IMG/VR virus record: IMGVR_UViG_3300035670_000009
Location: 124,001-188,000 of that record
From: a virus
Reading direction: 5' to 3' (one strand)
DNA length: 64,000 bases
Part shown: in pieces, positions 1 to 64,000 of the stretch
Layout of the letters: each line of letters begins with the position of its first letter
Numbering within the stretch: position 1 is the first letter of the stretch
Notes under the pieces: generated by a model
What the model was told of the DNA's origin: nothing
The model's database searches: none
Seen by the model: the letters and a program-made list of their open reading frames with translations, nothing else
Translations under genes and position numbers: made by a program

Positions 1-526
1 CCGCGCGTTCGTCGAGCACAGCGTTTATGGGCGCCAGGTGTATCGGCCAATCTTTCGGCGCAATTTCAAAGGCGGGCGGCCAGGTCTTGTGAATGACCAG
101 CCTGCAAACAGCGTCGTTGCCGATCCACTCGTAAACGTCGTAATCGGCGCCCCAGCTGCGCTTGATAAACCGGCGGTATTCTGGGTCACCACCTACGGGA
201 ACCGGCTGCGTAGAATCAAACACCGTGTTTTCGTCCGCGTCGACAATCAAGATGTCAGCCGCGTGAATCGGCGCGGGCGCCCAGACTGGTGCTATCGCTG
301 GCTCACAGCCAACGCCGTAGAGCCATTTGATGCGCAAAGGGTGTTTGCGGATCGACTCGGCTGCGCGATAAAAACCCGGGTCGTCGTAGGCCAGATAAAA
401 ATCGGCCAATAGATATCTAACGTCGTCCGACGGCGCGACGAGCGGGTAGTCCAAACCGCTTTGGGGTTGAACGACGCCGATACCTCCGCGGCCGCCTGGC
501 GTGATGGTCGGATCTGCACAGCTCAT
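1..526 (-). CDS. Partial tail/fibre-region protein, C-terminus beyond window
   Basis: An open frame begins at an ATG at 526 and stays open for 175 codons to the left edge, so its C-terminus lies outside the window. The start follows TAGGAGCCGCC, a good Shine-Dalgarno with 5-6 nt spacing, and comes 8 nt after the stop of the upstream gene. The protein begins MSCADPTITPGGRGG and contains acidic and aromatic stretches (YLLADFYLAYDDPGF) but no motif I recognise. Its position after a run of baseplate and fibre-like genes suggests a virion or fibre-associated protein. One AGATATCT site lies inside it. Function is unknown. Confidence 0.75.
   Translation of the reverse strand, partial: MSCADPTITPGGRGGIGVVQPQSGLDYPLVAPSDDVRYLLADFYLAYDDPGFYRAAESIRKHPLRIKWLYGVGCEPAIAPVWAPAPIHAADILIVDADENTVFDSTQPVPVGGDPEYRRFIKRSWGADYDVYEWIGNDAVCRLVIHKTWPPAFEIAPKDWPIHLAPINAVLDERA
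411..418. repeat. AGATATCT dispersed palindrome, copy 1
   Basis: TAGATATCTA is symmetric over 10 bp. The site is coding and is read in the Arg-Tyr-Leu frame of the left-edge gene. Confidence 0.7.
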
Positions 527-534
527 GGCGGCTC

Positions 535-1494
535 CTAGCCACAGGTGTTGCAGCCGGAATCACCGAGGCGGCTACCGAGGACAACAAAGGACATTTGCGA
601 CACCTCGGATCCAAGCCGGGTGACGAAGTTCTGCAGCGTGTTTACGCCATCTCCAAACCGGTCAATCTGTTGCGTCAAGGCGTCCAGTTCTTCGCAACCG
701 CAACACGGCTGCGCGCAGAAATCGTTAAACAGCAGGCCGCCCGTGGCCGGACTGATTGATATGCATTCGCCGCCGCTGAAAACGTAAGTACCGTCGCCAG
801 AACACACGCCGTTAATGCACCGAATACATTCGGCGGTATCGGGCGTCTCGCAAACGCAGTCGACGTTTAGGTTCAAGCCAGAGATGGCGTTGAACACGAT
901 CCGGGGGTCGGCGTCACCGCCACTTTCTAAGACGAGCCGCATGTTAGTCCCAGCAACCAGCGTCACGTCGCCGTACACGTAATCGCTCAATTCGCCGCTG
1001 TTTGATACCCGTAACCGAGTTACACCTCGGATCATGGGCCGTATAGGATCAGTCTCGAGCAGGCCGCCCGCCGGGGTGAAGTAATACAACCCCGGCGGCA
1101 ACGTGTCGATTTCGTCCAGTCGGCCAATGACAACTTCGCCGATTGAATCGGTGAAATTGTCGACTCCCGCTAATGCGAAAGCCCGATTTGGCTGATAAGC
1201 GGTTTTGGCGATGTTCGCCGCCGCTACGTCTGGATTGTTGAGCGTATTGGTTTCGCCGCTGTCGTAACCGATTGTGATGTTGTAACCAGTCGCCGAAATC
1301 AGCAAACTCTTGAGATAAAATTTGGCTGGCTCGATGTTCAGGTCGACATGCACCGGCAAATAGAGCGCGACGAGAAAGCTGTCCGGCAGGCGAATCGTGT
1401 CTGTCGTGTCTGTTTTGGTGGCGCGCTCGGCCAGCGGATAAGATCGCTGCGAGTTGTGGTTAAGCCACTGTAGATTCCACTGGCCTAAAGGCAT
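535..1494 (-). CDS. Cys-rich virion/fibre-like protein (319 aa)
   Basis: Unrecognised 319-aa protein at the distal end of the baseplate/fibre gene run. The N-terminal two thirds is beta-rich and polar with few charged clusters, as in phage fibre or adaptor proteins. From about residue 205 it becomes cysteine-rich, with motifs such as VDCVCE, CIRCINGVCSG, CAQPCCGCEE and the C-terminal GCNTCG. This density of cysteines is unusual for a phage fibre and suggests disulfides or a bound metal in the mature particle. The start ATG at 1494 follows GAGGACCGGATA. It lies 13 nt after the stop of the 632-aa protein, consistent with co-transcription. The role is inferred from position only. Confidence 0.7.
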   Translation of the reverse strand: MPLGQWNLQWLNHNSQRSYPLAERATKTDTTDTIRLPDSFLVALYLPVHVDLNIEPAKFYLKSLLISATGYNITIGYDSGETNTLNNPDVAAANIAKTAYQPNRAFALAGVDNFTDSIGEVVIGRLDEIDTLPPGLYYFTPAGGLLETDPIRPMIRGVTRLRVSNSGELSDYVYGDVTLVAGTNMRLVLESGGDADPRIVFNAISGLNLNVDCVCETPDTAECIRCINGVCSGDGTYVFSGGECISISPATGGLLFNDFCAQPCCGCEELDALTQQIDRFGDGVNTLQNFVTRLGSEVSQMSFVVLGSRLGDSGCNTCG

Positions 1495-1507
1495 TATCCG
1501 GTCCTCC

Positions 1508-3406
1508 TCACTCGGTGGCGGGGACCGTGATTACACCTGACAGTCGCAACAGGCCGACTTCGCCTGCATAGCTGTCCGCACTGCCTGTGCGACTGAGCGT
1601 CACCAGGATCGTATCGCCTTCGGCGATTACGAAGGCCTCGCTAGAAATCTCAATTGGTGTGTCAATCGCCAGCGAACTGGCGGGCACGTCGAAGGCAATC
1701 TCTGTTTCTTCCGCGACACCGGGGAGGGCTGGCATGCCCGACGTAATTGTTCCGGCCGGGCGGGGCAGGCGGCGATAGGACATTGAGAGCACAGGAAGAA
1801 CGGCTGTAGCGCGACCGAAAATCTGCGCGCGTACGCGCATCTCTAGGTTATTACCGAGGTTGGCGCTGGGGACGTTGAGGCGCACGCGCACCAGCGAATC
1901 CTGTCCTTGCGGAAAGCCCAGGTACGGGATGTCGAGATAAAGGCGCTCAACTGTATCGGAGAGCCGAATGATCTGCGGCGCAATTTCCCTTTCCACAAGC
2001 TGGTCGTCGTATGAAACTGTGACCAAGCCCTGGTAGAGTAAAGAGGTGTCGTTTGAAGGCAGGTCGAGCGCAGTTTTTTCAGCGGCCGTAAGCCCTCGAG
2101 TGCGCGTTCCAGCAAGCACGATCGGCCCGGCGCCTACGCGAAGACCCTCGGCAATCCAGCCTTTGCGAAACTTGAAGTCTGAGGTGATTTGCTTGTAAAC
2201 GCGGCTGCCCACAACCTCGGTCGGGTCGTCGACTAGCGCAAGATTAAGCCCCAGTTCCAAGTCGCCCGTAAGCGGCTGCTCGCGCGTGGCCAATGTGCCG
2301 TCGCAGTTCGCAATAGTAATTGGACTGTCGACGGCGGGCTTGAGGCTTGTAACCACAGACCGATCGTTGCCGAAAAGCATCCGCAAATAAACGACGATCA
2401 CCCGCATACGTTCTTCGCGGGGGCAGGCGGCGAGCGACGCAGATGACTCGACTGAAAGCGTGTCGAGATCGGCGGGCCACGGCACGTCGCCGTAGCAGTC
2501 GCTCATCCACCAGATGCCGTTAACGTCGCAGATGCACAGACCGTCGCTGCCCAGTGGAATTTCTGTGGCACCAACGTTGTTTACGCCTTTGTCCCAAAGC
2601 ATGGCCACAGCCTGCAGCGGCATCGGCGGCCATACAAGCGAAAGAGCCGCATGTTGCGAAAAGTTGTAGCCAAACTTCGCGCCGACAGGCGCACGTCCCT
2701 GAAAAACTTCGTGGTCGGCAGGCAGCCAGCCTTCTCGAGTGGCGTCGGCATTGTCGACCGTGTGAACTCCCGCAGTTGCGGCAACGTCGGGATCGTGATC
2801 TCCGGCCGGAAGCGCCACAAGCTCAAAGCGGTAGTGAATGTGGTCTTCAAGAAAGTCCCGCATCTGCGGCATCACGACGACCCAAGGATCGTCGGCGCAG
2901 TTATCTTTGACGCCCTGAACGTAGCAGACGCTGACCGTAACCGGCGGGCGTTGCTTAACGAGTTTTCCTGCCTCCGCCGACGACAAGTAATATCGACCTG
3001 CGGCCACAGGCGCCGATACGGCGTTGGTGATCTCGGGCAGCCGCACGACGCCGTGGAGTACGATGTCGGCGAGCGTCGCGTTTTTCTTTTTGTAGCACAG
3101 GCCCAGCACGTCACTCGACGGCAATGGAACGAGCGTCTGCGTCTCTTGGTCGGTGTCGACAGCTGCGAGCGCCAGCTCGTAGCGCTGCGTCGCGGCGTTC
3201 CAGAAAACGGGCTGGCCGGGCAGCACGTCTGGCGCGATCGTGGCGTCGACGTCGAAGATCGCCTGGCCCAGCGCCGCGGCGTCCAGGCGCTGCTTCAGGT
3301 ACTCAGTCCGGTCGACCAGTGCGCGGTCAGGACGGCTTACGACGCCTGCCTGCACCGGCTCACCGGGTGTGACGTGCTTGATATTGCTTAGCCAGTTATT
3401 GGACAT
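1508..3406 (-). CDS. Tail fibre/baseplate-associated structural protein (632 aa)
   Basis: A 632-aa protein, beta-rich, with an N-terminal segment RPDRALVDRTEYLKQRL that looks like an attachment helix. The rest is long stretches of alternating polar and hydrophobic residues typical of fibre or baseplate-periphery proteins. No enzymatic motif is visible. It lies downstream of the J-like and wedge genes, where tail-fibre proteins usually lie. The start codon at 3406 sits inside a small hairpin (GGAC-ACGGAT-GTCC) just after a GGGAGG Shine-Dalgarno, and a second hairpin lies 10 nt further upstream, so initiation may be controlled by RNA structure. The structural assignment is inference. Confidence 0.7.
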   Translation of the reverse strand: MSNNWLSNIKHVTPGEPVQAGVVSRPDRALVDRTEYLKQRLDAAALGQAIFDVDATIAPDVLPGQPVFWNAATQRYELALAAVDTDQETQTLVPLPSSDVLGLCYKKKNATLADIVLHGVVRLPEITNAVSAPVAAGRYYLSSAEAGKLVKQRPPVTVSVCYVQGVKDNCADDPWVVVMPQMRDFLEDHIHYRFELVALPAGDHDPDVAATAGVHTVDNADATREGWLPADHEVFQGRAPVGAKFGYNFSQHAALSLVWPPMPLQAVAMLWDKGVNNVGATEIPLGSDGLCICDVNGIWWMSDCYGDVPWPADLDTLSVESSASLAACPREERMRVIVVYLRMLFGNDRSVVTSLKPAVDSPITIANCDGTLATREQPLTGDLELGLNLALVDDPTEVVGSRVYKQITSDFKFRKGWIAEGLRVGAGPIVLAGTRTRGLTAAEKTALDLPSNDTSLLYQGLVTVSYDDQLVEREIAPQIIRLSDTVERLYLDIPYLGFPQGQDSLVRVRLNVPSANLGNNLEMRVRAQIFGRATAVLPVLSMSYRRLPRPAGTITSGMPALPGVAEETEIAFDVPASSLAIDTPIEISSEAFVIAEGDTILVTLSRTGSADSYAGEVGLLRLSGVITVPATE

Positions 3407-3414
3407 CCGTGTCC
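3401..3414 (-). promoter_or_regulatory. Hairpin over the start codon of the 632-aa gene
   Basis: On the minus strand GGAC-ACGGAT-GTCC forms a 4-bp stem with a hexaloop. The ATG start codon is at 3406-3404 and straddles loop and stem. It belongs to the C-ANGGAD-G loop family seen at several other gene starts. Confidence 0.55.
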
Positions 3415-3423
3415 TCCCAGGAG

Positions 3424-3441
3424 TTCACACATCCGTGTGAA
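3424..3441 (-). promoter_or_regulatory. Perfect 7-bp hairpin with GGAT loop
   Basis: TTCACAC-GGAT-GTGTGAA on the minus strand lies in the 43-nt gap between the 208-aa and 632-aa genes, just upstream of the start-codon hairpin. There is no U-run, so it is not a simple terminator. Confidence 0.6.
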
Positions 3442-3449
3442 TCCAGCTG

Positions 3450-4076
3450 TTATTCAAATGCGATGTCCCAGGTGATGCCAATCTGCGACGAGGCTTCTTT
3501 GGTGACCTGGTTTTCGACGGCGAACGTGGTGCGCGCGAAGATAACGTCCTTCGTACGGTCGCTAAACTCCGGTGCAGCCACCAGGGCGGCGGAGTAGATC
3601 TTGCTGTTCACGCCGCTGCTGAAGTCTTTGCCGTGAACTCCGGATAGGCCCGAGGTCTGCGCGAAGAACGTGAGCTGGTTGCCGCTCTCGTTTGCCACGA
3701 AGTAATCCTCGTAGCCCGGCGAGATACTCAAGGCAGGTTCGACGCGCAGCTCGACCCGCAGGAAGTCCTGGGTGGCGCTCACGGCCAATTCGTTGTAGTA
3801 GTCGACGCCGAGGTCCCGGTCGAACGCTGAGACGCTGACTGGGTCTTCCGGGTCAGCGACGTTTTCGTACTCGATGTACATCCCTGCCACATGAAAACTT
3901 GGGCGCCCGGCCTGGTAGCGGTAACCAATCTGTCGGGCGGCGATATAGCCCCAGGAGAACTGGATCTGGTTGCGTTGCGTGTGGAGCGGCGTTATGAGCC
4001 CGGACGGTTCCACCCGCCAAAGAGTGACCCGGCCGCGCACACCCGAACCGTTAATGCCGATTTTATCGCGGGCCAT
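3450..4076 (-). CDS. Tail structural protein (208 aa), unassigned
   Basis: A 208-aa beta-rich protein with no catalytic motif that I recognise. It starts MARDKIGINGSGVRG at an ATG preceded by AAGGAAGCATC and lies 9 nt after the stop of the 527-aa baseplate protein. The sequence carries aromatic-rich segments such as FSWGYIAARQIGYRY and an acidic loop near residue 70. Position between wedge and fibre genes suggests a baseplate or fibre-adaptor protein. It ends in the hairpin-rich gap ahead of the 632-aa gene, which may be a processing or regulatory boundary. Function is inferred from position only. Confidence 0.65.
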   Translation of the reverse strand: MARDKIGINGSGVRGRVTLWRVEPSGLITPLHTQRNQIQFSWGYIAARQIGYRYQAGRPSFHVAGMYIEYENVADPEDPVSVSAFDRDLGVDYYNELAVSATQDFLRVELRVEPALSISPGYEDYFVANESGNQLTFFAQTSGLSGVHGKDFSSGVNSKIYSAALVAAPEFSDRTKDVIFARTTFAVENQVTKEASSQIGITWDIAFE

Positions 4077-4085
4077 GATGCTTCC

Positions 4086-5669
4086 TTATTGACACGTCCC
4101 AGAAATGACTCTCAGCGTCGCCCCGCGGTCGTAGACTAGTTCTTCTGACACGCTGTCAAACTGCGGCGCCATTCCGGTAAACGAGGTCGCGGTGTCGGTC
4201 ACGTTTTCCTCGCCGTCTAGGGCGTCCCGGATGCCGCCAATCTCGTAAATAACGATCATGGCGGCCTGGGGCGGCATAAGCTGGCGCAGGTGCCTCATAT
4301 TGTACAGGCCGAGCCGATTTTGCCCCAATGCCGCGCCTTTGATGCGCACGAGAAAAACGTTGTTTCTTAGGACATTTTCAGCAATGAAACGCAACGGATT
4401 GATTGTGGCAGGAAGATTGCTCGCAGTCGGCTCGCCGTCAGGATTTGTGCGCTCGTCGAGCACGTGCGCAAGCGTGCCGCGCCGCTGGCGGCGAGGAACA
4501 CACGGGTCGACTGGGACCAGCGCTTCAGAAATCCCCCGGGCGTGCAGTTCGTCAAAAAAGCGCGCGACATCGGCTGGAAAGCCGCCTAGCGCGAACCGCA
4601 CGCAGGTGTAACCAGACGGATGCGCCGTGTCGACAATTAGCGGCAACTCTTTGTTCTCAAAGACCAAATCGCCGTAGAAGCAGGCAGAAAGAAACCCGCT
4701 GTCCAGGGCAAGCGCGGTAATTGTCTCGGGAACTATCCCGCTCGTTAGCTCTACGATCTCCACAGAATCAACCAGCGCCGCACCCGCGCGCAGCTGCGCG
4801 CCAATCGTCACAACGGGCGTAGCGTCTTCGGGAAACCGGTAAACGTGCTTATCAGTGACAATCAGCGTGCCGTGCGCGTCGCGCTGGAGCACTTCGACAA
4901 CCTCGCCGTCTTCGCGGGCAACGGCTACCCCTGTGATTGCCGCCAAGGCCAGGTCAAGATCGGCGGCCGTGGCGCCGCCGTTAACAAGCCCTGAAAACAC
5001 GGCATTCATGAACTCCTTGGCGCCCGAGCTAGTGCGCAGTTTGATGCCCAGGGAGTACGCGAACTGCGTGTAAACGTATTCGTAATCAAATTGGCCCTGG
5101 AAAGCCCAGAGCGTGATCTCTTCGTCAACAAGCTGCCCATTTTCGTAAATACCCCGCTTGAGCAGCGCGAGTTGTTCGAATGGGTCCTCGACGAACACGA
5201 TTGCGTTGCGCTCTTGATCGATCGCGTAGTCGACGTTTTCAGACAAAGCAAATGTTGGCGCAATGAGCCGATCTAAAATCTGCCCAGCTCCGACGAGTTT
5301 CTCTGGCCGCGGGTAAGCAAAGAAAGGCTGCTCGGCCGCAGTGTCGAAAACCAGCGCGCCGTTAAACAACTCAGTCGTGCGGTCGAAACGCGCAATGCTT
5401 GTTAACACGCTATTGCGTTGACTCTTGCGCAGCACGACGGGCGTCCACAACTCCGTGTGATAAAGTGGCACGTCGAAACGACTGAGCGCCGCTACCGTTT
5501 CCAGAATGTTGCGATGGTTCTGTGCTGCCAACAGCGCAGTGCCCTCGGCATACGAGTTGACTTGATCTGCCCGGCTATACGTACGCGACCAGAAACTGCC
5601 CAGCAGCGCCAGCATGTCGCGGCCGCGGTCGAGGTCCGAGCCGGGATAGACAAAAGACGGTGTTTTCAT
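4086..5669 (-). CDS. Baseplate protein downstream of J-like gene (527 aa)
   Basis: A 527-aa protein directly after the J-like baseplate gene, the position held in many contractile-tail phages by the tail protein I or gp7-type wedge component. The N-terminus (DLDRGRDMLALLGSFWSRTY) is helical, followed by mixed alpha/beta sequence with IDQERNAIVFVEDPFEQL near residue 155. No enzyme motif is visible. The ATG at 5669 is preceded by AGGTGACGC and lies 7 nt after the upstream stop, so translation is probably coupled. The assignment to the wedge rests on gene order and length rather than on a recognised family signature. Confidence 0.65.
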   Translation of the reverse strand: MKTPSFVYPGSDLDRGRDMLALLGSFWSRTYSRADQVNSYAEGTALLAAQNHRNILETVAALSRFDVPLYHTELWTPVVLRKSQRNSVLTSIARFDRTTELFNGALVFDTAAEQPFFAYPRPEKLVGAGQILDRLIAPTFALSENVDYAIDQERNAIVFVEDPFEQLALLKRGIYENGQLVDEEITLWAFQGQFDYEYVYTQFAYSLGIKLRTSSGAKEFMNAVFSGLVNGGATAADLDLALAAITGVAVAREDGEVVEVLQRDAHGTLIVTDKHVYRFPEDATPVVTIGAQLRAGAALVDSVEIVELTSGIVPETITALALDSGFLSACFYGDLVFENKELPLIVDTAHPSGYTCVRFALGGFPADVARFFDELHARGISEALVPVDPCVPRRQRRGTLAHVLDERTNPDGEPTASNLPATINPLRFIAENVLRNNVFLVRIKGAALGQNRLGLYNMRHLRQLMPPQAAMIVIYEIGGIRDALDGEENVTDTATSFTGMAPQFDSVSEELVYDRGATLRVISGTCQ

Positions 5670-5676
5670 GCGTCAC

Positions 5677-7320
5677 CTAGTCGGCAAAGCCCGCGACTTC
5701 GACAGAAATGGCGATGTCTTCTAGACCGACAAGAAAGACCGTCGTACGACCAGTCACCAGTCGCCCCGGATCATTAGGAATCGTTAACAACGTACTGTCT
5801 CGCAGGTACTGAATCGCCCCGTCCGGACGGCGAATGCGGCCAAACATATCGATGGCGCTCACGGCCTGGCGGCCCGATAGATATCTATGCGCGACGCCGT
5901 TAATGACCGAACTGTGGAGCTGGCCAGAAAATCCGATTTTTTGAATTTCCTCAACCAGGGCGAGCTTGATTGCAGCAGTGTCAATCGTCGCAGTTGTGTT
6001 TTCTTTGCGGATCGTGAAATTGATCTTCGTGAAACAAGGGACGGCCGCTTTGACGAGCACATCTGCCGACCGGCTGCGCACGTCGCGACGGTTGAGAAAA
6101 TCCTGCACGTCGTCGATAAGCGGCAGGCTCGCAGTGGTCACTGTGTAGTACGCGCGACTTTGGTTTACTACTAAGCCAGTCGACACCGTGTCGGTGTCCT
6201 CAAACTGAATGACAGCGGTCTGGTAGCGCGTGTACGCGCTTTCGGCCGTGGTTGTGATATCAGGAACGTGGTCGAGCTGGCTGAGATCTGTGCCGCGAAT
6301 ATCGTTGACAATCTCGTACCCGGTTGCCGTTTTGTCGTTCGGCTTGGTGACGCGGCGGACCTCGTAGAACCCTGGCGCTGTGTCGCGCTCCAAGGTGACC
6401 TGCCAACGTGTGCCGATCGTTCCTTCGCCAATGTAAACGGCCGTCAGCAAATGCTCTTTTTCCTGCGCGGCATAATGGGTTTGGCAATAGATATCTATTC
6501 GCCCGCCGCCCGAGACCGGAAACAAACCGTGCTGGTCACGCTGCTGCTCCGGATCGCCGCAGCCCAAAACGGAAAAATGCGGAATATTGGCGAACGCCGC
6601 TTGATTGCGAATAGCAGCTGCGTAACTTGCCCGCCCGCCAATAGTTTTAGCCGCCAGTCCAGAAGGAAGGCGGGTCAAATAATCTGCATTGCTTTCAGGC
6701 GCGGCGCCGGAAACAAAATCTACCGCCGCAAACGCCTCGCGCATGTTGTTGGGCACAAAATCTGGGACAAGTGTTGCTCCGCGGCGGATGTTCCCGGCCA
6801 CGCCGATTTCTAGCGCCTGCATGAGAATATTTATGGAATAGGTGCCGTCTCCCACAGCAATCATTTCCAATTCATCGGCACTTCTCGCGGCTGTCCCCGG
6901 CGGCACGGCAATCACGGACGCCACGGGCCGAAACTCGACGCCATCTGCCGCAAACGTGATATTGTCCGAAATCGCTGTGCTGACAGGAAGATTGAACACG
7001 ATGGTGGCCTCGCCCTTGGAACGAGTGCCGTTATTGCGTACGAGGTTGAAGTTCGACAGCACCTGGTCAACCAGCTCGGGCTCAGCCAACACCGGGTTGG
7101 CATTGATCTGCAGCAGGCTGTTACTCTGCAACACGCGATCAATGTTCTCCCGTACGGCGGCGTTAAGTGCGGCGTTAAAGTAAAGTACGAGGTCGTGAAA
7201 AACGCCCCGAGTCAGCTCGACGTCAGGGTGCTTTTCTTGCATGTACTGCGTAAACAGCGCGAACATTCGGTCGACTGTCGCGCCGTCGAGCTCGTCAAGT
7301 TTGGCAATTTCCAGGGGCAT
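5677..7320 (-). CDS. Baseplate J-like protein (gp6/J-type wedge)
   Basis: A 547-aa protein with the build of the baseplate J family. It has a helical N-terminus with a short signature LTRGVFHDLVLYFNAAL and a domain of the TIVFNLPVSTAISDNITF type, in which a beta-stranded quantity is followed by an entry-type segment. A later region reads SNADYLTRLPSGLAAKTIGG, and the C-terminal half has repeated small beta elements. In Mu and P2-like phages J forms the wedge arms of the baseplate. The start overlaps the stop of the gp25-like gene as TAATG, giving tight coupling. Two AGATATCT sites lie within the gene. Confidence 0.82.
   Translation of the reverse strand: MPLEIAKLDELDGATVDRMFALFTQYMQEKHPDVELTRGVFHDLVLYFNAALNAAVRENIDRVLQSNSLLQINANPVLAEPELVDQVLSNFNLVRNNGTRSKGEATIVFNLPVSTAISDNITFAADGVEFRPVASVIAVPPGTAARSADELEMIAVGDGTYSINILMQALEIGVAGNIRRGATLVPDFVPNNMREAFAAVDFVSGAAPESNADYLTRLPSGLAAKTIGGRASYAAAIRNQAAFANIPHFSVLGCGDPEQQRDQHGLFPVSGGGRIDIYCQTHYAAQEKEHLLTAVYIGEGTIGTRWQVTLERDTAPGFYEVRRVTKPNDKTATGYEIVNDIRGTDLSQLDHVPDITTTAESAYTRYQTAVIQFEDTDTVSTGLVVNQSRAYYTVTTASLPLIDDVQDFLNRRDVRSRSADVLVKAAVPCFTKINFTIRKENTTATIDTAAIKLALVEEIQKIGFSGQLHSSVINGVAHRYLSGRQAVSAIDMFGRIRRPDGAIQYLRDSTLLTIPNDPGRLVTGRTTVFLVGLEDIAISVEVAGFAD
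5879..5886. repeat. AGATATCT dispersed palindrome, copy 2
   Basis: Symmetric over 12 bp (ATAGATATCTAT, 5877-5888). It is coding in the J-like gene, in the Arg-Tyr-Leu frame. Confidence 0.7.
6489..6496. repeat. AGATATCT dispersed palindrome, copy 3
   Basis: Symmetric over 14 bp (AATAGATATCTATT, 6486-6499), identical to the intergenic copy at 26966. Here it is coding, in the Asp-Ile-Tyr frame of the J-like gene. Confidence 0.75.
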
Positions 7321-7796
7321 TACGACACCTGTGGCAATGTTTCAATAGGAAAAACAATAGTTCTGCTTGTGCCTGCGCGACTTACAACCGTGACCCGCAG
7401 GTCGGCATATCCGGGTTGAAGAGTTGCGTTTGTCAAAATCGCCTGGTCAAAACGTTCATCGTCGGGCATTTCCTCATATTCCTCACGGCGAAGGTTACGA
7501 GTAATTTCAAGACTGGCGAGTACAAAATTAGACAACAGATCACTCTGCGTTCGCACACGGCCCTGCCGAACATCCGTCATAAAGTCACAACCCCGGTCGG
7601 GCCTGTATGGCATTGAACCACGTTCAGTCAAGAACTCTAGCGCCCACCGCTGCGCCAACTTTTGCGCACCTGTGCAAATTTTACCGCTACTGCTTTCGGC
7701 ATAAAGCGCCATGTCTTGCAGTCCGTCCGAGCGGTCTGCGACTGGTTGAAAAGCGAGGTAGTCGTATTTGCGGTTGACAAAATCTTTGAGGGACAT
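7320..7796 (-). CDS. GpW/gp25-like baseplate wedge protein
   Basis: A 158-aa protein in the size range of the GpW/gp25 family. It has the expected layout: a short N-terminus, AQKLAQRWALEFLTERGSM followed by a Gly/Asp turn (PDRGCDFM), a central helix, then YADLRVTVVSRAGTSRTIVF at the C-terminal sheet. In T4 gp25 is a wedge component that initiates sheath assembly. Its order, immediately before the J-like gene, is the usual one. The start ATG follows GGAGGGTAACTC and the stop overlaps the J-like start (TAATG). Confidence 0.8.
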   Translation of the reverse strand: MSLKDFVNRKYDYLAFQPVADRSDGLQDMALYAESSSGKICTGAQKLAQRWALEFLTERGSMPYRPDRGCDFMTDVRQGRVRTQSDLLSNFVLASLEITRNLRREEYEEMPDDERFDQAILTNATLQPGYADLRVTVVSRAGTSRTIVFPIETLPQVS

Positions 7797-7799
7797 GAG

Positions 7800-8267
7800 T
7801 TACCCTCCGTGTGCGCTGCCGACGTTAATAGTATTTTCCACAGCTTGCTTAAAAAACGAAAACACGCCTCTGCCGCCTAATCCGTGGCCCTTTAGCCGCC
7901 CGTGCATTAAAGACGCGCAGCGCACAAGAGAGGCGTGCCGCATACGAAAAGCGCGCTCTTCACTGGCCATAAAATCGGCCTGCCACTTCATTGCGATCAG
8001 GTCGCCCGAGTTGCCGCCTTGCTGCCCAGGACCCGCCAAAATGGTTTCAGAGTAAAGCTGATTGATGTTGTTGCGATCCCACGGCGGGTTGTGCAAACTG
8101 GGCACATCGAGCAGGTCTCGGGTTTTAAGCTCCTCGGGTGTGTGCCACAGTCGGAGATCGCTCTGTGTTTTGAACTGCTCAGACATCTTCTGAGCTTTCT
8201 GTTCCAGATCGCTGATCCGCTTTGAGTACTTCGGATCGACCTGTCCGCGGCTGGTACCGTGTCCCAT
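7800..8267 (-). CDS. Unknown 155-aa protein between sigma factor and gp25-like gene
   Basis: A basic, mostly helical 155-aa protein without a family that I recognise. Residues 1-35 (KRISDLEQKAQKMSEQF) could form a short coiled coil. The C-terminal part is Gly-rich (GRLKGHGLGGRGVFSFF), which could bind the baseplate or membrane. The start follows GGAGGGTTCTAAAA, a strong Shine-Dalgarno. It is translated between the sigma-like gene and the gp25-like gene with gaps of 2 and 3 nt, so it should be made together with them. It could be a baseplate component or a partner of the sigma factor; neither can be shown here. Confidence 0.65.
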   Translation of the reverse strand: MGHGTSRGQVDPKYSKRISDLEQKAQKMSEQFKTQSDLRLWHTPEELKTRDLLDVPSLHNPPWDRNNINQLYSETILAGPGQQGGNSGDLIAMKWQADFMASEERAFRMRHASLVRCASLMHGRLKGHGLGGRGVFSFFKQAVENTINVGSAHGG

Positions 8268-8269
8268 TT

Positions 8270-9082
8270 TTAGAACCCTCCTTGGCTGTAACGCTTATCG
8301 AGCATGGCCTGAATCTTGGCGGCGCGCTGGCTCACGGCGCCTGGCGTGATGTTCAATCGCTTGGAGATCTCCTGAGTGCTGGCCGCGCGACGGCCGTTGC
8401 GCCCCAAAGTCATATCCATAATCAGCTTGTCGGTCGGGCCCAGATCTTCGTAGACGAAGTTCGCCCAGGCGTCTGCGCCGCGGTTGGCGCCGGGGACCGT
8501 GCTCGCTACGCCGCCGTCCTGGCTCTCGTCGTCGTTTTCAAGAATCGTTGCGCTCTCGGGAAGCGGCTGGTGAAACGCGCGGATCTTCTTGATTCGCCGG
8601 GCCGAGAGGTTTGTGTGGTCGGACAACTCGTCGTCAGTCGGGTCGCGCCCCAGGCGGTCGCGCAGCTCGTTCTCGCTTTCGGAAAGCCGTTGGAAGTCGA
8701 GGCCCACCTGCTCGGGCACCGAAATGATGTTCTGTTCTTGAGCTGACAGGCGGCGCAGGCTTTGAAGCTGGCTGAGCAGGTGCGTCCGGACGTTGCCTTT
8801 TTTGGGGTCGTAGCTTTCCATAGCCTTTAGTGCCATCAGCCGCGCCCGTGTCTTAATCGTCGGGCTCGGGTTGTTCGCTGCGTAGCTGGAAACGGCCGTA
8901 TCGATGACCGGCTGCACCGTTGAGAGCAGCCGCGTGTTTACTTCCGGCGTGCGCGTAGTCTGCCACTGCTGGTAAACCGAATCGAACTCGTCGCCGACGC
9001 CGGTCGGGTTCTTAGGCTTGGAAAACGGCGGGGCGATGTCGCCCAGAATTGACGGCATACCTTGAAGTTTGTCTTGGGGCAT
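8270..9082 (-). CDS. Sigma-70 family factor inside the baseplate operon
   Basis: A 270-aa protein with sigma-70 layout. An N-terminal helical stretch (about residues 45-75) leads into a region-2-like segment, RARLMALKAMESYDPKKG then VRTHLLSQLQSLRRL, matching the family pattern in which a SYDP.KG turn precedes the -10-binding helix. SVPEQV follows and then a region-3-like ELRDRLGRDPTDDEL. The C-terminus (about 215-265) has a region-4 helix-turn-helix, STQEISKRLNITPGAVSQRA. No region 1.1 is present. Sigma factors direct core RNA polymerase to promoters. The gene is flanked by the hub and wedge genes, with GAGGTTGAACA before the ATG. With the phage RNA polymerase in this window it could form a holoenzyme; alternatively it could redirect host polymerase. 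Confidence 0.85.
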   Translation of the reverse strand: MPQDKLQGMPSILGDIAPPFSKPKNPTGVGDEFDSVYQQWQTTRTPEVNTRLLSTVQPVIDTAVSSYAANNPSPTIKTRARLMALKAMESYDPKKGNVRTHLLSQLQSLRRLSAQEQNIISVPEQVGLDFQRLSESENELRDRLGRDPTDDELSDHTNLSARRIKKIRAFHQPLPESATILENDDESQDGGVASTVPGANRGADAWANFVYEDLGPTDKLIMDMTLGRNGRRAASTQEISKRLNITPGAVSQRAAKIQAMLDKRYSQGGF

Positions 9083-9091
9083 TGTTCAACC

Positions 9092-10801
9092 TCAAAATCC
9101 AAATATGCCTAAAATGCCGCCGCCACCTTGTTTTATTGCAAGCGGCGCGCCGGTCCACGGCTGCTCGTACATTGGAGGTCTCTCCGCAGAGCCGCACGTT
9201 TCGCAATTTGTAATCGTGCGCGTGTTATTTTCCTCGTTTGTTCGAATGTGCGCCAGCGCGAAACTGGTTCCAGCAGTGGCCTTTTCAGAGTTGATTACAA
9301 ACGACACCTGCGTCACCGTTGCGTATAACGAGTCGTCAGGCGCGGGCGTAAGCCAGCCGCCCGGTCGTTGGTCGCGCGGCGGGATCTCGATTTTCACGAT
9401 GCTTCCCGGCGCAATGTCAAAACGCAGCTTGCCCGACATTTCGCCATAGCGCTGGCTGAGCAGCTCGGTTTTGTACCAGTGCTCGGCGAATCTGGTGAGC
9501 GCTTTGCTTTCCTGCTGTTCCCGCAAGGCATCGTGCGGCACTAACCAATTAGGCGGCGGGGAGCCCTCACCCGTTTGCGGTTCCATTGTGTCGCCCACCG
9601 GTCGCGCCGTCGTGCCGGTTGTGCGACCGGTAAAAACGGCATCTGGCACAAAGTTCGCCATCCACCCAGGCGCTTCCTTGAGAAGTTTTAATCCCTGCTT
9701 GTCTTGATTGACTTGCAGTGGGTAATAGCCCAACGGCGCTTGCAGGCTGGGCGGCGGCGGAGTTTCACCGCCAATCTGATAGTTCGTAAAGGACGGCTGC
9801 TGGGAGTAAAAGATATCTACTGATTCCAGCAACTGCGACATGTTCGCGTTGAAATTAGCGTAACCGTACTCGTCGGCGTAAATCGTGATGTATTCTTTTT
9901 TCAACCCAGCAAAGAACGGCACAGGCAACGCGAACTCAACGCTGGGAGAAATAGCGAAAAAGAATTGCGACGCGTATTCTCCAATGAGTTTGCTCCAGTA
10001 AGTTGTGTACGCGAACGATTCAAGTGCTTCTTTGCTGATAGCCATTTGGACAGCGTACTGAATGTTGTTTGAATCAAGCCCGTTGATATCTAAAGCCAGT
10101 GGTTTGTAGTATTGTTCGCCTTTGCCGGGCATGCGCTCTAGCGCGGCTAGTGCGGCGGTGTTCGTCTCGCCGCCCGCGTCGGTCTGATAACGCGGCGACG
10201 GAAACCGCGCAATGCTTTCAAACGCGGGGCGAAGTACTTTTTTCCACATGTCTGCGCGGATGTTGGTCGGCGTAATAAGTGTGCCGTCCGGATCAATTGC
10301 AGGAACAGTAGACCACCGACCCCCGCCGGTGCCTGCGTTCGGGTCGACAATGTAATAAGCCGCATTTTGCGCCAGGTCATACGGGGCGCCGGGCTGCCAA
10401 TTGCCGTTGATCATTGACGAGTTATTCAAGTCGTCAAGCCAGTGGATTAAGTTGAGCGTGTAGTTTGACGAATTGAAAGAACGCGAATAGCCAATGCCGA
10501 TGTAAAAACCCTCAAAAATGGTGAACGTCCCGGCAGGCATCTTGTCTTCCTGCCCGTCTGTGGTTTCGATAGTCAGTGTTACTGTGGCTTTATCGCGCGG
10601 CTTCAACTGGCTTTTTACGCGGTGGATTGTTGCTTCTTCGTTCGTGTCGACGCGCCTGCCAGTGGCGACCATCATTGACGCGCAGGGAATTGAGTTCAAC
10701 CCAAACGTCGCCGAGAAAGAAATGACGTCCAGAAACTCGACGCCGCCGATTTTGGCGCTGAGCTTAAATTTTGAAACGACGTAGGGCGTGCTGAATGCCA
10801 T
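9092..10801 (-). CDS. Baseplate hub/late-control-D-like protein
   Basis: A 569-aa protein starting MAFSTPYVVSKFKL. The early part (KIGGVEFLDVISFSATFGLN) and a later TIFEGFYIGIGYSRSF with acidic and aromatic strands resemble the first domains of gpD/gp27-type hub proteins, which connect the tail tube to the spike. The gene lies between tape-measure-proximal genes and the wedge genes, as in other contractile tails. I chose the ATG at 10801 because it follows the upstream TAA by one base; a TTG four codons earlier lacks a usable ribosome site. The call rests on length, position and weak sequence resemblance. It is not an identified spike enzyme. Confidence 0.65.
   Translation of the reverse strand: MAFSTPYVVSKFKLSAKIGGVEFLDVISFSATFGLNSIPCASMMVATGRRVDTNEEATIHRVKSQLKPRDKATVTLTIETTDGQEDKMPAGTFTIFEGFYIGIGYSRSFNSSNYTLNLIHWLDDLNNSSMINGNWQPGAPYDLAQNAAYYIVDPNAGTGGGRWSTVPAIDPDGTLITPTNIRADMWKKVLRPAFESIARFPSPRYQTDAGGETNTAALAALERMPGKGEQYYKPLALDINGLDSNNIQYAVQMAISKEALESFAYTTYWSKLIGEYASQFFFAISPSVEFALPVPFFAGLKKEYITIYADEYGYANFNANMSQLLESVDIFYSQQPSFTNYQIGGETPPPPSLQAPLGYYPLQVNQDKQGLKLLKEAPGWMANFVPDAVFTGRTTGTTARPVGDTMEPQTGEGSPPPNWLVPHDALREQQESKALTRFAEHWYKTELLSQRYGEMSGKLRFDIAPGSIVKIEIPPRDQRPGGWLTPAPDDSLYATVTQVSFVINSEKATAGTSFALAHIRTNEENNTRTITNCETCGSAERPPMYEQPWTGAPLAIKQGGGGILGIFGF
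9811..9818. repeat. AGATATCT dispersed palindrome, copy 4
   Basis: Symmetric over the 8-bp core only. It is coding in the hub-like gene, in the Asp-Ile-Phe frame. Confidence 0.65.
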
Positions 10802-10802
10802 G

Positions 10803-11627
10803 TTATGCCGCAACCTCGATGTGTGTGCCGGACTGCAGTATTTCGTTGGTGCGGTAAATCGTAGCCAAAATCAATCCGCCGAGCCGGTAGATCGGATTAG
10901 GGTGGTCAAACCAGAGCTGCTTGAATGTGGCAAACGGTTCTCGGCCAGTGCCCACGCCAAACAGCTCCAGAAACAACGGCTCGCCCAAAAGCTCTAAGAT
11001 CGGCACGGCAGTGGTGAGAATGTTGCCGGGTTGGACGCGGGTATAAATCGTCCAGTCGACGGTCATCGGGGGGCGCGGCACTTGGAACGACACGCCGGTG
11101 TTGTCGAGCGGCACCGTTTGAGACAGGTCATTTAAAAACACCAGCGGCGTTGTCACGCTGTTGCTCCGCGTACCAAGCGGCGTGAGAATCGCCTCCCAAT
11201 CACCGTCAGCCGCGGTGACGCGCAGCGTAAACTCGCGAACGCTCCGGCCCCGGGCGCTGTCAGCGAACAAGTCGCCGCGCAGGAACGGCGGCTGCGCGGC
11301 GAAGCCGAAGTACTGCGTGATTACTAGTCTTTTTTCTGTTTCGTAAAACGGGCGGGCCGGTTCTGGCCAATAAGTCACGCGCGGATCGAGCGCGTAGACA
11401 AATTCTGCCAACTCGGTTTGATGTAAATGCGCCATCAGCTCACGAACACGGAAATTCAAAAAGTACCGGTCTGGCGCCGTGCCAAACAAGATCCGCCGCA
11501 CGCGCTGCAGGTACGACGGCAGCGAAAGCGGCGCGTAGTTTGCCGGGATGTATTCCTCGCCAAGTTCTTGGCGCTGATTGCTGGCGCCAGAAACGTTCAG
11601 CAGGAGAGTGCGGGCGTGGTTAATCAT
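10803..11627 (-). CDS. Tail protein of unknown family (274 aa)
   Basis: A 274-aa protein with predicted mixed alpha/beta structure. The N-terminal part (NVSGASNQRQELGEEYIPA) is followed by a helical LPSYLQRVRRILFG, and several aromatic beta-strand stretches occur in the middle (TVDWTIYTRV). No motif is known to me. It is one base upstream of the hub-like start and 6 nt after the 161-aa gene, so it is part of the same operon between the tape measure and the hub. Proteins at this position in other myophages include LysM-type and tube-initiator components, but I see no LysM repeat. Confidence 0.6.
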   Translation of the reverse strand: MINHARTLLLNVSGASNQRQELGEEYIPANYAPLSLPSYLQRVRRILFGTAPDRYFLNFRVRELMAHLHQTELAEFVYALDPRVTYWPEPARPFYETEKRLVITQYFGFAAQPPFLRGDLFADSARGRSVREFTLRVTAADGDWEAILTPLGTRSNSVTTPLVFLNDLSQTVPLDNTGVSFQVPRPPMTVDWTIYTRVQPGNILTTAVPILELLGEPLFLELFGVGTGREPFATFKQLWFDHPNPIYRLGGLILATIYRTNEILQSGTHIEVAA

Positions 11628-11633
11628 GACAAA

Positions 11634-12119
11634 TCAGTTCTTCGGGATAACGTGAATACGGAGCACGTACTGGCACACAGGGATGTCTGGCCGCGCAATT
11701 TCGGCGCGCATACCAGTGAGAAACCCATAAAAAGCCTGCACGTTGCCAAACGACACTCGAATTGCTTCTCTTTTCGAGCTGATGCGGTTGCGTTCGTAAA
11801 GATCCCAAAGATCGTCGATCGCGTCTTTCTGTTCGGCAAAGAACCCGCCAAAAATACCCGCCGCACATGCCCGTTTGATAAAAGCCATGCCGGTGACATT
11901 CAATTCTCCGACGCGGTCACCAAACGCGTAGAAATAGATGAAATCGCTGACTGTGTGTAAGAACTGATAGTTGCCGCCAACTTCTAGCGCAAAGCCTGTG
12001 ACTGGTAATGTAATTTGACGATTGTCGAGTTTGATACGAAACAACACGCTGTCATCATTGCATTTGGTTGGCAAGCGGGCCACAACTCCATCACATTGTT
12101 TGAACAAAAGATTTGCCAT
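11634..12119 (-). CDS. Tail protein downstream of tape measure (161 aa)
   Basis: A 161-aa protein directly after the tape-measure gene. It is beta-rich at the start (ITLPVTGFALEVGGNYQF) and helical later (IDDLWDLYERNRISSKR). No signature is recognised. The start ATG follows GGAACTTAATC two bases after the tape-measure stop codon. In other contractile-tail phages this place is held by a small protein that joins the tape measure and the hub, so a connector role is plausible but unproven. Confidence 0.6.
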   Translation of the reverse strand: MANLLFKQCDGVVARLPTKCNDDSVLFRIKLDNRQITLPVTGFALEVGGNYQFLHTVSDFIYFYAFGDRVGELNVTGMAFIKRACAAGIFGGFFAEQKDAIDDLWDLYERNRISSKREAIRVSFGNVQAFYGFLTGMRAEIARPDIPVCQYVLRIHVIPKN

Positions 12120-12121
12120 GA

Positions 12122-15100
12122 TTAAGTTCCAAACACGGGCACGCCGCCTTCTGGCGTTTCCATCGGGCGATTGCCCGTGGCGCTGAGCATTGCCTCTTGC
12201 AGGCCGCGAAGTGAAAGCGTGCCGTTGATTGAGATTTCTTTTCCTCCGCCGCCAGGCTCAGCGGCCTGCTGCGGCGGTGGGCGGTCGGCTTGCGAGGTGT
12301 TGACCGTCTGCTGCACCGCTTGCGTAGCGGCAGTCGCGGCGGGGTCTTCTTCCGTGAAAATCTTGTACGCTTCTGCCCCGAGCCCGGCGACGCCGCCAAT
12401 CACGGCACCGGCGGCAGCGCCAATACCCGCACCGACGCCAAAAAAAGGCGTGCCGATCGCGGCGCCAATTGCTGCTCCGGTCATCGCTCCGCCGCCCGCG
12501 GCGCCGAGCATACCCATCGCTTTGTCTTTGTCTGACCCTTTCTCGATGCCAACCAAGTCGCTCATCATGCTGCCGCTGGAGGCGTCGCCCGTGAGCATGC
12601 CCAAAATACCGCCCTCGATCGCGCCGCGTCCGTTTTCTGCGCCTTCAAAAGCACCAGCCACGCCTCCGAGCAAAGGCGAAAGAAACGGCGCGACTTTACT
12701 GACGGGTGCAAGAAACCTGGCGGTAGCGGCAGCCCTGGAGCCAAATGACGCGGCAGCAGAAACACCTGATACGCGGCTGGCCGCGCGGGCCGCCATGCCC
12801 GCGCCCGTAGCTACGTTGTCTGCCGTATCGAGGACGGTCTTGGCAGTAGAGGCGGCGAACTGGCCGTGATTGACGTCCTCGCCGTTAAGGGCGGCCAGGC
12901 CCGTGCTGGCGCTGTCGTATACGCTCGCGGCACTGGCGGCCGTGTTTACGGCGAACATGGCGGTGTCGATGGCGCCGCCTACCCTCGGGCCGCCAGCCTC
13001 TTCATCAGCCATAGCGGTTCGAAAAGCCGCGGCACTTTCAGGGTCGATACGTGCGTCGGCGCGGTGAAATGCTGTAGCCTGATTCACTGCTTCAGCAGTT
13101 TCTCCTTCTGCGCCAATCGTATGAAGTTGGTCGGCAGCGGCGGCTCTATTTATAGATACCGCCGTACGGCTGAAGCGCGCGGGCGAAACAATATCGCGCG
13201 CTGCTGGTTGCTGCTCGGCAGAAACTGCCGTGCGAGCTTGTTGCACAGCCGATGTAGTGTCACTCACCGCCAGTGGTTGCTGCTCGGCAGAAACTGCCGC
13301 GGCGATGTCTTGCGCCGCAGTATTTGAAATACTTGCGCCGCGTTGATTTACAGTTTCATCAGATTCTGCAGCGGCACTTTGTGTTTCGTTTTGTGCGTTA
13401 ACGTTGTTAACGTCCAACGCGCGAAAAGCGTCAAACTCTTGACCGGTCATGCGCCCGACCAATTCGTTTTCGGCTGTCTGGTTCCTGGTCGTGTTCGGCG
13501 CAGTCGTTACAGCTTCGGCAACTTGCTCTGCGGGTGTGCTTCGTGTTGCAATAGCCTCTGCGCGACTAAAACCCGCGCCAGACAAATCTGCGCGCTTGGC
13601 GTTGCGCAGGGCGTCTGCTTGCGCCATCATCTGTTCTCTTTGGCGGCGCGGAAGGCGTCTTGAGAGCTGTTCTGCTGTCACGTCGCTGGCACCGGCGACG
13701 TACTGCCGCAGCATGTCAGCGTCGCGCCCTGTGCCGCGCCCGAAAGCCTGCTCAGCTAGAGCGGTCACGCCTTCGGTCCGGGCGCTGTCGTTGGCGCCCT
13801 CATACATCCCCGTGAGAATACGTTCGGCCCGCGTGCGTTCTGTGTCGTTTCGGGCGCCCTGGTACATGTCGAGCGCAGCCCCGATTCCAGCCGCCATTTC
13901 GGGGGCGTACCGGTTCTGCATCTGGTTGATGTCTTGAACGTTGAGCAGATCTTTCGCCGCCTGTGCGCCAGAGTAATTTGGATCCTTTCCCATCTTCTCG
14001 AGTACTTCGCCACTGCGCTGAAGAAAACTCGACTTCTGGCCCATTGAGACCCGCTTCTCGCGCTCAGCCCGGTCGGCGTATTTAACGCCGTCATCGCGGA
14101 CGCGTTCCTGGCTGCTGTTGATCTGGTCATGCGCTGTAAGTTGCTGCCCGGTACGCGAGGTTACGTAGGCGTTGCTCTGCGCGGCGATGCCCGAGAGGCT
14201 TTCAATGCGCTGCCCTTCGGTCTCGCCAAACATCGCCTGACTGGCCTGCTCGGCGCGTTGCCGGGCTTGCCGCCGGGGCACGCCGCGGGATTCGTAATAT
14301 TGCGCCATCATGTCGACATGGCGCTTTTCCAAATGTTTGGCGCGGTCCTCGCTCGACATGCCGCCCGTCTCTTCAACAATGACCTGCGCGAAACCGCGGC
14401 TGAGCGCTTGCGCCATGTCGTTACGCTCGCGCTCAAAATCTTCTTCACTTTGGGCGCCTATGCCCATGAAGCCACGATTGCGCAAGGCGTCAAACCGATC
14501 ACCGGTCATCCGCCCGATCAGCTCACCCTGGATGACCTGGTTGCCCAGGTGCTTTTGCATTTCCCGCTTCTGAGCCTCTAGCTCCAGGCCCGAGCTGTAC
14601 TTTTCGGCGGTGGCGGGGTCGTAATAGAAAGAGTTAAACGTCTGTGCGTTACCGCCGGAAGCCTGGAGAATCCCCAAGGCACCCCCGCGCCCGGACTGCG
14701 CCACAATCTCAGCCAAGTTGCGCTGCTGGCCGCCAAACTCGTAGGTGCCGCCCGAACTGGGGTCGTTGTAGGCCTTCATTGCGGCCTCCAACTCAGTTCC
14801 TGCGTACATCTCCTTGTTCTGCTGGTACATCCGGTTGAGCGCGGCCATGCTCTTTCCGGCTTCGGATTTTTGCCCGCGGTAGATTCGCTCTTGAGTTTCC
14901 TGGATCGCCTCGCCCTCGGTCATGTCCCCATAGAGCTTGCGGCTGAACATTCCTTCCCGTTGCATGGCGGCCACGTTCTGCATGGTCTGCATGTTGGCCG
15001 CCATCTGCATGTGCGCCGGGGTGCCGTGCATTTGGCCCAGTGCCGTACCATGCGCGCCGATCATCGCGATGGACTCGAGATTCATGCCAGCGTCCTGCGC

Positions 15101-16240
15101 AACAAGCCGCATTTGCCGCATCGAATTCTCGACCTTGTTGGGATCTAGCCGGTCGATCGATCCCGCACTGAACTCGTCCAGCGCCTCGATGAGCGCCGAC
15201 ATGGGAGCGTCGCCAGCGCCGTTGTCGCCGAAGATCTCGCGTACAGCGTCCAGCGCGCCCATGTAATCTTTGGCGACCTTGCCAACGCGCTGGGCGTCAA
15301 CGTTGCGCGCTGACATGCCGTAACCGTCCATCTTTTCAATATCTTGGGGGCTGCGCGCGCGGGCGTCTCCTGCGTTAAACCGGTCGATCTCCTGAAAGGT
15401 GTTGTCAAGGCGCTTACGAAACTCCGGTTTGCGCGCTTCGAGCATCTTGGCCCGCTCTTCTGTCGTAGCGCTGGCGTAGTCCTCCTGTTTCAGCATCTCG
15501 CTGTGACCAAACTGCTCAGCCAGGCGGTTCATTGTTTTGTCGTCGCGCTGCGAAGCGGATATTGCGCGGACTCGTTCGGCGGGATTTAATTCGCCCAGAC
15601 TTTGCGGCAGCTGGCCGCGCTGAAATAAGTTTGTAAGCACCTCGCCAGTCTGCCCGGCCATAAAGCCGTGCATTTGGTCTATATCTGCTTCTTCCCCGTA
15701 CAGCGTCTGATACAGACCGCGAGAAAAGTCCGTCATCGATTCGGCGGTCATTCGAGTACCGCCCATCGTGTCTTTTCGAAAAAAGTTCATCTGGTTGGCC
15801 GCGTTTGCCAACGCTCCCGGGTCGCCCTGGCGCCCAAACATGAGGGCCTCCAGGTTCTCCGGCCCGACAGCCATTGCCGCGAGCGATTTGACGATGGGGT
15901 TGTTCGCGACCTGGGCGAACATGGCCGCCTGCTCGCGATTGAGATCTGTCGCTGGGGAGTCGGTTACCAGCGCCCGCAACCCGAGAAACCGCGAGGCTAC
16001 GGCGGCATTTCCCTGCTCATTGCTCGCTCCGGCCGCGGCGAGCTGGTCGCGCTGGTAGCGACTGGCAAGAAACTGGTCCGAAAGCGCCTGCGACGGGACC
16101 AGATGCGGAATGAAGTTTTGCGGGCCAGCCGCTTGTTGCAAAAGCGGCGACCCAAACATCATAAAGGTCAGCGCCATGGGGTCGTCCATGAGCGCCTGAT
16201 TCATGCCAGGAGAGTAATTGGGCGGCCGGAAACTGTTCAT
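12122..16240 (-). CDS. Tail tape measure protein
   Basis: At 1372 aa this is the second-longest open frame in the window. It is helical, charged and glutamine/alanine-rich over most of its length (DYASATTEERAKMLEARK), as expected for a tape measure that sets tail length. It lies directly after the chaperone pair. The C-terminal region has Ala/Gly-rich hydrophobic runs (GAGIGAAAGAVIGGVAGLG, about residues 1270-1310) that could span or perturb membranes during DNA entry, then a disordered tail. A near-exact 26-bp direct repeat within it encodes SAEQQP twice. The start follows AGGTACGCGC. Confidence 0.85.
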   Translation of the reverse strand: MNSFRPPNYSPGMNQALMDDPMALTFMMFGSPLLQQAAGPQNFIPHLVPSQALSDQFLASRYQRDQLAAAGASNEQGNAAVASRFLGLRALVTDSPATDLNREQAAMFAQVANNPIVKSLAAMAVGPENLEALMFGRQGDPGALANAANQMNFFRKDTMGGTRMTAESMTDFSRGLYQTLYGEEADIDQMHGFMAGQTGEVLTNLFQRGQLPQSLGELNPAERVRAISASQRDDKTMNRLAEQFGHSEMLKQEDYASATTEERAKMLEARKPEFRKRLDNTFQEIDRFNAGDARARSPQDIEKMDGYGMSARNVDAQRVGKVAKDYMGALDAVREIFGDNGAGDAPMSALIEALDEFSAGSIDRLDPNKVENSMRQMRLVAQDAGMNLESIAMIGAHGTALGQMHGTPAHMQMAANMQTMQNVAAMQREGMFSRKLYGDMTEGEAIQETQERIYRGQKSEAGKSMAALNRMYQQNKEMYAGTELEAAMKAYNDPSSGGTYEFGGQQRNLAEIVAQSGRGGALGILQASGGNAQTFNSFYYDPATAEKYSSGLELEAQKREMQKHLGNQVIQGELIGRMTGDRFDALRNRGFMGIGAQSEEDFERERNDMAQALSRGFAQVIVEETGGMSSEDRAKHLEKRHVDMMAQYYESRGVPRRQARQRAEQASQAMFGETEGQRIESLSGIAAQSNAYVTSRTGQQLTAHDQINSSQERVRDDGVKYADRAEREKRVSMGQKSSFLQRSGEVLEKMGKDPNYSGAQAAKDLLNVQDINQMQNRYAPEMAAGIGAALDMYQGARNDTERTRAERILTGMYEGANDSARTEGVTALAEQAFGRGTGRDADMLRQYVAGASDVTAEQLSRRLPRRQREQMMAQADALRNAKRADLSGAGFSRAEAIATRSTPAEQVAEAVTTAPNTTRNQTAENELVGRMTGQEFDAFRALDVNNVNAQNETQSAAAESDETVNQRGASISNTAAQDIAAAVSAEQQPLAVSDTTSAVQQARTAVSAEQQPAARDIVSPARFSRTAVSINRAAAADQLHTIGAEGETAEAVNQATAFHRADARIDPESAAAFRTAMADEEAGGPRVGGAIDTAMFAVNTAASAASVYDSASTGLAALNGEDVNHGQFAASTAKTVLDTADNVATGAGMAARAASRVSGVSAAASFGSRAAATARFLAPVSKVAPFLSPLLGGVAGAFEGAENGRGAIEGGILGMLTGDASSGSMMSDLVGIEKGSDKDKAMGMLGAAGGGAMTGAAIGAAIGTPFFGVGAGIGAAAGAVIGGVAGLGAEAYKIFTEEDPAATAATQAVQQTVNTSQADRPPPQQAAEPGGGGKEISINGTLSLRGLQEAMLSATGNRPMETPEGGVPVFGT
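13205..13299 (-). repeat. 26-bp direct repeat in the tape measure gene
   Basis: The same 26 bases occur at 13205-13230 and 13274-13299. Both encode an Ala-Val-Ser-Ala-Glu-Gln-Gln-Pro-like segment, so a recent internal duplication is likely. Confidence 0.7.
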
Positions 16241-16248
16241 GCGCGTAC

Positions 16249-16656
16249 CTATTTTTCAAGCGTTTCCTGTCGCCACCGTTCTTGTGCGCGCTTATAGCGG
16301 TCAATCAAGTTTCGTATTTCAGGCTTTATTGTATCTTTTTGTCCTTCAGCTTCGGGTCGCGATTGATCAATTGCGACCCACGGGTAAATCACTTTTTGCA
16401 GGTCAATAAGCGCGGTTTCCACGCGTTTTTTGACGTCCTCGTAGCTTTCTTCCGTCAAACGGCCGTGCGCAATAAATGCGAGCCAGTGCCGCTGTACAGC
16501 CTCAAACAGCTCTTCGTCATTCCTCCGCTGCATTTCTTTGATGACAAGGCGGTGGCGAATTCTCCAATAGATATCTTTGGGATCGGCTCGGGAGTAATCG
16601 ATCGCTCCCGATGCGGCGGCCCGCACCATTAAGGCCGCTAGGCGATCCCGTTCCAA
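16249..16656 (-). CDS. Tail assembly chaperone, -1 frame extension
   Basis: A 135-codon frame that overlaps the 3' end of the 326-aa chaperone gene by 19 nt and ends 8 nt before the tape measure. In the overlap, zero frame reads TCT TTT TGG; a -1 slip on the five-T run gives TTT TTG GAA and enters this frame exactly. The only starts within the frame are a TTG in the overlap or an ATG at 16629 without a clear Shine-Dalgarno, so a frameshifted product of about 456 aa is plausible. In many tailed phages the chaperone upstream of the tape measure is made this way. The protein is charged and helical (RNDEELFEAVQRHWLAF). Frameshifting is inferred, not shown. Confidence 0.65.
   Translation of the reverse strand: MERDRLAALMVRAAASGAIDYSRADPKDIYWRIRHRLVIKEMQRRNDEELFEAVQRHWLAFIAHGRLTEESYEDVKKRVETALIDLQKVIYPWVAIDQSRPEAEGQKDTIKPEIRNLIDRYKRAQERWRQETLEK
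16569..16576. repeat. AGATATCT dispersed palindrome, copy 5
   Basis: Flanked as CAATAGATATCTTTGG. It is coding in the chaperone extension, where it gives Lys-Asp-Ile-Tyr. Confidence 0.7.
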
Positions 16657-17618
16657 AAAGACGGTTCGAGCGCCATCGCTTCGAGGGCTTCTACCAGACG
16701 CTGAAACTGTCGGAGGTGCTGTCCGACAAGTCGCCTGGTAACCTCGTGAGCGAGAACTTTGGTGTTCACGTAATTCGTCAAAGTGACTATCGGGCTTTCT
16801 CCGTCAACCGCAGGAAGCTCGCCCAGCGCAGGAACAACCGCCGTCGGTTTACCGTTGGCGTCAACAATTGCCACAAGGCTTAACGCCATGCGGTATTCGA
16901 GCATCTGTACAAACCATTCTGCTTCCGTCACGATGCGCTTGGATTCCTGGTCTAAAACCAGCTGGCGGTGAATCATCTTGTTTTCATCTGCCAAAATGGT
17001 GTTAAACATTACCACCATCTTGCCGCCAAACATCGGATAGTCCCGCTTGAATTTCGTGCCTCCCAGCGCGGCTGCCAAGAAGTCTTCCTTGTCCAAATCG
17101 GTGGGTACGATTTCAAACCGTTGCCGCATGTCCCAGCCGCACCGCGGGCAAAAAGGCAACACTGCCATCGGCGTCGTGCCTGTGGTGTCTGCCGATGTTG
17201 CGGGCACCTCGGGCGGCGTGGCGCGTTCTTCTGGTCGCGGTTCTGTTGCCGCGTCCGTGACTGTGGCGCGATCGTCGATGATCTGCGGGGTCGCGTCGTC
17301 GTCCTTGAGCGTACGCAGTAATTGCTGCGCCGCCGGATTTAAGTGCTCCATCGCGGCGTCAGCCGCCCGCTGTTTTGCGGCAGCAGCGGCGGCGACTCGC
17401 GCAGCCGCCAACATTTGCTTGATTTCTTCGACAGTGGCGGGTGGCAGTGCGGCGACGTCAACTAGCACGTCCGTTCGCGGAGACGGCGGTAACGTCTCGC
17501 GCAACTTAACGAGCATCGGGCCCAGTTCGGCGGGAATTGCGTCGCCGTCTTTCCAGCCGAATTGGCCAAGTGTTTTCTTGGTGAATTCAGATACGTGCGG
17601 TGTATCGACCAGGTCCAT
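16638..17618 (-). CDS. Tail assembly chaperone-like protein (326 aa)
   Basis: A 326-aa protein upstream of the frameshift candidate and of the tape measure. Residues 60-150 are Ala-rich and disordered. From about 155 it has FCPRCGWDMRQRF (one CxxC pair) and then FLAAALGGTKFKRDYPMFGG, the kind of strand-helix pattern seen in large-phage tail chaperones. The last part (TLTNYVNTKVLAHEVTRRL) is helical. Tail chaperones bind the tape measure before the tube polymerises. It starts after AAAGGAGTGCCCC. The sequence assignment is moderate; gene order is the stronger argument. Confidence 0.65.
   Translation of the reverse strand: MDLVDTPHVSEFTKKTLGQFGWKDGDAIPAELGPMLVKLRETLPPSPRTDVLVDVAALPPATVEEIKQMLAAARVAAAAAAKQRAADAAMEHLNPAAQQLLRTLKDDDATPQIIDDRATVTDAATEPRPEERATPPEVPATSADTTGTTPMAVLPFCPRCGWDMRQRFEIVPTDLDKEDFLAAALGGTKFKRDYPMFGGKMVVMFNTILADENKMIHRQLVLDQESKRIVTEAEWFVQMLEYRMALSLVAIVDANGKPTAVVPALGELPAVDGESPIVTLTNYVNTKVLAHEVTRRLVGQHLRQFQRLVEALEAMALEPSFWNGIA
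16645..16656 (-). promoter_or_regulatory. Possible -1 frameshift site (five-T run)
   Basis: The minus-strand sequence TCTTTTTGGAAC holds five consecutive T just before the zero-frame stop TAG. Slippage by -1 on TTT connects the chaperone to the downstream frame. It is not a perfect X-XXY-YYZ heptamer, so efficiency is uncertain. Confidence 0.45.
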
Positions 17619-17630
17619 GGGGCACTCCTT

Positions 17631-20519
17631 TTAAACCACGCCAACAATCGGATACGTACCGTTGATGATCTGTGGTTCGGGTTCTTTGAATTCCGGTTGC
17701 CGGTATTCGCCTGCCAAATCGCCGGAACCGCTGTTGCGCCGTTTATCGCGCAACCCGTCGCCAATTATTTCGACAATTTCGAAATCCTGCTCAGCGAAGG
17801 CTGGCTCTTCGTTCAGCCATTTCCTGCCTGGAAATGGAAACGTCTCTCCGGCAACCTTTGTTTCAACAGACTTTTCTGTCCAACGTTCAGGGATTTTGCC
17901 AGCCAACCGGGCCAACTGCTGCCAACGATCTTCGTAAAGCATGAAATCTGGAACGCGATATTGCTCGTCGTTACGGAAAGAAAATTCCATGATGTCGATC
18001 ACGCGCGCGTTGCCCGGTTGTTTGTCTTCATACCACAACCCTTCGAGGTATGTTTCGTCAACTGCGTCGCCGAGGTTTGGCAGTACGTCTTCAATGTACG
18101 CGCGTATTTTGTCAACGCCCTCGTCGACCTGCGCCTGGCACTTTCCGTCGCACGGCCCCACGAAAATGAAACCGTTGGCTGCTTCTTGCGTGAAAACGTG
18201 CCCTTCGCTGGCGAGCAAGTTGCCGCGCGCCAGTACGTTACCGTCGACCACCAAATCTTTGTTGCAGCCGAGCGGCCCGCAAACCAGCGTGAAATCTTTG
18301 CTGAAATAATTCGCTTTTTGCGTATCGTCGTCGGCGCTGGCGCGGAAAAAATGCGCGATCTGGCCGTTTTGGCCAATGTAATGAAAAAGCTGGTCGCTCT
18401 TCGTGACTAGGTCTGCCTCGCCTTTTCCGGCGTCGATCGTGATGTTGCCCGGTTCAATTGTTGAACCACCGCCGCCGGTGCGCAGATAGATTTGATGCGC
18501 CAGGCTCACCACATTCGAGTCTGGTGCGCGCAGCACTACGCCGCCAAAACGAATATCGTCGCCGACCTCTTCGAAGTCGTAATCCTGCACTTCGGAACGA
18601 CTCTCAATAAGCACGCCGCCCGGGCCGCCTTTATTGCCAGCCAGCACGAGCACGTCTTTCTCGCTTTTGATGCGCACGCTCTTTTCGGTCGTGGAGATGT
18701 CCACAGTGCCGTTCGAGCGAATAATGGCGTCGCCGCCGGACCAGATTTGAGAATGGCGGCCGCTTTTGATCCACACGTCGCCCGGCGCTGAGAGCGTAAG
18801 TATGCCGCCGCTCATTTTGATTTCAGCGCCATAACCGTCGCCGATAACCACGCTGCCGTCTTCCAGGATTGAGAGGAACGCCTCAGTTTCGTAGAAGTCT
18901 TGCGTGTTGTACCGGTGATCGACCTTAATCTTTTTTGGCTCGGGTTGTTCGAGGTACATCGACCCTTTGAGGCTCGTGTAGTCTGGCACCTTGAGGTTGT
19001 ACTCAGCGTACGGCAACTCGTCTTGTTCGTAAGTCTTGTAGTCCTTGTAATGCCAGTGGAACGGATGCAGTCCGGCGTAGTTAAAGAGGTAACCGTGCAG
19101 ATCTAGTACGGCGGTGGCGCGCTGCAAATTCGGGTGGTCGCCGCTGGTTTTGATGTCGCCGGTAATATCGTGGTCTGGCCCTGCGCCGAACTGTGACGCG
19201 GCCTTGTAATTCTTTTCAGCGTCATCGCCGTCGCCCGCCTCGATCCGTTTGAGGCGCACCTGCGTGGGCAACAACATTCTTTTGCTGATCGTGATTCCCT
19301 TAGCGCTGGCGATAAATCGGCGCCCGTCCAGCGCTACATTATCTTCGTGCAAACCAATTGGCGGCTTGCCCTCGATTTCGTACGCGGTGTCTTTATCCGG
19401 GCCGCTGTCGCAATTCGGCGCAGCGCCATCGCGGCTCTGGATATTGGAATCGTAAACGCTGCCCGGGCTGCCCGTAGCGCCCTTTTTGTACATCCACCGC
19501 TGTACGCCCTCCGGCGGCGCTTGCACGACAAATCGGCGGCCTTGCCCCAAATAGCCGTAGAATTCTTGCGCGCGGTGGTATGGCTGCTGATATTCGTGTT
19601 TGTTTTCCCAGTGCGCGTAATACGGTTTGCCGTCATAGCACTGATAACAGTTAGGCGGGTACTCCTGAATCATCTGGCCGCCCGGTTGGATCAGGCCAAA
19701 ATGTTCCCACGGATACGGCGAGTAGCCCTGGTAGTCGTTGTACTCACCCTGGTCCATAAACGCGTCGCGTTCGTGGCCTGCGGTCCACGTTTGAAAGTTG
19801 TAACCGCTGATGCGCAACAACGAGTCGTGGTAAAACCCAAACACGCCCGTGAACTCATTCACGGCCATTTGGACCATAAAGTCGTCAAGCGTGACTTTAA
19901 GGCCCGTGGTTGAAATCGCGCCCCATTCGCTGGCTAGCGTTGCGTCGAATGGGCGCCAGGCGCTCCAGTCAACTACCTGGCCCGAGAGCGGCTGCTTAAT
20001 GTACTTTTTGTGGCAGTCGTCAACGCGCTTGCGCGACGCTTGTGTAATGTAGTCGTGGTAAGCGCGCTTGCCGACATCGAGCACGCCAGGAACAGCGCCA
20101 AGAATGTAGCCGGTAGAAAGTTTGTCGTGGACCATTAGGACCACGGGAGTGCCGGGCGAAAAAGTGTTAAGCTCTGCCGCCCCGAAGCAGACTGCGCTGG
20201 TGTTGGTCACCGAGGCGGCAATAATCGGAGCGCGGCCTTTTTCAACCTGCACCCGATAGCAATTGGCAATCGCCGTGCCGTCGACGATCCAGCCAACACA
20301 AACACGCCCGGTGTCCTGAAACCCGGTCTTGAAGCCGACCAGGTTTATATTTGGATCCGCTACCGGCGTGAGCTGCCCGCCGTAAGCTGCCGTTCCCGTG
20401 CGGCTGCCAAACTGTGTGGCGTTTTGCAGCCGCCGGGCGGCCTGCGTCGGGTCGTACGTGTTGTTCGTGCCAGACTGGGGAGTAACCCCAACCGGCTTTC
20501 CGGGAGGCTGCGCGGTCAT
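17631..20519 (-). CDS. Large baseplate central spike-like protein (962 aa)
   Basis: A 962-aa protein between the tube and chaperone genes. Residues 60-140 (GRVCVGWIVDGTAIANCYRVQV) look like a beta-barrel/OB-type domain. A middle region is aromatic-rich (YQGYSPYPWEHFGLI). From about residue 570 there is a repeated short-strand pattern (SGGILTLSAPGDVWIKSG, then NGTVDISTTEKSVRIKSE) similar to the beta-helical stalk of VgrG/gp5-type spikes. The C-terminus is disordered. This layout fits the central spike that pierces the outer membrane. I see no lysozyme domain. It follows the terminator after the tube gene. Confidence 0.65.
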   Translation of the reverse strand: MTAQPPGKPVGVTPQSGTNNTYDPTQAARRLQNATQFGSRTGTAAYGGQLTPVADPNINLVGFKTGFQDTGRVCVGWIVDGTAIANCYRVQVEKGRAPIIAASVTNTSAVCFGAAELNTFSPGTPVVLMVHDKLSTGYILGAVPGVLDVGKRAYHDYITQASRKRVDDCHKKYIKQPLSGQVVDWSAWRPFDATLASEWGAISTTGLKVTLDDFMVQMAVNEFTGVFGFYHDSLLRISGYNFQTWTAGHERDAFMDQGEYNDYQGYSPYPWEHFGLIQPGGQMIQEYPPNCYQCYDGKPYYAHWENKHEYQQPYHRAQEFYGYLGQGRRFVVQAPPEGVQRWMYKKGATGSPGSVYDSNIQSRDGAAPNCDSGPDKDTAYEIEGKPPIGLHEDNVALDGRRFIASAKGITISKRMLLPTQVRLKRIEAGDGDDAEKNYKAASQFGAGPDHDITGDIKTSGDHPNLQRATAVLDLHGYLFNYAGLHPFHWHYKDYKTYEQDELPYAEYNLKVPDYTSLKGSMYLEQPEPKKIKVDHRYNTQDFYETEAFLSILEDGSVVIGDGYGAEIKMSGGILTLSAPGDVWIKSGRHSQIWSGGDAIIRSNGTVDISTTEKSVRIKSEKDVLVLAGNKGGPGGVLIESRSEVQDYDFEEVGDDIRFGGVVLRAPDSNVVSLAHQIYLRTGGGGSTIEPGNITIDAGKGEADLVTKSDQLFHYIGQNGQIAHFFRASADDDTQKANYFSKDFTLVCGPLGCNKDLVVDGNVLARGNLLASEGHVFTQEAANGFIFVGPCDGKCQAQVDEGVDKIRAYIEDVLPNLGDAVDETYLEGLWYEDKQPGNARVIDIMEFSFRNDEQYRVPDFMLYEDRWQQLARLAGKIPERWTEKSVETKVAGETFPFPGRKWLNEEPAFAEQDFEIVEIIGDGLRDKRRNSGSGDLAGEYRQPEFKEPEPQIINGTYPIVGVV

Positions 20520-20546
20520 TGTCCACCAGTCACGGTGAGGTTGCGG

Positions 20547-20610
20547 GCCGAAGCCCCAGGCTTTCGCCTATTACCGTAAACGGCGGCTGCGCTTAGCGCA
20601 ACCGCCGTTT
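20547..20610 (-). terminator. Strong hairpin after the tail tube gene
   Basis: AAACGGCGG (20578-20586) pairs with CCGCCGTTT (20602-20610). The stem continues inward with five more pairs around a 3-nt loop after one mismatch. A weaker hairpin follows at about 20547-20570. It lies 30 nt after the tube stop codon and could be a terminator or a 3'-end stabiliser for the very abundant sheath/tube transcript. The T-run is short in either direction. Confidence 0.75.
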
Positions 20611-20641
20611 ATTCGGCATCAGATTGTCTCGCGCGCGCCGA

Positions 20642-21112
20642 TCACTTGTAGTAGAGATCGATGAACACAAAACTCATGTTTTCACTGATCACAACGCCTT
20701 CAGCGGTGACGGATCCGCCAAGCTCGTTGAGCGTGGCGTCAACGCACGTGTAGTTAACGCCGCCGCCGATGACATTCTGCCCGCACGGCTTCTGGCGGGC
20801 GTCAATCTCCAAGTTACGCGGGTTGCAGATGTTGCCGAAAGCCTGGGCCATATCCTTGAAAGACTCTCTACCGCCCACGACGCGGCGGAACTGGGCCGTG
20901 CCCGAGCGCCGGTTACCGACGTAGTAAACGGCTGGAGAGCCGATTTCGTACAGAATGCTCACCTGACGCGCGCAGCGCCACTGAGCTTCCTGTACCAGAA
21001 GACCCTCAAGGTTTCTATTGCCGGTCCACGAAAGAACCACGTCCTCGGCGCGAAAAGTACCGGCGTGATACTGATCCGCGCCGCCAATGGGCGTGAAAAC
21101 GCTACCTGCCAT
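20642..21112 (-). CDS. Tail tube protein
   Basis: A 156-aa protein immediately after the sheath gene and followed by a strong hairpin, the usual place for the tube gene. Sequence is beta-rich, with GTFRAEDVVLSWTGNRNL, a middle GTAQFRRVVGGRESF and a C-terminal NMSFVFIDLYYK. These fit a tube-fold subunit of the gp19 type in size and character. The tube forms the inner conduit for DNA. The start follows TTAGGAGAAATCACAC. The specific family is inferred from gene order and size, not from a diagnostic motif. Confidence 0.75.
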   Translation of the reverse strand: MAGSVFTPIGGADQYHAGTFRAEDVVLSWTGNRNLEGLLVQEAQWRCARQVSILYEIGSPAVYYVGNRRSGTAQFRRVVGGRESFKDMAQAFGNICNPRNLEIDARQKPCGQNVIGGGVNYTCVDATLNELGGSVTAEGVVISENMSFVFIDLYYK

Positions 21113-21130
21113 GTGTGATTTCTCCTAAGC

Positions 21131-23965
21131 TCAGACGACCAAATGAAGCTCAATGTTATTGAGCGGGGCCGGAACAACCAGGTCGAGAACGATCTCGATC
21201 CGATCGCGCAGCAGCGGATGAATCCGCAAAATGCGGATCGTGCCGTCGATCAGCTGCGAGCCCAGCTCAATGGTATTACCGTTGGTTTTGAAGAAGTCGA
21301 TGATCTTCGTGACCTCGTAATCCAGCTGGCGCACCATCGACGGAGTCGCATTGGTCCGGCCGATGTACGGACGGAGCCGACGGAGGAACAGGTAGGAAAT
21401 CGAGTCCACGTTGCGGCGGATCATCTCTTCCCGACGATTCAGGTCGAGATTGTCCGTCGTCAACGCGTGCCGCGTGTGCGGCGTGCCGTCACGGTCCTCC
21501 GTCACGATCCACACTCCTGCCTCGGCCATCCGATTCAGCTGCGTTTCGTTGAAGTACTTGTAACTACGCGTGAAATCGTCGAAACCGGCAACCTCGACGT
21601 TCGTGAGTCCCTGCTGCGGGACCACGCCCGACGCAAGACCCGCGAGCGCCGCGGCGAGGTAATAACCCGCCATAAGCGTGCCTGCTTCGCCCACCTGGTC
21701 CGGCCACACTGCGGCGACGCGGCGGTTCGAAAACGCACCGGCCCGCGTTGCGATGTCATCAGCGATCTCGTTGCGGTTGAGATTGTGATGCACCTCGACC
21801 CGCTGCGCGATAGACACAGGAGCGTCGGCGCCCGAGTAAAGCAGCAGCGAATTTTCAGAAAGCACCGCGTCTACAACGAACTCCTGATACTGTTCCTCGC
21901 CGAAACCGTCCACCGTGTACAGGTAACGTACGAGGTCGCCCGGCTGCACTTCGTTCGTAACGAAGTAGCCGCTTCCCTCGGACACCTGCAGCAGCGTGTA
22001 CTGCGTATTGGTGGCGTTCGGATCGTCGCTCAAGGTCGCCAGCACCGGCTCGGGCATTGTGAGTCCGGCCACGCCGGTGATTGCCGCGCCTTCGCCAACC
22101 AGGAGCTTGCTGGTCACCGCCTGCAAGGCGAAGAAACCAGCCTTCCAGTTGTTGGCGTACTCGTTCGACTCACCGTTGATATGCGCGGCGTACAGGTTGT
22201 GAACGCGAACGTCAAACGTCATCGGGACGAGGTTATACATGTCGTCCCGGCCCTTGATGCGCTCAAGAACCTGAACCCAGCTATCAAGATCCGTCGGCTC
22301 AAGAACCGCTGTGTACTTCACCACGGTTCCGTTGCTGTTGGAAAGCGCCTTGTAGACGCCCCACTTCAGCGGGTTGTCCGGGTGAAGCTGACCCGCAATC
22401 TTGTCCAGCTCGGCCACGCTCTGCACGCTGTTGACCTCGTCGGTCAGATCGCTAAGCCACTCGCGGTACTCGACGTAAAGCGTACCGCCACGAACGTCGA
22501 GCGGCTGTTCAACGCCGTTATCGGTCCATTCGGGATGGTAGGCGACGATGCCCTCGTGCACACAGATCTGCGTTGCTTCCTGCGCGTAGTTCTTCAACGG
22601 CGCAAAACCGATGCGGTTCTCAGACACCTGAATGTTGTCTTTGATGAACAGCCGCAGCTCGATGTCAGAAGCCGACGCAATTTCAAGCGGAAGATCGTCG
22701 CGAAGGATCAGCCGCCGAACAGGTCCGGCCTGGCTCGATTCCGCATTGATGTACCACTTGTCGCCCTTACGCAGCCCAGGAACCGGATCACCGGCATCTG
22801 CACCGTGGAAAGTGATCGTCACACCGTGCGAACCGATAGCCACCGCCACGTTGTGATCAACGACTTCGGTCGGGCCCGAATAGTCGAGACCCTTCACAGT
22901 GCGAACGGTGATCTCGGGAAAACCGGTCGGGCTGCTCTCGTCGAACAGGCCGCCCTTGGTGCACTCGACGATGTAGACGTCGTTCTTGTCGCCGTCGTAG
23001 CCGTCGCCGCCCGAGGTCGCTTCGACCTTGGTGAACTCCTGCTCCACGACTACGCGCCACTTCTGGCCGGTCACTAGCGCGTCCGGCGCGACGTTATCGT
23101 CGTCCGCCGCCACTGAGCAAGCGCTCGACGGATCGTAATCGAATGTCACCGTAAGCCCGCGGGTACCGATCGCCGTCGGCGTGCCCCAGTCTTCGGGCGT
23201 AACCTCAGCCACGTCGTCGTTGCCACTCGCCGAGCGGACGCGCAGCCGAGCAGCCGCGCAACCAACGACTGAGCTCTTGATAACCTCGATTGTGTACTCT
23301 TCTTCGATGTCGCCATCGACGAGGCCGTCGTACTCAGAAGCGTCGACCGAGGCCACGATGCAGTTATCGGGCCCCGCGATCTTCGTGAGCGTAGCGCTCG
23401 TCGACCCAACGGCATCCTGATTGTCCTGATCAGCCGCGGCCTCTTCGATCTGCGACGCGACCAGCTCGCTGGCGAAACCGGTGACAGTTGTCCACAGTTC
23501 CTTTTCCTCGCAGCTCTCGCTGTCGACTGCGCGAAGATAAACCACGTCGCCGCGCTGAACATCGCGATCGTTGAAGACCGAGCTGCGCGGATAGGCCACG
23601 CCATTGCTCTTGAACGCCAAGTCGCTCGACTGAATCCAGTTCGTGCGACCGCTGACCGCGGTGATCGTGGTCGACGTGTCGCCGAGCATGTGCTCGTAGA
23701 AGAGCAGCAACGCGTCGTCGATGTACAGCTTGGTGTACGACTCGTCGACGTTCGAACCCGGCAAACGACGCGGCCATGCGTAGCAGGCGTCGTTCAGATA
23801 GTCGTACGCGCCCAGACGGCAATCTCGTTTTTCGTCCGCGTCGTTGTAGCGATGGAGCATCGCGTGCGGGCCGGAGATATGAGCGCGCAGCGGCTCCGTG
23901 ATCTCCGTCGGGATGATCTGGAATTCCTGGAAAACGAGAACTTGTGGTTTAACGTAGCTCGACAT
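21131..23965 (-). CDS. Tail sheath protein, unusually long (944 aa)
   Basis: A 944-aa contractile sheath protein. The C-terminal third has the sheath pattern: AGYYLAAALAGLASGVV, then the Ser/Asn-rich FDDFTRSYKYFNETQLNRM and AGVWIVTEDRDG. A helical segment SYLFLRRLRPYIGR and the last beta strands (RIEIVLDLVVPAPLNNI) complete it. T4 gp18 is about 660 aa and Mu-type sheaths about 500, so this protein carries extra domains; residues about 160-400 are acidic and look inserted (DNQDAVGSTSATLTKIAG). Translation starts at the ATG at 23965, preceded by a hairpin whose loop contains the GGAG. Confidence 0.85.
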   Translation of the reverse strand: MSSYVKPQVLVFQEFQIIPTEITEPLRAHISGPHAMLHRYNDADEKRDCRLGAYDYLNDACYAWPRRLPGSNVDESYTKLYIDDALLLFYEHMLGDTSTTITAVSGRTNWIQSSDLAFKSNGVAYPRSSVFNDRDVQRGDVVYLRAVDSESCEEKELWTTVTGFASELVASQIEEAAADQDNQDAVGSTSATLTKIAGPDNCIVASVDASEYDGLVDGDIEEEYTIEVIKSSVVGCAAARLRVRSASGNDDVAEVTPEDWGTPTAIGTRGLTVTFDYDPSSACSVAADDDNVAPDALVTGQKWRVVVEQEFTKVEATSGGDGYDGDKNDVYIVECTKGGLFDESSPTGFPEITVRTVKGLDYSGPTEVVDHNVAVAIGSHGVTITFHGADAGDPVPGLRKGDKWYINAESSQAGPVRRLILRDDLPLEIASASDIELRLFIKDNIQVSENRIGFAPLKNYAQEATQICVHEGIVAYHPEWTDNGVEQPLDVRGGTLYVEYREWLSDLTDEVNSVQSVAELDKIAGQLHPDNPLKWGVYKALSNSNGTVVKYTAVLEPTDLDSWVQVLERIKGRDDMYNLVPMTFDVRVHNLYAAHINGESNEYANNWKAGFFALQAVTSKLLVGEGAAITGVAGLTMPEPVLATLSDDPNATNTQYTLLQVSEGSGYFVTNEVQPGDLVRYLYTVDGFGEEQYQEFVVDAVLSENSLLLYSGADAPVSIAQRVEVHHNLNRNEIADDIATRAGAFSNRRVAAVWPDQVGEAGTLMAGYYLAAALAGLASGVVPQQGLTNVEVAGFDDFTRSYKYFNETQLNRMAEAGVWIVTEDRDGTPHTRHALTTDNLDLNRREEMIRRNVDSISYLFLRRLRPYIGRTNATPSMVRQLDYEVTKIIDFFKTNGNTIELGSQLIDGTIRILRIHPLLRDRIEIVLDLVVPAPLNNIELHLVV

Positions 23966-23970
23966 GCGTC

Positions 23971-23984
23971 AGGCCTCCATGCCT
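23971..23984 (-). promoter_or_regulatory. Shine-Dalgarno hairpin upstream of tail sheath
   Basis: AGGC-ATGGAG-GCCT on the minus strand places the GGAG of the ribosome site in a hexaloop. The sheath start codon follows 6 nt later. Confidence 0.6.
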
Positions 23985-24013
23985 AAATGTCGTGATGGAC
24001 GTGGCTGCGAGTT

Positions 24014-24019
24014 AGTATA
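24014..24019 (-). promoter_or_regulatory. Possible -10 element upstream of tail sheath
   Basis: The minus strand reads TATACT here, preceded 16 nt upstream by a T-rich TTTTTG that could serve as a weak -35. It follows a terminator-like hairpin and precedes the sheath leader. Because the phage has its own polymerase and sigma factor, the host consensus may not apply. Confidence 0.35.
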
Positions 24020-24036
24020 GCGCACCCCAGCGCAAC

Positions 24037-24065
24037 AAAAAAATCCGTTTCACGACGATGTGAAA
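24037..24065 (-). terminator. Rho-independent terminator before tail sheath
   Basis: On the minus strand TTTCAC-ATCGTC-GTGAAA is followed by CGGA and a run of seven T. It ends the upstream neck-gene transcript, 7 nt after the stop of the 237-aa gene. Confidence 0.7.
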
Positions 24066-24071
24066 AGTCCC

Positions 24072-24785
24072 TTAATACGACAACAGGTCGGTCGCCTTAA
24101 AGACAATCCGCTTGAGGCGCGGCGCATACGGCTGGAGCGTCCAGGCTTCCTCGGCCATGTATGCCACTGTTACAGGTACGGCGTAGCCCTGCAACGCTTC
24201 TTGAACTTCGCCAACCCCGCCAACTTCGCTGACAAAAAACTGGTGAAGGTTCATTTGTTCGCGAATCCAGGGTCCGAAGTTGTGCAAAAATTTAACGGTC
24301 TCCGTTGCGAGAAACTCTGTTTCAGCGCCCGCGGGAGCCAGGCAAAACAGCGTGTGGCTGCCTTCCCAAAAACCCACGTATGAAGTCGCCCCCTCGTATA
24401 CGTTTGTGAACAACTTGTCGCCAATTCCCTGCCGCATCCAGCGCCAACCATTTCTTTTTATCAAAATAGCCGGGCGCTTGTCGGCCGTTGCTGGCTGCCA
24501 GCGTGTGATACTTTCTATCAAAATACCGCCCGCGTTTAAACCGTTGTCGCTCGGCCGCCACATGCCGATTTCTGCAAGCTGCCGCCGGACGCGCGGTTCT
24601 TCAATATTGTTCGGATCGGAGAAATGGGCCAGCAAAAGCTGCCGCAACAGCCCCGTCATAACATGCGGCCGCATGCCATACGAGCAAAGCGAAGAAACCT
24701 TATCGACGCGGTTTTCCGGCTGGCTTCCCGCGGGAAACTGCTCTTCGACCTCCGGCGGATTCGGCGAGTTGTTGCAGTCGCTCAA
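24072..24785 (-). CDS. Neck/tail-terminator-like protein (237 aa)
   Basis: A 237-aa protein directly upstream of the sheath, a usual place for the tail terminator or completion protein. The N-terminal 30 residues are polar and disordered. Later comes GGILIESITRWQP and GSHTLFCLAPAGAE, consistent with a small alpha/beta fold as in tail terminators. I chose the TTG at 24785 because AGGA lies 8 nt upstream; the next internal Met is 37 residues later. The first 86 nt overlap the end of the 67-aa gene in another frame. The role is inferred from position. Confidence 0.6.
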   Translation of the reverse strand: MSDCNNSPNPPEVEEQFPAGSQPENRVDKVSSLCSYGMRPHVMTGLLRQLLLAHFSDPNNIEEPRVRRQLAEIGMWRPSDNGLNAGGILIESITRWQPATADKRPAILIKRNGWRWMRQGIGDKLFTNVYEGATSYVGFWEGSHTLFCLAPAGAETEFLATETVKFLHNFGPWIREQMNLHQFFVSEVGGVGEVQEALQGYAVPVTVAYMAEEAWTLQPYAPRLKRIVFKATDLLSY

Positions 24786-24903
24786 GAAAACCGTCCTTTG
24801 CTGCGTTTTCGCCCGTCATGCGGATTATTGCCAGCATACGCTTTGGCGGGTCGTACAGCCTAATTTTTGGCAGCCCTACCGAAATCTTTTTTGCGTTACT
24901 CAT
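24700..24903 (-). CDS. Small basic protein overlapping the neck gene (67 aa)
   Basis: A 67-aa lysine/arginine-rich protein, MSNAKKISVGLPKIRL, ending in a basic tail (RAVSRGKPAGKPRR). Its 3' part overlaps the start of the 237-aa gene by 86 nt. The only ribosome site seen is a weak AGG before ATG. It fills what would otherwise be a gap and its first 118 nt overlap nothing, so it is likely real. Function unknown. Confidence 0.5.
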   Translation of the reverse strand: MSNAKKISVGLPKIRLYDPPKRMLAIIRMTGENAAKDGFLERLQQLAESAGGRRAVSRGKPAGKPRR

Positions 24904-24929
24904 ACAATACCTAATTACACAAGAGCACG

Positions 24930-26240
24930 CTAGAAGCGCCAGAAATCGTCCTCTTCTTCCGGCGACGGCGCGGGTAGTCGTTCTTCAGTCTCGGTAATAA
25001 CAGATTCGCTGACCTCGGTTGCCAAGTCGGCTGGCAGGGCGTCGCTTGTTTCAACACCCAGCGCCGCAACAGTCCACACGAATGAGCTTTCAGCGTCTGC
25101 TGGCACGGCGGCAATGTAATCGTAATCAGGCCCCCATTCGCCCGGTTTTTCGTAAAGCACGGCGTAATCACCCGGCTCGACCCGCAGAGATTCTGTCCAG
25201 CGACCGTTTACGCGTGTCGTGGTTCCAGCGACGGCCAAATTGCGGCTAGGCAGCGCCGGGTAAGCGGCGTCAAAAACATCTTTCGGAAAAATGTAAACGT
25301 TTGCGCCCACCACGCTGTAGCCGGTCGCATCCCGGTAGGCCAGGTTGTCGACACCGCCGTAATTGTGATCGACCAGCACGGAACCGCAGCCCAAAATCGG
25401 CAAGGTCGGGCCAGGCCGTTCAGCTGGTTCGCCGCCTATTTCTATCGCATAAATAGCGTTGGTCAGCGGCACGAGGCCCATTTCGACGTCGTAAATCAAC
25501 GGTACGCCCCGGATGGCGGCGGCTACCTTGATGGAGTGAATGATCCAGCGCTCATCGCTTGCGCCATTCACCCAGATGTCATTGGTGTTCAGGGTCGGAA
25601 AACCGATGACGCGCGCGCGGGTCATGTGGTCTTTGCGGGTCGTGCCCAGGGCGTTGGTGTCCTGGTCCTCGGTGATCGTGTACGGCGCCACGTCCCAGCA
25701 CTGCAGCGGCAGGGCCGGGTGGTAGCCCACTTCAAAACCTGTGCCCGAGCAGACCGGGCAGTTGGAGTCTAAAACTTCGCCGGTGAGCTGGTCGCGGCAG
25801 CGGGTGCAGGGCCGTCCAAATCGGAAGGGCTTGATCAGGAAGCCGGAAACAGAGACGTACTTGTGACGAAGCTGCTCCTTGCGGATGATTTCGCGGGCAA
25901 TGTTCCAATCTCGCTCGGCCAGCTCGCCGAAACAAGAAACAGGCTGGCTGACATAGATATCTTTCGGCGTAGTTAGCGTCACGCGGTAATGCGTTACCAG
26001 GTCGCTACCGGCAGCGCGCCAGACGTCGTCGTAGGCGACGTACCCGTCTGTGACCGGGCCGCCGACGTTGCGCCAGTCCGCCGCGTCGTTTAACGGGGTG
26101 TTGCCATACTGGAGCTGAAAGACGTACGGACCGGGGTCGTTAAAGGTCCGCTCTAGCTGCCACCAGACCCGGGTGACGCCGCGGACCATGTGATCCACGG
26201 CCACCTGGCGGAACGGAAATAAGCGTTTAAAACTGGACAT
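24930..26240 (-). CDS. Neck/head-tail connector-region protein with a zinc-ribbon-like Cys cluster
   Basis: A 436-aa protein located between the small head-completion genes and the sheath. Residues 150-180 hold two CxxC pairs (CTRCRDQLTGEVL, then CPVCSGTGF), a likely zinc ribbon of the DnaJ-like CxxCxGxG kind. The rest is beta-rich and aromatic (VTRVWWQLERTF). The C-terminus is acidic, ending in EEEDDFWRF. A role in the neck or at the head-tail interface is suggested by position only. One AGATATCT site lies inside. There is no strong ribosome site before the ATG at 26240. Confidence 0.6.
   Translation of the reverse strand: MSSFKRLFPFRQVAVDHMVRGVTRVWWQLERTFNDPGPYVFQLQYGNTPLNDAADWRNVGGPVTDGYVAYDDVWRAAGSDLVTHYRVTLTTPKDIYVSQPVSCFGELAERDWNIAREIIRKEQLRHKYVSVSGFLIKPFRFGRPCTRCRDQLTGEVLDSNCPVCSGTGFEVGYHPALPLQCWDVAPYTITEDQDTNALGTTRKDHMTRARVIGFPTLNTNDIWVNGASDERWIIHSIKVAAAIRGVPLIYDVEMGLVPLTNAIYAIEIGGEPAERPGPTLPILGCGSVLVDHNYGGVDNLAYRDATGYSVVGANVYIFPKDVFDAAYPALPSRNLAVAGTTTRVNGRWTESLRVEPGDYAVLYEKPGEWGPDYDYIAAVPADAESSFVWTVAALGVETSDALPADLATEVSESVITETEERLPAPSPEEEDDFWRF
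25955..25962. repeat. AGATATCT dispersed palindrome, copy 6
   Basis: Flanked as CATAGATATCTTTC. It is coding and gives Lys-Asp-Ile-Tyr in the connector-region protein. Confidence 0.7.
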
Positions 26241-26275
26241 AGACGTTATTGTAGCTGGCCGCGCTGATAGCTAAG

Positions 26276-26307
26276 AAAAACGCTGCGCCCGCCCCGAAGG
26301 GCGGCGC
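26276..26307 (-). terminator. Rho-independent terminator after the 94-aa gene pair
   Basis: On the minus strand a GC-rich stem (CCGCCC/GGGCGG around a TTCG tetraloop, extended by GCG/CGC) is followed by AGCG and five T. It lies about 25 nt after the stop of the downstream 94-aa gene. Confidence 0.75.
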
Positions 26308-26330
26308 GCGAACGCTTTTCTGAATCACGA

Positions 26331-26615
26331 TCACTCGTCTTTCGTCTCGGCCAGCCGTTGTCGGACTATTCCGGGCCAGTCGATACTTTGAACGCAGTCC
26401 TTGAACACGTTTTTCAGGAACGTCGGCGCAACCAGCAAGAACGGGGCGTTCAAGCTCATGAACGCCGCGCGGATCGCGACGCCAATTTTCTCAGCGTCGC
26501 CTGCGTCGCCGTGGTTTTCCGTTACCTCGCGGAGCGTTGGGCCCTCTTCTTGGTCCATCTCGCGAATCCAATTAAGAATTATGGTGCTCAGCTCATTCAG
26601 CTCTGCGGTGCTCAT
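26331..26615 (-). CDS. 94-aa protein, tandem paralogue B
   Basis: A 94-aa helical protein with MSTAELNELSTIILNWIREM at the start. A second half follows, IRAAFMSLNAPFLLVAP then SIDWPGIVRQRL. The neighbouring 94-aa gene shares this layout, including the Ile-Arg-aromatic, a hydrophobic Val-Ala-Pro stretch and an Asp-Trp near the C-terminus. The two are probably duplicates. The start overlaps the upstream stop (TAATG). A terminator follows. Position in the head-tail interval suggests a head-completion or small virion factor, but no family is recognised. Confidence 0.65.
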   Translation of the reverse strand: MSTAELNELSTIILNWIREMDQEEGPTLREVTENHGDAGDAEKIGVAIRAAFMSLNAPFLLVAPTFLKNVFKDCVQSIDWPGIVRQRLAETKDE

Positions 26616-26899
26616 TAGTTCAGCTCCGGACGAACGAGAAGGTTGTCGATGACATAAGTCCAGTCGACTTTAGCCATAAAGTTGTTGAGCAGCGCCACCG
26701 TCGGGGGCGGGGCCAATGCGACAAACGGGACGTAGGCGACACGAATTGCGTTGGCCAGCGCCTCTCCTATGCTCGCCACGTCGTCTTCTTTGGCGCGCGC
26801 CACTGCCTTTTCCACAAGTGCGCCGCCCGTTCGCTTGTCGAGCTCACGCAAGCTCCGCAACGCGAGCAGCGTTTCTTTGTTAGCCACTGCCAGTGGCAT
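26615..26899 (-). CDS. 94-aa protein, tandem paralogue A
   Basis: A 94-aa helical protein starting MPLAVANKETLLALRSL after a strong GAGGAGGCTACGTC. Its C-terminal half (AIRVAYVPFVALAPPPTVAL, then KVDWTYVIDNLL) aligns with the adjacent 94-aa protein in the positions of Ile-Arg, Ala-Pro and Asp-Trp. Tandem duplication with divergence is the simplest explanation. No function can be assigned from sequence. Confidence 0.65.
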   Translation of the reverse strand: MPLAVANKETLLALRSLRELDKRTGGALVEKAVARAKEDDVASIGEALANAIRVAYVPFVALAPPPTVALLNNFMAKVDWTYVIDNLLVRPELN

Positions 26900-27086
26900 G
26901 ACGTAGCCTCCTCAGCGGGCTACTGGGTAGCGCCCAGCGCGCAGCGGCTTTCCGATACAGCCGCCAATAGATATCTATTCCGCGCGTTTCACACGGTAGC
27001 GTGATACTACCGCGCCGAAACACCGCAGGGAATGCGCTCCGGTGCAAAACCCTGGGCAATTAATATGCCCGCGTTTCCGGACTTTT
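26900..27086. other. 187-bp intergenic region with a palindrome
   Basis: No gene is seen here. It contains the only non-coding AGATATCT copy (26969-26976), a GC-rich inverted repeat (GGTAG...CTACC, about 26995-27011), and the ribosome site of the 94-aa gene. It could be a promoter or operator region for the tail genes. Confidence 0.5.
26969..26976. repeat. AGATATCT dispersed palindrome, copy 7 (intergenic)
   Basis: Symmetric over 14 bp (AATAGATATCTATT, 26966-26979). It is the only copy outside a gene and lies about 70 bp upstream of the 94-aa gene pair. Confidence 0.75.
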
Positions 27087-28100
27087 TTAGTAGCGCATCC
27101 GGGCGCCGCTGGTGTAAGCCGAATACTTGTAAGTGCTAGTAACTTCGCCGTAGCAACTCTCGAGATTAATCGCGGCCTTTGTGACCCGGACCCAATCTCG
27201 ATAGGCCTGCCAGCGGGCCTGTCCGGCCTGGTCATACGCCTGGGACTTGTTTTGATCGTTGATCTGAAGCCCGGCGGCGGCGTACTGGAAATCGTTGCGG
27301 CGGAACTGCTCGGCGACCATGAAAAACAAGTTGGCGCAGATCCCCTCGAGCCAGTGGTATCGAAATGGGAAACTTTGGGTCGTGTACGTATCAATCGGCG
27401 GTGGCGTCTCGTTCCAGTACATAACTGGGCGCGAGACGGCCAGCGCGATTTCGGCGTCGTCAAACATCAGATTATCGAGCAGGTAGCTTTCGCCGGGCGA
27501 GCTGTCGCGAAGATGAAGCCGAATCTCAGAAATTGACGGCGGGCCGCCTTCCTGTCCTTGGGGGCCGAAGGTGCCGCGGTTGATGACCACCGAGAAGGTG
27601 TTTGAGAAAACAACGCAAGGCTGCCCGGCTGCTTCGGCCTGGACGCTCACCAGGGCCATCTCGCCGTAATAGACGCCAGGCAGGTCGGTCATGCCTTTAG
27701 TCAGCTCAGCTCGCACGCGCCCTTCTGACGCGTCGACAACGGCTGCCTCGACCTCCAGCGGCGGCCGTTGGTTGCCCAGGCTAAGTTGCTCCTTGAGGCG
27801 CAGGACGACTCTGAAATCGGCGTCTGCGACGCTCTGAGAACCGTCTGTAAGGCCACAAGGCTCCAGGTTTACCGGATGGCCGTGCTGGTCGTGCAGCTGC
27901 CAGTCGAGAAATCCGCACTGCCCTTGCGTAAAGTTTACGGCGCGCATCCGGCCGTAGACCGGCGCGCCATTTACCGTAGAAACCGGCGCGCTGATGACGT
28001 TCTGTGTGGCGCAAGGTACTGGATTTAACTGGCCGTTAGACAGTTGTGGTTCTGGATACGGAACTTGTGGATACGGATTGGGCGTGGCGACGACAACCAT
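27087..28100 (-). CDS. Head-region structural protein (337 aa), unassigned
   Basis: A 337-aa protein, MVVVATPNPYPQVPYPEPQ, with a Pro/Tyr-rich N-terminus. Domains with mixed strands follow (GQCGFLDWQLHDQHGHP), then a C-terminal helical part with QNDQ-rich residues and NLESCYGEVTSTYKYSAY. I chose ATG 28100 because GGAG lies 7 nt upstream; a longer frame to 28184 exists but would start inside the small signal-peptide gene. No family is recognised. Position between capsid and tail genes suggests a head-completion or neck protein. Confidence 0.6.
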   Translation of the reverse strand: MVVVATPNPYPQVPYPEPQLSNGQLNPVPCATQNVISAPVSTVNGAPVYGRMRAVNFTQGQCGFLDWQLHDQHGHPVNLEPCGLTDGSQSVADADFRVVLRLKEQLSLGNQRPPLEVEAAVVDASEGRVRAELTKGMTDLPGVYYGEMALVSVQAEAAGQPCVVFSNTFSVVINRGTFGPQGQEGGPPSISEIRLHLRDSSPGESYLLDNLMFDDAEIALAVSRPVMYWNETPPPIDTYTTQSFPFRYHWLEGICANLFFMVAEQFRRNDFQYAAAGLQINDQNKSQAYDQAGQARWQAYRDWVRVTKAAINLESCYGEVTSTYKYSAYTSGARMRY

Positions 28101-28104
28101 TGGT

Positions 28105-28209
28105 TTACTCCATAAAACAGTGGATAACCCACAAACCGGGCGCGCCCAGCGCGACCTCGGGCCATAGGACAAACGCAGTCGCAAGGAGCATTACAAAAAA
28201 ACGACGCAT
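28105..28209 (-). CDS. 34-aa signal-peptide-like small protein
   Basis: A 34-residue frame beginning MRRFFVMLLATAFVLW and ending in VIHCFME. It has a basic N-terminus followed by a hydrophobic stretch, like a signal peptide or single membrane helix. The start follows GAGGACCGCACG and the stop is 4 nt before the next gene, so translation is plausible. It is too short for family assignment and could be a membrane-active or regulatory peptide. Confidence 0.45.
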   Translation of the reverse strand: MRRFFVMLLATAFVLWPEVALGAPGLWVIHCFME

Positions 28210-28228
28210 CGTGCGGTCCTCATAGCGA

Positions 28229-28260
28229 AGAAGGCTGGCCGCATGCGCAGCCAGCCTTCT
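28229..28260 (-). terminator. Perfect 11-bp hairpin (probable terminator)
   Basis: AGAAGGCTGGC (28229-28239) pairs with GCCAGCCTTCT (28250-28260) around a 10-nt loop. It lies 28 nt after the stop of the 121-aa gene and before the small signal-peptide gene. The T-rich tract after it is short. Confidence 0.65.
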
Positions 28261-28288
28261 CTTACGCGTGACGATCGGTTTGCGCGAC

Positions 28289-28654
28289 TCAGTCGTCGTT
28301 GTCGACCCAGTCGCTCGTGCCGGTACCGGTCGGATCCCACTGGGGGTCGACCGTGCCGAGCACAAGGCCGTCGAGTGCAAGCTCGCGAGTCACCTCAGCC
28401 TCAGCGCTGTAGAGATACGTAGCTGGCGAGCTGACGATCTTCAGATCGCCCGCCTGCAGCGCGGTCTCGAGCGCCTTGAACTTCCGCTGGCTCCTCTGTC
28501 CGCCCAGCTTGCTGACGAGGTCGCCCGGAACCGTATAGGTCTCGTTCGCCTCGAGTCGCTTGCCGTGCGTACCGAGGAAGCCGAACACCTTGGCGGCGCC
28601 AGAAGTGTTCTCAACCGTCGTATACAGGCCAGTAGTCACAGGGGTGTAGGGCAT
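28289..28654 (-). CDS. Small head-region protein (121 aa)
   Basis: A 121-aa protein that begins MPYTPVTTGLYTTVENTSG. It is beta-rich with VFGFLGTHGKRLEANETYTV in the middle, and ends in an acidic tail SDWVDNDD. Short proteins of this kind after the major capsid gene are often decoration or head-completion proteins. The start follows AGAAAGAGAGTGAATC and the gene ends at a strong hairpin, which marks the end of this head transcript. The role is inferred from position. Confidence 0.6.
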   Translation of the reverse strand: MPYTPVTTGLYTTVENTSGAAKVFGFLGTHGKRLEANETYTVPGDLVSKLGGQRSQRKFKALETALQAGDLKIVSSPATYLYSAEAEVTRELALDGLVLGTVDPQWDPTGTGTSDWVDNDD

Positions 28655-28672
28655 GATTCACTCTCTTTCTGT

Positions 28673-29071
28673 TCACTCGGCGTTCTGCATCGCCGCGGCG
28701 GCAGCAGCCTGCAGCGTGAGAATCGCGTTGGCGATCTCAGGCTGGCCGACCACCACATCCGCAGCCCCGTTAAACGCCGCCGACTTCTCGGTCGCCGCAG
28801 CGTCCGCACCGCCCATGCCAGCAGCAGCAAGCATGGCATCCAGCTCCTGGTTCACAGCGACCAGGCCCGAAGCGCTCGCCGCGGCGGCCTTCTCCTGCTC
28901 AGCCGTGTAGAGCACATGAAGCTTCTGCGCAGCCGACCACATGTCGGCGGCTTCCTGCTCAGACCGCGGCGCGATGCCGTGAGCAGACAGCTTCTCAAAG
29001 AAATACGGCGCAGCAAGCTCCGACACAATCGTGTTGTAGGCCTGCTCGGCCGCGACTTTTACATCATCCAT
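28673..29071 (-). CDS. Ala-rich small head-region protein (132 aa)
   Basis: A 132-aa acidic, alanine-rich protein (ILTLQAAAAAAMQNAE at the C-terminus) with a largely helical character. It lies between the capsid hairpin and the 121-aa gene and starts after AAGGAGAGCACTACTC. Its composition resembles small internal or scaffold-associated proteins, but no family is identified. Confidence 0.6.
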   Translation of the reverse strand: MDDVKVAAEQAYNTIVSELAAPYFFEKLSAHGIAPRSEQEAADMWSAAQKLHVLYTAEQEKAAAASASGLVAVNQELDAMLAAAGMGGADAAATEKSAAFNGAADVVVGQPEIANAILTLQAAAAAAMQNAE

Positions 29072-29098
29072 GAGTAGTGCTCTCCTTGTTTTGATCCG

Positions 29099-29130
29099 GG
29101 GCAGCGGGCGTTTTTAAGCGCCCGCTGCCC
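29099..29130 (-). terminator. 12-bp GC-rich hairpin after the major capsid gene
   Basis: GGGCAGCGGGCG (29099-29110) pairs perfectly with CGCCCGCTGCCC (29119-29130) around an 8-nt A/T-rich loop. On the minus strand no U-run follows, so it may be a partial terminator or an mRNA-stabilising 3' structure for the capsid message. Confidence 0.65.
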
Positions 29131-29151
29131 GAAGATCGCTATATCACGGCA

Positions 29152-30078
29152 TCACTTGAAATCGACGCGAGCGAGACCGTTCGTGTGACCGAACGAGCCG
29201 CCCTGCGTGTTGTAGGCGAAGTACTCGAGCATGTACGCCTCACGACGGATGTACATCGTGGTGGGCTCCAGCTCGTAATTCTTGCCAATGAACTTGGGCG
29301 ACGCGAACATGAACATCGAGTCGTCCGGCACAAGGTCGCGCTTGATCGTGACGATCCAGCGGCAGTTGAGGAAGTTGGTCTCCGCCCAACCGTTCTTGAT
29401 GATGTCCTGCGAGAAATCACCGCCCATCTCGTCGCGGCCGAACTTCAGCAGCTCTTTGATGGTGATGTTGTTCACCAGGCAGGTCTCGACCTCGAAGTGC
29501 GAGGGCGTCCGCGGCATAACCTTCAGCGCGTCGACAATCGTCTCACGCGTGATGCCGCCGTGGATTTCCTCGTACTGCACGACACCGGACGCAACGTTCG
29601 CCACGCCCGGGGTCGGGAGGACGGCGTTGAACGCGGCGATGAACTTGGAATCCTCTTCCGCCAGCATGTCCTTGATCATGTTGTCGGAAAGGACCTGACG
29701 GATGTCGATCACGTAGGTACGCAGCTCGTCGACGTCCTTCACAGCGCGGGGCGACACGATCCGGTCAAACATGACGCGGTATCGCGGGCCACGGATGTAG
29801 AAGTTGATCGGGAGCGTCGCGAACGGGAGCGACACAGCCGCCGGGGAGTCGGGTTCCTTGTCGACCACCTTGACGGGCTTGTCAGTGTCAACCTGACGGT
29901 CAAGCTCGTCGTTGGTGATGGTCAGCGGCGGCATAATCCGCCGGTAGAACCCGTCTTCACGCATCTTGGTGCGCGTGAAGTCGTTAACAGCGTCAACGGC
30001 CTGCTTCTGCATGCCGGGGGTGTCAAGCTGCTCGAAGAGCGTCTCGTTGAGCAGCTGGATTTCTTGCGGAGTGGGCAT
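29152..30078 (-). CDS. Major capsid protein
   Basis: A 308-aa protein in the head cluster with HK97-type capsid character. The N-terminal helix LLNETLFEQLDTPGM leads into VNDFTRTKMREDGFYRRIM. A long middle reads LPINFYIRGPRYRVMFDRI. A VETCLVNNITIKELLKFG region and C-terminal beta-strands (YIRREAYMLEYFAYN) complete it. It lies downstream of a scaffold-like and a prohead-protease-like gene, the usual head order. The Shine-Dalgarno is presented in a hairpin loop 10 nt before the ATG. Followed by a strong hairpin. Confidence 0.8.
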   Translation of the reverse strand: MPTPQEIQLLNETLFEQLDTPGMQKQAVDAVNDFTRTKMREDGFYRRIMPPLTITNDELDRQVDTDKPVKVVDKEPDSPAAVSLPFATLPINFYIRGPRYRVMFDRIVSPRAVKDVDELRTYVIDIRQVLSDNMIKDMLAEEDSKFIAAFNAVLPTPGVANVASGVVQYEEIHGGITRETIVDALKVMPRTPSHFEVETCLVNNITIKELLKFGRDEMGGDFSQDIIKNGWAETNFLNCRWIVTIKRDLVPDDSMFMFASPKFIGKNYELEPTTMYIRREAYMLEYFAYNTQGGSFGHTNGLARVDFK

Positions 30079-30082
30079 TTAA

Positions 30083-30098
30083 GGAACCTCCATGTTCC
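30083..30098 (-). promoter_or_regulatory. Shine-Dalgarno hairpin upstream of the capsid gene
   Basis: GGAAC-ATGGAG-GTTCC on the minus strand: a 5-bp stem presenting GGAG in the loop, 4 nt before ATG. The best-matched member of the loop family. Confidence 0.7.
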
Positions 30099-30118
30099 GG
30101 GTGTAACTAGGGATGGAC

Positions 30119-30667
30119 TCAGGCGGCCTCGCCCGGGAGCCACACGGTCCAGAAGGACAGTGCGAAGACCCCGTTGTGGTTTTTGGCCTTACCGGACGAC
30201 ACGACACCGACCACCGGCGTCACAAACTGCTCGACCGACTCGTTGGTGATCCGACCACCGGTCGTGGCGTCGGAATTCGAAGCCACCGCGGTGAGAAGAT
30301 CGCCGGGAGTGTAAGTGCGAGACGAGTCGAACTCCGTCGACGCGATCTCATAACCACCCGTCGCCACAAGGCCGGACATCTTGCCGGTCGGGGCGATGGC
30401 CCGGTGCATGAAATTGCCAGACGCCGTGGTGCCGGGGTTACTGACGTCCGCTTCGGCCGAGCCGTTGAGCAGAAAGACCGCAACGCCGGTGTTGTGCGCA
30501 CCCGGCCGGAAATTGCCGTCCGTATCAACGTGAACCACGCGACCGCGCGGGACGTCGAAAGAAACGACCGAAGCGAGCTTGGCGTCGTAGTCAAGGGCGG
30601 CCATCTGGAACCAGCCCTTTTTGACGTCGAGCCCCTTCTCAGTGATCAGATTGGGAGCAGTTGCCAT
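30119..30667 (-). CDS. Decoration or head protein (182 aa)
   Basis: A 182-aa beta-rich protein, MATAPNLITEKGLDVKKGW, with a VSFDVPRGRVVHVDTDGNF region typical of small capsid decoration proteins. A C-terminal beta-strand reads HNGVFALSFWTVWLPG. It sits between the capsid and the 141-aa gene. Two hairpins flank its start: one holds the Shine-Dalgarno, the other lies 12 nt further upstream. High expression is therefore suggested, fitting a decoration role. No diagnostic motif is visible. Confidence 0.65.
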   Translation of the reverse strand: MATAPNLITEKGLDVKKGWFQMAALDYDAKLASVVSFDVPRGRVVHVDTDGNFRPGAHNTGVAVFLLNGSAEADVSNPGTTASGNFMHRAIAPTGKMSGLVATGGYEIASTEFDSSRTYTPGDLLTAVASNSDATTGGRITNESVEQFVTPVVGVVSSGKAKNHNGVFALSFWTVWLPGEAA

Positions 30668-30670
30668 GTT

Positions 30671-30686
30671 AAGACCTCCATGTCTT
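30671..30686 (-). promoter_or_regulatory. Shine-Dalgarno hairpin upstream of the decoration-like gene
   Basis: AAGAC-ATGGAG-GTCTT on the minus strand: a 5-bp stem with the same six-base loop as the capsid-gene hairpin. The start codon follows after 3 nt of spacer. Confidence 0.7.
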
Positions 30687-30697
30687 TTTGGTGAAAA

Positions 30698-30713
30698 TCA
30701 CAGATCCATGTGA
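30698..30713 (-). promoter_or_regulatory. Second hairpin of the decoration leader (TCACA-TGGATC-TGTGA)
   Basis: A 5-bp stem with loop TGGATC, just after the 141-aa gene stop and 11 nt upstream of the Shine-Dalgarno hairpin. The paired arrangement repeats what is seen at 3401-3441. Confidence 0.5.
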
Positions 30714-30715
30714 AA

Positions 30716-31141
30716 TCAGGCAGTGGGCGGGTTCAGACCAAGACCCTGGAACAACTTGATGTCCGAGGCCTTGAGCTTGCCGTCACGAGCGCCCACATAC
30801 CCGCTCGTCAGGCTGTTCGACGGGTCGTAACCGGCGGTTTTGGTAGCCACCGGCGTGCCCAGGCGTGCCATCTCGGCAGCGTTTTTGTGCGCTGCGAGCT
30901 TGATCACGAGTTCCATGGCGCGCACCGGATTAGCGAGAGCCGCTGCAAGGGCCTCTTTCTGGTGCGGCTCGACCCGTTCGTTTTCGAGACAGGCCTTCAC
31001 AGCTTCAGGGATCAGGCGCGCCAGCTTCTCGTTCTGCTCTTCGCGCTCCTTGATCACCGCGGCGGCCTTGGTCATCGCCGCATCGGAAAAACCGATGTAG
31101 TCGACGATGTTTTGGACCAGCGGGTTATTGCAGTTGGACAT
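30716..31141 (-). CDS. Small head-region protein (141 aa)
   Basis: A 141-aa helical protein (MSNCNNPLVQNIVDYIGF) with a Lys/Glu-rich middle (VIKEREEQNEKLARLIPEA) and a C-terminal TSGYVGARDGKLKASDI. Lies between the scaffold-like and decoration-like genes. Ribosome site GGAGGTTTGAAACC with a partial hairpin (TCACACGGAGGTTTGA with one mismatch). No family recognised; a capsid-assembly role is suggested by position. Confidence 0.6.
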   Translation of the reverse strand: MSNCNNPLVQNIVDYIGFSDAAMTKAAAVIKEREEQNEKLARLIPEAVKACLENERVEPHQKEALAAALANPVRAMELVIKLAAHKNAAEMARLGTPVATKTAGYDPSNSLTSGYVGARDGKLKASDIKLFQGLGLNPPTA

Positions 31142-31162
31142 GGTTTCAAACCTCCGTGTGAT

Positions 31163-32452
31163 TTACCGGTTGACGAGTTCCAGAACGTGCTGCTTCATGA
31201 TGTCGCGCAGCTGACGCGACCGCTTGGTGCGTGCTTCCTTGACCTGGAACTTGCCGCTCCGCTTGAAGTTGATCACGGCCGCGCCGATCGCGTTCAGGTC
31301 GTTCACTGAAGCCATCTTGGGCGCCATCTCGGCGCCAGCCTCGGGGCCAGCGGGCGGCATGTCGCCTGCGCCGCCACCGCCCTGCAGGGCACCAATCAGA
31401 GCCTCGGGCGGAATGCCCAGCTCTTCAAGCGCCATGGCCAGCTCCTGAACCGCCTCGTCTTCTGACGGGGCGCCAGCGCCCTCGGCACCCATCGGCATTG
31501 CACCGGCGTCTTCGCCGCCCATCATGCCCTCGAGACCGGCGGATTCAGCGCCCATCTCTCCGGCCGGGCTTGCGCCGGACTCGTCGTCACCGGGAGCCGA
31601 GTGATCCTCGCCTTCCGCAGCCTCATCGCCCATGTCCGCAGCCGCGGCCTTTGAAGCGAGGAAGCCAATGAACAGGTCCGCCATCTCGTCGGCCTCGCGG
31701 AGCGTGTTTGCCGCAACTTCGCGCACGGACGCTTCAGCCGCCTCTTTGCTCATGCCGAGCGCCGCGGCCAGCTCGTAACCAGCTTTGAAAGCGGCTTCCT
31801 TGCCCTCGCGAAGAGCTGCGAGATCAGAACCCTCGATCTTGCCGTCGTTGTCAACGTCAAGTTTGTGCTGATCACCCTTCAGCTCCCCCTTCGGCGCGTC
31901 CTTCTTCTTTTCCTTGAGGAAGGCAGGCATCTCGGCGGACTTCTCTGCGCTGGCGTTGAGCAGCGTCGCGAGAATGTCGTTACCAAGCGCCGCGGCTCGG
32001 GTCATCGCTTCTTTGAAAGAAACCGACGAATACTTTTCGCCGTCGTTTGCCTTCGCGGGGTGCGAGGTGCCCGGGTCGTCCTTGTCGCCCTTGTAGTCGT
32101 GCTCGGCGGCCGGATCTTCGCCAGTGGCGGCAACGTTTGTGCCGATGTTCTGCTGGACTTCGTCCTGACGGCCCTCATAGGGAAGCTCGGGAGTGTTGTC
32201 CACTGCGAGCGCGCCCTGCTGCTTCTTGATGTCGGCTTCGTATTCCGACGCGCGCGAACCAGTCTCCGCCTTCTGCACGTTGTTGTCGACGTGCGCGGTG
32301 GGGTGCGTAGACGCGCCCATGTAAGTGCCGGGGTCCGCCGGGGTGGGGCCGCCCTCCGCCTTTTTCTCGGCGGCTGTTTTCACAGCAGTGTGTGAAATCT
32401 CTTCGGCCAGGGCGTTAAGCTGCGCGAAAAGCGATCGTTGCATCCGTGCCAT
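31163..32452 (-). CDS. Scaffold-like, acidic head-assembly protein (429 aa)
   Basis: A 429-aa protein that is acidic, Ala/Gly-rich and largely disordered in the middle (GAESAGLEGMMGGEDAGAMP), as in phage scaffolding or internal core proteins. N-terminal residues are helical (MARMQRSLFAQLNALAEEI) and the C-terminus is basic (KEARTKRSRQLRDIM). A calcium-type DVDNDGKIEGSD loop occurs near residue 200, resembling an EF-hand/dockerin loop. I chose the ATG at 32452 because AAAGGAGAAGAAC precedes it. It lies between the protease-like gene and the capsid, the standard scaffold place. Function is inferred. Confidence 0.65.
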   Translation of the reverse strand: MARMQRSLFAQLNALAEEISHTAVKTAAEKKAEGGPTPADPGTYMGASTHPTAHVDNNVQKAETGSRASEYEADIKKQQGALAVDNTPELPYEGRQDEVQQNIGTNVAATGEDPAAEHDYKGDKDDPGTSHPAKANDGEKYSSVSFKEAMTRAAALGNDILATLLNASAEKSAEMPAFLKEKKKDAPKGELKGDQHKLDVDNDGKIEGSDLAALREGKEAAFKAGYELAAALGMSKEAAEASVREVAANTLREADEMADLFIGFLASKAAAADMGDEAAEGEDHSAPGDDESGASPAGEMGAESAGLEGMMGGEDAGAMPMGAEGAGAPSEDEAVQELAMALEELGIPPEALIGALQGGGGAGDMPPAGPEAGAEMAPKMASVNDLNAIGAAVINFKRSGKFQVKEARTKRSRQLRDIMKQHVLELVNR

Positions 32453-32497
32453 GTTCTTCTCCTTTAGGCTCCACACGCTCTAACGCGCGGACTCCAT

Positions 32498-33955
32498 TCA
32501 AGTGATGTAATTTTGCAGAACACAATGGTTTGCTGTCAACCAGCAATTTCCATATTTCTCGCTGAGGGTCGCGTAAGCCGCAATCTTATAGAAAGCGTAC
32601 TGCCGCGCAAGTGCCGAAGCCGCGGGTTTATTATCGCCCGCCTCCTTGGCAAGAGCTGCAACCTGCACGTCGCGAAGCGCGCTATGGTAAGCGCGCTTTT
32701 CCACGGCTTGCGGTCGTACACTGTGCGTCATAGCTACCTTTTCAGCCCAGACCTGGACAGGCATTGCCGCGGCCGGAGCCGGAAGAAATGCGTTGTTTTC
32801 AAGCTCGCCCGCGGTGTCCGGGTCGTTTGCAAGTTTACTGAAAATGCTATCTAGCGCGCTAGTCACAGCGCGCACCAGGTTATCGCTCGCGGCTTTTACA
32901 GTAAGCGTTAAGAAATCGCGGACGGGGAGCACCACTCCCGCATCGGCTAGCGCGCGCAGGACCTGCCCGAATTTCACGTTCTCGCAAGGCGCAAAGTCGA
33001 CCGGCGGCTGCGCGTTAGCCGTCGACGCCAGCGCAACTTGTGTCCAGGCGCGGGGGTCGTGGATTACCGCGCGCTCGGCCGCGGCCAGTTTTTCAAGTGC
33101 CGCGAGTTGGCTTTGCAGCTGCAGGCTGGTGGCAACACGATCGAAACCCAGCGGCGCTGTAACGCCCAGCTGTTCGGCCAACTCGGCCCCTGAGAGCACA
33201 CCAGCGCTGGCTGCCTTTTGCAGAGTGCCAGAGATGTAGGCAATGCGATCAGCGGGGCGGAAAACGTGGCTGATGTCGAAGAACGTCGGATCGGGGTTGT
33301 CGGCGTGAAGGATGTGGCCGTCAGCGAGAACCCGCCCCAGGTTGTGTTTCAGCCCGCCCGCCTTGCACATGCCGCCATTCTCGACAGAGTCGCAATACTC
33401 TGCGCGCGTGCGAGCTTTGTTTCCGCAGCCAGAGCAAACGTCGAAAGGAATCTTGCAGGCCATCGAAACACCGATATCGTCGCCGCGAGCCAATTTCTCC
33501 GTTTCTTTGTCGGCGAGCAGGCCGCCGTTGCGCTCGGCAGCCTCCTTGCTGGCATTTAGCGCGCAGATCAGCTCGATCCGGTGCATTGGCTCGTTGTAGG
33601 CAGCGAGCTTCACAACGCCGTAGCTTTTGGCCGGGTTCTTGTTGAGATGGTCGCGGTAGAAACGCGCAAACTTCTCGAACGTGTGGTGGTGCTTGCGGCA
33701 GCAGTCGCGAGTGAAACCGTCGGCATTGCGGTTTGGGCCGTAATCTTCGGTGGCGCCGATCGCGATCATGTGGACCGGGATCTCGTCCGCCGCGAACTTG
33801 ATGCGGCTGAGGCGCTCGGCGAAATCCACGCCCGCGCGTTTCACAAAAGCGTCCTTGTCGGCTCCCAGTAGGCCGCGGCTGGAAATTTTAATTAGCGACG
33901 CTACCGGCTCGCTGAAATCCTGCGAGTTCGGCTGGATGATCTTGATCATGCTCAT
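32498..33955 (-). CDS. Prohead-protease-like protein with Cys cluster (485 aa)
   Basis: A 485-aa protein. Residues 60-170 have the look of a phage prohead protease: a hydrophobic IPVHMIAIGATEDYGPNRNADG, then NEPMHRIEL with His125, and DDIGVSMACKIP with Ser164 as the possible catalytic pair. Right after it is a Cys cluster CSGCGNKARTRAEYC (residues 174-188), possibly zinc-binding. A long helical C-terminal part follows and may be a scaffold-like extension. The position beside scaffold and capsid genes supports a head-maturation role. Catalytic residues are proposed by pattern only. Confidence 0.65.
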   Translation of the reverse strand: MSMIKIIQPNSQDFSEPVASLIKISSRGLLGADKDAFVKRAGVDFAERLSRIKFAADEIPVHMIAIGATEDYGPNRNADGFTRDCCRKHHHTFEKFARFYRDHLNKNPAKSYGVVKLAAYNEPMHRIELICALNASKEAAERNGGLLADKETEKLARGDDIGVSMACKIPFDVCSGCGNKARTRAEYCDSVENGGMCKAGGLKHNLGRVLADGHILHADNPDPTFFDISHVFRPADRIAYISGTLQKAASAGVLSGAELAEQLGVTAPLGFDRVATSLQLQSQLAALEKLAAAERAVIHDPRAWTQVALASTANAQPPVDFAPCENVKFGQVLRALADAGVVLPVRDFLTLTVKAASDNLVRAVTSALDSIFSKLANDPDTAGELENNAFLPAPAAAMPVQVWAEKVAMTHSVRPQAVEKRAYHSALRDVQVAALAKEAGDNKPAASALARQYAFYKIAAYATLSEKYGNCWLTANHCVLQNYIT

Positions 33956-33964
33956 AGGAGTGCC

Positions 33965-34591
33965 CTAGTTGTTGCCGCGGTTCAAGAGCGAATACATCAA
34001 AAGGGCGCCAGCAGCTGGAATGCCGAGCTTTCCCGCTCGCGGAAGTTTGCTGAAATTTTTGGCCAGTTCGCCGCTCCCTCGGAGCGTACTTTTGATGTAG
34101 GGCGCGGCAGCTGGTACTGCCTTGCCAGCCTGCAACGCGCCGCGCACCGCCGCGCGATTAATCTGTTTGGCCGCGATCGGCGCATAGCCTGCAGCGGCAG
34201 CGGCACCAGCAGCGCCCAGGCCGACGCCGACGCCCTTGGCTACTGGGCTGAGTTTGCTTTTTACCGGCGCCTGAAGACTCTTTGGAGGCGGCGCAGTCGC
34301 GTCGCCAAGCATTTTTGCGCCGAGCGTCAAACCACCTGCGCCCAAACCGCCAAGCAGCGCGTAGTGAAGCGCTTTCCGTTTTTTGTCTTCGCCGCCGGTT
34401 GCAAGGCCGAGCAGCCCGCCTGCGCCAGCGCCTAGCAACGCATTACGCAGCGCAGGATTTTCCAGCGCTCCCGAAAGATGCGACTGGATGTCGCCCATAT
34501 TCAGCGCCGCCTTCACCATTGGATCTGGCTCGCCGTACACCGCTTGGTGCGCCAGGTTTTCGGCAAGGGCTTGAAGTGTGGTGTCTTCCAT
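33965..34591 (-). CDS. Glycine-rich membrane-active virion-like protein (208 aa)
   Basis: A 208-aa protein dominated by Ala/Gly-rich hydrophobic segments: LLGAGAGGLLGLATGG, LLGGLGAGGLTLGAKMLG and GVGVGLGAAGAAAAAGYAPI. These resemble glycine-zipper membrane segments. Similar segments are found in several other proteins of this window (near 47.5, 49 and 54 kb). Candidates include internal virion proteins that enter the host envelope with the DNA. Start after TTGAGGAAGTC. No family recognised. Confidence 0.6.
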   Translation of the reverse strand: MEDTTLQALAENLAHQAVYGEPDPMVKAALNMGDIQSHLSGALENPALRNALLGAGAGGLLGLATGGEDKKRKALHYALLGGLGAGGLTLGAKMLGDATAPPPKSLQAPVKSKLSPVAKGVGVGLGAAGAAAAAGYAPIAAKQINRAAVRGALQAGKAVPAAAPYIKSTLRGSGELAKNFSKLPRAGKLGIPAAGALLMYSLLNRGNN

Positions 34592-34598
34592 GACTTCC

Positions 34599-36455
34599 TC
34601 AAATCATCTGCCGTTCGAGATTTTTTGTGTCCATCTGAGCTTTTGCAGTTTCGGCCCTGGCCTTCTCCATGTCGATGAGCTGCTTCACATCGAAGTCGGC
34701 CATCTGCCCGGACTCAAGCCGTTTGCGCAGCAGCGCTTGCATAGCGGCCGGGGAGTCAACAAACTGCGGCGCCACGTCTGCCAGCTCGTTGAAAGCCTGC
34801 GCCACCTCGGTTGGATCGTGGCCGGAGATCACCGGGTCGTTAAGCACCATATCGTGGAGCATGCTCTGTGCCCGGATGTTGCGCAGGGCCGTCTCGTGCT
34901 CCGGATCGGTAAGGCTCTGGTAGGCCTTGGTCTTCATCTTTTTCTCGCCTTCAGCCGCGCCCTGCGCCATTCGGCTGGCGATGGCCTTGGCCGCGCTGAG
35001 GAAACCGCTGCGCACCGGAGCAAGGCTAAAGCCGCCGCTTTCGCGCTCGCCGCCGCGGCTACCTTGTCGCCGCTGCCGACCAGAACGTGATGGTTGAGAA
35101 GGGCGGCCACCGCCGCCAGAACCGCCACCGCCAGAACCGCCACCGCCAGGACCGCCACCGCCAGGACCGCCGCCTACTGGCCCCGCGTCTTCAAAGCTGT
35201 CGGGTTCCGCGCCCTCGTCTGAGTAATCGAGTTCGTCGTCTTCTGGAATTAGCGGCGAGCCGGAGTTTCGCTGTTGCTGCTGGCGCGCAGCTCGATTAGC
35301 AGCCTCGTGCGCCAGTTGCTCGGACCGCATCCGGTCGTATTCATCTTCGGGCATTGTTTCGTCCTGATGCACCCAAACAGGGTTGCCGAGCTTATTGTCA
35401 GGCATAACAAGTCGGAAATTGTCGCCCGGCGATGGTCGCCGATTGACAAAGTCTGCATGCGCTGCCGGGTCGACCTCAGTTCCCTTGTTGCCAAGCCGCG
35501 GCGCGCCTTCTTGCCCAGCGCGCGGCGGATCGACTAGGCCCCAGCGATCGCCAGCCGCCATGGCGCCCTTTAACACCAGCGGTTCATCGGCCGGGTTGTG
35601 CAGAATGCTTCCGGTGACGACCGCTGGCTCAGCTTTTTTTGCTGCGGCCTGCTTCGCCGCGGGCACCCGCGCCTGCGCCTCGTTGTAAGCTTCAAGGGCG
35701 CTGAGCACCGCGGCGGCCAGCTTGCAGGGCTGGCAATCGCCGATGATGACGTCCTTTGTGGCGGCCTGCTTGGTCAGGTGCGGGTAAACGGCGGCTAGCT
35801 TGTTAAGCACGGTCACGCCGTCCTCGCCGTAGCGCAATTCGGTCTCGCGCACGGCGTCTTGAAAACTCAAATTGCCCGGACGGCGGAAATACTCGTGAAG
35901 CTCTTCCATCGCCGCCGCGGCTTTGCTGTAAGCCGCCGTGGCCTGACGACGAAGCTCTTCCTGGGCCAACTCTGCAGCCCGCTTCTCAGAGGCAGCCCGT
36001 CGAACGGCCGCTTCTTCGTCGCGAGGCGGAGGGACCCACGTCTTCTCGGGCAAAGATATCTTTGCAGCGGCCTCCTTGGACTGCGCGGCCTTGCGGCGCG
36101 CCAGCATTCCGGCAGGACTAACGGCGTAGTCGGCCGAAACCGCATGCGCGCTTGAAAGTTCAGCAGAAGTTTTCACCGCTTTGGGAAACAACGCGTCCAT
36201 CACGGTGTCGGCGTCGGCCAGAGGGAAGTCGGCTGCCTTTTCCAGCGTGCTTTCGCCCTGCTCGCGTTGTTTGGTCGTGCGGCCCGTGTTGTAGGCGTGG
36301 ACCATAAGATTGATATGGCCCGCGGGAACGTCCGACTCGCTGGCGCTCTTGATGATCGCGGCGTTCGGAGTAAGACCGGCGTTCACGTAGCTGGCCGCGC
36401 GCTCAATCGCGCTGATCAGCTGTGCTTCAGCCTGTTTCGAAAGGGGCTGCATCAT
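34599..36455 (-). CDS. Large disordered virion-like protein with Gly repeat (618 aa)
   Basis: A 618-aa protein rich in Ala, Lys and Glu. The N-terminal 100 residues are helical; a coiled region reads EEAAVRRAASEKRAAELAQE near residue 150. A CQPC pair lies near 245. At about residues 425-455 it has a Gly-rich linker (GGGPGGGGPGGGGSGG) followed by a basic SRSGRQRRQGSRGG. The last 150 residues are helical. It may be an internal head or portal-vicinity protein. Start overlaps the upstream stop (TAATG). Confidence 0.6.
   Translation of the reverse strand: MMQPLSKQAEAQLISAIERAASYVNAGLTPNAAIIKSASESDVPAGHINLMVHAYNTGRTTKQREQGESTLEKAADFPLADADTVMDALFPKAVKTSAELSSAHAVSADYAVSPAGMLARRKAAQSKEAAAKISLPEKTWVPPPRDEEAAVRRAASEKRAAELAQEELRRQATAAYSKAAAAMEELHEYFRRPGNLSFQDAVRETELRYGEDGVTVLNKLAAVYPHLTKQAATKDVIIGDCQPCKLAAAVLSALEAYNEAQARVPAAKQAAAKKAEPAVVTGSILHNPADEPLVLKGAMAAGDRWGLVDPPRAGQEGAPRLGNKGTEVDPAAHADFVNRRPSPGDNFRLVMPDNKLGNPVWVHQDETMPEDEYDRMRSEQLAHEAANRAARQQQQRNSGSPLIPEDDELDYSDEGAEPDSFEDAGPVGGGPGGGGPGGGGSGGGGSGGGGRPSQPSRSGRQRRQGSRGGERESGGFSLAPVRSGFLSAAKAIASRMAQGAAEGEKKMKTKAYQSLTDPEHETALRNIRAQSMLHDMVLNDPVISGHDPTEVAQAFNELADVAPQFVDSPAAMQALLRKRLESGQMADFDVKQLIDMEKARAETAKAQMDTKNLERQMI
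35106..35175 (-). repeat. 15-bp tandem repeat encoding a poly-Gly linker
   Basis: Four near-perfect copies of CCAG(A/G)ACCGCCACCG on the plus strand encode a Gly-rich linker with Ser/Pro substitutions in the 618-aa protein. Copy number could vary by slippage. Confidence 0.75.
36054..36061. repeat. AGATATCT dispersed palindrome, copy 8
   Basis: Perfect 16-bp palindrome GCAAAGATATCTTTGC (36050-36065). It is coding in the 618-aa protein in the Lys-Ile-Ser frame. The same 16 bp recur at 44321. Confidence 0.8.
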
Positions 36456-37384
36456 TATTCTCCCGGGAACCGTAGGTCCTGGATCAATTTTTGGTCGGTT
36501 AGTTTACCGCCAGCGGCGACAATCATCAGCTCGTCGTTGCGCAACTCTGCCGCTCTGTCATCGTAAGGTAACATTTTCTCGGCTGCGGATTCCAGTTTTG
36601 TCCCAATTCGGAACGGCAAGGCGCCCAGCATGGCGCCTATGTTCTCAACGATTGTGCTTTGTGCTTTCCCGGCGTTTTCGCTGGTTTTTTCGATCTGCAC
36701 GTACTGTACAAAACTGTCAATAATCGCCAGCTGCGTGTGCGTGTTAATAGGCACCGTAAGCGTGGCGATAGCCGCTTTGTGCTTCACGGTGTTCACGGCA
36801 AAGTCCTGGAAGAACTGGCCGACGTCCTCGGGTCGTTCAGGCTTGGAAATAGGGCTGCACTTCGAAATAACCGACTCCAGCACATAGGGGCCGCCTTGGT
36901 AGCCAAAAAGCTTCCAGAGCAGGTCGTACTGTCGCTCAGACACGCCGCGAGTTACAGCGTCGGCCATAACTACGTTTACAACGTAAAGTTTGTCGTTGAG
37001 CCGGTCCCGGACGTCGAAGAACACGTTCTCGTACGCCTCAATGATCTCGGAGTTGGTGCCGATCTTTGCGGCAATCTGCTGACTGGTCATTCCCGCCAGG
37101 ACGCAAGCCTCTATGGCCCAGCGCATCGGGCTTCGTTCGTCGAGCCACATTGAATGCGCCCAAAACAAATCCCGGTCGTACTGGATCAGGCGGTACAGCG
37201 CGTCAGGTCGGTTGCCAGCCTTTTCGTAACGCCGCTTCATCCGCGACGCCCGGCGGATCCACGCAAAACCGGTTTCGCCGTCCGCGGCCCTGGTCGCCCG
37301 CGGACCGCCAGTGTCGATCTGAACAGCCCGCAGCCAACGCCAATTCGGCGCGCGGCGCGGGTTATCGCGAAGTGCTTGAAGCAT
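36455..37384 (-). CDS. Helix-turn-helix protein in the head module (309 aa)
   Basis: A 309-aa protein. Residues 90-130 (EACVLAGMTSQQIAAKIGT, then SEIIEAYENVF) look like a helix-turn-helix with a preceding helix. The N-terminal part is basic (MLQALRDNPRRAPNWRWLR). Such proteins near head genes are often small terminase subunits, which bind packaging signals, or late regulators. Its position upstream of scaffold and capsid genes fits either. The start overlaps the upstream stop (TAATG). Not assigned more firmly because no large terminase lies beside it. Confidence 0.6.
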   Translation of the reverse strand: MLQALRDNPRRAPNWRWLRAVQIDTGGPRATRAADGETGFAWIRRASRMKRRYEKAGNRPDALYRLIQYDRDLFWAHSMWLDERSPMRWAIEACVLAGMTSQQIAAKIGTNSEIIEAYENVFFDVRDRLNDKLYVVNVVMADAVTRGVSERQYDLLWKLFGYQGGPYVLESVISKCSPISKPERPEDVGQFFQDFAVNTVKHKAAIATLTVPINTHTQLAIIDSFVQYVQIEKTSENAGKAQSTIVENIGAMLGALPFRIGTKLESAAEKMLPYDDRAAELRNDELMIVAAGGKLTDQKLIQDLRFPGE

Positions 37385-37779
37385 TAGCCCATCTTCGGGA
37401 CTTCAATCGTCACCGAGAACACAAAGTTCTTGGCGCCCGAGCCCGCCGGGGTGATCTTCAGGTAAAGATATCTTTGTGGATTTGTCGGCGTGCCGTCTCG
37501 GTTGATATAGGCCACTTCAGCGCTGTGGTCGTCGACCTTGGCCGCCGTGGGCAGCGTGATGTCGAGAATGTGAAACGCCTCAGCGGGCAACGTGCTGTTT
37601 GGCGCAGTGTCCTGTTTGCTGGTGTAGAGCGCCGCAGCGGCACCGGCATTGGCGCCGCTAGTCTGTGTCAGGCTGTAGCCGCGAATAATGCCGCGGTGCG
37701 GCACGCGAATTGGAACCACCGTCTGCGTGCCGCTCGCAGCTTCAAACGTCGTTTCGCCTGACCAAATCGTACTTGCCAT
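37384..37779 (-). CDS. Small beta-rich virion protein (131 aa)
   Basis: A 131-aa beta-rich protein, MASTIWSGETTFEAASGTQT, with ordered strands and VFSVTIEVPKMG at the C-terminus. It follows the 791-aa structural gene and precedes the HTH gene. No motif recognised. The start is preceded by AAAGGTGAAAC. Likely a small structural or decoration protein on the basis of size, composition and place. Confidence 0.6.
   Translation of the reverse strand: MASTIWSGETTFEAASGTQTVVPIRVPHRGIIRGYSLTQTSGANAGAAAALYTSKQDTAPNSTLPAEAFHILDITLPTAAKVDDHSAEVAYINRDGTPTNPQRYLYLKITPAGSGAKNFVFSVTIEVPKMG
37466..37473. repeat. AGATATCT dispersed palindrome, copy 9
   Basis: Symmetric over 12 bp (AAAGATATCTTT, 37464-37475). 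It is coding, in the Arg-Tyr-Leu frame of the 131-aa protein. Confidence 0.7.
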
Positions 37780-37788
37780 GTTTCACCT

Positions 37789-40164
37789 TTAAGCGCTTGC
37801 GACATTGGAGAGGTCGGTGTCTGAGCCGCCTTCTTCTGGATACGGCTCAATCGTCTTTTGCTTGAGGAAGAGAATTACGTCGCCCAGCATTTCAAAGGCG
37901 TTACGCAACGAATCTTCCAGCTCTGGCATATCAGATTTGCCATAACGATCAGCGAACCGATCACCGTGCCAATAGAACATGAACAAAATGCGGCCCAGCT
38001 TGTCGAGGCCATTGGTCAGCTCGCCCATATAACGATCGACCAACGAATCGTCCCGGACAGCGCGCAGCATCGAGCCGATCATCGCCGTGTCGAACACTTC
38101 TTTCTGGCCTGTCTCGGCGGCCTGCATCACGCTGCGGATATCTTTTTTGTCCAGTCGCGTGTTCGGGTTATAGATCTGCCGATCGGTGTTGGCGGCCGCC
38201 ATGTCCGACACCGGCATACCAATATCTATGCCCATTTGAGTTGGGACGTCGGCGCCCATGATTGTTTCGCCGCCCATCACCGGACCCGGATCGGTCGGCG
38301 CCGTTGGGCCCTGATTGACCATCATCGGCGCGCCGTACGGATTGGCATACTTCACGCGGCAAGCGAACTTCTTTTTTGCCGCCGCTGTCTTGAGGATCGC
38401 GCGAGCAGCGTCCTCACGCAGACCATGATGCTCAACAAGCGTCACCAGCGCGGCAATCGGGCTGCGCGCGGCTTCTTTGTTGATCGTGACTTCTGTGCCG
38501 TTGTGGTAGACCTCGAGCGCGGCGGTCTTGCCTAGCAGTTCAAGCTGCGCGTCAGCCAGGTTGCCGGGCATCAGCGGCGGCATCTCGCTCTGGCCGCATC
38601 CGCACGCGCCCTGGTCCTCGGCCGTCTCATCGTCATCTTCGCCGGGAGCGCACTTGAGCAGCTTGTAGCCCTCGGGGACAAAAATGTCGCCCATCGAGCT
38701 GCGCAAACTGGAACCTTTCTTGCCGTTGAGATGGATCCGGACGCCGTCGCGCCACTTGTCGTAGTTCAGCGGGTCGGTATAGCAGCAGCTGGAGATGTGA
38801 CCCTTTGGCGGAAACTTCGAATGGTCCTCCATGTGGACCTCGTAACTCGTCACGCCGAATTCGCTCTCGCCGTACTCGCGGATCACGCGAACCGGAACGG
38901 TGGCGTCGCCGTTCTTGTGCACCAACATGTAGCGCCCGCTCGACGGAAGGCTGTTTGCGTCTGGTAAGCCGTTAAACCACTCTTCTTCTTCCTTGTCGGT
39001 CGGGCAGGCGACACAAAACACCTGGTCTGCGCGCGTGTTAATCCACTCAGGCTTGCCCTCGGTACGGACGACGGTGACAAAGTCCGAACGCTTCGCGGGC
39101 CCCATCGGGAACATGGCGATGTAAACCCGCTCAATGTTGCCCGGCTTGACGAGGATGTCGTAAAGACCCGAGCTGGTCGGGTTCCAAAGTTTCTTTTCAA
39201 CCTGAATGTGATAGGGAATCGACACGTTGTCCCGCTCGCGCTGATCGAGAATCAGCACGCCGTCGCGGAGCAGCTTTTCCTGGTCTTCCTCGGTAGTCTC
39301 CGGCGGAAGCTTGGTCTGCATTGTGACGTTCATCGTGATGATCTTGAGCCCTGCGACGGCCGGGCTCTTTTCAGGTGCCTCCGACAGCACACTGGCGATC
39401 TTCGGGCGATTTTCGCGTTCCTTGGCCGCCGCGATGGCTTCCTTGATCACGCCCAGGCCGTGAAACTCATCAAATGCCTTGGCCAGCGCCGGGGCGTCTT
39501 GGAACGTCTTGACGAGCATGTCGATCGTCGTGACGCGGGCTTCTTTAAGAAACCGCGGCAGATCTAACGCCCGGCCGATTTCCTGAAACACCAGCGCCGT
39601 GTTCATCGTGGCGCACTTAGCAAAAGTCGGCATCGCGGCCGTCATCATCTCGCGCAGCGTTGGCTTGGCCGAGCCAAACTTCGCCGGACTGCGAGAGAGC
39701 TGCGTGAAATCGGGCTGCCGCTGGCCCATTGACGACCGATTGCGGTCCACCGCGCTGCCCAAAATGTTGGGCTTGCGGTTCACCAAGTAGTTAATCCAGT
39801 TTTCTTTAAGCGGCACGAACATGTCCTGGTTTTTGATGTACAGGAGTTCGTGACCTTTAAGGTCGCCGTTAAGAAAAAAGACTGGAGCATAAAGCCAATT
39901 CGAGCCAACTTTGAACGCAAAAACGCCAATAGCTTTGGTGTTTTCGCGATTGCGGTCTAGCAGCTGAAAACCGATTTCGTGGTCCAGCAGCCGCGGAGCT
40001 GAATCACGCAGATAGGCGTGCGCCAGGTTACTGAACGCCTGCTCAAACGACGTGGAGTCGCCTTTGCCGCCAAAATCGGCGGCTTTCGTTTGCGTCCGGT
40101 CGTGCAAACGTACTACGTTCAGCCAGTGCGCCTGGGACGATTCAGTCTTCTTGCGGTTGTACAC
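37789..40164 (-). CDS. Large protein next to RNA polymerase genes (791 aa), unassigned
   Basis: A 791-aa protein immediately downstream of the beta-prime C-terminal gene. N-terminal part is mixed alpha/beta (FQLLDRNRENTKAIGVFAF). The middle has VKPGNIERVYIAMFPMGPAK and a CACGCGQSE-like cysteine patch (about residue 540). Acidic and disordered C-terminus. I chose the GTG at 40164 because it lies 8 nt after GGAGG; a GTG at 40173 abuts the ribosome site. It may be a virion or head-associated protein or a partner of the polymerase. No family recognised. Confidence 0.6.
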   Translation of the reverse strand: MYNRKKTESSQAHWLNVVRLHDRTQTKAADFGGKGDSTSFEQAFSNLAHAYLRDSAPRLLDHEIGFQLLDRNRENTKAIGVFAFKVGSNWLYAPVFFLNGDLKGHELLYIKNQDMFVPLKENWINYLVNRKPNILGSAVDRNRSSMGQRQPDFTQLSRSPAKFGSAKPTLREMMTAAMPTFAKCATMNTALVFQEIGRALDLPRFLKEARVTTIDMLVKTFQDAPALAKAFDEFHGLGVIKEAIAAAKERENRPKIASVLSEAPEKSPAVAGLKIITMNVTMQTKLPPETTEEDQEKLLRDGVLILDQRERDNVSIPYHIQVEKKLWNPTSSGLYDILVKPGNIERVYIAMFPMGPAKRSDFVTVVRTEGKPEWINTRADQVFCVACPTDKEEEEWFNGLPDANSLPSSGRYMLVHKNGDATVPVRVIREYGESEFGVTSYEVHMEDHSKFPPKGHISSCCYTDPLNYDKWRDGVRIHLNGKKGSSLRSSMGDIFVPEGYKLLKCAPGEDDDETAEDQGACGCGQSEMPPLMPGNLADAQLELLGKTAALEVYHNGTEVTINKEAARSPIAALVTLVEHHGLREDAARAILKTAAAKKKFACRVKYANPYGAPMMVNQGPTAPTDPGPVMGGETIMGADVPTQMGIDIGMPVSDMAAANTDRQIYNPNTRLDKKDIRSVMQAAETGQKEVFDTAMIGSMLRAVRDDSLVDRYMGELTNGLDKLGRILFMFYWHGDRFADRYGKSDMPELEDSLRNAFEMLGDVILFLKQKTIEPYPEEGGSDTDLSNVASA

Positions 40165-40168
40165 AGCG

Positions 40169-40184
40169 GCCACCTCCGTGCGGC
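40169..40184 (-). promoter_or_regulatory. Shine-Dalgarno hairpin upstream of the 791-aa gene
   Basis: GCCGC-ACGGAG-GTGGC on the minus strand forms a 5-bp stem with one G-T pair and places GGAG in the loop, 8 nt before GTG. Confidence 0.6.
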
Positions 40185-40247
40185 ATTTTCAGGGCGTGTA
40201 AATAGCGATTTACCGCGCCGAGACCTCTACATCCTACAGAATCGGGC
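40185..40247 (-). other. 63-bp gap after beta-prime C gene
   Basis: Contains a hairpin GTAAAT-CGCT-ATTTAC with weak GC extensions (about 40195-40222). It could attenuate transcription between the polymerase gene and the 791-aa gene. No U-run follows. Confidence 0.45.
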
Positions 40248-42122
40248 TTATGGGCGCCATCCGCTCGTTGCGCCAGTCATTCCAAAGGTTTCTCCGCGGG
40301 CCAGCCCTGGCACAAAGCTGCTGCCCGCGGTGTCGCTAGTTGCGCCCCGATGCACGCTGCTAAGCAGGCCGCGTTCTTGGTACGAGCCGAGCATACGCGT
40401 CATCCAGTCCGGGTCGTTCGAAATATTCGCCATGCCGCGAACCATTTCTGGCTGAAAAGGCGGCTGCTGCTTGTGCGCCTCGATATTGTTAATGCCGTAT
40501 TTTTGCAGCGTATTAACGACGTTACGGCCAATTTTCGTGCCAATTGAATAGTGCAACACGGGCCGCTCCAAATAATGGCCCTGCAGGCTCTTGGGCGCGC
40601 CTGTCACACTGCCCGCGCGGGGTTGCCAATTTCGCTCGATCATCGAATATGGCACAACGTCGTCTGGGTTGTATTCGCCATGCTCGTCGGTCATACGGAC
40701 GTGATTCACCAGCCCGCGCGCGAGCAGCTCGATGTTGCGGCGGTGGCCGTTGACGTTAGAGTTTTGAAGTACCTGCCGCATGGCTTGAACGAAATACCGG
40801 CGGCCCTCGCCGATGCCCTTGTGGCGCACCACTTCGGACGGATTAGGCATGCCGTCGGTGAGCGAGTCACCTGCCTCGATCTCCTGGCCCTTTTTGACGG
40901 TGATCTCGCGGTCCACCGGGATGTAGTGGTCCTGGCCGCCGACCTGGACGTAGTAACCGCCCTGGGGCGCCTCCTTGATCTCTTGGACGTGGCCGTCAAC
41001 TTGGGCGTGCGTGGCGCCATTGGGGTATTTCTTGGGAACCTGGACCAACGCGTTGATCGCTTTGAAGCCGCCAATAGCGCTCGCGCCACCGACGCCGCCG
41101 GAATGTTTAGACGAGATCTGCGCTTGGGTAACTGGTTCCGACAGAGCTTGCGCTGCGGCGATGCCAACGTAGTCGCCAATAGGCGGCATTTTGCCCTTCT
41201 CGCGATAGCCGACGTCTCTGGCGTACACGCCGCCGTCGTCTGGGCCGCCGACCAACGGACTGCGAACCAGCAGATCCTGCACGCCCATTCCTTTGATATC
41301 TTTCAAAATCTTCGGCGTCAGAACAGTATTGCGCTTGTATGGTCCGACGGGTCGGGCGAGCAGCGCGCCTTCGTTGTCCATGTCGTCGACGTCAGTGGGA
41401 TAGCCGCGGTCGTGCGCGGTGGCATTGCGCTCCTGATCGTCGTCATCGTCGGCGGTGACGAGCAGCCGATGCGTCATTTGGCTGAGCTGCTTGCCGAAAA
41501 AACCCGCGTCCGCAGTAGCCGTCTTCAGGTCGAGCACGCCCTTGCGGGCGCCAAAGGCGCCCGCAAAATACTCTACGGGCCGTAAACCCTGGCCGTAGCC
41601 GCGCAGTACGGGAATAGGAATAGGCTCGTTTTTATGGTCGACGTACTGCAAGTCTGCGCCGATAAGTGAGTTGAGGCTGAACTTGTTTCCGCGGCTAACG
41701 CCGTGGACCTGGTGAGCCAGCGGGTTGTCCGTTGCCTTGGCTTCTTCGTAGACCTTTTCAACGAGGTCTTTTTGCGCGGTCGAGGCGAGCTGGAGCAGCT
41801 TGAGGTTACGCGTTTTCTCGTCGAGCGCGCGGTCGGCGAGAATGCCGCGGAGCTGCATCTGCACTTTGTGCTGCGCCTCCTTGGCGGCGACGGTCTGCTT
41901 GATGTCCTTCAGCCCGAACGAAAGACCACCCGCCGAATAAGACGTGTCGCGGGCCACGTCGTGAAGGTTCTTCATGACCTCCCGATACTTGTCGGGATGC
42001 TTTTCGGCGAGCTGCGTCGCGAGATTACCCATGTCTTTCTTAGTGAGGACGCGGTTGTAGTCGCGCAGATCTTCCGGCAGCGCTTCGTTAACGAGAATCT
42101 GGCCGAGTGTGGTTTTAAGCAT
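40248..42122 (-). CDS. RNA polymerase beta-prime, C-terminal half
   Basis: A 624-aa protein equivalent to the C-terminal half of bacterial beta-prime. It begins MLKTTLGQILVNEALPEDL, aligning with the TTVGR region after the active centre. GLRPVEYFAGAFGARKGVLD (about residue 184) matches the GLTPQEYFxSTHGARKG motif of the bridge-helix/trigger-loop region. VRSPLV and then GDYVGIAAAQALSEPVTQAQ (about 324) match the conserved GEAVGIIAAQSIGEPGTQ. The bacterial zinc-binding cysteines around SPLTC...GVCxxCYG are absent (SPLVGG...GVYARDVG). The N-terminal half lies in a separate gene 43101-47471. Start follows the upstream TGA closely. Confidence 0.9.
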   Translation of the reverse strand: MLKTTLGQILVNEALPEDLRDYNRVLTKKDMGNLATQLAEKHPDKYREVMKNLHDVARDTSYSAGGLSFGLKDIKQTVAAKEAQHKVQMQLRGILADRALDEKTRNLKLLQLASTAQKDLVEKVYEEAKATDNPLAHQVHGVSRGNKFSLNSLIGADLQYVDHKNEPIPIPVLRGYGQGLRPVEYFAGAFGARKGVLDLKTATADAGFFGKQLSQMTHRLLVTADDDDDQERNATAHDRGYPTDVDDMDNEGALLARPVGPYKRNTVLTPKILKDIKGMGVQDLLVRSPLVGGPDDGGVYARDVGYREKGKMPPIGDYVGIAAAQALSEPVTQAQISSKHSGGVGGASAIGGFKAINALVQVPKKYPNGATHAQVDGHVQEIKEAPQGGYYVQVGGQDHYIPVDREITVKKGQEIEAGDSLTDGMPNPSEVVRHKGIGEGRRYFVQAMRQVLQNSNVNGHRRNIELLARGLVNHVRMTDEHGEYNPDDVVPYSMIERNWQPRAGSVTGAPKSLQGHYLERPVLHYSIGTKIGRNVVNTLQKYGINNIEAHKQQPPFQPEMVRGMANISNDPDWMTRMLGSYQERGLLSSVHRGATSDTAGSSFVPGLARGETFGMTGATSGWRP

Positions 42123-42123
42123 C

Positions 42124-42363
42124 TCACGGCTTCCAGAGCATCTTGTCGATCGGCTTGGGTGTGAGGTCGTTGACCACTACAGTCTTATCAACGCCGAGAA
42201 CGCGAAGAAGATTATGAAAGTCGTCATCGCCAACGTGCGAGCAGATGATGTGATCGTCATGCTGCAGCGCCACGTAGATCGGGTTTCCCAGGTCATCTTC
42301 AACGATGACGCTGTGCGCCCGCTGCTCGTGTGGCTGCAGGTTGTGTTGCAGCTTAACGCGCAC
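42124..42363 (-). CDS. Small protein between the beta-prime halves (79 aa)
   Basis: A 79-aa acidic, beta-rich protein beginning MRVKLQHNLQPHEQRAHS and ending KPIDKMLWKP. Its GTG start lies inside the end of the Pro-rich gene, with GGAG 8 nt upstream. It sits between the two halves of beta-prime, so it could be a small polymerase-associated subunit or simply a passenger. It is read 1 nt before beta-prime C. No family recognised. Confidence 0.6.
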   Translation of the reverse strand: MRVKLQHNLQPHEQRAHSVIVEDDLGNPIYVALQHDDHIICSHVGDDDFHNLLRVLGVDKTVVVNDLTPKPIDKMLWKP

Positions 42364-43087
42364 GCTCGAGGCTCCTGAACAACGCCGCCACGGCCGCTGC
42401 CTTCAGCTGCGTCTCTGTCGGCGCGTCCGGGTTCTGCTCGGCAAATTGGGCCAGCGGTTTATCCCACCAATGCGCCATTTTTCCGGCCGACGGGTCCATC
42501 GGTGCCTGGCTCGGATCCATCGGCCCGCCCGGGGGCATCGGGCCGCCGGGGGGCTGCGGACCAGCTGGCGCGTTGGGGTCCTGGGGCGGCGGGGCCATCG
42601 GGCCGCCAGGTAATGCCGTCTCGGCAGGCGGCGCGCCGGTTGTGCCCGGCGGAAGAACGAGCGACTCGGGCGGAACCTGGACCCCCATCGCGTTCATAAT
42701 TGCCGTTAGCTGCTGCTGCATGTTATAGAGCCGATAGTCAAGCATCTGCATCATCTGCTCGGGCTTGAGTTTTTGCTGGCCAGGAACTCCGCCCTGCGGC
42801 GTGGCAGGCGGCATCGGGGCCGGAGCGGCCGCGGGAGGAGCGGCAGCTGTTGCGGCGCCAGTCGGATCCTGCGAGGGGTCAATCGGCGCAGCGCCCATGG
42901 CGGCCGTGGCAGGATCGACGGGCTGCGCAGCGCCCTGAACGCCCAGCTGCGAAGGGTCGGGAGCTTCGCCGCCCATTGGAGGCGCGCCCTGAGCGGCCAT
43001 CATGGCAGCATCCGACGGCACGACCGCGGACTTCTCGAACGCGTGACGAGCCATCTTTAGCAGCTCGGGATTGACCGTGAAACTCAT
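42353..43087 (-). CDS. Proline-rich protein between the beta-prime halves (244 aa)
   Basis: A 244-aa protein with a short helical N-terminus (MSFTVNPELLKMARHAFEK). A long Pro/Ala/Gly-rich disordered region follows (GPMAPPPQDPNAPAGPQPPG), interrupted by a helical QMMQMLDYRLYNMQQQL near residue 145. The C-terminus is helical again (TQLKAAAVAALFRSLERAR). Located between the beta/beta-prime N fusion and beta-prime C. Disorder plus a central helix suggests a scaffold or adaptor; possibly it links polymerase to capsid proteins, which is speculation. The start follows a short GGAG hairpin. Confidence 0.6.
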   Translation of the reverse strand: MSFTVNPELLKMARHAFEKSAVVPSDAAMMAAQGAPPMGGEAPDPSQLGVQGAAQPVDPATAAMGAAPIDPSQDPTGAATAAAPPAAAPAPMPPATPQGGVPGQQKLKPEQMMQMLDYRLYNMQQQLTAIMNAMGVQVPPESLVLPPGTTGAPPAETALPGGPMAPPPQDPNAPAGPQPPGGPMPPGGPMDPSQAPMDPSAGKMAHWWDKPLAQFAEQNPDAPTETQLKAAAVAALFRSLERAR

Positions 43088-43090
43088 GGG

Positions 43091-43102
43091 AACCTCCGTG
43101 TT
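43091..43102 (-). promoter_or_regulatory. Weak Shine-Dalgarno hairpin before the Pro-rich gene
   Basis: AAC-ACGGAG-GTT on the minus strand has only a 3-bp stem, but the ACGGAG loop matches the family. Confidence 0.35.
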
Positions 43103-46100
43103 AACTCTCGACTATATGCACCGGGGTATCGACCTCAATCTCGCCTCGCCGATAGGCCTTAATGGCGTCCTGCCGTGACTTATATACCCGCGGCTTCGCG
43201 CGTTTGTCGACCCGGCTGCTGGCCAGGTAAATCCCGGACTGAAACTCAGCCTGCGGAATATAGTGCGCTTTGAAGTTAGCCGCCGCAAACAAGTTTTTTG
43301 AGGGAAGCATCTTTTCGACGGCTTCCTTTGCCGCGTCGTCCGTGCTAGGAACGTGATACTGCATCGCGTCCCCGTCGAAGTCGGCGTTAAAACCCTTGGT
43401 AATGACCGGATTGACCTCCATCACCTTGTTCTTAGTGAGCTTTGGGTAGAAGGCCATCATACCGTATCGATGAAGCACCGGCGCACGGTTGATTACAATC
43501 GGCCGGGACGACATCTGCCGCTCCAGCTCCGCGTGCGCCTCCTTGTTGCGGTCCTCGACGTGCTGGAGGGCCTGCATCCGCGGCAACCCCCGCCGCACCA
43601 AGCCGCGCACCACGAACGGCTTGTAGACCTCCCAGGCTTTGTCCTCGGGCAGCGCCACCTCGTCCATGTCCAGGTCCGGGTTTGGCGTGATTACGGCGCG
43701 GCCCACCAGGTCGACCGTGGTGCCTAGAAGTTTGCGTTGAACGGTGCCGTACTTCGGCGAACTGCCGAAAATGTGCTTCAAGAATCCCTTGACCTGCCGC
43801 TCCTGATTCTTGGGCTGCGTCGGATCTCCCAGGCCAGAGACCGCCTTCATCGCGTCATACAGGCCGAGGCGCTCGTTGCCGTACTCCGCCAGGGCGCCGG
43901 AGGCGTCCTTCAGCGCGCTGTTTGAGTCGATCAACTCCTTGTACAGATAATTCGCGTCAGCCACGAGCGGGAGCTTCTTGGCGCCCATCGTCGAGACCGG
44001 CCGGAACAACGGCGGCAAGACGGGCATCTTGGTGAGCATCCACTCCTGGGGATGAATTCCCTGGCTCTCGGCGGCCTTGAGAAAACCGAGCTTGCGCACG
44101 GCGGCGTCGCGGAGCGTTTTGCGGCCCGACTTAATGTCTTCTCGGCACTGTTCAATAGCCTTGGGAAGATTAATCCGGCCAAGCGCGTCTTTAATCGCGC
44201 TAGGACCCGACTTGTCGAACAGCTGCGTCTCGCCCGCCAAGACAGAGCGAAACTGCTTTTCGGTAAGTCCCAAAACTCGACGAATTGGCTCTTCCATAAC
44301 CGGATTGGGCATCGGCTCGTGCAAAGATATCTTTGCCCAACGATTTCCGCCGTGTCCGCCGGTTAATTTCTCGTCGAATAGGCCGCCCGGAACTGGCTTC
44401 AATCGTCCTTTCCAGTCCACTGTTTCAGAACTGGTGATTTCTCGATCTTCAGCCAGCTGATCGACGTCTTTGTCGGCGATGGCCATGATGTGCGTTTTAG
44501 TACCGGTGCGGACAGTGTTAATGCCGCTGGCCCGCAATTGATTGACAAATTTCTCATAAACGTGCGGCACTTTGGGCAGCGGCGGCGTATAGCCCGACAT
44601 GAACTGTGACCAGTACTCGGGGTTGGCCTGCCCGCGGACCATCTTTGCGTCACGGATGACCTTTCCGGCGCCGTGGCTTAAAAGCGCGCCCAGGTCCAGC
44701 ATGCCAACGCGCTTGGCGCCCTCCGAGCCGCCTTTAGCGGGAGTTCCTTCTGCCGTGTACGCGCCCATTGCGCGACCCTGCCCCTTAGACTCCGACGTGT
44801 GGTGAAGTTTCATAAAGAACCGGTGGCCGGTCAGCACGCCTTTGATCTTACGACCGGTCTCCGGATCAATGACGTCCTCAGTGTCGGAGAGGCCGTGCTT
44901 CCCAAGCTCGTTCTGCGCAAACGCAATGATGTCTTTTTCGCTGTCGAAGTCCTTTATCTTGAAAGGCTGTCCGGTTTTCGCGGCGACTTTACCCAGTGCA
45001 GCTTCGATAACCTGAGAGGCATTTACGCGAGAGATCAGCCCCAGCGGCGAAACCAGAACCTCCATCGGGCTGCCGTCCTTGTCGTGCGGCATCTGGTGGT
45101 CCGGGACGATGTCGGCAACAACGCCTTTGTCACCAAAACGCCCTGTAAGCTTGTCGCCCACCTGCATCTCGGCGGTGCTTTTCACGACGACCGACACGCC
45201 CTTATCAGTGTGCTCGACGTCAGTGACGATACCCGGCGAGTGATGATCCCAGGTGATCGTATCATTACTGAACGCGCCCGCGCGTCCGCGGTGAACTTTG
45301 CCGTAAGTGGTTTCCTTGGCTTTAGCCTGCAGCACCAGCGGGTCGCCGTAGTTGACTACGGTCCCCTTTTGAATAGCGCCCTTGTCGTCGAACTGGGCCA
45401 GCGTCTTCTTGTCGTACTCAGAGGGGAAGAGCGACACGAAAGCTTTCTTGCCAACGTGCGTGTTGTCGCTCCACTCAGCCTCGTGCTGGTACATGTGCTG
45501 GCTAGTGAGCTTCTTGGCCGCCGACTCCGAAATCACCACGGCATCTTCGTAGACCTTGCCCCTGAAAGGAAGGTAGCCAACGCGAAGGTTCTTGCCCAAA
45601 GCAGCTGAGCCCTGCTTGTCGGTGAAGTTCGAGTGCGCCAAAAGCTGCCCGGGCTTAATCGTGTCGCCCGGCTGCACAGCTGGCGTCTGGTGCCAAAAGG
45701 TCTTGCGGTTGAACGGCATGTCGTTGTAGAGATCGACTGTCGATTTGTTACCGTCTCGATCGCGGAGCACGATCTCGTCGGGCGACACGGAAACAACCTG
45801 GCCGTGGAACTGGGCCTTCACGGCGCCAAGCTTTTCGCCCATCTCGTCTTCGTGGCTGATGCCGTCCTTGTCGACAACAGCCGACTGCACGAAGGGCGCT
45901 TCTGCGTCGTTCAAGGGCAGCGCTTGGGTAAACATGCGGCTGCCCATGATCGCGCGCTGGCCCTTAATCATGCTCTTGAGCGGCAGCATGTTCGAGAGCG
46001 CCGAGAAGGTGCTGTCCATGTGCGGCAGAGAATATTGAACCTCTTCCCGCGGCATGTACTTCATCTTGCCGCCCACGAGAGCCGCGACCATCGGCAGGTC

Positions 46101-47471
46101 GGTTTTCTCCTCGCCAGGAAACGCCACGGGCATGTCGGCCAGTTCGCCCGGCGTCTTGTATTCCTGCGCGCCGGTCTGCATGTTGCGCACCGGCGTATAG
46201 ATCTTGCCGTCAGAACCCTTGACGGCGCCCCGCGCGAAGCGCATGTCGACGCCCGCTTTGCCCGACTCCGGCGTGCGCAGAAAATCGATGTAGCCAAGGT
46301 GGCTGGGCTGCACGGCGCGGGATTCCACCGGCACTGCGTCCAGCGAACCGATGCCGCCCTCGCCCATACGAGTCACGCGGTTCTGGTGGTCGAAGATTTC
46401 GGCCGGGTTAATTTCTTCGAGCGAGCTGCCCAAGCCCGAGCCAATCAACGCAGCATTGATCGCCTTGTTGAAGAACCCCGTAGGCACGTGGTCAAGATTT
46501 TTCTTCGCCGTGGCCTTCCAAAGCAACTTGCGCAGCGCCTGCTTGTCTTTACTGAAGCGCTCAGCAATCAGGTCCTCGGGTCCGACAACGCTTTGATATG
46601 CCATTGCGTCGCGGTCGTCTGGATCGGCCTCTTTGCGATTAACGGCAATGAGCTTTTTCGTAATGTCGAGAATCGCTTCGGGGGTAAGGTTCTTGTATTC
46701 CTTGCCAAGAGTGCGCCGCGTAACGTCGGGGTCGAGTTCCATGCGGGCAAACTCTGTCGCAATAGCTTGCTGCTTAGCGGCCGCGTCCAATCCCGGAGTT
46801 TGCTTGTAAACAAGTCGCTGGTAGAGCTTGTCGAGAGTGCCCGCGTCGCCCTTCTCCATGTTGACGGCGGTGATCTCGTTGCCCCAAGCGCCGCGGATAT
46901 CGGCATCTTTGGCGCCGAGCGCTTTGAGCAGCGGCATCAGCGGAATCTGGGCCTGGCCAATGTTAATTTTCATCACGCCGGTCTTCGGGTCGAGGAAGTA
47001 CCGGTGCATGCGTCCCTTGCCGGGCAGCACGTTAACGTGCGCCTCCAGCTCGCCGTTGTCTTTCTCGCGCGTGTAGACGCCCGCCTTGAGCCGCATCTGG
47101 TGGGCCAGGGTGTACTCGACGCCCCGGTTCACAAACGTGCCCGAGTCAGTGAGGTACGGCACGTGCGCAATCGTCTGCTGACGTTTGGCGATCGGCTGCC
47201 CGGTGGCGTTGTCGATTAAATTCCAAGTGCCGGTGAGCCGCCGGTGCAACGAGTTTCCGGTAAGAACGGCCCGTTTTTGATCGCGCTTGTTGTAGCGCTC
47301 CGGCCCCGTGTAATTCACGTCCGAAAGTTGGAGCGTGTAGAGATCGTTTTTGATCGGCTCGATCGCGCTGGCGCTTTGGAGCGCGCGATCAAAAATGCCG
47401 GAACGCAGCGCGTGGATGTCACCAAATGCGCGGTGTTGCGGCGGCGTTTGCCCGAGAATCGAGTCTGGCAT
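43101..47471 (-). CDS. RNA polymerase beta fused to the N-terminal half of beta-prime
   Basis: The longest gene here, 1456 aa. The first ~1000 residues follow the order of bacterial beta: TDSGTFVNRGVEYTL (about 107), an SHLGYIDFLRTPESGKAG core segment near 390, IMGSRMFTQALPL (about 508), EDAVVISES (about 640), GDKLTGRFGDKGVV (about 770) and a C-terminal clamp-like GSEGAKRVGMLDLGALLSHG. It then runs into beta-prime: WMLTKMPVLPPLFRP (about 1145), LLGTTVDLVGRAVI (about 1252), PIVINRAPVLHRYG and the catalytic NADFDGD (1362-1368, at 43388-43368). It stops at VHIVES, just where the separate C-terminal half resumes. Beta-prime N-terminal zinc and clamp parts are largely missing. Confidence 0.93.
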   Translation of the reverse strand: MPDSILGQTPPQHRAFGDIHALRSGIFDRALQSASAIEPIKNDLYTLQLSDVNYTGPERYNKRDQKRAVLTGNSLHRRLTGTWNLIDNATGQPIAKRQQTIAHVPYLTDSGTFVNRGVEYTLAHQMRLKAGVYTREKDNGELEAHVNVLPGKGRMHRYFLDPKTGVMKINIGQAQIPLMPLLKALGAKDADIRGAWGNEITAVNMEKGDAGTLDKLYQRLVYKQTPGLDAAAKQQAIATEFARMELDPDVTRRTLGKEYKNLTPEAILDITKKLIAVNRKEADPDDRDAMAYQSVVGPEDLIAERFSKDKQALRKLLWKATAKKNLDHVPTGFFNKAINAALIGSGLGSSLEEINPAEIFDHQNRVTRMGEGGIGSLDAVPVESRAVQPSHLGYIDFLRTPESGKAGVDMRFARGAVKGSDGKIYTPVRNMQTGAQEYKTPGELADMPVAFPGEEKTDLPMVAALVGGKMKYMPREEVQYSLPHMDSTFSALSNMLPLKSMIKGQRAIMGSRMFTQALPLNDAEAPFVQSAVVDKDGISHEDEMGEKLGAVKAQFHGQVVSVSPDEIVLRDRDGNKSTVDLYNDMPFNRKTFWHQTPAVQPGDTIKPGQLLAHSNFTDKQGSAALGKNLRVGYLPFRGKVYEDAVVISESAAKKLTSQHMYQHEAEWSDNTHVGKKAFVSLFPSEYDKKTLAQFDDKGAIQKGTVVNYGDPLVLQAKAKETTYGKVHRGRAGAFSNDTITWDHHSPGIVTDVEHTDKGVSVVVKSTAEMQVGDKLTGRFGDKGVVADIVPDHQMPHDKDGSPMEVLVSPLGLISRVNASQVIEAALGKVAAKTGQPFKIKDFDSEKDIIAFAQNELGKHGLSDTEDVIDPETGRKIKGVLTGHRFFMKLHHTSESKGQGRAMGAYTAEGTPAKGGSEGAKRVGMLDLGALLSHGAGKVIRDAKMVRGQANPEYWSQFMSGYTPPLPKVPHVYEKFVNQLRASGINTVRTGTKTHIMAIADKDVDQLAEDREITSSETVDWKGRLKPVPGGLFDEKLTGGHGGNRWAKISLHEPMPNPVMEEPIRRVLGLTEKQFRSVLAGETQLFDKSGPSAIKDALGRINLPKAIEQCREDIKSGRKTLRDAAVRKLGFLKAAESQGIHPQEWMLTKMPVLPPLFRPVSTMGAKKLPLVADANYLYKELIDSNSALKDASGALAEYGNERLGLYDAMKAVSGLGDPTQPKNQERQVKGFLKHIFGSSPKYGTVQRKLLGTTVDLVGRAVITPNPDLDMDEVALPEDKAWEVYKPFVVRGLVRRGLPRMQALQHVEDRNKEAHAELERQMSSRPIVINRAPVLHRYGMMAFYPKLTKNKVMEVNPVITKGFNADFDGDAMQYHVPSTDDAAKEAVEKMLPSKNLFAAANFKAHYIPQAEFQSGIYLASSRVDKRAKPRVYKSRQDAIKAYRRGEIEVDTPVHIVES
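44325..44332. repeat. AGATATCT dispersed palindrome, copy 10
   Basis: Perfect 16-bp palindrome GCAAAGATATCTTTGC (44321-44336). It is coding in the polymerase gene in the Lys-Ile-Ser frame and identical to the copy at 36050. Confidence 0.8.
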
Positions 47472-47476
47472 TGCGC

Positions 47477-48685
47477 TTACTCATCGGACTCAACAGTCGA
47501 TTTGATATGCGCGAGCGACTCCGGGTCGACCCACACGGGCGGCAAGCCCTTTGTCCGCGCGCGGGACGCCTGCGCCTTAGCCAGGTTCTCGCCTTCGGTG
47601 AGATTCTTGGTGCGGTCGTACATGTATTTGGCGCCAAGCCCGCCAGCGCCCAGCAGCGTAAGCAAGTAAGCAGTCCGCAAAGTTTGCGGCGTGTTCCACA
47701 AAGCGCTGGCCGTACTCGAGAGCATGTTGGCTTGCTTGACGCGATCAAAAGCGACGTCGAGGGCGCTCGCGGACTTCCCGCCCAGCGCGTTGTAATACTC
47801 GGCACGCGCGGCTTCGAGCGCGGATTCGCGATCGCGTTTCTTCTTGGCCTTCACGAGCGAATTAATGAGCTTCGCGCCTGCATAGGTACCCAACGCCGCG
47901 CCACCGATGTTGGCGGCCGTGCTCCAGCTTTTTCGCCACGGGTGCGGGTCAGCAGACGGCGCCGGACCGCGGCCTGGTACGTTCGGGGCGCCGAACGGCA
48001 CCATCGTCGTGGGGAGCGCCTTGCCAACCGATTCTGAAAGGCTGTTCAGGTCGAAACTGTTCTTAATCGCGAACGGGTTATTCGCGGTCGAGAACGGGCC
48101 CTGGTTGTTGTTCGGCATGCCATTTACGAAACCAAACGGCTGCGGCGCGGCAGGAACAATATTTTTGTTAATGCCGGGGTTCATCTGCTGCTGCGGGGCG
48201 AATGAATTAGCCGCGCTCGTTGTCTCGAACGGTCGTGCGGCCTGCATGGCCTGTCCGACACGTGCGTACATACTCCCAGAGGAGAACGGAATTTTTGTGA
48301 GAGACTGCATAAAAGGCACATATTGCCGCATGCTTTCGGGATTAAAGCCGCCAAACGGGCCATTTTGGGCGGGTCGATTCTGCGGCATAATTCCGGAACC
48401 ACCGACAAGCGACATGTCGAGCGGGCGACTGGGGTCATATCTGAGATTGGCTTCCTTGGCGATCATCGGCGTACCCGAGCCATAGCTCGGGTACTTTTTT
48501 TCCTTTTTGCCTTCGGGTTTCATACCGCGAAGCAAGTGGTACAGCGCCGCAGCGCCGAGACCAATACCGGCACCGGCTCCCGTGCTCGACAGGAGCCGCT
48601 TGCCGTAAAACTGCTGCAAAAGCTGCTCGCGCTCAGCAGCAGACGGGCCACCAAAGATTCCAGCGAGCTTTTCAGTGTTGTTCAT
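47477..48685 (-). CDS. Gly-rich membrane-segment protein upstream of RNA polymerase (402 aa)
   Basis: A 402-aa protein starting MNNTEKLAGIFGG; the ATG overlaps the upstream stop as ATGA. It has several glycine-rich hydrophobic segments (STGAGAGIGLGAAALYHLL near residue 35; AANIGGAALGTYAGAKLI near 265; YLLTLLGAGGLGAKYMYD near 350) separated by Pro/Asn-rich loops. Similar segments occur in the proteins at 34.0 kb, 49.1 kb and 54.0 kb. It may be an internal virion protein that reaches the inner membrane during entry. It ends 5 nt before the polymerase gene. Confidence 0.6.
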   Translation of the reverse strand: MNNTEKLAGIFGGPSAAEREQLLQQFYGKRLLSSTGAGAGIGLGAAALYHLLRGMKPEGKKEKKYPSYGSGTPMIAKEANLRYDPSRPLDMSLVGGSGIMPQNRPAQNGPFGGFNPESMRQYVPFMQSLTKIPFSSGSMYARVGQAMQAARPFETTSAANSFAPQQQMNPGINKNIVPAAPQPFGFVNGMPNNNQGPFSTANNPFAIKNSFDLNSLSESVGKALPTTMVPFGAPNVPGRGPAPSADPHPWRKSWSTAANIGGAALGTYAGAKLINSLVKAKKKRDRESALEAARAEYYNALGGKSASALDVAFDRVKQANMLSSTASALWNTPQTLRTAYLLTLLGAGGLGAKYMYDRTKNLTEGENLAKAQASRARTKGLPPVWVDPESLAHIKSTVESDE

Positions 48686-49038
48686 GACGTTGCCTTCGGC
48701 GGAATCATCCCGTAAACCTGGGCCCATTCCAGCCATACGCGGTAGTGCTTGTTTTCTTCGTCATAGACGTCTGCCCGCTTCAGCAGGCGATACCAACCGT
48801 TCACTATCTTATCATTTATGTCGTCAAACTCGGCTTTTGCCTCGGGTTCCCAGAGTAGGAACATCTTCGAGCGGTAGTCGTAGCGCAGCTCGAGGTTTTC
48901 CAGCTCATCCTGTTTGAGATTGGCCGTCGCGCTCTGCGGGCCGATGACGGGAAAGCCGTCCAGCGTGCCCGGCCAGCTCAGGCGCTCTCCGCTGTGCTGC
49001 GGGCCGCCCATTTCTGCGTGAAACTTGCGCAAACTCAT
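48682..49038 (-). CDS. Unknown 118-aa protein
   Basis: A 118-aa protein with mixed alpha/beta features: MSLRKFHAEMGGPQHSGERL, a central ELRYDYRSKMFLLWEPEAKA and a C-terminal HYRVWLEWAQVYGM. No family recognised. Start follows GAAGGAGCAGTGCG, and its stop overlaps the start of the next gene, so the two are co-translated. Confidence 0.55.
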   Translation of the reverse strand: MSLRKFHAEMGGPQHSGERLSWPGTLDGFPVIGPQSATANLKQDELENLELRYDYRSKMFLLWEPEAKAEFDDINDKIVNGWYRLLKRADVYDEENKHYRVWLEWAQVYGMIPPKATS

Positions 49039-49056
49039 CGCACTGCTCCTTCAGTT

Positions 49057-49401
49057 TTAGCGGGCAGTACGGTACTCCCGCAGTTTCCGCCGCGCCTTCG
49101 CCCGGGCCGCCATCACCTTGTAGGTGTTGATCAGCTCCTCGTTTTTCATCTCGTCTTCATCGAGCTTGGGCGCGGTTAGTTTAGCGGCGCCATAACCAAG
49201 TGCGCCACCGCCTAAAAGCGAGGCGGCTACGGGCAGCCCGACGATGCCGCCCGCGGCAGTTGCGATGTCGCCCACGACACCTGCGGTTTTCTCGTTGAAT
49301 TCGGCAACACGGCTCAGGCGCGCGGCCAGATCTTCGCCGGTCAGGCCTTCTTCAGCGCAGCGAGTAAGAAAACCAAGTTTGAACAGCTGGGCGGCATCCA
49401 T
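49057..49401 (-). CDS. Small membrane protein with Gly-rich helix (114 aa)
   Basis: A 114-aa protein with one Gly/Ala-rich hydrophobic stretch (GGIVGLPVAASLLGGGALGY, about residues 51-70) and a basic C-terminus (ARAKARRKLREYRTAR). The ATG at 49401 overlaps the upstream stop (TGATG), with AGGAG about 7 nt upstream. Likely a single-pass membrane or entry-related protein. Confidence 0.6.
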   Translation of the reverse strand: MDAAQLFKLGFLTRCAEEGLTGEDLAARLSRVAEFNEKTAGVVGDIATAAGGIVGLPVAASLLGGGALGYGAAKLTAPKLDEDEMKNEELINTYKVMAARAKARRKLREYRTAR

Positions 49402-49889
49402 CAAAACTCTCCTGGCAGAATCAGTTTTTTGGGCTTGGCGCCGAGAGAGAAGTCGGGCGTGACGTGCTTGCCGGTGTCCTTGCCTAGCGGCAAAACGCCC
49501 GGCAGCGCAGTGTTAAAGTTGGCCGCGCCTGCCATTGACACCCGCCCGCGCTTGTGCGGTCGGTGTCTGGCAAACCACTCAGCAACTTCAGGATCACTTC
49601 GGTCGCCCTGCTCTTTCGCCTCCTTGCAACATTCCACCATGTTCTCAATTGCCTGCTGTAACTCCAAACGATCAGCCAAAATCCAAGTTTTTCCTGGGTT
49701 TTGAACAGCCTGCTGCCGCAGGCGTTTCGCTTCGTCCGAAAGCGCTAAAGCGCGCTGGAGAAACTCTTTGCGCGTCAGCACAACGAACGACCCGTCTTCC
49801 TCGTCGTGGAGGCAGATGTAGCCGTTTTTGGCGTAAAACTTCAAATCACGCCAGGAGTAGCACTTGCCGACCGTGTTTTCGCCGGGCAT
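49401..49889 (-). CDS. Unknown 162-aa protein
   Basis: A 162-aa protein that begins MPGENTVGKCYSWRDLKFY. A helical RLRQQAVQNPGKTWILADRL lies in the middle and the C-terminus is a disordered, basic segment ending KKLILPGEF. No family recognised. The start follows GGAGGCGGTAATTC and its stop overlaps the next gene. Confidence 0.55.
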   Translation of the reverse strand: MPGENTVGKCYSWRDLKFYAKNGYICLHDEEDGSFVVLTRKEFLQRALALSDEAKRLRQQAVQNPGKTWILADRLELQQAIENMVECCKEAKEQGDRSDPEVAEWFARHRPHKRGRVSMAGAANFNTALPGVLPLGKDTGKHVTPDFSLGAKPKKLILPGEF

Positions 49890-49892
49890 GAA

Positions 49893-50363
49893 TTACCGCC
49901 TCCGAAAGATGCGGCGCGGCGATACCGGCACCGGAACAACCGGAAAGCCAGAGAGCGGCGCCGCAGGCGCCGCTTTTTCTACTGGGCACGTTCCAGTTAC
50001 GCAAGGCGCCGGAGGCGCAGCAACTGGCGCCGGAACAGCAGAGGTCTGCTGCGGTTTAGCGAACGGACCCGGCGGCAAAGTTACTTTCGCTCTAGGCAAC
50101 TCGCCCGGCGCGGTTAACGGCTGGCACGTGGGGCATTTCGTCCATTCGTGCCCGTCGCCTGACCGTACTTTGCCGGTACCCTTGCAGGTCGGGCAATTCG
50201 GGTCGACGGGTTGCGGCTGCGGTTTGTCGGGCCGGGCGGTGTCAGGAAGCAGAGCAGCATAAGCAGCCTCTGCAGCGACCATGCCGATATAGTCCGAAGC
50301 TGGCGCTGGTTCGGCATATGGCAACACCGGCAAAAACAGCAGTGTGTAAAGCCAGCCGTTCAT
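49893..50363 (-). CDS. Exported protein with a CxxCxGxG zinc cluster (156 aa)
   Basis: A 156-aa protein with a hydrophobic N-terminus (MNGWLYTLLFLPVLPY) like a signal peptide. After it comes a DnaJ-type cluster CPTCKGTGKV and a CPTC 19 residues later, with two more cysteines (CVTGTC) near the C-terminus. The remainder is Pro-rich. The ATG at 50363 follows GGGAGGCGTTAAC. It may be a periplasmic or envelope-localised phage protein. Function unknown. Confidence 0.6.
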   Translation of the reverse strand: MNGWLYTLLFLPVLPYAEPAPASDYIGMVAAEAAYAALLPDTARPDKPQPQPVDPNCPTCKGTGKVRSGDGHEWTKCPTCQPLTAPGELPRAKVTLPPGPFAKPQQTSAVPAPVAAPPAPCVTGTCPVEKAAPAAPLSGFPVVPVPVSPRRIFRRR

Positions 50364-50386
50364 GTTAACGCCTCCCACGTGCCAAG

Positions 50387-51412
50387 TTAAATGTTTCCTA
50401 GCGCGCCCCAATTTTTAAGCGCTTTACGCTTCCAGCCGTTAAAGCTGGAGAAGGCGATCGCGTCGCGGTTCTTGAGGTCGCTCCAGCGCGCCCAAAAAGC
50501 GCCAATCGGAATAAGCAAGTTCGTGTCCATGATCTTGCGCGAACCGTCATTCCAATTTCCCCAACTGTTGGCCACGCAAATCAAGGGTTCTTTGTAAACG
50601 TCGATAATTTCTGGCCGATCATCTGCCGCAATATAGGCCATAGCGTGCGCCCAGCCTTTGGCGGTGCGTTTCGATACGCCGTTCGCGTCGCGCTCCGCCG
50701 AAAAAGACTCGCCGCCGCACGAGCTGATGCCGTAACCGTTCGCGAGCATGTCCCGAACTTCTTCATAACTATTCAGGACTGTAGTCGACCGAATCAGGTG
50801 CTGCTGCCCGATCTCGAGCCACGATTTAGGCGGCGTCTTGCTGCCGTAAATACCGGCGGCGCGCGATGAGTACTGCTCAAAGTCGACGTTAATTTCAGGG
50901 TAGGCTTTGCGCAGCCAGAGCCCCGATTCTTTCATCACCACTCGCGCAGCGTCGGAGCAAAACCAACCGTCTCCGCCATGACGACGCCAATTGTAAATCG
51001 CTTCAGTGCTGAGCACGCCGTTGAGTCGGGCCTTGTCGGAGATCTCCGGCGCGCCTTCGACGTTACCAGTCTCCTCGTCGGCCAGTCCGCTAGTAATGTC
51101 GGTGCACATCGTGATCAGCCCGGCGTTCCGGGTTGACCATGAAACACAGTCGCCGCGTCCTTGAGCGCCGCCAGGGAGGCAATCTGGATAAAGCGAAAAC
51201 ACGTCCAGAAATGGCGCGCTGAGCTTTCCCTTGCCGGTTTCCTCGAGCCCATAAGCCGAGCAGGCCATCGCGCCCTCGGGAAGTCCGCCCGCTTCGGCAA
51301 TAGCGGCCTTGAGCATGTCGGCGCGCTCGGGATCGCACATCGCGCCGACAAAACCGTCTTCGTACGCTTTCTGTACGTCAAACACCGATTCAAAAAATAC
51401 TTCGCCGTCCAT
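50387..51412 (-). CDS. Papain-like cysteine protease (C1 type)
   Basis: A 341-aa protein with all parts of a papain-like active site in order: Gln84 (oxyanion hole) and Cys89 in AQGRGDCVSWSTRNA, His257 in GWAHAMAYI, and Asn282 in CVANSWGNW. The NSWG motif and spacing (168 residues between Cys and His, 25 between His and Asn) fit C1-type peptidases. No signal peptide or obvious prodomain is seen. Such proteases cleave peptide bonds; in a phage it could process virion proteins or attack host proteins. The start follows GAGGTAGCC. Lies between two membrane-protein genes. Confidence 0.8.
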   Translation of the reverse strand: MDGEVFFESVFDVQKAYEDGFVGAMCDPERADMLKAAIAEAGGLPEGAMACSAYGLEETGKGKLSAPFLDVFSLYPDCLPGGAQGRGDCVSWSTRNAGLITMCTDITSGLADEETGNVEGAPEISDKARLNGVLSTEAIYNWRRHGGDGWFCSDAARVVMKESGLWLRKAYPEINVDFEQYSSRAAGIYGSKTPPKSWLEIGQQHLIRSTTVLNSYEEVRDMLANGYGISSCGGESFSAERDANGVSKRTAKGWAHAMAYIAADDRPEIIDVYKEPLICVANSWGNWNDGSRKIMDTNLLIPIGAFWARWSDLKNRDAIAFSSFNGWKRKALKNWGALGNI

Positions 51413-51446
51413 GGCTACCTCGTTTCCGAATTGCGAACGACGTATG

Positions 51447-51944
51447 TCAGCGCGCCGAGTTTGCGATCAGCGTGCAGGCCTCGACAAGCTTTGCGCGTAC
51501 GGCGTCGTCGACAGACTGTACGTCTTTCGGATCGCGCTTTCCTTCGGGATCTAGTTCACGAAGTTTTGCGTCAAACACGGCCTCGATCGCCGCGTCGAGT
51601 CCGGAATACTTGCCACGCATCTCAGGGTCGATGGCATTCTTGAGCGTGTTGGCCTGCCACAGCGCTAGCTGCTCAGTCGTCTTGATGAGTCGCGTCTTTG
51701 CGTCGCGCTCGAGCACGACCACCATAGCTGTGTAGACGCCGCGAACGCGCGCCTTGTCCGCGGGCGACGCATTGGCGAGCAGCTCGACGATCTTCGCGTC
51801 TGTCACTACAGCTGGTTCCGGCGGTACCGGAGTAACTGGAGTGACAGGCGTAACTGGACCAGTCGGCAGTTTGAGAGAAATGCCGTTAGGAAATAGCAGG
51901 GCAAAAGCAAGCAGCAGCCCAGCAGGCCAGATCAGCTTTTTCAT
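51447..51944 (-). CDS. Exported Pro-repeat protein (165 aa)
   Basis: A 165-aa protein with a clear signal peptide or membrane anchor (MKKLIWPAGLLLAFALLF). A repeat TPVTPVTPVPPEP follows, then a helical mature part with DAKTRLIKTTEQLALWQ. Placed after a TM-protein gene and before the cysteine protease gene; the ATG at 51944 is 5 nt past the upstream stop. No family recognised; possibly periplasmic. Confidence 0.6.
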   Translation of the reverse strand: MKKLIWPAGLLLAFALLFPNGISLKLPTGPVTPVTPVTPVPPEPAVVTDAKIVELLANASPADKARVRGVYTAMVVVLERDAKTRLIKTTEQLALWQANTLKNAIDPEMRGKYSGLDAAIEAVFDAKLRELDPEGKRDPKDVQSVDDAVRAKLVEACTLIANSAR

Positions 51945-51949
51945 GGTAC

Positions 51950-52243
51950 TCACCCCGCGTGCGGATGTTTGTGGTCGATCAGGATTTTGAGCAAGAGCGA
52001 GCACGCCTCGACGCCCTCTTCACAGCCCTCAGCGGCAAACCGGTCCCGAAGCTCGGAAACATCGAGCAGGTCGTCGACGAGCAGATCGCCCGTGACCGGC
52101 GGCGCGTCAGGCGCGACGGGATTGACCACCGGCCGCGGCAATTTGGGCAGCCTGGCCTTCAGCCGGGCATAGATATCTTTGCCGTAAGCTGCGAGGACTA
52201 CACCGGCAAAGAGAAGCAAAGCAAGAAGCTGAAACGTAGTCAT
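51950..52243 (-). CDS. Single-pass membrane protein (97 aa)
   Basis: A 97-aa protein with an N-terminal membrane helix (FQLLALLLFAGVVLAAY) followed by a basic segment (KDIYARLKARLPKLPR) and an acidic C-terminal half. The Shine-Dalgarno GGAG is 5 nt upstream of ATG. A terminator-like hairpin lies just upstream, so it starts a transcript or follows one. Function unknown. Confidence 0.6.
   Translation of the reverse strand: MTTFQLLALLLFAGVVLAAYGKDIYARLKARLPKLPRPVVNPVAPDAPPVTGDLLVDDLLDVSELRDRFAAEGCEEGVEACSLLLKILIDHKHPHAG
52171..52178. repeat. AGATATCT dispersed palindrome, copy 11
   Basis: Flanked as CATAGATATCTTTG. It is coding, in the Asp-Ile-Tyr frame of the 97-aa membrane protein. Confidence 0.7.
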
Positions 52244-52258
52244 GGGACCTCCATGCGC

Positions 52259-52279
52259 AAAACTGTCAGAAACTGACAG
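52259..52279 (-). terminator. Rho-independent terminator after the metalloprotease
   Basis: CTGTCAG-TTT-CTGACAG is followed by TTTT on the minus strand. It lies 15 nt past the metalloprotease stop codon. Confidence 0.75.
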
Positions 52280-52293
52280 AGTCTAGCAAAAAC

Positions 52294-53103
52294 TCAATTC
52301 TTGGGTACGAGGATGTACGGCTTTCCGTTGATCACAATGGTGCCGCCCAGCTCAACTGAAGTGTCTTTGAACTTGGAATACGGCACCTTACGTTTGCCGT
52401 ACAGCTCCTGAATCTCGCGGACATCGCCGTCCTGTGGTTCAGTAACGTTCGGGTCGTAGTAAGGGGCCATAAGGTTGCCGTTGGCCAGGTGCGGCAGACC
52501 CAACGCATGACCAAGCTCGTGGCAAATCACAGCCACAGCCATATTGAAGTTCCAGTGCTCAGCTTCGTCGTACATCTGGTCAAGCTGAATGCCCTCATGT
52601 ACGCCGCAGGGCAGCTCGCTCCAGGCAAGCGTGCCGCCCTTGCTATCCAGGCCGTGCTTCTGCCCTTTTCCCGATCGCGCCAAAATATTGGCTTTCGTTG
52701 GATCCTCGACGGGCTCGGGCTCGATGTTGCACACGCGCGCCCACTGGCTGAACGCAATATCAAACGCCTGCTTAGCCTGAGCCGTCGTGATGCCGGGCAG
52801 CACAATGTCGGGATGGTAAGTGATCGCCTTGTGCGGCCACTTGCACTCCGTGTCGCCTGCCGAAAAGTTGAAATCGGGCAGGCCGCAACGACGACGTTCA
52901 AGCACATGCGCCGTGGTTTCGTCGACGCGGCCATCCGGATCCAGCCCGTGAAAACGCTGGTACTCGCGAATGGCGCGCGTCAATTCCGCGCCTTTAATCT
53001 GCCGAACCTTTGCCCAGGTTTTAGTACCGAAGTATCCGAACGCGAATAGTTTTCGAAGGATCTCTTCGGTCGGCAGAACGTGATTTGATGGCATCCTTGC
53101 CAT
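52294..53103 (-). CDS. Matrixin-type metalloprotease with propeptide and cysteine switch
   Basis: A 269-aa protein organised like a minimal matrix metalloprotease. Residues 8-70 resemble the peptidoglycan-binding-like propeptide (AIREYQRFHGLDPDGRVDE). RRRCGLPD at 71-78 matches the cysteine switch (PRCGxPD) that keeps the enzyme latent through Cys73. The catalytic domain carries HELGHALGLPH (His195, His199 and His205 as zinc ligands, Glu196 as base) and LMAPYY with Met212 as the Met-turn. Then DGDVREIQELYG closes the fold as in MMPs. No signal peptide is visible. Followed by a terminator. It could cleave host or matrix proteins, or act in lysis or entry. Confidence 0.88.
   Translation of the reverse strand: MARMPSNHVLPTEEILRKLFAFGYFGTKTWAKVRQIKGAELTRAIREYQRFHGLDPDGRVDETTAHVLERRRCGLPDFNFSAGDTECKWPHKAITYHPDIVLPGITTAQAKQAFDIAFSQWARVCNIEPEPVEDPTKANILARSGKGQKHGLDSKGGTLAWSELPCGVHEGIQLDQMYDEAEHWNFNMAVAVICHELGHALGLPHLANGNLMAPYYDPNVTEPQDGDVREIQELYGKRKVPYSKFKDTSVELGGTIVINGKPYILVPKN
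53088..53103 (-). promoter_or_regulatory. Hairpin at the metalloprotease start
   Basis: ATGGC-AAGGAT-GCCAT on the minus strand: a 5-bp stem with a C-AAGGAT-G loop. The ATG is the first stem strand, so folding would hide the start. Confidence 0.45.
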
Positions 53104-53132
53104 GATAAGTCGCGTCCCTGCGAGAAATGCGG

Positions 53133-53546
53133 TTAGTCGCCGGGCGGCTTATACATTTCTCCCAGCCACAACAGCTCGTCGACGGTTTCGTCGTCGGCTT
53201 CGTCGCTGAGATCGTAAACGGCCTCCACGAGCGGATTCTCTGATTGTAACAGTTCTATTGGGCAGTTGTTGCGCCACAGCTCATTGAGCTTGCGCCGCAA
53301 CCGTACGCTGCGGATTGGGCCAATGTTGCGCAAGTCGCGCATGTCCAAGCGAATTTCGTTGGACGGGCGCTTTTCGCGGCAGTGGATTATGACCTGCACG
53401 ATAATTGAAATGACCGAGATCACCAGGAGCGGATTGAACGCGTAGCCCTGCGGAGCACGAAACGCGATTTCATCTTGAAGTCGGTTTCGAAGCCGCGTGA
53501 GCGCCGGGGAGTTCTCGATCCGCTCCTGGAGAGCTTCGGGCGTCAT
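53133..53546 (-). CDS. Single-pass membrane protein, possible spanin/lysis accessory (137 aa)
   Basis: A 137-aa protein (from ATG 53546) with a helical N-terminus, one hydrophobic stretch (PLLVISVISIIVQVII) and a charged cytosolic or periplasmic domain with ENPLVEAVYDLSDEADDETV. It sits next to a two-helix membrane protein. The arrangement recalls inner-membrane lysis proteins, but no spanin or endolysin signature is visible. ATG follows a weak GAGAAAG; a TTG ten codons earlier lacks a ribosome site. Confidence 0.5.
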   Translation of the reverse strand: MTPEALQERIENSPALTRLRNRLQDEIAFRAPQGYAFNPLLVISVISIIVQVIIHCREKRPSNEIRLDMRDLRNIGPIRSVRLRRKLNELWRNNCPIELLQSENPLVEAVYDLSDEADDETVDELLWLGEMYKPPGD

Positions 53547-53547
53547 T

Positions 53548-53913
53548 TCATTCTTTCTCGGCGCGAATGCGCTCAACTGCGATCGCTTCCATATACCGGT
53601 ACCGCGCGTCGATCATGGCTTCTTTCACGGCAACGCGTGCCGAGATGTACTTCCAGACGAGCGCCGCATTCACAATGATCACCTGCGCCGCGCCGATCAA
53701 CGCAGCAAGGCTTCGGCTAACCGTCTCGGCATCACTGGCGCTAATCCAACCCAGCACCACGCCCACCGCGATGAGATTTGTGACGGCCGAGACGACCATC
53801 GTCCAAAACTCAGGGGTGAACCAATCGGAACCAGCGGGCGCCACCTCGTCGGCAGCCTGTCCCAACTCGCGCAGCTCTTCGCGAATCGACGCAATCGGCT
53901 TCTTTGTCGCCAT
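53548..53913 (-). CDS. Two-helix membrane protein, holin-like (121 aa)
   Basis: A 121-aa protein with two hydrophobic helices (MVVSAVTNLIAVGVVLGWI and SRSLAALIGAAQVIIVNAAL), a polar N-terminus and a charged C-terminus (RIRAEKE). This is the general architecture of class II holins, which make membrane pores. The start follows TAGGAGAAAATTAAAC. Lies near other membrane proteins. Holin identity is only by architecture. Confidence 0.55.
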   Translation of the reverse strand: MATKKPIASIREELRELGQAADEVAPAGSDWFTPEFWTMVVSAVTNLIAVGVVLGWISASDAETVSRSLAALIGAAQVIIVNAALVWKYISARVAVKEAMIDARYRYMEAIAVERIRAEKE

Positions 53914-53976
53914 GTTTAATTTTCTCCTAGTTACGTGGCCGGGCTATTCTGCCATCGGTCCGGGGGTCGCGCAAGG

Positions 53977-55011
53977 CTAATACCCGCGGAAAAGTGGCGG
54001 CATAGCCGCATGCATCATCCCGCCCCAAAGACCCAAATCCTGGAGCTTATGTTGTGTTGCAGGAGGCAGCACCGCCAGCGCTGAAAGCGTCCGCCCGGCG
54101 ACGTTAGCCGTCGCCATTCCGACACCGGCCGAGGCAAAGCCCCGGACCACGTCGATCGGGCGAATCATGGGGGACTGCAACCCCGTGCTAATGCCGCTCA
54201 TCAATCCCGTCGCGGCAGCAGCGAGCGGGGGCGGCGTGTGCTGACCAAACGGCCCGTAAGGATCAATCATGCCCTTGTGCACGTCACGCCACAGCGCCGT
54301 GTTGAACTGCGGCACAGAGATTGTCGGCTGATTTATGCCCACGGCGTCAGGAACCATCGGATTAGCTGGATTAAAACCGTAGTTGACGACGTAGCTTTCC
54401 TTTTCGAACGGATACACAACAGGTGTGTCGTTACTGGTTATCAGACTTTTCAAGTAGGGGCGCTTCAGAGCTTGCGCATTGGCGTAGGCGTTCAGCGCGC
54501 CCACTCCCAAGCCAGTTCCGGCACCCAGGAGGCCAAGTGTTTTACTTAACCGGCCGCGGCGCCTAGCTCGCTCTGGAAACAGACGCTCAGCAAGCGCGCC
54601 GGTGCCGTAACCCAGGCCGCCCAGCATCAGCGCCGAAACAATGCCGTTTGAGAGCGGTGTCGGACCGCCCAGCGCAGCGTTGCCCAGCTCGAAGACGTGC
54701 TTTGCGCCAGGGAGCGCCGCCTGCTTGATAAGAATCTCGCGCTCCAGGTTCGGCGCCTGGCAGTTGCGCACGAAACCATAGTCGCCCAGATGCTCTCGGT
54801 AAATCGCGGCGTTTTTCTCAGGGAGCGGCGCCTTTGTCCAGAGCGTAATCGTGTTGCACTCGGCCATCCATGTCGCGACGGCCAGCGGAAGAATATCGGC
54901 AGCCAGCGCCGCTTTCTCGTGCGCAACGCGTGCCCGAGCCGCCGCAGGCAGCAGCTCGGCCACCCGCGCAGGGACCGCCTCCCACGCATAGATATCTTTG
55001 GCTGCCGTCAT
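53977..55011 (-). CDS. Virion-like protein with Gly-rich membrane segments (344 aa)
   Basis: A 344-aa protein with two glycine-rich hydrophobic stretches (LSNGIVSALMLGGLGYGTGA and GLLGAGTGLGVGALNAYA) in the middle. An Ala-rich C-terminal part (PPPLAAAATGLMSGISTG) follows. Starts at the ATG 7 nt from the upstream gene's end. Similar in style to the 34.0 and 47.5 kb proteins. No homology can be proven here; it may be an inner virion or entry protein. An AGATATCT site lies near its start. Confidence 0.6.
   Translation of the reverse strand: MTAAKDIYAWEAVPARVAELLPAAARARVAHEKAALAADILPLAVATWMAECNTITLWTKAPLPEKNAAIYREHLGDYGFVRNCQAPNLEREILIKQAALPGAKHVFELGNAALGGPTPLSNGIVSALMLGGLGYGTGALAERLFPERARRRGRLSKTLGLLGAGTGLGVGALNAYANAQALKRPYLKSLITSNDTPVVYPFEKESYVVNYGFNPANPMVPDAVGINQPTISVPQFNTALWRDVHKGMIDPYGPFGQHTPPPLAAAATGLMSGISTGLQSPMIRPIDVVRGFASAGVGMATANVAGRTLSALAVLPPATQHKLQDLGLWGGMMHAAMPPLFRGY
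54990..54997. repeat. AGATATCT dispersed palindrome, copy 12
   Basis: Flanked as CATAGATATCTTTG. It gives Lys-Asp-Ile-Tyr near the N-terminus of the 344-aa protein. Confidence 0.7.
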
Positions 55012-55017
55012 GGCTGC

Positions 55018-55281
55018 TCACGCAAAAACAGATTTAATGAACTTCCAGGCGCTACGGCACAGAACGTAGACCCAAAGTACCACACCGGATAACGCCAAGA
55101 ACACCATCACAGGAATAGTGACGACCGCCACGCCCAGTTTCTGTTTGTCGATCTGCCGCAGCAAAAACAACGCTTTGAGCCAGGCAGCGCGGGCTGGATT
55201 CGCCACGTCGTCGGGCGCTGGGACTGGCGGCGTCGGGGACGGCTCGTCGGGCTTTTTGGGCTTCCAGGGAAACCAGGGCAT
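55018..55281 (-). CDS. Small membrane protein with Pro-rich head (87 aa)
   Basis: An 87-aa protein with a Pro-rich, basic N-terminus (MPWFPWKPKKPDEPSP) and a C-terminal hydrophobic helix (VAVVTIPVMVFLALSGVV) with flanking basic residues. The start follows CGGAAGGAAATAAAC. Function unknown. Confidence 0.55.
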   Translation of the reverse strand: MPWFPWKPKKPDEPSPTPPVPAPDDVANPARAAWLKALFLLRQIDKQKLGVAVVTIPVMVFLALSGVVLWVYVLCRSAWKFIKSVFA

Positions 55282-55283
55282 GT

Positions 55284-56417
55284 TTATTTCCTTCCGGGGG
55301 AGAACTGCGCCAGCACGTCGTCGCCGTAACGAGCGATGACCTGGTCAATGAGGTTGGGGCGCTCCGTCTGGCCGCGAATGGCTTTCAGTGCAAGCTGGTG
55401 CCGATAGCGCGGGTCAAGCTGCGCCCGCCACATTTTGTGATTTCGATCGCTGTCGCGGATGAAGTCGCCCCGACGCTTGGCCTCGGTGAGCTGGCTCTTG
55501 ATGTTCTCGAAAACCGGCTTGCTGGGGTCGTAAGGAATCGGCTTCTGGATAGCGAGCGGGTCAAGCATCTGTCGCCCCTGATCGAGGTAGACGCTGCCGC
55601 CGTCCTTCTCTAGTTGCTGGATTTTTTTGTAGTAGGCCGGTTCTTCGGACAAGTGATCCTTGGCAATTTCTTTGGCGACTTCTGCATTGTTCGTGTGTTC
55701 GCGCTCATGCTTCTTGCCTTCTGCCAAGGCCTCCGGTGGAAACTGCTCATCGGGCACATGATCCGCCTGGCCGCCGGGCAAGACGTCCAGGACTTTTTCA
55801 GCCGCCGCCTTCAGCTCGCCCCGGCTGGTGGCCGAGTCAAACTTGCTAACGTTGTTGTTACCGAGCACCTTCGCGCGTCGGACAGCCACCGTGATGTGGA
55901 ACTGATGATCGCCATTGGGCAGAGCTGACAAACCGTAGCTCTTACGCAAAGCGGCCAACTCTGGGCTGGCGACTTGAATCGCCCAGACGCGGCTGATGCC
56001 GTCGATGTTCTTAGGCGCGAGTTCTTTAACGGGACCAAGGGCGTAGTGAAAATTGTGCCCGCGCTCGTTGATCTTGTTCGCGCCAATTTTGCTGACCTCG
56101 TCAGCGGTCATCACCGAAATGTGCGCATTCAGCAAATCTGGCTTTACGTCTGGAACGTTAAGGGCACCAGCAAGTGGTAATTCAGCGCCTGGAGCAGTCA
56201 TGGCGTCGAATACGCCGCGCACCAGGGCATTTGGGACCGACAGCAACAGCCAGCCGCTTTTAGAGACGTACAGCCGCCCGGCGAGATAGTGATTGGTCGT
56301 CGCCGCGGCACCGGTCTTTGAAAGCCAACCGGCCGCGTTTCCAACGGCATAGGCCGGATGAAGCTTGAAACCGGTCGCGTCCCACGCCAAAGGATCGAGA
56401 ATGGAAAACCCGTCCAT
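55284..56417 (-). CDS. 2H phosphoesterase-like protein (377 aa)
   Basis: A 377-aa protein with two H-x-S/T motifs of the 2H phosphoesterase superfamily: HISVM at residues 99-103 and HITVA at 174-178, each on a hydrophobic strand, spaced about 75 residues apart as expected. The N-terminal 95 residues (VSKSGWLLLSVPNALV) and the charged C-terminal 150 residues, including a Lys/Glu-rich helix and RYRHQLALKAIRGQTERP, are extra. 2H enzymes cleave cyclic phosphodiester or 2',3'-type bonds; some phage members (Acb1) destroy cyclic nucleotides of CBASS immunity. Whether this one does so is not known. Start follows GAGGTAGCGGCC. Confidence 0.7.
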   Translation of the reverse strand: MDGFSILDPLAWDATGFKLHPAYAVGNAAGWLSKTGAAATTNHYLAGRLYVSKSGWLLLSVPNALVRGVFDAMTAPGAELPLAGALNVPDVKPDLLNAHISVMTADEVSKIGANKINERGHNFHYALGPVKELAPKNIDGISRVWAIQVASPELAALRKSYGLSALPNGDHQFHITVAVRRAKVLGNNNVSKFDSATSRGELKAAAEKVLDVLPGGQADHVPDEQFPPEALAEGKKHEREHTNNAEVAKEIAKDHLSEEPAYYKKIQQLEKDGGSVYLDQGRQMLDPLAIQKPIPYDPSKPVFENIKSQLTEAKRRGDFIRDSDRNHKMWRAQLDPRYRHQLALKAIRGQTERPNLIDQVIARYGDDVLAQFSPGRK

Positions 56418-56427
56418 GGCCGCTACC

Positions 56428-56991
56428 TCATTTCAACTGCGAGGGCGGAGACACGGACAAATCAGCGGGCTGCGCGGGTTTCTTGACGGCATCCTGCAGC
56501 TCGGCCACCGGCGTAATGAACGCGAAGAACTGTGGCGCGCCGAAGTGGAGAACGCTGCCGACGCTCACCAGGCACATGACCGGCAACTTGTCTTTGCGCA
56601 GCACCGGATAGACCGCGCGGTAATGAATGCCTTCAATGCCGCGATCGCTTTTGGTCCTGGCCCGGTCGAGGCCCTGAAGATGCTTGTCGCGCAAATAGTC
56701 TGGAATAATCTGCGACAGGCCGTGATCAATCAATTCGCGCTCGGTGTAGCCAGTAATCTCCCAGACTGCGTCGTTGGCAAACAAAACGTCGCCTGATCGG
56801 TCACAAACAATTACGGCGTCGGCCGAATAGTTCATTATCTTGATCAGCTCGCTTTCGCGCGCGTTCAGCGCAGCGGCGTAACGCCAAAGCAAAATGGCGC
56901 ACAACGCCGACGCAGCCACAGCCCACCACGCGGCGGCGCTGCGCAGTTTTCCAGCGCGTGGTTCAACCATCATGGCGGCGAACATAGTCAT
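56428..56991 (-). CDS. Membrane-anchored PAS-domain protein (187 aa)
   Basis: A 187-aa protein (from ATG 56991, overlapping the upstream stop as ATGA). A single membrane helix (WWAVAASALCAILLW) near residue 30 is followed by a PAS domain, about 50-150: SADAVIVCDRSGDVLFAND, then ITGYTERELIDHGL and IPDYLRDKH. PAS domains sense small molecules, light or redox. There is no kinase, cyclase or other output domain. Stand-alone, membrane-attached PAS proteins are uncommon in phages. It could monitor host state or interact with host two-component systems. C-terminal tail is disordered. Confidence 0.75.
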   Translation of the reverse strand: MTMFAAMMVEPRAGKLRSAAAWWAVAASALCAILLWRYAAALNARESELIKIMNYSADAVIVCDRSGDVLFANDAVWEITGYTERELIDHGLSQIIPDYLRDKHLQGLDRARTKSDRGIEGIHYRAVYPVLRKDKLPVMCLVSVGSVLHFGAPQFFAFITPVAELQDAVKKPAQPADLSVSPPSQLK

Positions 56992-57140
56992 GGCCTGGTT
57001 GATGTGCCGGATTGCGCACCCGCGACGGCGCGAGCGTGACTGGCTACTGCCGCCGCGGTCGACAGCAACGCCAATGAACAGAGCAGCGTCGCCACCCATG
57101 CCGCGGCAGCCAATGTGTTTCGCACTTTACGATCCGCCAT
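56988..57140 (-). CDS. 50-aa membrane or exported small protein
   Basis: A 50-residue frame beginning MADRKVRNTLAAAAWVA and continuing LLCSLALLSTAAAVASHARA, that is a basic start, a hydrophobic helix and a polar tail, like a signal peptide or single-pass protein. The start has GGAG 8 nt upstream and overlaps the 3' end of the 112-aa upstream neighbour's partner by 14 nt; the stop overlaps the PAS gene (ATGA). Tight coupling on both sides argues that it is real. Confidence 0.6.
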   Translation of the reverse strand: MADRKVRNTLAAAAWVATLLCSLALLSTAAAVASHARAVAGAQSGTSTRP

Positions 57141-57465
57141 TGTCGTTACTCCTATCGTGCTCGTGCGTGATTTTTACCTTAATGCCCGCGCCGGAAAGAA
57201 CTGACCACACGACATCGGTCACCGCTGAGCCGCTCATACCAGCGAACACGCAAATGCCAATCAGCCCATAAATGTTCTCTGATTCTCGGTAGTGCTGGTA
57301 CCAAAGCAGCGAAATAGCCAAACCCAGGCAGCCCGCATTCAGCATTGCGCTAAACAACCCAAGCCGGGTCATTTTACGAGAAAACCGGAGATATGTGGCC
57401 AGCCCCGCAAACGACGACACTCCGAACGCGCTCAAAAACACCCAGAACGGATGAGTCAAATCCAT
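57127..57465 (-). CDS. Three-helix holin-like membrane protein (112 aa)
   Basis: A 112-aa protein from ATG 57465 (AGGA 5 nt upstream). It has three hydrophobic helices: MDLTHPFWVFLSAFGVSSFA, LFSAMLNAGCLGLAISLLW and YGLIGICVFAGMSGSAVTDV. A short basic C-terminal tail follows (KVKITHEHDRSNDN). This matches class I holins in size and topology. No endolysin is adjacent, so lysis partners may lie elsewhere. A longer reading back to 57606 has no ribosome site. Confidence 0.6.
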   Translation of the reverse strand: MDLTHPFWVFLSAFGVSSFAGLATYLRFSRKMTRLGLFSAMLNAGCLGLAISLLWYQHYRESENIYGLIGICVFAGMSGSAVTDVVWSVLSGAGIKVKITHEHDRSNDNGGS

Positions 57466-57546
57466 AAACATCCTACTGGCCCCCGGCGCGCTAATTGTGC
57501 TGCTGATATACCGCAAGCTCCTGGGATCCCCTACCCACAGGTCCGG

Positions 57547-57562
57547 CCCTGGAAAACCAGGG
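57547..57562. other. Hairpin CCCTGG-AAAA-CCAGGG
   Basis: A perfect 6-bp inverted repeat with a 4-nt loop in the gene-poor gap. Could be a terminator or protein-binding site. Confidence 0.45.
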
Positions 57563-57661
57563 TTTAGCGGTGACTTACAAAGGCAAATGTTTGCCCCGTG
57601 TGGCATTCACCGCGCCTCCAACCGTGTTCACGCCATGCTCTGACCACGGATCCAGCTACCC

Positions 57662-57681
57662 CGGCAACTTCCATGTTGCCG
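57662..57681 (-). promoter_or_regulatory. 7-bp hairpin with ATGGAA loop in the gap
   Basis: CGGCAAC-ATGGAA-GTTGCCG on the minus strand. The loop type C-AYGGAD-G is that of the Shine-Dalgarno hairpins, but no gene start follows it. Confidence 0.55.
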
Positions 57682-57862
57682 AAATAGCGCCTAACCGATC
57701 GGCCACCACGACCAGCTTGCGATATTTGCGCACTTTCGCGCGCAAATACTAATTTATCACGTCGCGACAGGCGGGCGCAAAGCGGGATGTCAAAGAGCAA
57801 ACAACGGCTGACTTATTACAAATAGCGCGAAACGGCAGATTCGACCAGCCCCAAAAAGAGGG

Positions 57863-58486
57863 CTATCGTCCAAATCGCGCACGTTGCTCACGCCAAAAAG
57901 CGAGTTTTGCGGTGCGCGGAATATCAGAATCGTCTCCGCGTTGAAAGACCAACGCGCGCGCTTGTCGAACGCCGTACACCTGCCCGCCCACCTGGCGCAC
58001 CAATTGGCTGACGCGCACGTCGACTGGTTCGATGTTTGGTAGCTCGAGAGCCAGCTGACAGCCCCGCAAGTTAATTATGTAGCCATGCGTGCCCCAAATC
58101 GCGCCGACAATGCGCACAACGTATTCGCCCAGCGCAACGTGCGGGGCGCGCGTGGCGTGCAGATGCCATACGTGCCAATCTGCGGGCAGCTCGGCTACGG
58201 CAGCAGCAAAAACGGCGCTGAAATCACTCGCAAACACTACGTCATCTTCAAAAACGGCGACAGCGGGCAACTGTGCATCAATACAGTGCTGCCAGATCTG
58301 CCTGTGACTGTCCAAACAACCAGCCGCTGCGCGATGCAACGTCCGATAGGGCGAGCGTTGATGCGTCACGGCGGGCCAGCGGACAACAGGCAACGCAATG
58401 CGCGCAAACTCGGCCTGTGCCTGCGTCCAACGATCAACTCGCCGATCGAGATTCACGCAAAACGCAGCCAGGTCGCCGATGTTCAT
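57863..58486 (-). CDS. LPS glycosyltransferase, family GT25-like
   Basis: A 207-aa protein starting MNIGDLAAFCVNLDRRVDRW, the typical N-terminal motif of GT25 (LPS biosynthesis) transferases. It has a Ser/His-rich GCLDSHRQIWQHCID segment and the metal-binding VFEDDVVF (Glu80-Asp81-Asp82). These use nucleotide sugars, often adding galactose to LPS core. The start overlaps the upstream stop as ATGA, so I chose ATG 58486. It could modify the phage's own glycans or the host surface. Confidence 0.8.
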   Translation of the reverse strand: MNIGDLAAFCVNLDRRVDRWTQAQAEFARIALPVVRWPAVTHQRSPYRTLHRAAAGCLDSHRQIWQHCIDAQLPAVAVFEDDVVFASDFSAVFAAAVAELPADWHVWHLHATRAPHVALGEYVVRIVGAIWGTHGYIINLRGCQLALELPNIEPVDVRVSQLVRQVGGQVYGVRQARALVFQRGDDSDIPRTAKLAFWREQRARFGR

Positions 58487-59784
58487 GTCTTTGTGCGCGG
58501 AAAAAAGGCCGGGTGATGTGCCTGGTGCTGCTTTACCAATTCTCGCGGAGCGTACCGCCGCATTTGGGCAAACACGAACTGCATCGTGCTGTCCTCTGGC
58601 GCCATCGGCGGTTGAAACAAATATTTCACCGCGCACGCCGTCACTTCGTGCCCGACCGCGGCAAGCTGCACGTCATATTCTATTGGCGCGCAGACGGGTT
58701 GCCCACGGTACACGTCCACGACGCGCCCCATAACATCGTAATTAAACACTTCCAATTCCGTGCCGATGTACGTCAACGGATAAAGCGTTGGTCGAAATGG
58801 CTCAAGTTGCGTCGGCATTGCGCAATAGATGTACGGTAAAGTAACGCCCGTTGCGGCGGCAAAAGTGTTAACGCTTTTGCCTGTGCCTTGCAAATCGACA
58901 AACAGACATTTTGGCGTTTGCGCCGCAGCTTGCGCGTAAGCACGAAAAGCCGGAGAAGGATCTTCGTACGTTTGGCGGCTGGCGTAGAACGTGGCCGTGT
59001 CAATGCTCGGGTAAAGGGCGTTGTACACCCGCTGAAGCAGACACGTGTCGCGCGATAAAAACCACAAATGACGATAACCATGTTCGGTTACGTACTGGTG
59101 TAACCGGGCGGCGCATAGCATCAGAAACGGAAGGTTGAATTGCGCTTGTTTGTTCCACACGCTCCAACGCGGATCAGGGCGATAGTACGGATTCTGCAAC
59201 CGCACACAGCGGGAAATACCCACAACGTCCCAGTGCCCCGCGGCATGCAGCATCTTGTCAAACCCGGTAGCTTCACCTCCCCTATAGATAACGGCGGGAA
59301 AACCATAGCGGCGAGCCTGCTCATAATCTGCAAAACGGTTGTCGCCAGTGTGCGCTCGTATTTTGCGCGTTTTACGCCTCAACTCTTTCCAGACCGTTCC
59401 GTGGTGCTTGCCGCCGTAAGTCGCGACGATCTCGACCGGCGGTAAGCCGATGCAATCCGCCAACTGCCGAATTTCCGCCGCGTTGAAATACGTGTCCGTT
59501 ACAACAAGATCGTTCGCAGCAACTCCGGAGACGTTTTCGAGAATCGGAAACGCCAACCGCTGTTCCCATTGCCACTCTTGGTTTTGCAACTCGTTAATGC
59601 GGTGGCTAGACCACCCCGTCATTTGCCGCAACGCCCGGTAGATGTCGTCGAAAGTCTTGTCACTCTTTTGCTCTGCCTGTTGTCGGAGCCGGGAAAATTC
59701 TTCGCCGCCGATTAGCTCGAAGACCCGATATGGCGCGCCGCAGGCACGACCAAGCAGCGTGTCGAAAAAATCCCAGCTTCGCAT
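58483..59784 (-). CDS. HAD-like hydrolase of a glycan cluster (433 aa)
   Basis: A 433-aa protein whose first ~160 residues look like a HAD phosphatase: WDFFDTLLGR (motif I, D5 and D8), VVTDTYFNAAEI (motif II), GKHHGTVWKELR (motif III Lys) and HTGDNRFADYEQARRYG (motif IV). The second half (about 200-433) is of unknown type, with VTLPYIYCAMPTQLEPF. Such HAD-plus-unknown proteins often occur in polysaccharide loci. The specific substrate is unknown. Followed by GT25 with a 4-nt overlap. Confidence 0.65.
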   Translation of the reverse strand: MRSWDFFDTLLGRACGAPYRVFELIGGEEFSRLRQQAEQKSDKTFDDIYRALRQMTGWSSHRINELQNQEWQWEQRLAFPILENVSGVAANDLVVTDTYFNAAEIRQLADCIGLPPVEIVATYGGKHHGTVWKELRRKTRKIRAHTGDNRFADYEQARRYGFPAVIYRGGEATGFDKMLHAAGHWDVVGISRCVRLQNPYYRPDPRWSVWNKQAQFNLPFLMLCAARLHQYVTEHGYRHLWFLSRDTCLLQRVYNALYPSIDTATFYASRQTYEDPSPAFRAYAQAAAQTPKCLFVDLQGTGKSVNTFAAATGVTLPYIYCAMPTQLEPFRPTLYPLTYIGTELEVFNYDVMGRVVDVYRGQPVCAPIEYDVQLAAVGHEVTACAVKYLFQPPMAPEDSTMQFVFAQMRRYAPRELVKQHQAHHPAFFPRTKT

Positions 59785-59839
59785 GACGTGGGGTCCTGCA
59801 GCATTTACGTGTGCGGGTTCATTTTAGCGCCCGCGGCGC
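59785..59839. other. 55-bp gap
   Basis: Contains the AGGA ribosome site of the HAD gene and no other clear element. Confidence 0.4.
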
Positions 59840-60868
59840 CTACGCTACTGGTCGTAAAACACGCCACACGTCGGCCAGTCGGACCTCGGCGAGCCAGCAG
59901 TCAGTGTCATGGTGGCCAAAAGAAATGAGCAAATTGTCTTGTTTACGCGCCAGTCCGGCAGCGAATTCCACGCTCAAAGGCGTCAAAAAGTGAAAAGGCG
60001 GCGAAACAGCAACCGCGGCCAGCGGATCTCGGCGGTAAAGCACGAAACGGTGCAAATATGCGCGGTGATACCCGTGCCGCCGTTCTTTGGCGTTCGGCAC
60101 GTTAAGCAGCGTCTCGTGCACTACCCCGATCGCGTGTTCTTGGTCGATGTTGACGATTTGCGTGCCGCCGCGCGCGCGGTTTAACACCGCAGGCGTGGCT
60201 GTCGGGGCATCGTAAGTAAATTCTCGGCCGCTTTCGCTAACGCGGCATTGCACTGTAGCGGCGGGACTGTACAGCCAGGCGAGCGCGCCCTCAATCGGCA
60301 TCCAGTTTTTCTCATTCTGTGGGCCGCGGCCGGGCAAAATGCTCAATCGCGTCCAATTGAACGCAGCGTCGAAAAACATCAGACCGATGCGCACCAACAA
60401 CTCGCCGTTATGCGAACACTCCGGCACGTCCGCAAAAGACGCGCTGGCAAACCAATTTCCGCCGACCTGAAACAGTCTGGCATCTTCGGGGCCAAAACTG
60501 GAGAAAAAAGAGGCGGCGGTAGGTCGTTCGAGCGCCTGCACATGTTTGATTTCCGCCAGCTCCAGCCGATCAGTGACGGTTACGATCACCAGCTCTGAGT
60601 GCGTGGGAAATCCCTTTACGACCGGCCAGGAAGCGTACCGCACCGCGCAGCGGTACCCGCCTGCCGGATGCGCGCAAATGCTGGGATTTTTGTAGGTCCA
60701 ACCCGGGTGCCGCGACACAATCTTCATCGGGTAGTAATGGCTGCCCACCAACCGATCGAGACTATCGGCGTGCGCAGCAAGTTCCAGCCGCAACGCGTCC
60801 TGCTCTGGCGCAGTTGCAGGCAGCGCCACGAGACGACGTTCAATCTCGGCGGCAGCGGCGTTCTGCAT
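59840..60868 (-). CDS. GH130-like beta-propeller glycan enzyme (342 aa)
   Basis: A 342-aa protein that resembles the five-bladed GH43/GH130-related proteins. The N-terminal helix is followed by blades with YKNPSICAHPAGGYRCAVRY and VPECSHNGELLVRIGLM. An EKNWMPIEGALAWLYSP motif is similar to the conserved E-K-N-W of mannoside phosphorylase-like proteins. Later comes LSVEFAAGLARKQDNLLISF with GHHDTDCWL. These act on glycosides or sugar phosphates. Assigned to family by pattern only; no catalytic acid has been identified here. Confidence 0.6.
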   Translation of the reverse strand: MQNAAAAEIERRLVALPATAPEQDALRLELAAHADSLDRLVGSHYYPMKIVSRHPGWTYKNPSICAHPAGGYRCAVRYASWPVVKGFPTHSELVIVTVTDRLELAEIKHVQALERPTAASFFSSFGPEDARLFQVGGNWFASASFADVPECSHNGELLVRIGLMFFDAAFNWTRLSILPGRGPQNEKNWMPIEGALAWLYSPAATVQCRVSESGREFTYDAPTATPAVLNRARGGTQIVNIDQEHAIGVVHETLLNVPNAKERRHGYHRAYLHRFVLYRRDPLAAVAVSPPFHFLTPLSVEFAAGLARKQDNLLISFGHHDTDCWLAEVRLADVWRVLRPVA

Positions 60869-60871
60869 GAT

Positions 60872-61291
60872 TTAGAGCGGCTCAGGGCGCCACACGGCGG
60901 CAGGATCGACAGCGCCGAATTCAACCACGGGAAGAGTTTCCGTAACCGATTGCCGCGCCCTAAACGCGTCGAGCCACTCCAGATCGGCGCGGCCAACCAA
61001 CTCCGGCAGGTCGTCGATCCAAATGTCGACCAGCAACCCCCGAGCTTCGGCAGCCGCCCGCTTCGGACGGTGACTGGTGAAAACTAGCGCAGCCAAAAGC
61101 TGCAGTGTCGGCGCGCCGATCACGTCGGCGACCAAGGCGCGGTTCTCTGGCGTATCGTGCCGCGCCGTAACCAGGCACACAGCGTGGCCGCGACGACCGG
61201 CGAGCTGCACAAACAAGCGCCAGAACTCGATGTCCGATGTGAACGTGCAGTCAAAATCCAGCGCGATCGTCGTGTTGCGGCGCGGCGTCAT
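60872..61291 (-). CDS. Small HAD-type phosphatase-like protein (139 aa)
   Basis: A 139-aa protein with HAD motif I ALDFDCTFTSD (Asp12, Asp14) and a later CLVTARHDTPENR (motif II-like Thr). Toward the C-terminus it has DIWIDDLPELVG (motif IV Asp pair). It lacks a cap domain. Could act on sugar phosphates or nucleotides; the neighbours are glycan enzymes. Start overlaps the upstream stop (TAATG). Confidence 0.7.
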   Translation of the reverse strand: MTPRRNTTIALDFDCTFTSDIEFWRLFVQLAGRRGHAVCLVTARHDTPENRALVADVIGAPTLQLLAALVFTSHRPKRAAAEARGLLVDIWIDDLPELVGRADLEWLDAFRARQSVTETLPVVEFGAVDPAAVWRPEPL

Positions 61292-61557
61292 TAGTGCCAG
61301 TCACTCAGGTGTTTCACGGCGATGTAGGTGCCCGCAAACGCGCCGCAGGCAAGCGGAATCAAGTACCAGGGATTGTGAAGATAGCTCATCACGCCATACG
61401 CGCCCAGGCTGTAAAGCGCAGAGCTGATAAAACTAGCTGCGAGCACCTGTTTGCGGCTCACGCAGAGCACGTACAGCGCGTACAGAATGTCGAACACGAC
61501 GTAGACGACGAACACGATCGCCGCCATAAACCAGCTGAACTCGCCTGCCGCGTCCAT
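61291..61557 (-). CDS. Three-helix small membrane protein (88 aa)
   Basis: An 88-aa protein with three hydrophobic helices: WFMAAIVFVVYVVFDILYAL, SFISSALYSLGAYGVMSYL and LIPLACGAFAGTYIAV. It is in the middle of the glycan module between two soluble enzymes. It could be a small transporter, flippase-like or anchor protein, but no family is claimed. Confidence 0.65.
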   Translation of the reverse strand: MDAAGEFSWFMAAIVFVVYVVFDILYALYVLCVSRKQVLAASFISSALYSLGAYGVMSYLHNPWYLIPLACGAFAGTYIAVKHLSDWH

Positions 61558-61573
61558 GGTATTACCCTGCCCC

Positions 61574-62554
61574 TTACGTTTTCGGCTCGTAATCGAGATG
61601 CGCCATGTAACGCTCGATCTGCCGGGCCACGTCGTCCACGGTGATTAACGACATGCAGTAGGCGATCCACTGCCCGTCTTCCATCGCGACCGGGATCTCG
61701 CAAAGACTCTTGTCTTTGCCGTCTTTATCGCCCAGCGTCACGACACGGCTTTTCCAGCACCCGCCCTGGCTGCAGCAGTTGAGCATGCCGCAGGTGTGCA
61801 GAAACTGGTGACTGGGGCCCTGCTCCCAATGCGCCGGTTCGCGCCCGCCCGCAATCGTAATGTTGGCGCGATAGGCCCGCTTGAAACGCGGATGCGCGGG
61901 AACAGCGTACGCCAGGTGCATGGGAAAGCTGACACCAGAGATTACGCCGAACGAGTTGTACACAAGCCGAATGAGCTGCCGCGCGTTTGTTTTCCCCACG
62001 AAGTTCAACACATTGGGCCCTGAAAGCACAGGATGACGGTGCTCTTTAGAGCCGACTTGCGCAAACCATAGGTTAGGAAACCGCTCAACCAGCTCTTGGT
62101 AGCGCTTGAAACTCCAGGCCTTGGCCGTGTAATCCAACTTGTGCCCGGCGTTGATCACCCAATATGGCACGTCACGTTTAAGAATCTCGTGAACGCCGGA
62201 ATACCACTGAGCCTCTTGCTCAGTGATTGGCAAGAAATCCTGAAACCGACTGGAGCGGATCGGAACGCCCAGCTTTCGGCTGAGATCTTCGCTGAACGAC
62301 TCGACAAAGCGAACCGGATGAGTGTTGCTGCGGTGGATACTGGGATACTCGACCCGAATCTTTTTCACTTCGGGGTCGTTCTTGTCGAGCGGCGTGATCA
62401 GCGAATTGCCGTAAAAGATATCTTTGACCGAGCAATCGACGTCGGTAAGAAATGCGCCGGGATGCGTCTCGTGAAGACTCGTAACAGCGTGCAACAGCAT
62501 CACCAAGTCGCCCGGACTTTGAAAATTCTGAAACACGACTTTAAGCGGCGCCAT
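61574..62554 (-). CDS. GT9-like (heptosyltransferase-type) glycosyltransferase (326 aa)
   Basis: A 326-aa protein (from ATG 62554; AGGAG 4 nt upstream). It has a GT-B feel: KVVFQNFQSPGDLVMLLHAV at the N-terminus resembles the GT9 opening. A C-terminal half has FVGKTNARQLIRLVYNSFGV and SGVSFPMHLAYAVP, similar to GT9 D-x-G-x-x-H-like regions. A Cys-rich segment (TCGMLNCCSQGGC) lies near residue 265. GT9 enzymes add heptose or related sugars to LPS core. The call is by resemblance, with moderate confidence. Confidence 0.65.
   Translation of the reverse strand: MAPLKVVFQNFQSPGDLVMLLHAVTSLHETHPGAFLTDVDCSVKDIFYGNSLITPLDKNDPEVKKIRVEYPSIHRSNTHPVRFVESFSEDLSRKLGVPIRSSRFQDFLPITEQEAQWYSGVHEILKRDVPYWVINAGHKLDYTAKAWSFKRYQELVERFPNLWFAQVGSKEHRHPVLSGPNVLNFVGKTNARQLIRLVYNSFGVISGVSFPMHLAYAVPAHPRFKRAYRANITIAGGREPAHWEQGPSHQFLHTCGMLNCCSQGGCWKSRVVTLGDKDGKDKSLCEIPVAMEDGQWIAYCMSLITVDDVARQIERYMAHLDYEPKT
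62417..62424. repeat. AGATATCT dispersed palindrome, copy 13
   Basis: Symmetric over 12 bp (AAAGATATCTTT, 62415-62426). It is coding, in the Asp-Ile-Phe frame of the GT9-like gene. Confidence 0.7.
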
Positions 62555-62567
62555 GGTACTCCTGCGT

Positions 62568-63962
62568 TCACGTGAGACTGAATTGGTGTTCGATCTTGTC
62601 GGCGTTGTAAATAAACGGCCCAGCAAGCACGCCGTCTGATCTTGGCAGCATGATTGTCGCTGTTTGCCCAAGATGCGTCTTTAAAATCATCCGCTCAGCA
62701 ATAACCGTCCAGAACGTCTCATTACTGCTCGCGGGCGCTAAACGGCCGCTTGGCGTCAGTTTAGTGTCCATCAAATGAGCGCCGTCGCCGCGAAGAAACC
62801 GCACTGTCGGCGCCTGTGTAAACGCCAAGAACTTCTTTTCGGTCAAGTAGTCCAGCCACGACGTCTGCACAATATTCATTTTCGGCGTCTGCGCCAGTGC
62901 CGCCAGAAGATGAGCCCTGATCGTTGGAACGTCGAGAAAATAATCCAGTTGCCAGTGCGCAATTGCCGCGTGCTCTTCCGCAGCGGAAAACATCGGCGCC
63001 GTATCTGCGCACATCCACGTCAGCGTGGCTTCCTCTGTGTAAGGCACAATCCCGTACCTGTGCTGATGCATCTTGCGCACGATCATTTCCGTCTCGTCGG
63101 TGTAGAACCGGTCGGCGGCGCCGATGCACATCGCCAACACGCCGGGCGCGACGGCGAACACGTGCGAGCTACCTGCGCCTGTCAGCAGGCGGCAGTTGTT
63201 GAATAGCGTCGTAAGAATTTGCAGTGCCATGAAATGCGTGCCGTGCTTCCGCACCAGATCGCGCTGCATTGTTTTGTCGAGACCCGCGAGCGGCGTGCCG
63301 GACTCTTGCAACACACGCAGGCGGGCATTGAATTTACCGAACTTCTCTTTGACCTCGCACCAAAACGCGTTGCGGGGCAGCTCGTGTTTAGCGTTGAGGG
63401 CGTGAAAAGTCTCGAGGCTCGACTCCCGCAGGAATATGCGGCAGTCGCTAAATTGCGCAATCACGTGCTCAGCAGAATAGTGGCCGTAAATCGCGCGCCA
63501 CGGCGATTTGTACCGGCGGCGCGCGTCTGGAATTTTGTCCGCTGCGATTGGCAGGGCGTCCCAGGGCAGGTCGTCGTGCTTATAGATATCTTTCCAACCG
63601 GCGAGCTGGTCAAACCCTTTAGTGCTCGTCGAAAACGTCGAGAACCAGCCGAACATGGCGTCCAGCGAGCCTTTTTGCAGAATCACCGCGTCTGAAAACA
63701 TGCCAAAAAACGGCAACTGGTTTTCGTGACCGATCGAAATCAGCTTGATCTTGTGCTCGCGGCAGAACAGCGCCAGCTTGAAAAGATGTACGTTCAGCCA
63801 CGCTTCGTGATGATGCGGCGCGACGATGATGGCGCTGTCGTACGCGCGTTCTGGATAGAGATCCAGATAAACGTGAGGCCGGTCATTCCCCGGTACGTCG
63901 TACGGCGTGAACGTAGCGTCGGGAATACTGACGATTTGTTGAATTGCAGTGACTGGTAACAT
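62568..63962 (-). CDS. Unknown 464-aa protein of the glycan module
   Basis: A 464-aa protein with mixed alpha/beta sequence. It has AYDSAIIVAPHHHEAWLNVH near residue 40, a helical middle KFGKFNARLRVLQESGTPLA and RLLTGAGSSHVFAVAPGVLA near residue 260, a glycine-rich turn as seen in GT-B enzymes. Its neighbours are glycosyltransferases, so it may be a transferase of unrecognised type. The ATG at 63962 follows an upstream stop by 5 nt. No firm family. Confidence 0.55.
   Translation of the reverse strand: MLPVTAIQQIVSIPDATFTPYDVPGNDRPHVYLDLYPERAYDSAIIVAPHHHEAWLNVHLFKLALFCREHKIKLISIGHENQLPFFGMFSDAVILQKGSLDAMFGWFSTFSTSTKGFDQLAGWKDIYKHDDLPWDALPIAADKIPDARRRYKSPWRAIYGHYSAEHVIAQFSDCRIFLRESSLETFHALNAKHELPRNAFWCEVKEKFGKFNARLRVLQESGTPLAGLDKTMQRDLVRKHGTHFMALQILTTLFNNCRLLTGAGSSHVFAVAPGVLAMCIGAADRFYTDETEMIVRKMHQHRYGIVPYTEEATLTWMCADTAPMFSAAEEHAAIAHWQLDYFLDVPTIRAHLLAALAQTPKMNIVQTSWLDYLTEKKFLAFTQAPTVRFLRGDGAHLMDTKLTPSGRLAPASSNETFWTVIAERMILKTHLGQTATIMLPRSDGVLAGPFIYNADKIEHQFSLT
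63584..63591. repeat. AGATATCT dispersed palindrome, copy 14
   Basis: Flanked as TATAGATATCTTTC. It gives Lys-Asp-Ile-Tyr in the 464-aa protein. Confidence 0.7.
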
Positions 63963-63967
63963 GCACT

Positions 63968-64000
63968 TTAATCCACACTGACGTTGTGCCGCGCCACAAA
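63968..64000 (-). CDS. C-terminal end of a gene starting beyond the right edge
   Basis: Ten codons (ending RHNVSVD) followed by TAA are open to the right edge. The 5-nt spacing to the next ATG fits the operon style. Too short to name. Confidence 0.4.
   Translation of the reverse strand, partial: FVARHNVSVD

Follow-up and report, generated by a model that had tools for sequence, protein, structure and literature searches.

The phage described here encodes an RNA polymerase (RNAP) in which the beta subunit and the active-centre half of beta' form one protein of 1456 aa, and the remainder of beta' is a separate protein of 624 aa. The beta and beta' subunits are the products of separate genes in nearly all cells. 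The analysed stretch, hereafter the window, comprises 64,000 nucleotides (positions 124,001 to 188,000 of IMG/VR record IMGVR_UViG_3300035670_000009). Taken as a whole, the results make it likely that these two proteins belong to a virion-packaged RNAP without alpha and omega, which has its own sigma factor and was first fused and then cut once. The features on which this reading is built are listed below by their positions in the window; Arash is a cultured Salmonella phage and a distant relative.

8270..9082, minus strand: 270-aa sigma-70-like protein, homologous to Arash gp10 and probably the initiation factor of this RNAP (homology, Pfam)
29152..30078, minus strand: major capsid protein, homologue of Arash gp226 (homology)
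37789..40173, minus strand: 794-aa homologue of the Arash particle protein gp218, immediately downstream of the beta' C-half gene (homology; Arash Table 2)
40248..42122, minus strand: RNAP small subunit of 624 aa, the beta' C-half (beta'C) with bridge helix and trigger loop (ORF, Pfam, structure model)
41103..41105, minus strand: trigger-loop histidine, residue 340 of the 624-aa protein, equivalent to E. coli H936 (alignment)
41538..41552, minus strand: GARKG of the bridge helix, residues 191-195 of the 624-aa protein (motif position)
42124..42363, minus strand: 79-aa protein with a GTG start, function unknown (ORF; kept in close relatives)
42353..43087, minus strand: 244-aa Pro/Ala/Met/Gln-rich protein between the two RNAP genes, function unknown (ORF; kept in close relatives)
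43101..47471, minus strand: RNAP large subunit of 1456 aa, beta (residues ~1-985) and beta' N-half (~990-1456) (ORF, Pfam, PHROG, alignment, structure matches)
43368..43388, minus strand: NADFDGD catalytic loop, residues 1362-1368 of the 1456-aa protein (motif position)
44487..44519, minus strand: beta/beta' junction, residues ~985-995, where the beta C-terminus passes into sequence corresponding to residue 17 onwards of E. coli beta' (alignment; structure model)

The fused gene, the separate beta' C-half and their boundaries

Profiles, catalytic residues and structure models concur in identifying the 1456-aa protein as beta plus the active-centre half of beta' and the 624-aa protein as the remainder. 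The 1456-aa protein matched the Pfam families Rpb2_6 (E 4.6e-49), Rpb1_2 (E 5.6e-26) and Rpb2_3 (21.2 bits, cut-off 21), with Rpb1_1 and Rpb2_2 scoring under their cut-offs, and the 624-aa protein matched Rpb1_5 (E 3.5e-23). Moreover, a single PHROG profile of 1216 positions covers both, 139-540 by the 1456-aa protein and 612-1095 by the 624-aa protein. In E. coli numbering, beta R678, D814, K1065, K1073 and R1106 are kept in 56/56 aligned phage fused proteins, and beta' R425, P427, D460/D462/D464 and H936 in 56/56 aligned phage proteins; R933 is mostly substituted in the clade with the split form. Both double-psi barrels are present, with the catalytic Asp triad and the two barrel lysines (56/56; the models agree), as are the bridge helix and trigger loop (alignment, models). 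The beta' N-terminal zinc ribbon, which would normally sit ~50 residues past the beta/beta' junction, is absent: its four Cys columns are gaps in 56/56 proteins, and the segment measures 10-16 residues instead of 43.

Residues 560-1456 of the fused protein and beta'C were modelled separately as single chains (pLDDT 88.6 and 88.0, respectively), leaving residues 1-559 outside the model. The beta' part of the fused model matches E. coli beta' over a stretch that starts at residue 16-18 and ends at 553 (Z 21.7-22.5), and model residue 431 (protein residue 990), at the junction, pairs with residue 17 of E. coli beta'. The best match of beta'C was to S. aureus beta' 557-1188 (Z 32.6), and its match to E. 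coli beta' starts at 569. From these structure-model alignments, the break is placed between residues 553 and 569 of E. coli beta', just past the catalytic barrel. All listed structure matches of the fused model fall on the beta' part, and the beta part (model residues 1-430) was identified by sequence only. A viral model-structure search returned phage and giant-virus RNAP subunits at low TM-scores (0.19-0.38 of query) and was not relied on.

Downstream of the stop of the 1456-aa gene come CACGGAGG-TTCCC and then the ATG of the next gene; the start codon of beta'C lies one base past the stop of the 79-aa gene. The gene boundaries therefore look genuine, with normal-looking start signals. The 244-aa protein had no Pfam or PHROG match. 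The initial annotation, made without database searches, had described beta motifs running into beta' through NADFDGD in the 1456-aa gene, a stop at the end of the active-centre half of beta', and a second gene with the remainder of beta' (GARKG and others) beyond two short genes. All of this held: the motifs lie in the places named, and the break is that at 553-569. Of the checks it had proposed, the profile comparison showed that both proteins match beta/beta' families, and structure prediction was run in part, as the two single-chain models; a sequencing error, named as a possible refutation, is ruled out at the locus.

Distribution among phages and the order of fusion and fission

Five viral-contig scans yielded 136 distinct genes ending at this break, 131 with a whole beta and 5 with beta broken further upstream; beta'C was found in the stretch examined for 121 of the 131. 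The same boundary is kept in relatives down to ~30% identity. Three relatives have the break inside the beta' N-half instead, and in two (L384 and L385) the gene lies in several ORFs. In other phages, 75 distinct genes encode whole beta and whole beta' in a single protein, a form on which the initial annotation was silent. All scans were seeded with fused proteins or beta'C, and unfused relatives may be under-sampled. Among cultured phages, fusion and split occur together in Arash (gp206 and gp216) and Vibrio phage D69, and likewise in D181, whose gene is interrupted; phage D148 was seen only as search matches. The combination, for which the initial annotation knew no other case, is thus not unique: Arash, D69 and D181 share it, and yeast plasmids offer an analogue.

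Some candidate observations were set aside. PHROG 24349/25354 were not relied on as evidence of phages in which full-length beta and beta' are separate, as several public 'phage' records resemble bacterial rpoB-rpoC (among them OR844998, OR846602 and MT836236). Relative L316 could not be joined to L308 (Desulfovibrio An276), as the stretches do not overlap. A beta'C-helicase fusion was absent from the four extended long beta'C genes scanned (L114, L188, L190 and L146; E <= 0.01).

The phage RNAPs stand on their own branch (SH-aLRT 100; 56 or 28 phage rows, compared with 5 or 4 bacterial ones and 2 further phages); archaea and eukaryotes were not included in the trees. Within this branch the split form is one clade, with SH-aLRT 98 for 32 rows in the larger tree and 100 for 15 rows in the LG+C20 tree. 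The shortest history is therefore a full fusion followed by a single cut. In this history, beta and beta' would first have been joined full-length and the beta' zinc ribbon lost, and a later single break past the catalytic barrel would have freed the beta' C-half as its own gene. The order rests on parsimony, and support for the full-fusion group is weak (84 and 64).

Missing subunits, the sigma-like factor and the virion

The absence of alpha and omega, already proposed in the initial annotation, held: Pfam PF01000 (alpha) and PF01192 (omega) each matched 0/31 records including this genome, with positive controls found in 13/14 and 14/14 cases, respectively. The sigma-like gene, which had not been mentioned, was found in 30/31 records. 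Its protein searched alone matched Sigma70_r3 (35.5 bits, cut-off 25.3) with region 4 under its cut-off, and the models for sigma-70 regions 2 and 4 gave no match genome-wide at E <= 0.001. The factor is thus a divergent one, since only region 3 passes. A second sigma-like gene of Arash, gp196, is absent from its particle table. A Swi2/Snf2-type helicase occurs in 18/31 records tested.

Promoter searches yielded no motif. In the two stretches searched, sigma-70-type sites were about as frequent as expected by chance, and an alignment of the capsid upstream region from this phage and 10 relatives (one further partial row was dropped) contained no conserved block resembling a promoter. A palindrome from a k-mer search of 75 upstream regions was rejected as the phage's own promoter motif; it recurs throughout the genome, within genes as well, and is hardly a promoter.

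The RNAP genes lie among virion-gene homologues, including the capsid gene, and the genome carries homologues of the Arash capsid, portal and large terminase, which are Caudovirales marker genes. Both RNAP pieces and sigma were reported in Arash particle preparations (PMC10585845). Computed here from Arash Table 2, spectra per residue are about equal, at 2.31 for the fused RNAP, 2.00 for beta'C, 2.00 for sigma gp10 and 2.43 for helicase gp217. Unique peptides per 100 aa have a median of 8.2 for these four proteins, 3.8 for 7 annotated virion proteins and 1.05 for 16 annotated intracellular enzymes. This comparison used 28/116 reported proteins in hand-chosen rows, and RNA ligase gp143, an annotated enzyme, also has a high peptide density. 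The Arash authors consider carry-over of abundant proteins possible (PMC10585845). There are no expression or virion data for this phage, and Arash is only distantly related (33% and 25% identity for the two RNAP proteins).

The proposed enzyme would be a cellular-type core of two polypeptides without alpha and omega, in which the covalent beta-beta' link may stand in for the alpha scaffold. The 624-aa protein would bring the bridge helix and trigger loop and dock on the fused protein past the catalytic barrel. Together with the sigma-like protein (8270-9082), this core would make a holoenzyme that is packed in the virion, delivered with the DNA and able to transcribe the first phage genes without host polymerase. 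For this phage, packaging, sigma partnership, early transcription and assembly without alpha are all inferred.

Known systems, alternative readings and significance

Arash (OQ632216; PMC10585845) shares the fusion, the break and the family, the gp10 sigma homologue and the order of beta'C, gp218 homologue and capsid gene. It differs in having nine genes between the two RNAP pieces, six of them on the opposite strand, where this phage has two small genes, and in having the helicase gene next after beta'C, where this phage has the gp218 homologue; it also keeps the second beta' zinc site, which is lost here. The Arash pieces are annotated just as beta subunits. RNAPs of the phiKZ/AR9 type (PMC7598289) are, as here, multi-subunit, without alpha and omega and broken in beta' past the catalytic barrel; they are known in a packaged form, which for this phage is inferred. 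However, their beta is also split and there is no beta-beta' fusion, a difference the initial annotation had correctly drawn, and they have two RNAP sets and no recognisable initiation factor, in contrast to a single set (by PF04998) and a sigma-70-like gene in this phage.

The RNAP of yeast linear plasmids (K2ORF6p and K2ORF7p) also combines a beta-beta' fusion with a small separate beta' C-part, and dividing the fusion is not tolerated (PMC6211774). This enzyme is broken between beta'a15 and a16 (archaeal-like), lacks most of the clamp and has its kinship with poxviruses, whereas the phage break (E. coli beta' 553/569) is a different one and the beta' N-terminal region is present. The likeness is read here as an analogy. 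Cyanobacterial RpoC1-RpoC2 break close by, ~15-65 residues further on, without beta-beta' fusion; an exact match with that split was ruled out, the site being near but not the same. The phage cut does lie near the place where both cyanobacteria and phiKZ-type phages cut theirs. In Helicobacter and Wolbachia rpoBC is fused without this split. The RNAPs of crAss-like phi14:2 (gp66) and P23-45 (PMC10770324) are two-barrel, single-chain enzymes, some of them virion-borne, but are very distant in sequence and of different architecture.

Several other explanations of these results can be considered. A frameshift, stop-codon error or decaying gene could account for the boundaries, and the several-ORF genes of L384 and L385, the 5 genes with beta broken upstream and the 3 broken inside the beta' N-half would fit it; however, the shared break of 131 distinct whole-beta genes, 121 with beta'C, the agreement of cultured phages and the normal start signals practically rule it out. 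It is also possible that the split came first, beta' being encoded by two genes before its N-half was joined to beta, with the one-piece phage proteins arising by later re-fusion. In favour of this, cyanobacteria and phiKZ-type phages break beta' near this place (PMC7598289), cyanobacterial beta'2 chains start aligning at ~residue 15-18 of beta'C, and the full-fusion clade is not strongly resolved. Nevertheless, this order needs one step more than full fusion and one fission, under LG+C20 the full fusions hold together only weakly, next to a strongly supported split clade, the boundary between the beta' halves is seamless in, e.g., relative L271, and the cyanobacterial break is at a different site. 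Split-first is therefore regarded as improbable.

The enzyme could instead be a non-virion RNAP for middle or late genes, like phiKZ nvRNAP, present in Arash particles only as carry-over. Its genes lie in a virion-gene block, where late expression is possible, the carry-over was raised by the Arash authors themselves, and the Arash table holds many intracellular enzymes, most of those compared with 2-3 peptides. Against it, the peptide densities of the RNAP pieces and sigma fall inside the range of annotated virion proteins or exceed it, with 15/16 annotated enzymes far below them, and PF04998 finds just one beta' C-part gene in this genome, although a far-diverged second RNAP set could escape detection. 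This alternative also appears unlikely. The closest contender is that the polymerase is merely that of the published mReC (multi-subunit RNAP-encoding Caudovirales) with a gene layout not described. These are large tailed phages from IMG/VR and metagenomes with deep-branching beta and beta' (PMC7481178) that, as here, can be aligned to the cellular subunits and form their own branch. The lineage description fits, and the mReC filter (both COGs matched, >=800 aa, NADxDGD) could pass a single fused protein. However, the relevant parts of PMC7481178 treat beta and beta' as two proteins, using 'fused' only for crAss-like phages, and three printed contig names were absent from the scan contigs (at most 80 per scan), which leaves this reading less likely than not. 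The mReC are a probable parent lineage.

The mReC lineage and the Arash proteome are thus already in print, and no description of the fusion plus split was found in the open-access literature searched. The mReC dataset may need rereading, as beta and beta' there are possibly one gene. Since this phage RNAP is still alignable with those of cells, and cultured Arash has the same boundary, three questions can now be put to the test: how a beta/beta' core is assembled in the absence of alpha, whether the repeated breaks past the catalytic barrel across lineages mark a single tolerant site, and whether a ready-made sigma holoenzyme can be injected by phages. The preferred reading, a packaged enzyme fused and then cut, may also be put more boldly. 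A large tailed-phage group would carry a self-sufficient virion transcription machine, composed of fused beta-beta' without alpha, omega or zinc ribbon, a sigma-70-family factor packaged along with it and, in some members, a helicase, with one clade later cut past the catalytic barrel. The evidence leans, by a small margin, towards this version; in Arash, the helicase would be present in roughly equal number with the polymerase. If true, these phages would package a bacterial-type holoenzyme and would provide a natural experiment on the purpose of alpha.

Layout and identity of the polymerase genes

The RNA polymerase (RNAP) genes of the window, which comprises bases 124001-188000 of the 203,910-base IMG/VR virus record G000, are arranged in the following order.

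RNAP genes of the window and the genes between them
47471 to 43101, (-), first: 1456-aa fused RNAP gene (beta and beta'N, the active-centre half of beta')
42353-43087, (-), second: 244-aa gene, between both RNAP genes
(-), third: 79-aa gene, before the beta'C gene
42122 to 40248, (-), fourth: 624-aa beta'C gene (the rest of beta')

The spacing and overlap of these four genes show that they are tightly coupled. The ribosome-binding-type sequence CACGGAGG stands between the stop of the 1456-aa gene and the 244-aa gene, the end of the latter is overlapped by the 79-aa gene, and the beta'C start codon lies one base past the 79-aa stop. The 244-aa product is rich in Pro, Ala, Met and Gln and is kept in near relatives; no family was assigned to it with Pfam and PHROG profiles, and its function is unknown.

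The initial annotation had claimed a beta-beta'N fusion with beta'C in a separate gene, and this claim held. In Pfam, the 1456-aa protein carries Rpb2 domains followed by Rpb1 domains, and the 624-aa protein carries Rpb1 domain 5. Among PDB sequences, bacterial beta was matched at residues 82-1009 and beta' at about 1061-1453 of the fused protein, and the 624-aa protein matched beta' from its first residues on. Alignment with Salmonella RpoB/RpoC revealed an almost seamless join, in which the beta end VPHVYEKFVNQLRASGIN leads to the beta'-start region in about 10 residues, and the zinc ribbon is absent about 50 residues past the start of the beta' region.

In an alignment of 56 fused phage proteins (32 of the split type, 24 full fusions with whole beta'), the four zinc-ribbon cysteine columns were gaps in every protein, and beta R678, D814, K1065, K1073 and R1106, as well as beta' R425, P427, the three catalytic Asp and H936, were retained in all 56. 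Beta E565 was kept in 53, E813 in 39 and H1237 in 30. In the split clade, trigger-loop R933 has mostly given way to Ser, Asn, Gly or other residues, and the second beta' zinc site (C814-C898), present in most rows, was lost in the window phage and its nearest kin.

AlphaFold2 models, built with 54 sequences from the window and fetched loci, reached a mean pLDDT of 88.6 for fused-protein residues 560-1456 and 88.0 for beta'C. The beta' part of the former matches E. coli beta' up to residue 553, starting at 16-18, and the latter matches it from residue 569; therefore, the break lies between residues 553 and 569. Identity with the cyanobacterial split site, with which phiKZ-type beta' breaks are said to coincide (PMC7598289, a review of jumbo-phage RNAPs), was rejected. 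The sites are near but different: the fused protein ends opposite residue 552-560 of the 617-626-residue cyanobacterial gamma chains, and alignment of beta'2 chains begins at about residue 15-18 of beta'C.

Split and full forms among relatives

Five viral-contig scans were run with fused proteins or beta'C as queries and at most 80 loci each; this design favours such architectures, and locus tallies overlap between scans. A fused gene with separate beta'C was found at 39 of 45 loci in the first scan (of the others, 2 run off the contig, 1 lacks beta'C within the stretch and 3 have beta only), 71 of 80 in the second (3, 6 and 0, respectively) and 70 of 78 in the third, where the upstream part of the other 8 was cut off, outside the stretch or partial. 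The fourth scan (80 loci) gave 54 such loci and 11 full fusions, along with 11 that lack beta'C within the stretch, 2 that run off the contig and 2 with beta only. The fifth gave 77 full fusions among 79 new loci, the other 2 being cut into several ORFs.

At least 139 distinct genes with start and stop present join beta and beta'N without beta'C. Three (L302, L305, L306) are broken within beta'N and 136 end at the break; 131 of these have whole beta, and for 121 of them the stretch also contains beta'C as an ORF of its own; in the remaining 5 (L132, L144, L146, L200, L211), beta is interrupted further upstream. Full fusions comprise at least 76 distinct genes, 75 with whole beta. Clustering at 90% identity reduced the split type to 112 clusters and the full type to 75. 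Four of 50,697 phage records contain 80% or more of the fused protein, namely Salmonella phage Arash and Vibrio phages D69, D181 and D148. Separate beta and beta' genes also occur in phages (Cobetia Carin-5, Yersinia GN1), and Carin-5 retains the zinc-ribbon cysteines.

Fused RNAP genes were also seen on contigs of Desulfovibrio piger (L307), Desulfovibrio sp. An276 (L308) and uncultured Desulfovibrio (L310) genome records, a possible lead to hosts and carriage in cells. The 'phage' records OR844998, OR846602 and MT836236 hold apparently ordinary bacterial rpoB-rpoC regions, as judged by eye from translations, and public records of this kind contaminate phage RNAP searches.

In the published multi-subunit RNAP-encoding Caudovirales (mReC), beta and beta' form their own branch, and that paper uses 'fused' and 'fusion' once each, both about crAss-like phages (PMC7481178). 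The fused Arash protein gp206 was named beta and its beta'C, gp216, was named beta' by its authors (PMC10585845). No description of this fused and split phage RNAP architecture was recognised in the open-licence literature searched, largely at listing level. In yeast plasmid RNAP, too, beta and beta' are fused while the C-part of beta' stands apart, according to its paper (PMC6211774).

History of the fused gene

All fused proteins group together with support of 100 in both trees calculated. In the 63-row tree (LG+G4), 32 split rows form one clade (98) and 24 full rows another (84); in the 34-row tree (LG+C20), support is 100 for the split clade and 64 for the full group. By parsimony, one fusion followed by one fission is the shortest history of the split form, although the full group is supported only at 84/64. 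The alternative history requires a re-fusion; it is not excluded but is less parsimonious than fusion followed by fission.

Mobile elements act on the fused RNAP gene: it occurs with inteins, with a group I intron and in broken forms. The intron (L050 11431-11711; RF00028, Rfam 100.7 bits) interrupts the gene in D181 and is adjoined by a homing endonuclease ORF. Intron traffic has been proposed as the cause of such breaks in jumbo phages (PMC7598289).

Big in-frame inserts occur at several conserved sites of RNAP genes (L206, L209, L025-L027, L031, L039, L011, L127, L129, L148, L210, L377); those of L206 and L209 are inteins, because Hint and LAGLIDADG domains are present. In L144 and L146 the break in the fused gene falls at position 920 of the beta profile, the place of the L209 insert, and the second part carries about 42 extra residues, so that a split intein may be considered. 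The full-fusion gene of L384 and L385 lies in several collinear ORFs under table 11, possibly owing to stop-codon reassignment. C-terminal extensions are carried by beta'C genes of L114, L146, L188, L190, L192 and L193 (about 590-750 residues); that of L188 contains a P-loop domain (AAA_18) and DUF5661.

Probable partner proteins and probable virion packaging

Window 8270-9082 encodes a homologue (E 3.6e-18) of Arash gp10, a protein which in that phage bears the annotation RNA polymerase sigma factor. In Pfam, its Sigma70 region 3 scored over and region 4 under the cut-off, and a search for Sigma70 regions 2 and 4 across the whole G000 genome gave no match. Such a sigma-like protein was found in 30 of 31 hand-chosen, mostly longest records with this RNAP (29 from IMG/VR, the window phage included, Arash and D69), the exception being G027, the record carrying L394. 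PF04539 was matched in 30 of the 31, in 22 over its cut-off, and a Snf2-type helicase homologous to Arash gp217 in 18. Profile searches found alpha and omega in none of the 31, so the earlier statement that neither is visible was also upheld. In the two 20-kb stretches tested, sigma-70 consensus promoters were about as frequent as expected by chance.

The palindrome AGATATCT has 42 copies in G000 (e.g. window 411, 5879 and 44325) versus about 1.5 expected from base composition. Its copies, with A/T flanks (AWAGATATCTWT), are spread across the genome within and outside genes, 32 of 41 intervals being 2-8 kb. It is enriched in L003-L047 pooled (63 versus 7.3 expected) and was not found in 5 of 10 relatives counted singly or in the three Arash stretches counted. 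A site for a chromosome-organising or partition protein of the phage is a possible explanation.

In the Arash particle proteome, gp206 had the most spectra of all proteins, and gp216, gp10 and gp217 were present (PMC10585845). These proteins may be carried over into the particles or packaged as a holoenzyme. Length normalisation of the published table, for 28 of 116 proteins selected by annotation, gave 2.31 (gp206), 2.00 (gp216), 2.00 (gp10) and 2.43 (gp217) spectra per residue. At 6.6-10.3 unique peptides per 100 aa, none of the four falls below the span of 2.1-9.8 seen for 7 annotated virion proteins, and all greatly exceed 15 of 16 annotated intracellular enzymes, RNA ligase gp143 being the exception. 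In the window phage, the RNAP genes neighbour homologues of capsid and other virion genes. The Arash spectra and peptide densities therefore favour packaging over carry-over, which remains the less favoured source. A holoenzyme packaged in the virion is the likelier reading, though this inference rests on re-reading a published table for a relative with 25-33% identity.
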